Origin: Methylococcaceae bacterium | GTDB lineage: Bacteria > Pseudomonadota > Gammaproteobacteria > Methylococcales > Methylomonadaceae | Direction of reading: 5' to 3' | Length of the DNA stretch: 10,731 nucleotides | Assembly (NCBI GenBank): GCA_947505055.1 | Contig: CANNLO010000150.1 | Span: 1 to 10,731 of the forward strand | Program-made: the position numbers and the translations under genes | Part shown: piece after piece, positions 1 to 10,731 of the stretch | How the letters are laid out: every line of letters starts with the position of its first letter | How positions within the stretch are numbered: the first letter of the stretch is position 1 | The notes under the pieces: generated by a model | Told to the model about the DNA's origin: nothing | Seen by the model: the letters and a program-made list of their open reading frames with translations, nothing else | Databases searched by the model: none

Positions 1-303
1 AAAAAATGAATTCACTAAAATTCCACTATACAGCGTGTCTGATTCGAACATTAATCCAAGTATAACTGCATGTATCCCAGTTGATCCTGCAGCCAAACGG
101 ATTACTGCCTCCTCTATACTAACGACACTTGCTCCTAAGTTGTACTGCATCATATCGTATAAAAAATTTGTCGAACTATGATCAGTCCCGTGTTCATTCC
201 ACAACTCATTAACGTCAAAAGTACCTACAACAAAATTAATATAAGCATATGTGAGCGCAGCATTAATACAAAAGATTAATAAAAAATTAACTACTCTATT
301 CAC
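1..303 (-). CDS. N-terminal part of a probable membrane protein, cut by the window edge
   Basis: An open frame runs 101 codons from a GTG at 303-301 to base 1 without a stop. An in-frame TAA lies two codons before the GTG, so translation cannot start earlier. Residues 4-28 are hydrophobic and look like a signal anchor or first membrane segment. A polar stretch with acidic and histidine residues follows (about 29-50), then a second, more hydrophobic region from about 70. This pattern, an N-terminal anchor followed by a short external loop, occurs in polytopic membrane proteins of polysaccharide clusters such as Wzy polymerases or GT39-like enzymes. I do not recognise the family. It starts 74 bp after the GT2 stop on the same strand, so it probably belongs to the operon. 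No strong Shine-Dalgarno is visible, and an internal ATG pair at residues 51-52 would remove the hydrophobic segment. The coding call is fairly likely; the function is unknown. Confidence 0.55.
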   Translation of the reverse strand, partial: MNRVVNFLLIFCINAALTYAYINFVVGTFDVNELWNEHGTDHSSTNFLYDMMQYNLGASVVSIEEAVIRLAAGSTGIHAVILGLMFESDTLYSGILVNSFF

Positions 304-377
304 TTGTGTTTACTATTATCTAGATATTTTAAGTTGGTTATCATCGTATTTATTATAAATGCTGATGAGCGACAGCA
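304..377. other. Short non-coding gap with a weak inverted repeat
   Basis: This 74-bp AT-rich gap separates the GT2 stop from the GTG of the next gene. An imperfect hairpin, ATGCTG-N8-CAGCAT at 359-378, begins right at the stop codon. On the transcribed strand it is followed by TTATAATAAAT rather than a T-run, so it is a poor intrinsic terminator. The same stretch contains a perfect TATAAT (minus strand), but no good -35 lies 16-18 bp upstream. It may be a processing or partial attenuation site, or have no function. Confidence 0.3.
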
Positions 378-1292
378 TCATCTATTCAACAGATAAATCA
401 TAAGCTTGCCAATGCTTCTAAAGGATGACTTTCTTACTAATGTAAAAAAAATAGCACTTTTGAAAGTTATCAGGGCAATATAACTTGCCAATAAAACTAA
501 ATCTCGTTCCGCCAAACTTAATGTGGGGTATTGATTTGCTAATACCCCTAATGCATCAATACAAGCGACACTATTACAACTAACGAAAACTCTATTAAGA
601 TTCCTCGTCTCACTCTGATTCTGCTTACCGACCTGTTTCATTAAAGAAACATCTGTATCTCGATACTTAAAAAGAAACTCATTAACATTGGCAAAAATAG
701 CATTTCTCTCATAAAATCTTATCCAGAGCTCATAATCTTCAGCATATTTTGCCCCACCATACCTCAAAGCATGCATCTTAACAAAAGATGATCTCATCAT
801 TACAGATCCATGCGCGAATGGCACAGTACAGGCTAAGCAAATGATAAAAGTTTCACATGATGAGGGCATAATCTTGGCGTCAACCAGTTTACCAGACTCA
901 TTAATGACTAATAAATTACAGCCACATATGTCAGCTCCAACCAATTCCATAAGTTTAACTTGCTTTTCAAAACGCTCTGGCAAACTAATATCATCGGCAT
1001 CCATTCTCGCAATAAACTTACCGCGAGCTTCATTTATCCCCTGATTCAACGCACCTATCAGCTTTTCATTATTACCGTAAATCAATTTCACACGACTGTC
1101 ATTCTGTAGATATTGATTAATAATCGCTATCGAATCATCATTTGACTTATCATAAATAATAATTAATTCAAAATCACTTAAAGTTTGGTTCAGCACACTC
1201 TCTATCGCTTCAGATAGATATACCGCACTATTATAGACAGGCATAACGACTGAAATTAATGGCGCAAATTCATGCTGCAACTTATCACCCAT
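378..1292 (-). CDS. GT2-family (GT-A fold) glycosyltransferase
   Basis: A 304-residue cytoplasmic or membrane-associated inverting glycosyltransferase that adds a sugar from a nucleotide donor to the growing repeat unit. The N-terminus has the GT2 nucleotide-binding strand (ISVVMPVYN, 13-21) and a following acidic region (YDKSNDDS, 47-54). The metal-binding DxD motif is MDADD at 97-101. The acceptor-side acidic motif AEDYELWIR (184-192) carries the ED pair that usually includes the catalytic base. The C-terminal 40 residues are hydrophobic and basic and probably sit on the membrane. The ATG at 1292 is preceded by AGGA at 1300-1303 with 7-nt spacing, placed inside the end of gmhA, and the gap between the genes is 3 bp, so translation is probably coupled. 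The donor and linkage cannot be read from the sequence; heptose is possible from its position next to the heptose genes, but this is inference. Confidence 0.9.
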   Translation of the reverse strand: MGDKLQHEFAPLISVVMPVYNSAVYLSEAIESVLNQTLSDFELIIIYDKSNDDSIAIINQYLQNDSRVKLIYGNNEKLIGALNQGINEARGKFIARMDADDISLPERFEKQVKLMELVGADICGCNLLVINESGKLVDAKIMPSSCETFIICLACTVPFAHGSVMMRSSFVKMHALRYGGAKYAEDYELWIRFYERNAIFANVNEFLFKYRDTDVSLMKQVGKQNQSETRNLNRVFVSCNSVACIDALGVLANQYPTLSLAERDLVLLASYIALITFKSAIFFTLVRKSSFRSIGKLMIYLLNR

Positions 1293-1295
1293 AAA

Positions 1296-1880
1296 TTATT
1301 CCTGTCGAGGTCTACATGCACGACCACACAAACTCTGCATGACAATATGTCCAAATATAGAGTGTACATCCTCTGAATATTGCATATTGTCTACATCAAC
1401 CCAGACATGATGTTGAGCAATATCTTTTAATTTACCGCCTCTATACCCACACAAACCAAGAGTTATGGCTCCATTGTTATTTGCATATTCTACCGCCCGA
1501 ATTACGTTCTCTGAATTTCCGCTGCCAGAAATTGCAATCACTAAATCACCAGGCATAAGAATATTTTTAAGTTGCTCTGCAAAAACATCTTGAAATGATA
1601 TGTCATTGGCATATGACATTATAAGCCCTACGTTATCGACAATACTTCTACCTCGAAATGGCTTACCTCCCTCTAAAAAGATACTCTTGTTCCAGTCATT
1701 AATAAAATGTAAAGCTGTTAGAGAGCTACCGCCATTACCTAACGTAATAATTTGCTGACCTTTTTGCCAAGCTTCGTCTATGAGACTAACAGCATTATCA
1801 ATATTTACATGATCAAGGCGATTAAAAACTTCAGTTAACTTTTCAATATAGAGCAGTGAATTCCCAGTGAATTTATTCAT
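1296..1880 (-). CDS. gmhA: GmhA-type SIS-domain sedoheptulose 7-phosphate isomerase
   Basis: A 194-residue single SIS-domain protein, the usual GmhA length. It would convert sedoheptulose 7-phosphate to D-glycero-D-manno-heptose 7-phosphate, the first step of heptose nucleotide synthesis. The first phosphate-binding loop is LGNGGSSLTALHF (47-59) and the second is SGSGNSENV (118-126). The C-terminal helix has SEDVHSIFGH (169-178), with His178 matching the catalytic His180 of E. coli GmhA. By hand alignment, the E. coli base Glu65 corresponds to Asp62 here (HFINDW) and Gln172 to Glu170, so the active site is a variant, possibly of the branch that feeds GDP-heptose. The gene follows hddA by 9 bp and precedes the GT2 gene by 3 bp. 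A duplicate elsewhere for core LPS heptose is possible. The family is secure; the exact substrate follows mainly from the neighbouring heptose genes. Confidence 0.88.
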   Translation of the reverse strand: MNKFTGNSLLYIEKLTEVFNRLDHVNIDNAVSLIDEAWQKGQQIITLGNGGSSLTALHFINDWNKSIFLEGGKPFRGRSIVDNVGLIMSYANDISFQDVFAEQLKNILMPGDLVIAISGSGNSENVIRAVEYANNNGAITLGLCGYRGGKLKDIAQHHVWVDVDNMQYSEDVHSIFGHIVMQSLCGRACRPRQE

Positions 1881-1889
1881 AACTATGTC

Positions 1890-2879
1890 TCAATATGTTC
1901 GATTGTAAAAAATTATTCGGCTACCTAATGGATCAAAACTAACCGGCATCTGTCGCAACATACTTAGAGCTTTCTTAATTGCTTCATGCGACTTTTCGGG
2001 AGCATAAACCATAAGAAAACCACCTGCACCTGCTCCAAGTATTTTACCTCCTACTGCCCCAGCTTGCCTGGCCATTTCATACCAGATATCTATCTCATGG
2101 CTACTTATCCCATCTATAAGACTTTTCTTTAACAGCCAGTTTTCATGGAGAATCTCACCAAAAGCATCGGCATTATCTTTTCGCAACTCGTCCGCAAGAA
2201 TGTAAGAGAGCTCCACCATTCGATGCATTATTTTTTGCTTATTAATCTGCTCACCGACTTCAATAGACTGCTGTTTAAGTAAATTTGATGCACTACGTGT
2301 GATTCCAGTATAAAAAACCAATGTATTACTTTCAATTTTTTTTATAGTATCGTGTTTGCAAATAATTGGAGAAACTACGACCGTATCATTTTGGTTAAAC
2401 TTAATTAAGTTAAAACCACCATAAGCTGCCGCATATTGATCTTGCTTGCCAATCGGCTCACCACAGCGATCAATTTCAATATAACAACTATCTAAACTAA
2501 GTTGCTCACTTGAAGTATAACGCCCCATAAAGGCATTCAAGGCATGTAATAAACCAACAGTAAAAGAACTTGAAGACCCTAACCCAGTTCCTCTTGACGG
2601 GATATCAGCAATCGTCGTAATTTCCACTCCGCCTTCTAGTCCAAGATATTCCATCGACGCCCTCACCAGTCGATGTTCAATTTCTTGCACGGTCGAAACT
2701 TCTTCGTTTTTTGAGTAACCTACACGTATGCCATTGTCGAACTTTTTATTAACGTTTACATAAACATACTTATCTATAGCAGTACTAACGACAGCTCCAC
2801 CAAATTTCTGATAATAGCTGGGAATATCACTTCCACCACCAGTAAAACTCATACGAAGCGGAGTTCTGCTAATTATCAT
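1890..2879 (-). CDS. hddA: HddA-type GHMP kinase (D-glycero-D-manno-heptose 7-phosphate kinase)
   Basis: A 329-residue GHMP-superfamily sugar kinase, expected to phosphorylate D-glycero-D-manno-heptose 7-phosphate at C1 with ATP, giving the alpha-1,7-bisphosphate used in the GDP-heptose route. The N-terminus MIISRTPLRMSFTGGGSD (1-18) is the family signature. The ATP loop is GLGSSSSF (99-106), preceded by IPSRGT. GKQDQYAAAYGG (144-155) and the C-terminal GHMP motif GGKILGAGAGGF (277-288) are present. The frame is open upstream to a GTG at 2927, but the ATG at 2879 has AGGAG seven bases before it and matches the family N-terminus, so I use it. The start overlaps the end of the fusion gene by 11 bp, implying translational coupling. 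Length is close to characterised HddA proteins (about 340 residues). Related fucose and galactose kinases share the fold, but flanking gmhA and the GmhB-type domain favour heptose. Confidence 0.9.
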   Translation of the reverse strand: MIISRTPLRMSFTGGGSDIPSYYQKFGGAVVSTAIDKYVYVNVNKKFDNGIRVGYSKNEEVSTVQEIEHRLVRASMEYLGLEGGVEITTIADIPSRGTGLGSSSSFTVGLLHALNAFMGRYTSSEQLSLDSCYIEIDRCGEPIGKQDQYAAAYGGFNLIKFNQNDTVVVSPIICKHDTIKKIESNTLVFYTGITRSASNLLKQQSIEVGEQINKQKIMHRMVELSYILADELRKDNADAFGEILHENWLLKKSLIDGISSHEIDIWYEMARQAGAVGGKILGAGAGGFLMVYAPEKSHEAIKKALSMLRQMPVSFDPLGSRIIFYNRTY

Positions 2880-4827
2880 TTCTATGCTCCTGCAAACCGA
2901 CTGTATATCCAGAAATTGATAGACCACCTAACTCAAGGTGTATGCAATGAGTGGCGCCTTGTTTTGTTGCCAAAATAACTGGTGTTTCATCTTTTTGTCT
3001 AGACAAATACACACTCTCCGCTTCATCCAGAATCAACCCGCGCAATTGATACTCTCTAAGAATTCGGCTTTTACGTTCATTTTCGTCAATTTCAACAAAC
3101 CAAGTTTGAGCAATTTTTGTTGGTACGATACTGGCAAGAGCAAGGGCAACCGTACCCTCAATGATTACAACATCAGCAATGTCAATTTGAATAATTTCAT
3201 CTGCGTACACTCGTTTACGTGTAATCTTATCGTAGCTAGGCAAGTTCAATTCTATCAGCTGAGTACGACCGACTAACATCATTAATATCTTAGAAATTTC
3301 ATCCATCGCATACCTGCCAAGCACACCTGGCAGACGCTCATTAGCATTTCTTAACCAACGATCTGTAGAGATAACAACAGACTTACGCCCCTTGATCTTA
3401 AGTGAGTCTTTTAAGCAACTCGCTAAATTACTTTTGCCACTGCGTGACAAACCACCTATAAAAATAAATCCACCGTCGTTAATTTCTGAGCCTAACTCAG
3501 CGCATACTTTGAGAAGACGAGGATAATCTTCAAGAATAAAATTCACTGCGACCGGCAAATCTGGGGCAACGAAATCTGGTGTTGTCGCAAACCGCTGATC
3601 AAGCCCAGCGAATCCCGTTTCGACTAATATCGAACGTAAGCCTGCACGATTTGCTGTTAATAAGTCAACTGTCGTATCACCAATCATCCAGGACTGCTCA
3701 ACACCGATATTTAACTCTTGCTTTGCACGCTCAATCATACCGACACCTGGCTTGCGACAATCACATTTAATCTTCAATTCTGCAACTTCTCCTGAATAAC
3801 CACAATCAGGGTGATGCGGACAATAATAAATCCGATCCAAGTAAGCACCCTCACGTCCAAGCAATGTTTCCATTTTGTTATGTATCTGCCTTAGCTCCTG
3901 AGGTGAACATTCACCTCGAGCCAGTACTGGCTGATTAGTTACGACAACCGTCCGATAGATGGAATGGTTCAACCGATTGATCGCCTTCTCTACACCATAC
4001 ATAAGCTCTAACTGCTCATGACGAAATAAATGATCGAGTTGCCGATTTATTGTGCCATCACGATCTAGAAAAACAGCGGGCTGTTTGACATTAAGGCTTG
4101 ACCTAGCAATGCGTCCAGAAATTAAATCTGTGCAAACTTTATCTAAACGTGTAGGTGTGCCACAATCCTTTATGTATTCTGGACTGTTGTAGCCAAGCAA
4201 GACGGCTCCCTGCTTTAACATTGCAGGAAAGATATCTTTCCCAAAATCAAGTGAACCAGGTGTGTTACGCCATGGATCAAGTGCTCCTCGTCTTACATAA
4301 TAAAGCGCTGCATTGACTAAATTTGGATAGTAACTATTTGCATAGTGCGGGTACGGATAAAAAGCACAAACTTGTCCCTGATCATCAATATCAACCAAAT
4401 CTGAATCTTGCGGATGATCGTTAGGATGCAGAAACAATGTAACATCAGCATCAGGGCGAGAATTATGAAAATTTTCGAAGCGTGCTAAATCAACTTCAAG
4501 CATTGTGTCGCCATACACCACCAGAAAATTTTCTTCCAAACGTGGCAGTATGGCTAAGGTTGCTCCAGCTGTACCTAAGGGCTCACCATCGTCAACACAA
4601 TCAATGCGTATGCCCCAATTATTAAAAGTAGCACAAAAATCAATTATGTACTGTGCGCCATAATTAACAAGTAAAAATACGTGCGTATATCCATAACGCT
4701 TCAAAAGGTCAATCTGACGCTCAAGCAAAGGTTTTCCACAAACATCAATGAGTGGTTTGGGCAAACCAGCTAAACGTGTACTTAAACGTGTACCTTTGCC
4801 ACCAGCAAGTATAACTGCCTGCTTCAC
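2869..4827 (-). CDS. Three-domain fusion: sugar-1-phosphate nucleotidyltransferase (HddC-like), GmhB-type HAD phosphatase, uridine-kinase-like P-loop kinase
   Basis: A 652-residue cytoplasmic protein. Domain 1 (1-240) is a nucleotidyltransferase: LAGGKGTRL (7-15), PKPL (23-26), metal site GDT (106-108), and EYIKDCGTPTRL (217-228) near its end; it resembles HddC, which makes GDP-heptose from heptose 1-phosphate. Domain 2 (250-430) is a HAD-IIIA phosphatase like GmhB: FLDRDGTIN (253-261), VTNQ (296-299), zinc-loop residues Cys336, His338, Cys355 and Cys357, CRKP (357-360), and IGDTTVD (382-388). It should remove the 7-phosphate of heptose 1,7-bisphosphate. Domain 3 (450-635) has Walker A GGLSRSGKS (458-466), TDRW (488-491), LPSYD plus a later Arg (529-538) as in uridine kinases, Walker-B-like VVIIEG (553-558), a LID-like RILREYQLRG (588-597) and a hydrophobic C-terminal strand. 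Its substrate is unknown. The GTG start sits directly before the nucleotidyltransferase signature, overlaps the SDR stop by 4 bp (GTGA), and has AGGA 10 bases upstream. Two-domain HddC-GmhB fusions are familiar; the third domain is the odd part. Confidence 0.9.
   Translation of the reverse strand: MKQAVILAGGKGTRLSTRLAGLPKPLIDVCGKPLLERQIDLLKRYGYTHVFLLVNYGAQYIIDFCATFNNWGIRIDCVDDGEPLGTAGATLAILPRLEENFLVVYGDTMLEVDLARFENFHNSRPDADVTLFLHPNDHPQDSDLVDIDDQGQVCAFYPYPHYANSYYPNLVNAALYYVRRGALDPWRNTPGSLDFGKDIFPAMLKQGAVLLGYNSPEYIKDCGTPTRLDKVCTDLISGRIARSSLNVKQPAVFLDRDGTINRQLDHLFRHEQLELMYGVEKAINRLNHSIYRTVVVTNQPVLARGECSPQELRQIHNKMETLLGREGAYLDRIYYCPHHPDCGYSGEVAELKIKCDCRKPGVGMIERAKQELNIGVEQSWMIGDTTVDLLTANRAGLRSILVETGFAGLDQRFATTPDFVAPDLPVAVNFILEDYPRLLKVCAELGSEINDGGFIFIGGLSRSGKSNLASCLKDSLKIKGRKSVVISTDRWLRNANERLPGVLGRYAMDEISKILMMLVGRTQLIELNLPSYDKITRKRVYADEIIQIDIADVVIIEGTVALALASIVPTKIAQTWFVEIDENERKSRILREYQLRGLILDEAESVYLSRQKDETPVILATKQGATHCIHLELGGLSISGYTVGLQEHRNDN
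2887..2891 (-). promoter_or_regulatory. Ribosome binding site setting the hddA start
   Basis: AGGAG on the minus strand lies seven bases before the ATG at 2879-2877. It sits inside the last codons of the upstream fusion gene. It supports the ATG over the longer GTG start at 2927, which would add 16 residues with no match to the kinase family. Confidence 0.75.
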
Positions 4828-5789
4828 CCGTTAGATTCCTGATCAGCAATCTGACGAACTGCATAACGAACAGCTTCAACCGAAGCCATTCGAGGCTTCC
4901 AGCCAAGTTGGTGCAATTTATCAACTGAGTAGCTGAACTTTGGCACATCGCCTACCCAACCTTTGTTGCCTTGGCCATATGTAATCGAAGCATTGGGCGA
5001 TACCGTATTAACCACTTGATTTGCGATGTCATGAACAGTAATGCCATCATCGCCCGCACCAATATTGAAGTAATTCAGACGCTCGGTAGAGTGCTCACGA
5101 ATAAATAGCATAGCATCAATCAAATCTTCAAGATGCAAGTAGCTTTTTTGTTGAGTGCCGTCACCCAAAACCACAAGATTACCTGGTGTAGCCTTCAACT
5201 TACGAATAAAATCCAACATTACTCCATGTGTTGCCGGGATGCCAATGACATTCGGGAAACGAAAGATATAGGCATGGGTAAGAAAACTCTCGGCTGAGGC
5301 GCTAATTGCAGCCTCTGAGGCAAGCTTCATTGCGCCATAATTTGAGATGGGAAATAGTGGTCCGATATCTTCGACGAGCTTAGCTTCACCCAAGTTCCCA
5401 TAAATTGCTGAACTAGACGCGAACAATAGTACACGCATGCCAAATTCTTTCATTATTTCTAGCGTGTTAAAGGTAGTCATAAACGTATCCCGCAGGTCTA
5501 CCTGCGAATCGTACACCCCAGCAGGGATATCTGAATTTGCAGCCATATGCCACACCTCAGTAATAGGACCATTGAAATGATTGCTTTTGATTACGTCCCT
5601 ATAAGCGTTCAAATCAGACAAGTCAACCTCGGCAAAAGAAAATAATTCATTACCAAGTAGATGCTCAATATTAGATAGACTACCTCGGCAGAAATTATCT
5701 AGACCAACCACTTTTTTGCCTTGCCTGATAAATATGTTCGCCAAATTGCAGCCAATAAAACCCGCAACACCTGTAATTAAAATTGTCAT
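4824..5789 (-). CDS. Extended SDR: NAD-dependent sugar-nucleotide epimerase/dehydratase family
   Basis: A 321-residue Rossmann-fold enzyme acting on a nucleotide-linked sugar in the cytoplasm. The cofactor loop is TGVAGFIG (6-13), and Asp31 at the end of strand 2 (GLDN) suggests NAD(H) preference. FASSSAIYGN (123-132) supplies the active-site serine, and Tyr151/Lys155 (NYGAMKLASE) form the YxxxK pair. GDGTQQKSYLHLEDL (209-223) matches the nucleotide-sugar side. The serine motif lacks the acidic residue typical of 4,6-dehydratases (TDE in RmlB, SSE-like in Gmd), so an epimerase or reductase-type reaction fits better. The frame is open to a GTG at 5846, but the ATG at 5789 begins the Rossmann signature and overlaps the GT11 stop by 4 bp (ATGA). 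It overlaps the fusion gene by 4 bp at its other end. This tight link suggests that it acts on the GDP-heptose product, but UDP-hexose is equally possible from sequence alone. Confidence 0.85.
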   Translation of the reverse strand: MTILITGVAGFIGCNLANIFIRQGKKVVGLDNFCRGSLSNIEHLLGNELFSFAEVDLSDLNAYRDVIKSNHFNGPITEVWHMAANSDIPAGVYDSQVDLRDTFMTTFNTLEIMKEFGMRVLLFASSSAIYGNLGEAKLVEDIGPLFPISNYGAMKLASEAAISASAESFLTHAYIFRFPNVIGIPATHGVMLDFIRKLKATPGNLVVLGDGTQQKSYLHLEDLIDAMLFIREHSTERLNYFNIGAGDDGITVHDIANQVVNTVSPNASITYGQGNKGWVGDVPKFSYSVDKLHQLGWKPRMASVEAVRYAVRQIADQESNG

Positions 5790-6664
5790 AATACTATCCA
5801 ATCTCGCGGTAAGATATCCTGTGTATTTTTCTGATTTATAAACCACTGGCTAGGTGCTACTACAATCTTATCATTACTGGCATTCAACCATGCTCCCCAC
5901 CAACTAAATGAGCTATTAGCAATAATATTGTGCTTACACAAACTCATTAGCCTCATGTCGTTATAACTCTCGACACCATGATTGTGATCAACGTACTGAT
6001 GAGGAAAATCTATTTTTAGATTTAACTTTACCCACTCAATATCATCTGAGAAAATAAAAAAATGTGGGCGCTGTATTCGTTCAGCTATATACCGGATCGA
6101 TGCAAGATAATAATTTAAAGTACATACCCCGTGAGCTGCATTAAATTTCGGGTTACTTATATAATCACCACGCCTGACATGAACACTCACTGCATTTACA
6201 TGATTTATTTGATCAGCTAGTCCAACATTTCGATCATCCATTGGCTGTCTAAATGAAAAATCTTTTCGAATTCTCTCAGCCTCGAGTAAAAAATAATTCT
6301 CAGTCTGCCAGTAACCCATAAGATAACATTCTGATGGCACATTGTTTATTCCAACCCAAAAGTGAATGTGGGGCTCAATAACAAACTCTTTAATACGTAA
6401 CATTGCCCAGCCTGGACGTGAGACAATTCGCCTAATAAGGGAATAGGACTGCCAACCTAGTATTCGATGTATATCCGTCTTGACAGCGACTTCTATGGGA
6501 CAATCAAAAACTCGCTGAAGCTCGAACCCATGATGTAAATGATAATTATCAAAACTAGAAATGTCTAATTTTAAAGCTTGCCCACGTGCAATCGATAATG
6601 CTCGTCCAGCTGCATACTGAAACATTTGGTTTCCAAGCCCACCAATTAAATGTGAAATAATCAC
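5786..6664 (-). CDS. GT11-family glycosyltransferase (alpha-1,2-fucosyltransferase family)
   Basis: A 292-residue protein, the normal size for bacterial GT11 enzymes such as WbsJ and FutC. These transfer fucose from GDP-fucose to O2 of a galactosyl or other acceptor at the inner face of the membrane. The N-terminus LIGGLGNQMFQYAAGRAL (6-23) is the family hallmark. HVRRGDY (162-168) is the donor-binding motif shared with other GDP-fucose enzymes. FFIFSDDIEW (202-211) and the C-terminal block DMRLMSLCKHNIIANSSFSWWG (236-257) follow as expected. The start is GTG, because only this position gives the conserved N-terminus and it has AAGGG at 6673-6677, eight bases upstream. It follows the methyltransferase by 18 bp and overlaps the SDR by 4 bp. 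No GDP-fucose synthesis genes lie in the window, so the donor must be made elsewhere, or the enzyme uses another GDP-sugar. Family call is secure; linkage and acceptor are inferred. Confidence 0.92.
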   Translation of the reverse strand: MIISHLIGGLGNQMFQYAAGRALSIARGQALKLDISSFDNYHLHHGFELQRVFDCPIEVAVKTDIHRILGWQSYSLIRRIVSRPGWAMLRIKEFVIEPHIHFWVGINNVPSECYLMGYWQTENYFLLEAERIRKDFSFRQPMDDRNVGLADQINHVNAVSVHVRRGDYISNPKFNAAHGVCTLNYYLASIRYIAERIQRPHFFIFSDDIEWVKLNLKIDFPHQYVDHNHGVESYNDMRLMSLCKHNIIANSSFSWWGAWLNASNDKIVVAPSQWFINQKNTQDILPRDWIVL

Positions 6665-6682
6665 GGTAACAACCCTTCTAAA

Positions 6683-7396
6683 TCAGGCCAACTTGATGGC
6701 TATGCAATGCCATCCGAATGACGCAAGGTCATCAGCCTTAATAGATTTTCTACGCAAAGAGAAATAAATAAAACCTACAGCCGAAACCAAATAAGCTAAG
6801 GGCCAACACCAATCAGCGTAATGACGTGAGGTACTAGGAAGTCTCATAATTTCCTGCTTGGCGAAAGAAAACCAATCACCATTTGGAATTAACTCTTGGA
6901 TTTTAAAATTCCTTAACGGCAAATGATATTCATACCAGTAACGACTAAATCCAGTTACATAATGATATGGGGCAAAATGAACAAGTGATGCAAAAGGTGC
7001 AGTAATTATAAGTTTTCCATCTGGTTTTAAGAGACGTGCAAACTCATCTAATGCTTTAAGAGCATCCGGTAAATGCTCAAAAACCTCACAACACAGAATT
7101 ACATCAAACGAAGCATCAGGTTCTGGAATATTAACAATATCACACACCAAATCAATTTCACTGGTATCCCATGTACCAGTTTGCAAGCCTTGTGCATCGC
7201 CCGCACCTTCATACTGGCATACATCCTGGGACACATAATTCAGATGTAAACACAATGGTTTATTCCGCAACTCACCTGCTCCTGCATCAAGTATACGCAA
7301 ACCAGACGGAATTGCTAAAAGCACATCTGCCAACCACCGATTGCGCATTTCTTCGTTGATATTAACCCCTGTAATTTTATTTAATAATACTTTCAT
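6683..7396 (-). CDS. Class I SAM-dependent methyltransferase (Methyltransf_11 type)
   Basis: A 237-residue methyltransferase with a seven-strand Rossmann-like core. Motif I is ILDAGAGE (35-42). The region VILCCEVFEHLPD (99-111), followed by LKPDGKLIITAPF, is typical of the Methyltransf_11 group. Residues 196-214 (WCWPLAYLV then SAVGFIYF) are strongly hydrophobic and followed by RRK, suggesting attachment to the inner membrane, where the lipid-linked glycan is built. The frame opens earlier at a TTG (7423), but the ATG at 7396 has AAGGA seven bases upstream, so I use it. It begins 41 bp after the DUF268 gene and is 18 bp before the GT11 gene. Its likely role is O-methylation of a sugar in the repeat unit, judged from context; the substrate is not visible in the sequence. 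Confidence 0.85.
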   Translation of the reverse strand: MKVLLNKITGVNINEEMRNRWLADVLLAIPSGLRILDAGAGELRNKPLCLHLNYVSQDVCQYEGAGDAQGLQTGTWDTSEIDLVCDIVNIPEPDASFDVILCCEVFEHLPDALKALDEFARLLKPDGKLIITAPFASLVHFAPYHYVTGFSRYWYEYHLPLRNFKIQELIPNGDWFSFAKQEIMRLPSTSRHYADWCWPLAYLVSAVGFIYFSLRRKSIKADDLASFGWHCIAIKLA

Positions 7397-7403
7397 ATAT
7401 TTT

Positions 7404-7408
7404 TCCTT
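7404..7408 (-). promoter_or_regulatory. Ribosome binding site setting the methyltransferase start
   Basis: AAGGA on the minus strand is seven bases before the ATG at 7396-7394. The longer open frame would have to start at a TTG (7423-7421) with no comparable site, so the ATG is preferred. Confidence 0.7.
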
Positions 7409-7437
7409 ATTCTCTTGATACAAAAATTACAAACGGG

Positions 7438-8220
7438 TCATCGTGTAGGTTTTGTGAACTCATAAAGTCCACACCCAAAGTCTTGTTGTGCAGCTTCGCT
7501 CATGCTAGTTTCTTCATACAAATAGCCATCATCTTTGATTAGTGAAAAGCTTACTAAATCTAGTGTTTTGAAGCTATTCATAACCGTAAAGGGTGAGAGT
7601 ATACGATGAGCGTTAAACTCCAGTCTTTCAACACCTGTAGGTACGGAAAAATAGAGACGCCCTCCTGGCTTTAATACACGTGCAAGAGCACTCATAAATT
7701 TAAGATGCGCCTCTGGATCAACTGGATCACCATATCTACCTAGACCAAAATGCTCAGCTGCATGTAAAGATGAAATTGATTCCAAGCTATTATCAGAGAA
7801 CTTATTTAGATGTGTAGCATCATCTTGAACAAAAGCAAGCGCAGCAACCTTAGATTCAAGTGCTCGTATATCAACAACTTCCACCCTATCCATAAATACC
7901 AAAAGGTGGCTAACAAAACCCTCCACGGATGATCCAATATCGACATGCCTAGCTGGCCTCCTAGAGTATATTTTTTTTGCAGCCCACAAGTCCTGAAAAA
8001 AATAATGTCCTCTTGCTTGCCCTGCAGATTTATATCGATCGGCTAGAACAACAAATAAGTTTGAAAATTTGATGGGTAGTGCGTCATTTGATGTAGCAAA
8101 TTTATATCTCACAAAATCACTAATAAACAAAGGCAACCCACGAATAGATAACAATATCGATCTAAGGTCAAAGCCGTTAATTGAAGTTGTTCTATGAATT
8201 TTTTTTAGTAGGCTCATCAT
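7438..8220 (-). CDS. DUF268-family protein, methyltransferase-like fold
   Basis: A 260-residue protein that I recognise as DUF268, a family without a settled function that recurs in polysaccharide clusters. Its conserved blocks are visible: RHVDIGSSVEGFVSHL (91-106), which resembles the SAM-binding first strand and loop; VEVVDIR (113-119); SSLHAAEHFGLGRYGDP (150-166); RVLKPGGRLYFSVP (181-194), typical of strand 5 in methyltransferases; and the C-terminal DFGCGLYEF (247-255). The fold is therefore probably that of a class I methyltransferase, but activity is unproven. The first in-frame codon is TTG at 8223, followed by two ATGs (8220 and 8217); AGAG seven bases before 8220 favours the first ATG. 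The gene starts 11 bp after the flippase stop. Two runs of eight A's lie in the coding strand (around 8199-8206 and 7971-7978), at Lys-Lys codons. Confidence 0.85.
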   Translation of the reverse strand: MMSLLKKIHRTTSINGFDLRSILLSIRGLPLFISDFVRYKFATSNDALPIKFSNLFVVLADRYKSAGQARGHYFFQDLWAAKKIYSRRPARHVDIGSSVEGFVSHLLVFMDRVEVVDIRALESKVAALAFVQDDATHLNKFSDNSLESISSLHAAEHFGLGRYGDPVDPEAHLKFMSALARVLKPGGRLYFSVPTGVERLEFNAHRILSPFTVMNSFKTLDLVSFSLIKDDGYLYEETSMSEAAQQDFGCGLYEFTKPTR

Positions 8221-8231
8221 CAAATCGCTCT

Positions 8232-9524
8232 TCAGGTAGTGGGTATAAAAAAAGAAAGGATAAAAATAAAACTACAGAAAGGAACGAACCAGCATGGAAA
8301 TCTAATCCATTCTGCCATTTTTTTGGTCTCAAAATACACTGCAATTAAGGCAAGCATGTTGCAAATAAAAAATGTTAGCACTGCCCCCTTAATCAATAAG
8401 ACAGGAATAATAAGGTAATTTAGTAGCACCGCAACCAAAAGTAGCACTATGCCATTAATTACGGCTATATAAAGCTTCATTTTTTGTATTAATACTTGCG
8501 CCATGAATTGCATCATCCCTTCCACCATTACCGCAACAAATAATGATAGTAGAATTGGCACTGCTTCAATAAATTTTCCGCCAAAAATACCCACAACTAA
8601 TAGTTTAGCCATCGTGTAATACACCAGCGTCGCAAATATACATAACACACACAACAACCATTCTGTTTTACGAAAAATCGCATTACACGCAGGACCATCT
8701 TGGTTTTGCAAGCTTTTCATTAATAAGATGCTATTTGATTTCAATATCGCCGAAACAAAAACTCTGCCTACACCAATAGAAAGAAATGTTGCCATTGAGT
8801 ACACTGCAACGTCTCTAATCGTTAGTATATGACCCAACAAATATTTGTCTGCAAAACCCAGTGCAGCGGATATAAACATTCCAGGGATCGCTACCCAACC
8901 TAGAAATATAAGCTCCTTTGTGCCAAATACTCTATTGGTTGAATTTAGCCCAACACCAAATGCTTGTTTCAAACTTGTAATAATTGCTACAATAGAAAAT
9001 ATGGCGCTAGCAATTACTGCTACAAGATACCCTGTAATTGAAGGATTAAGTGTTGCTACGCCAATCAAAACAAATCCACCGACAAGAACGGAAATAAAAT
9101 AGTTTCGATAACGATCCATACAATTTATCAAGGATATAAAAAAAGCTTGTAATGTACTTGAAAGTGCCGCTAACAAACCAAGTAGCATAATCATCAACGA
9201 CAATTCTTTTTCATACCACTTGTACCACAAGATTAGGCCCACACAGCTAAATACAATAACAGAAACGCCTATAATCTTTAGCGCAGAAAATACCTCTTGC
9301 TTAACATTGCGGCACATCTTTTTTTCTTCAGAAAAATATGCCATAGATATTGCAGTTGCCTGCCCAAACATAAAGAGTGAAACAAAAATCCCTATACCCG
9401 CAGAAACTAAGCTAAATCGACCATAATCTTCGATTGATAGCTTTTGAGATAAAAAATAATTGACAAGGAATTGGCTCACTGCGGCAACAATAACCGCACC
9501 AAAATAGTGCGTCTGCCTAATCAC
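8232..9524 (-). CDS. wzx: Wzx-like polysaccharide flippase (MOP/MATE superfamily)
   Basis: A 430-residue inner-membrane protein with about 12-13 hydrophobic segments (for example near 9-25, 36-56, 84-101, 108-132, 142-160, 163-185, 287-306, 322-346, 351-370, 372-396 and 408-427). The N-terminus, with a first helix followed by LSIEDYGRFSLVSAG (29-43), is typical of Wzx and RfbX proteins, where the loop LxxEDYGxF follows TM1. Such proteins move undecaprenyl-diphosphate-linked repeat units from the cytoplasmic to the periplasmic face. Length is within the family range (about 400-480). The start is GTG, within a 4-bp GTGA overlap with the GT10 stop; the Shine-Dalgarno is weak, so translation likely depends on coupling. 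Wzx sequences diverge so much that the gene symbol is a role assignment. Its presence favours the Wzx/Wzy assembly route over an ABC-transporter route. Confidence 0.87.
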   Translation of the reverse strand: MIRQTHYFGAVIVAAVSQFLVNYFLSQKLSIEDYGRFSLVSAGIGIFVSLFMFGQATAISMAYFSEEKKMCRNVKQEVFSALKIIGVSVIVFSCVGLILWYKWYEKELSLMIMLLGLLAALSSTLQAFFISLINCMDRYRNYFISVLVGGFVLIGVATLNPSITGYLVAVIASAIFSIVAIITSLKQAFGVGLNSTNRVFGTKELIFLGWVAIPGMFISAALGFADKYLLGHILTIRDVAVYSMATFLSIGVGRVFVSAILKSNSILLMKSLQNQDGPACNAIFRKTEWLLCVLCIFATLVYYTMAKLLVVGIFGGKFIEAVPILLSLFVAVMVEGMMQFMAQVLIQKMKLYIAVINGIVLLLVAVLLNYLIIPVLLIKGAVLTFFICNMLALIAVYFETKKMAEWIRFPCWFVPFCSFIFILSFFIPTT

Positions 9525-10537
9525 GACAATTGTTCAATGTCAGCCAAGACAGTTTCAACAATATTAGATGCGAAAGTCTCAGCGTGAAATATTTTAGCCG
9601 ATTGACTCTCAAGAAATGTCTTAATTGCACTCTGGTATGCAGAGTAGTCTTTTTCCGGCATATTCAATAAAAAAAGATATAAACTTTCATGGTCTTTAAA
9701 TTTTCGCCTGTCAACAAAACATGTTTCCGGTATATAGTTAAAAATATTAGATGCTCCCCAATAAACAGGAATAGTACCGGCGAAGAAACAGTCAAATATT
9801 TTCTCTGTGATATATCCACGAATATCGCTCATGTTTTCATAGCAAATAGAAAACCGATATCTCACCAAAGTATCTCGCTTATTCTCAACTTTACCGCGAT
9901 AGGATGGGAATGGTCGCTTGCCCACCCAGCGATATAAAGTAGTCAAAACTTTAGACCTAAACTTACCAATTAAACCTGGGAGGCTAGAAGGACCATCCCA
10001 ACCGTTACCAAACAAATCAAAATCATTAGGTGCGTGGCATTCGAACCACCTGAACGTTTCTACACGTTTAGAATATAATTCGCGTTGATCCTTATTATTG
10101 ACACTCTTGTTACCTGCAATCGCACAACACAATCTGTCACGACCATTCCAGCCAACAGTAAAGGGAGTTGTATCGTTAACAATAGGGAGATGGAATTTTA
10201 CATATTTATAGGTCTCGACTAAACTGTCGTCCCAAGAAAAAACACGGCGATAATTTTTTCTAATTTCAAGCGTGTCATTTTTTGGATTAACCTGACTTGT
10301 TTCCCACAAAAAAAGGTAGGATGGATTAGATGTTTTGACTTTCTGGACATCTATATGAATCTCAAATGCAACGGGTTTACTACCATTAACATCGGGTGTA
10401 TTGAGTTCTATGCCATGGTCTTTGAATTTTTGCTGTAACAGCCAAAATGGATAAGTACAATTATCTCTGTGACCTTGATTAAACCAAGCATTATTAAAAA
10501 CTCCATCAACCCTGAAATTTGCTAATAGAAATGTCAT
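9521..10537 (-). CDS. GT10-family glycosyltransferase (alpha-1,3/4-fucosyltransferase family)
   Basis: A 338-residue protein with the C-terminal signature of GT10. The block YRFSICYENMSDIRGYITEK (227-246) followed by IFDCFFAGTIPVYWGASNI (247-265) matches the GDP-fucose-binding motif of enzymes such as H. pylori FutA (family form: FENS, then Y(V/I)TEK, then IPIYWG). Glu234 and the TEK of 244-246 are the conserved donor-binding residues. The N-terminal half, with Trp-rich segments and FLWETSQVNP (76-85), is the acceptor domain and is poorly conserved, as usual. No C-terminal heptad repeats like those of H. pylori are present. The ATG follows directly after an in-frame TGA, so the start cannot be upstream; a weak GGGA lies nine bases before it. 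It is the first complete gene after an 86-bp gap and overlaps the flippase gene by 4 bp. The expected donor is GDP-fucose, but no synthesis genes for it are visible. Confidence 0.88.
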   Translation of the reverse strand: MTFLLANFRVDGVFNNAWFNQGHRDNCTYPFWLLQQKFKDHGIELNTPDVNGSKPVAFEIHIDVQKVKTSNPSYLFLWETSQVNPKNDTLEIRKNYRRVFSWDDSLVETYKYVKFHLPIVNDTTPFTVGWNGRDRLCCAIAGNKSVNNKDQRELYSKRVETFRWFECHAPNDFDLFGNGWDGPSSLPGLIGKFRSKVLTTLYRWVGKRPFPSYRGKVENKRDTLVRYRFSICYENMSDIRGYITEKIFDCFFAGTIPVYWGASNIFNYIPETCFVDRRKFKDHESLYLFLLNMPEKDYSAYQSAIKTFLESQSAKIFHAETFASNIVETVLADIEQLS

Positions 10538-10580
10538 TCAATCATATCCCAAGATAGAATGCTCACTTAAAACTACTACA

Positions 10581-10609
10581 ATCAGAACCTGTGTGCTTAT
10601 AGTCGTCAA
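10581..10609 (-). promoter_or_regulatory. Possible weak sigma70-type promoter upstream of the GT10 gene
   Basis: In the 86-bp gap between the partial upstream gene and the GT10 gene, the minus strand has TTGACG (10609-10604; 5 of 6 consensus) and, after 17 bp, TCTGAT (10586-10581; 4 of 6). The leader would be about 37 bases. The region is AT-rich, so chance matches are common, and read-through from upstream is equally plausible. No terminator-like hairpin is seen in the gap. Confidence 0.2.
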
Positions 10610-10623
10610 TTTATTTAAATGAT

Positions 10624-10731
10624 TCAAGTCGGCGACCACACCACAACTGAATATCCTTCAATAAAAAGGCTTCCAATATGAGTGCGTTGAGCAAAGTGAA
10701 TTTGCACTTGCCCTTCTTTTTCAAGCTGACG
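10624..10731 (-). CDS. C-terminal end of an unidentified gene, cut by the window edge
   Basis: An open frame enters from the right edge and ends at TGA (10626-10624), giving the last 35 residues of a protein. The sequence reads RQLEKEGQVQIHFAQRTHIG, then SLFIEGYSVVVWSPT. It alternates polar and hydrophobic residues and looks like the terminal beta-strands of an enzyme; a class I methyltransferase or similar fold is possible, but I do not recognise it. A second frame is open to a TAA slightly further on (about 10616), but its composition (Lys/Cys-rich, ending in GRRLESFK) is less protein-like. It is on the same strand as the rest and is probably the preceding gene of the cluster. Confidence 0.5.
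   Translation of the reverse strand, partial: RQLEKEGQVQIHFAQRTHIGSLFIEGYSVVVWSPT

Follow-up and report, generated by a model that had tools for sequence, protein, structure and literature searches.

A uridine-kinase-like third domain with intact catalytic residues in a widespread family of heptose-type fusion proteins

Introduction

Among described systems, the GDP-heptose system of C. jejuni is a close point of reference: according to the accessible part of its report, HddC and GmhB are separate proteins there, GmhB is encoded outside the capsule locus, and no kinase beyond the four enzyme types is described (PMC10680097). By profile-assigned type, the same four enzymes (nucleotidyltransferase, HAD-IIIA phosphatase, GHMP kinase and SIS isomerase) occur in one locus of the window analysed here, that is, the whole 10,731-nucleotide stretch from a Methylococcaceae bacterium. 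Compared with that part of the C. jejuni report, the window differs in fusing the HddC-like and GmhB-like enzymes and in adding a kinase. Two-domain HddC–GmhB fusions (open frames of 404–489 amino acids) carry the first two domains in the same order, show 27–34% identity and form a separate clade in a quick tree; none of the 10 tested has a kinase, and four of the nine loci examined (L077–L082, L085, L087 and L090) hold an HddA-like gene within roughly 4 kb.

For the additional domain, the relevant comparisons are the uridine/cytidine kinases (human UCK2, E. coli Udk, TIGR00235), with which it has in common the fold, P-loop, catalytic Asp, Mg ligands and motif order, and phosphoribulokinase (PRK), whose Ru5P-phosphate site consists of Arg59, Arg62, Tyr98 and His100 (M. 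hungatei numbering). Two further records give no function: 1rz3, which comes from Bacillus stearothermophilus and is described as a possible uridine kinase, and NF005807, the PRK07667 'kinase' family, to which we guess that 1rz3 belongs.

Results

A three-domain protein in a GDP-heptose-type locus

A preliminary description of this DNA had reported a third, uridine-kinase-like domain fused to heptose-type enzymes, and we confirm it as part of one 652-residue protein, at residues ~447–635 (Table 1). Its gene shares its first four bases with the end of the upstream SDR gene, and its own end overlaps by 11 bases the HddA-like gene, whose likely start, judged from the sequence, is the ATG at 2879 (the frame is open from 2927). 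The SDR protein matches PDB 8rdg (E 1.6e-70), and an SDR more than 34% identical is present in 27 of 40 loci. Glycan genes surround the cassette, as they do that of a Methylovirgula plasmid; the window's glycosyltransferases have GT2-like relatives in 9 and GT11-like relatives in 5 of the 40 loci, and other recurrent neighbours are limited to a few related loci.

Table 1 Features of the locus, in window positions
Feature	Positions	Strand	Notes
Tri-domain protein	2869..4827	(-)	652 aa, GTG start; HddC-like / GmhB-like / kinase
Nucleotidyltransferase domain (HddC-like), residues 1-240	4108..4827	(-)	PF00483 E 2.6e-20
HAD-IIIA phosphatase domain (GmhB-like), residues 248-432	3532..4086	(-)	Profile scores, motifs
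URK/PRK-fold P-loop kinase domain, residues 447-635	2923..3489	(-)	Profiles, alignments, predicted fold
HddA-like GHMP kinase	1890..2879	(-)	PF00288, PF08544
GmhA-like SIS isomerase	1296..1880	(-)	PF13580; TIGR00441 below cut-off
SDR epimerase/dehydratase-like protein, upstream of fusion	4824..5789	(-)	PF01370; likely start 5789

The nucleotidyltransferase domain has all of its GGKGTRL, PKPL and YGDT motifs and scores 72.3 bits with the HddC model NF049965 (cut-off 300), which is outscored by a mannose-1-P guanylyltransferase model (man1P_GTase_Rv, 129 bits, itself under its cut-off of 440). The HAD-IIIA domain carries FLDRDG, CPHH...CDCRKP and GDTTVD, exceeds the cut-offs of the broader models TIGR01656 (117 versus 84.15 bits) and TIGR01662, and falls short of GmhB PRK08942/NF006506 (144.3 versus 178 bits). 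The HddA-like (NF049969, 164.9 versus 600 bits) and GmhA-like (TIGR00441, 91.7 versus 209.45 bits) proteins lie under the NCBIfam equivalog cut-offs, as do the HddC and GmhB matches, and the heptose assignment of the partner domains is a putative one that combines operon logic with these sub-cutoff matches. With that reading, the preliminary statement that the known kinase step is already covered by an adjacent hddA holds: the HddA-like and GmhA-like genes, as candidates, leave no gap.

The third domain has a kinase fold and conserved catalytic residues

An AlphaFold model (pLDDT 92.4) gives the third domain a P-loop kinase fold of the URK/PRK superfamily, with UCK, PanK and PRK as top Foldseek and VIA matches. 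Its P-loop, GGLSRSGKS, spans residues 458–466, and its other key positions are D489, W491, R498, R505, Y532, E557, R585, R588, R610 and E614. The profile and structure check proposed earlier for residues 450–635 thus bore out the fold, but the PF00485 score (20.3 bits) stayed under the Pfam gathering score of 22, which one relative, P0096, passes with 35.5 bits.

Across 66 aligned members, the catalytic Asp, the P-loop Lys and two extra arginines are invariant or nearly so, and the LID-side arginines are kept in nearly all. The third domain is a URK/PRK-superfamily fold with intact catalytic residues, and is probably catalytically active. A supporting role, in which the third domain binds nucleotide without catalysis and stabilises or regulates its two partners, would fit the single confident model of all three domains (pTM 0.89), a pathway without a required step for the kinase, and the kinase being the fastest-evolving part (mean pairwise identity 0.47, versus 0.66 and 0.64 in its partners; 22 of 182 columns invariant). 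We regard this as very improbable, since the catalytic base, the P-loop Lys and the arginines on the LID side are retained and since there are free-standing forms and forms with a dead HAD domain.

Acceptor-site residues differ from those of uridine kinases

UCK2 relies on Asp62, Ser34 and Glu135 as catalytic and ligand residues (PMC9163393). These align with the conserved D489, S466 and E557 of the window kinase, and UCK2 Tyr112 and Arg166 with the conserved Y532 and R588. Uridine kinase is also the domain's top fold match and best-matching kinase profile, which together with Y532 and R588 speaks for an ordinary uridine/cytidine kinase. Against this, the domain, which is fused to two other enzymes, reaches just 29.8 bits with TIGR00235 (udk, cut-off 220.3) and lacks the uridine-recognition His: the position of UCK2 His117 (537 here) is R in 37 and Q in 19 of the 66 members and never His. 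Of the ribose-hydroxyl contacts Asp84 and Arg166, the latter aligns with R588, but the position of Asp84 is alignment-dependent; its hhalign counterpart is D in just 42 of the 66 members and A in the window protein. Arg169 of UCK2, a LID arginine, aligns with position 591, which varies among the members (R in 12 of 66). Judged by its nucleoside-specificity residues, the domain is not a uridine kinase; a nucleoside kinase of the ordinary kind is scarcely credible, and the nucleoside recycling once suggested for it is not supported, as none of the aligned members has that His.

Neither of the two extra arginines, R498 and R505, is matched by an Arg in UCK2 (K73/Q80) or Udk (L/N) in either of two alignments, which place their loop two residues apart. 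Together with the conserved Tyr they sit at places comparable to the PRK phosphate site, a likeness of kind and rough position without residue-exact superposition: the spacing differs (9 and 16 residues past the catalytic Asp, compared with about 7 and 10 in PRK, if the PRK catalytic Asp lies where we assume) and the His is not conserved. Position 534, which is K in 37 of the 66 members and R in another 8, was rejected as an equivalent of PRK His100, and hhalign to E. coli PrkB is weak (probability 6.6). The 1rz3 protein has the GLSRSGK P-loop in common and an Arg aligned with R498, and NF005807 is the best NCBIfam match of the free-standing relative P0048 (28.4 bits, cut-off 221). That R498 and R505 are invariant suggests that the acceptor carries a charge.

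The family is widespread and the kinase is not obligatory

The survey of fusion frequency called for in the preliminary description revealed a widespread tri-domain family, with relatives labelled with six phyla. Sources that name the fusions at all call them 'HAD-IIIA family hydrolase' or 'histidinol-phosphate phosphatase family protein', so that the third enzyme escapes notice. One of 72,556 plasmid records has a relative (Methylovirgula pHY1, with the full cassette), and the viral contigs and phages searched have none. A WbuC-type protein is attached to one relative; WbuC is linked to O-antigen.

Three relatives adjoining hddA-like genes (G569, G459 and G536) lack the kinase, and no copy was found elsewhere in their genomes among the limited number of candidates scored per genome. 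In G569, HddA starts 10 bases past the fusion stop with no C-terminal kinase before it; its 980-residue frame was rejected as a larger fusion, as it merely extends upstream of the true start. The kinase is not obligatory to the cassette. Given these relatives, and an adjacent candidate gene for each step, we reject it as a step of the known route from sedoheptulose 7-phosphate to GDP-heptose. Nor does it track HldE (ADP-heptose): of 21 genomes examined, 15 have an HldE match above the cut-off, and both presence and absence of HldE occur with and without the kinase.

At most the best 8 candidates per genome were scored among 399 genomes, the best 10 in the Bacteroidota search, and the best 4 or 5 in other searches, including that for two-domain fusion frames. 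On score, we took the weak kinase-profile matches in 64 of the 399 genomes (E 6.7e-8 or worse) to be ordinary uridine kinases or P-loop proteins of other kinds and did not count them as members. The same holds for the wider-profile matches in 159 of 296 Bacteroidota genomes (threshold E 1e-8; G008 reaches 1e-52, all others 7e-18 or worse). L040 (38% identity over 42 residues) was not counted either.

The kinase persists beside decayed partners

The nucleotidyltransferase motifs have disappeared in a Nitrospirillum-like clade that keeps those of phosphatase and kinase, both under purifying selection in the closest pairs. In more distant pairs, the selection contrast between kinase (dN/dS 0.27–0.63) and dead domain (0.36–0.60; HAD 0.16–0.41) is gone; in one pair (L146/L149) the kinase value is the higher (0.41 versus 0.37). 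Two database proteins retain the kinase behind a dead phosphatase, and free-standing kinases exist (P0048, P0050 and P0051), all known here at the protein level. This persistence after partner decay points to a separate reaction of the putative kinase.

A salvage or repair kinase could rephosphorylate the primary C7 hydroxyl of free heptose or sedoheptulose and so refill the heptose-7-phosphate pool after hydrolysis. URK enzymes do act on a primary hydroxyl (the nucleoside 5'-OH), the operon has GmhA-like, HddA-like and GmhB-like functions, and dispensability in some lineages is expected of a salvage step. We nevertheless consider it unlikely: the two arginines suggest that the acceptor is charged, three Nitrospirillum-like genomes have the kinase but gave no GmhA match at E 1e-10, and we are aware of nothing in these cells that would supply free heptose. 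Tailoring of a donor or glycan, in which a GDP-sugar or sugar phosphate is phosphorylated to place a phospho-sugar in a surface polysaccharide, would agree with the Arg cluster, the glycan surroundings of the window and plasmid cassettes, the recurring glycosyltransferases and the WbuC-type fusion. It is distinctly unlikely in our view, as the seven loci with a dead nucleotidyltransferase adjoin peptidase, regulator, hydantoinase-type and mostly sugar-catabolism genes instead of a glycan cluster; to our knowledge, no polysaccharide structure is available for any carrier strain.

Discussion

We favour, with roughly even confidence, an active ATP-dependent small-molecule kinase with an anionic acceptor, auxiliary to the cassette and outside the four known steps, its activity and acceptor charge being inferred from conserved residues. 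ATP would bind at the P-loop, with Mg2+ held by S466, D489 and E557; D489 would deprotonate the acceptor hydroxyl, and R498, R505 and Y532 with R588 would hold the acceptor's negative group, for which the phosphate on a sugar is the likeliest candidate. The kinase may have joined the heptose cassette early; several lineages would later have lost it or retained it by itself.

Our first guess for the acceptor, a heptose or heptulose phosphate, is made because of the domain's company only. Rather doubtfully, this could be a new kinase family that converts a sugar phosphate, for example one of these, to a bisphosphate, either for a surface-glycan branch or to control sugar-bisphosphate levels opposite the fused phosphatase, much as bifunctional sugar kinase/phosphatase regulators do. 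In that reading the kinase's own product would matter to the cell, as the forms that stand alone or beside a dead partner suggest. The earlier suggestion of an undescribed reaction stands insofar as this is an intact kinase without an assigned step, and the searchable part of the literature yielded no paper describing the tri-domain protein or its third domain. As a statement about the pathway or a heptose substrate it is a candidate reading: dispensable, and outliving nucleotidyltransferase or phosphatase, the kinase need not act there at all.

Should the kinase form a new sugar phosphate, pathway maps lack a chemical step of bacterial surface-glycan or heptose metabolism. Nature supplies fusions that lack the kinase, fusions with a dead nucleotidyltransferase or a dead phosphatase, and the kinase by itself, a series that opens the question to direct assay.

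A kinase domain in the heptose fusion protein

The preliminary description had read the third domain of the heptose fusion protein as a P-loop kinase, and our analysis bears this out, with the domain bounds listed in the table below. The end of the upstream SDR gene overlaps the first four bases of the fusion gene, the likely ATG of a GHMP kinase (HddA-like) gene sits 11 bases ahead of its end, and an SIS isomerase (GmhA-like) gene comes after that; arranged as SDR, fusion, hddA and gmhA, the genes resemble an operon. The heptose assignments call for caution because all four scores are under the NCBIfam equivalog cut-offs (HddC 72.3 of 300 bits, GmhB 144.3 of 178, HddA 164.9 of 600 and GmhA 91.7 of 209). 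For the first domain, the mannose-1-phosphate guanylyltransferase model outscores HddC, yet stays under its own cut-off.

Domains of the fusion protein and associated genes of the window
Feature	Position	Strand	Details
Tri-domain fusion gene	2869-4827	-	single frame, 652 residues, GTG start
Sugar-1-phosphate nucleotidyltransferase domain	residues 1-240		PF00483, E 2.6e-20
HAD-IIIA phosphatase domain, GmhB/histidinol-phosphatase type	residues 248-432		TIGR01656, 117 bits, cut-off exceeded
P-loop kinase domain	residues about 447-635
SDR gene	4824-5789	-	closest PDB entry 8rdg, E 1.6e-70
GT11-type gene (fucosyltransferase-like)	5786-6664	-
GT10-type gene (fucosyltransferase-like)	9521-10537	-

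The SDR enzyme may be the first to work on the GDP-sugar product, and the GT11- and GT10-type genes could use the locus's own GDP-sugar as donor; no window gene reaches the NCBIfam cut-off for GDP-fucose synthesis.

The three domains occur together across phyla

The survey of kinase fusion to HddC–GmhB proteins, suggested at the outset, found both partner domains in 32 of 37 homologues of the kinase region (precomputed Pfam). Scanning a collection of 84,980 species genomes with one short motif returned 64 stretches, 40 encoding a relative. With parts of the window protein as queries (tblastn E 1e-15), the HAD domain was found in 38/40 loci, the nucleotidyltransferase in 37/40 and the kinase in 30/40, the remaining loci being more distant; the partner-domain misses are L020 and L022, which run to the contig end, and L040, with a marginal match. 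Counted anywhere in the stretch and with truncated contigs included, HddA-like genes accompany 34 of these 40 loci, GmhA-like genes 28 and SDR genes (more than 34% identity) 27. Records are labelled Pseudomonadota, Bacteroidota, Acidobacteriota, Thermodesulfobacteriota, Nitrospirota and Bacillota, where several, the Bacillota one included, are metagenome bins and single labels may be wrong.

In one order, for which 399 genomes were sampled, strong kinase matches (E <=1e-30) and the HddC–GmhB pair (E <=1e-40) fall in the same four. Parts of the first two domains are matched in 45 of 296 genomes of Bacteroidota (the phylum of locus L030), with a strong full-length match only in L030's own genome, G008. 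The whole cassette is also carried by Methylovirgula sp. HY1 plasmid pHY1 (169121-199630), with an IS21 element, CDP-glucose-pathway genes and a transketolase encoded by two genes in the vicinity.

The cassette can do without the kinase

Matches to the first two domains occur in 26 of 398 sampled genomes of the phylum, the distant two-domain fusions having frames of 404-489 aa. Three genomes encode closer relatives that lack the kinase, and no copy of it was found elsewhere in them: G569 (55% identical) has the gmhA-like, SDR and hddA-like genes, and G536 and G459 (about 39% identical) have an hddA-like gene nearby. G646 (35% identical) has the kinase. A quickly built tree on the first two domains (57 rows), which requires four changes, has a kinase clade of 47 rows, of which 44 carry the kinase and 3 lack it, a ratio biased as most kinase-bearing rows came from searching for the kinase. 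G569 is nested inside this clade by forks with SH-aLRT 99, indicating loss; the branches leading to G536 and G459 are weak or long. The cassette can dispense with the kinase in at least one genome that has every partner, and because the kinase is absent in places where the four-step cassette stays, it is none of the four steps.

The kinase outlasts either partner

In database proteins P0035 and P0133 the kinase follows a HAD remnant that lacks the nucleophile, the Zn ligands and the GD motif. P0048, P0051 and P0055 are free-standing forms. P0037 joins the kinase to a WbuC-type cupin by its precomputed label, with no hit at E 0.01 in our own Pfam scan. In seven database clusters (P0135-P0141), a WbuC-type domain and an SDR epimerase domain share one 512-556 aa protein.

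Within a Nitrospirillum family sample, the kinase is found at 11 places in 10 of 82 genomes. Nucleotidyltransferase motifs are kept at four, one with YAD for YGD. At the other seven, a Nitrospirillum-like clade (L146, L149 and L152-L156, in G007, G006, G1130, G1128, G1127, G1129 and G1126), the GGxGTR...PKP and GTAGA motifs are gone and PGD or SGD replaces YGD (in L149 the first nucleotidyltransferase stretch lies beyond the contig end), while HAD and kinase motifs are retained. With neighbours named by Pfam for L023 and by eye for the others, all seven adjoin an M61-type peptidase, an HTH-cupin regulator and a hydantoinase-type gene, and five also gluconolactonase-like, GntR-type and methylglyoxal-synthase-like genes. 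Several adjoin a sugar-acid catabolism set, also with DgoK-like, KDPGal-aldolase-like and symporter genes (by eye). No hddA-like gene lies in the stretch around any of the seven; G006 and G007 have a distant one (33%) about 18-22 kb away, G1130 has an additional canonical copy 34 kb off, and L155 adjoins a GmhA-like gene. In G1126, G1127 and G1128 (L189-L191), an HldE scoring over its cut-off is encoded some 12 kb from the gene with the dead nucleotidyltransferase, and in G1126 and G1127 an HldD-like epimerase adjoins it (by eye); GmhA was not found in these three at E 1e-10 (TIGR00441), SIS_2 matches being weak (E 3e-8 or worse).

For the six pairs of the closest loci (L152, L153, L154 and L156), dN/dS is 0.38-0.59 in the dead domain, 0.10-0.16 in HAD and 0.09-0.20 in the kinase. 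The contrast between kinase and dead domain is gone in the other 22 pairs, which include canonical L150 (0.36-0.60, HAD 0.16-0.41, kinase 0.27-0.63), and is reversed for L146/L149. Canonical close pairs give 0.13-0.28 for the kinase, 0.06-0.14 for the nucleotidyltransferase and 0.07-0.10 for HAD; these values cover six of the ten pairs, and in the remaining four dS was saturated for one or more domains.

Pocket residues point to an anionic acceptor

We aligned the kinase domain to human uridine/cytidine kinase UCK2, in which Asp62 is the base and Ser34 and Glu135 are Mg ligands (PMC9163393), and counted residues over 66 aligned members, window included. The base corresponds to D489 (D in 66/66) and the ligands to S466 (S or T in 66/66) and E557 (E in 57, D in 9); Tyr112 and Arg166 correspond to Y532 (66/66) and R588 (65/66). 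With its catalytic residues conserved, a purely structural role for the domain is unlikely. Nucleoside recycling, an early suggestion, is also unlikely from the pocket: the position of uridine-recognizing His117 is never His (0/66), being R in 37 and Q in 19.

R498 (66/66) and R505 (63/66) are fixed and have no Arg counterpart in UCK2 or E. coli uridine kinase Udk. As the ribulose 5-phosphate phosphate site of M. hungatei phosphoribulokinase is built from Arg59, Arg62, Tyr98 and His100 (PMC5241800), we infer from these residues that the acceptor is anionic, probably a phosphate. The Arg spacings differ between the two, alignments of the loop disagree by two residues, and no conserved equivalent of His100 is present at position 534.

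A putative auxiliary enzyme

Titles and abstract beginnings in the open PMC literature, which leaves most subscription papers outside, yielded no description of a kinase fused to HddC/GmhB, nor do passages of PMC10918830 and PMC10680097 describe one. Because the kinase is kept with its catalytic residues beside either dead partner, and alone, the simplest view is that it is an enzyme making its own product. We propose that it would act as an auxiliary enzyme phosphorylating an anionic small molecule. For the canonical operons, the obvious substrate to consider first would be a heptose or heptulose phosphate, but the Nitrospirillum and free-standing cases caution that the acceptor may be some more general metabolite.
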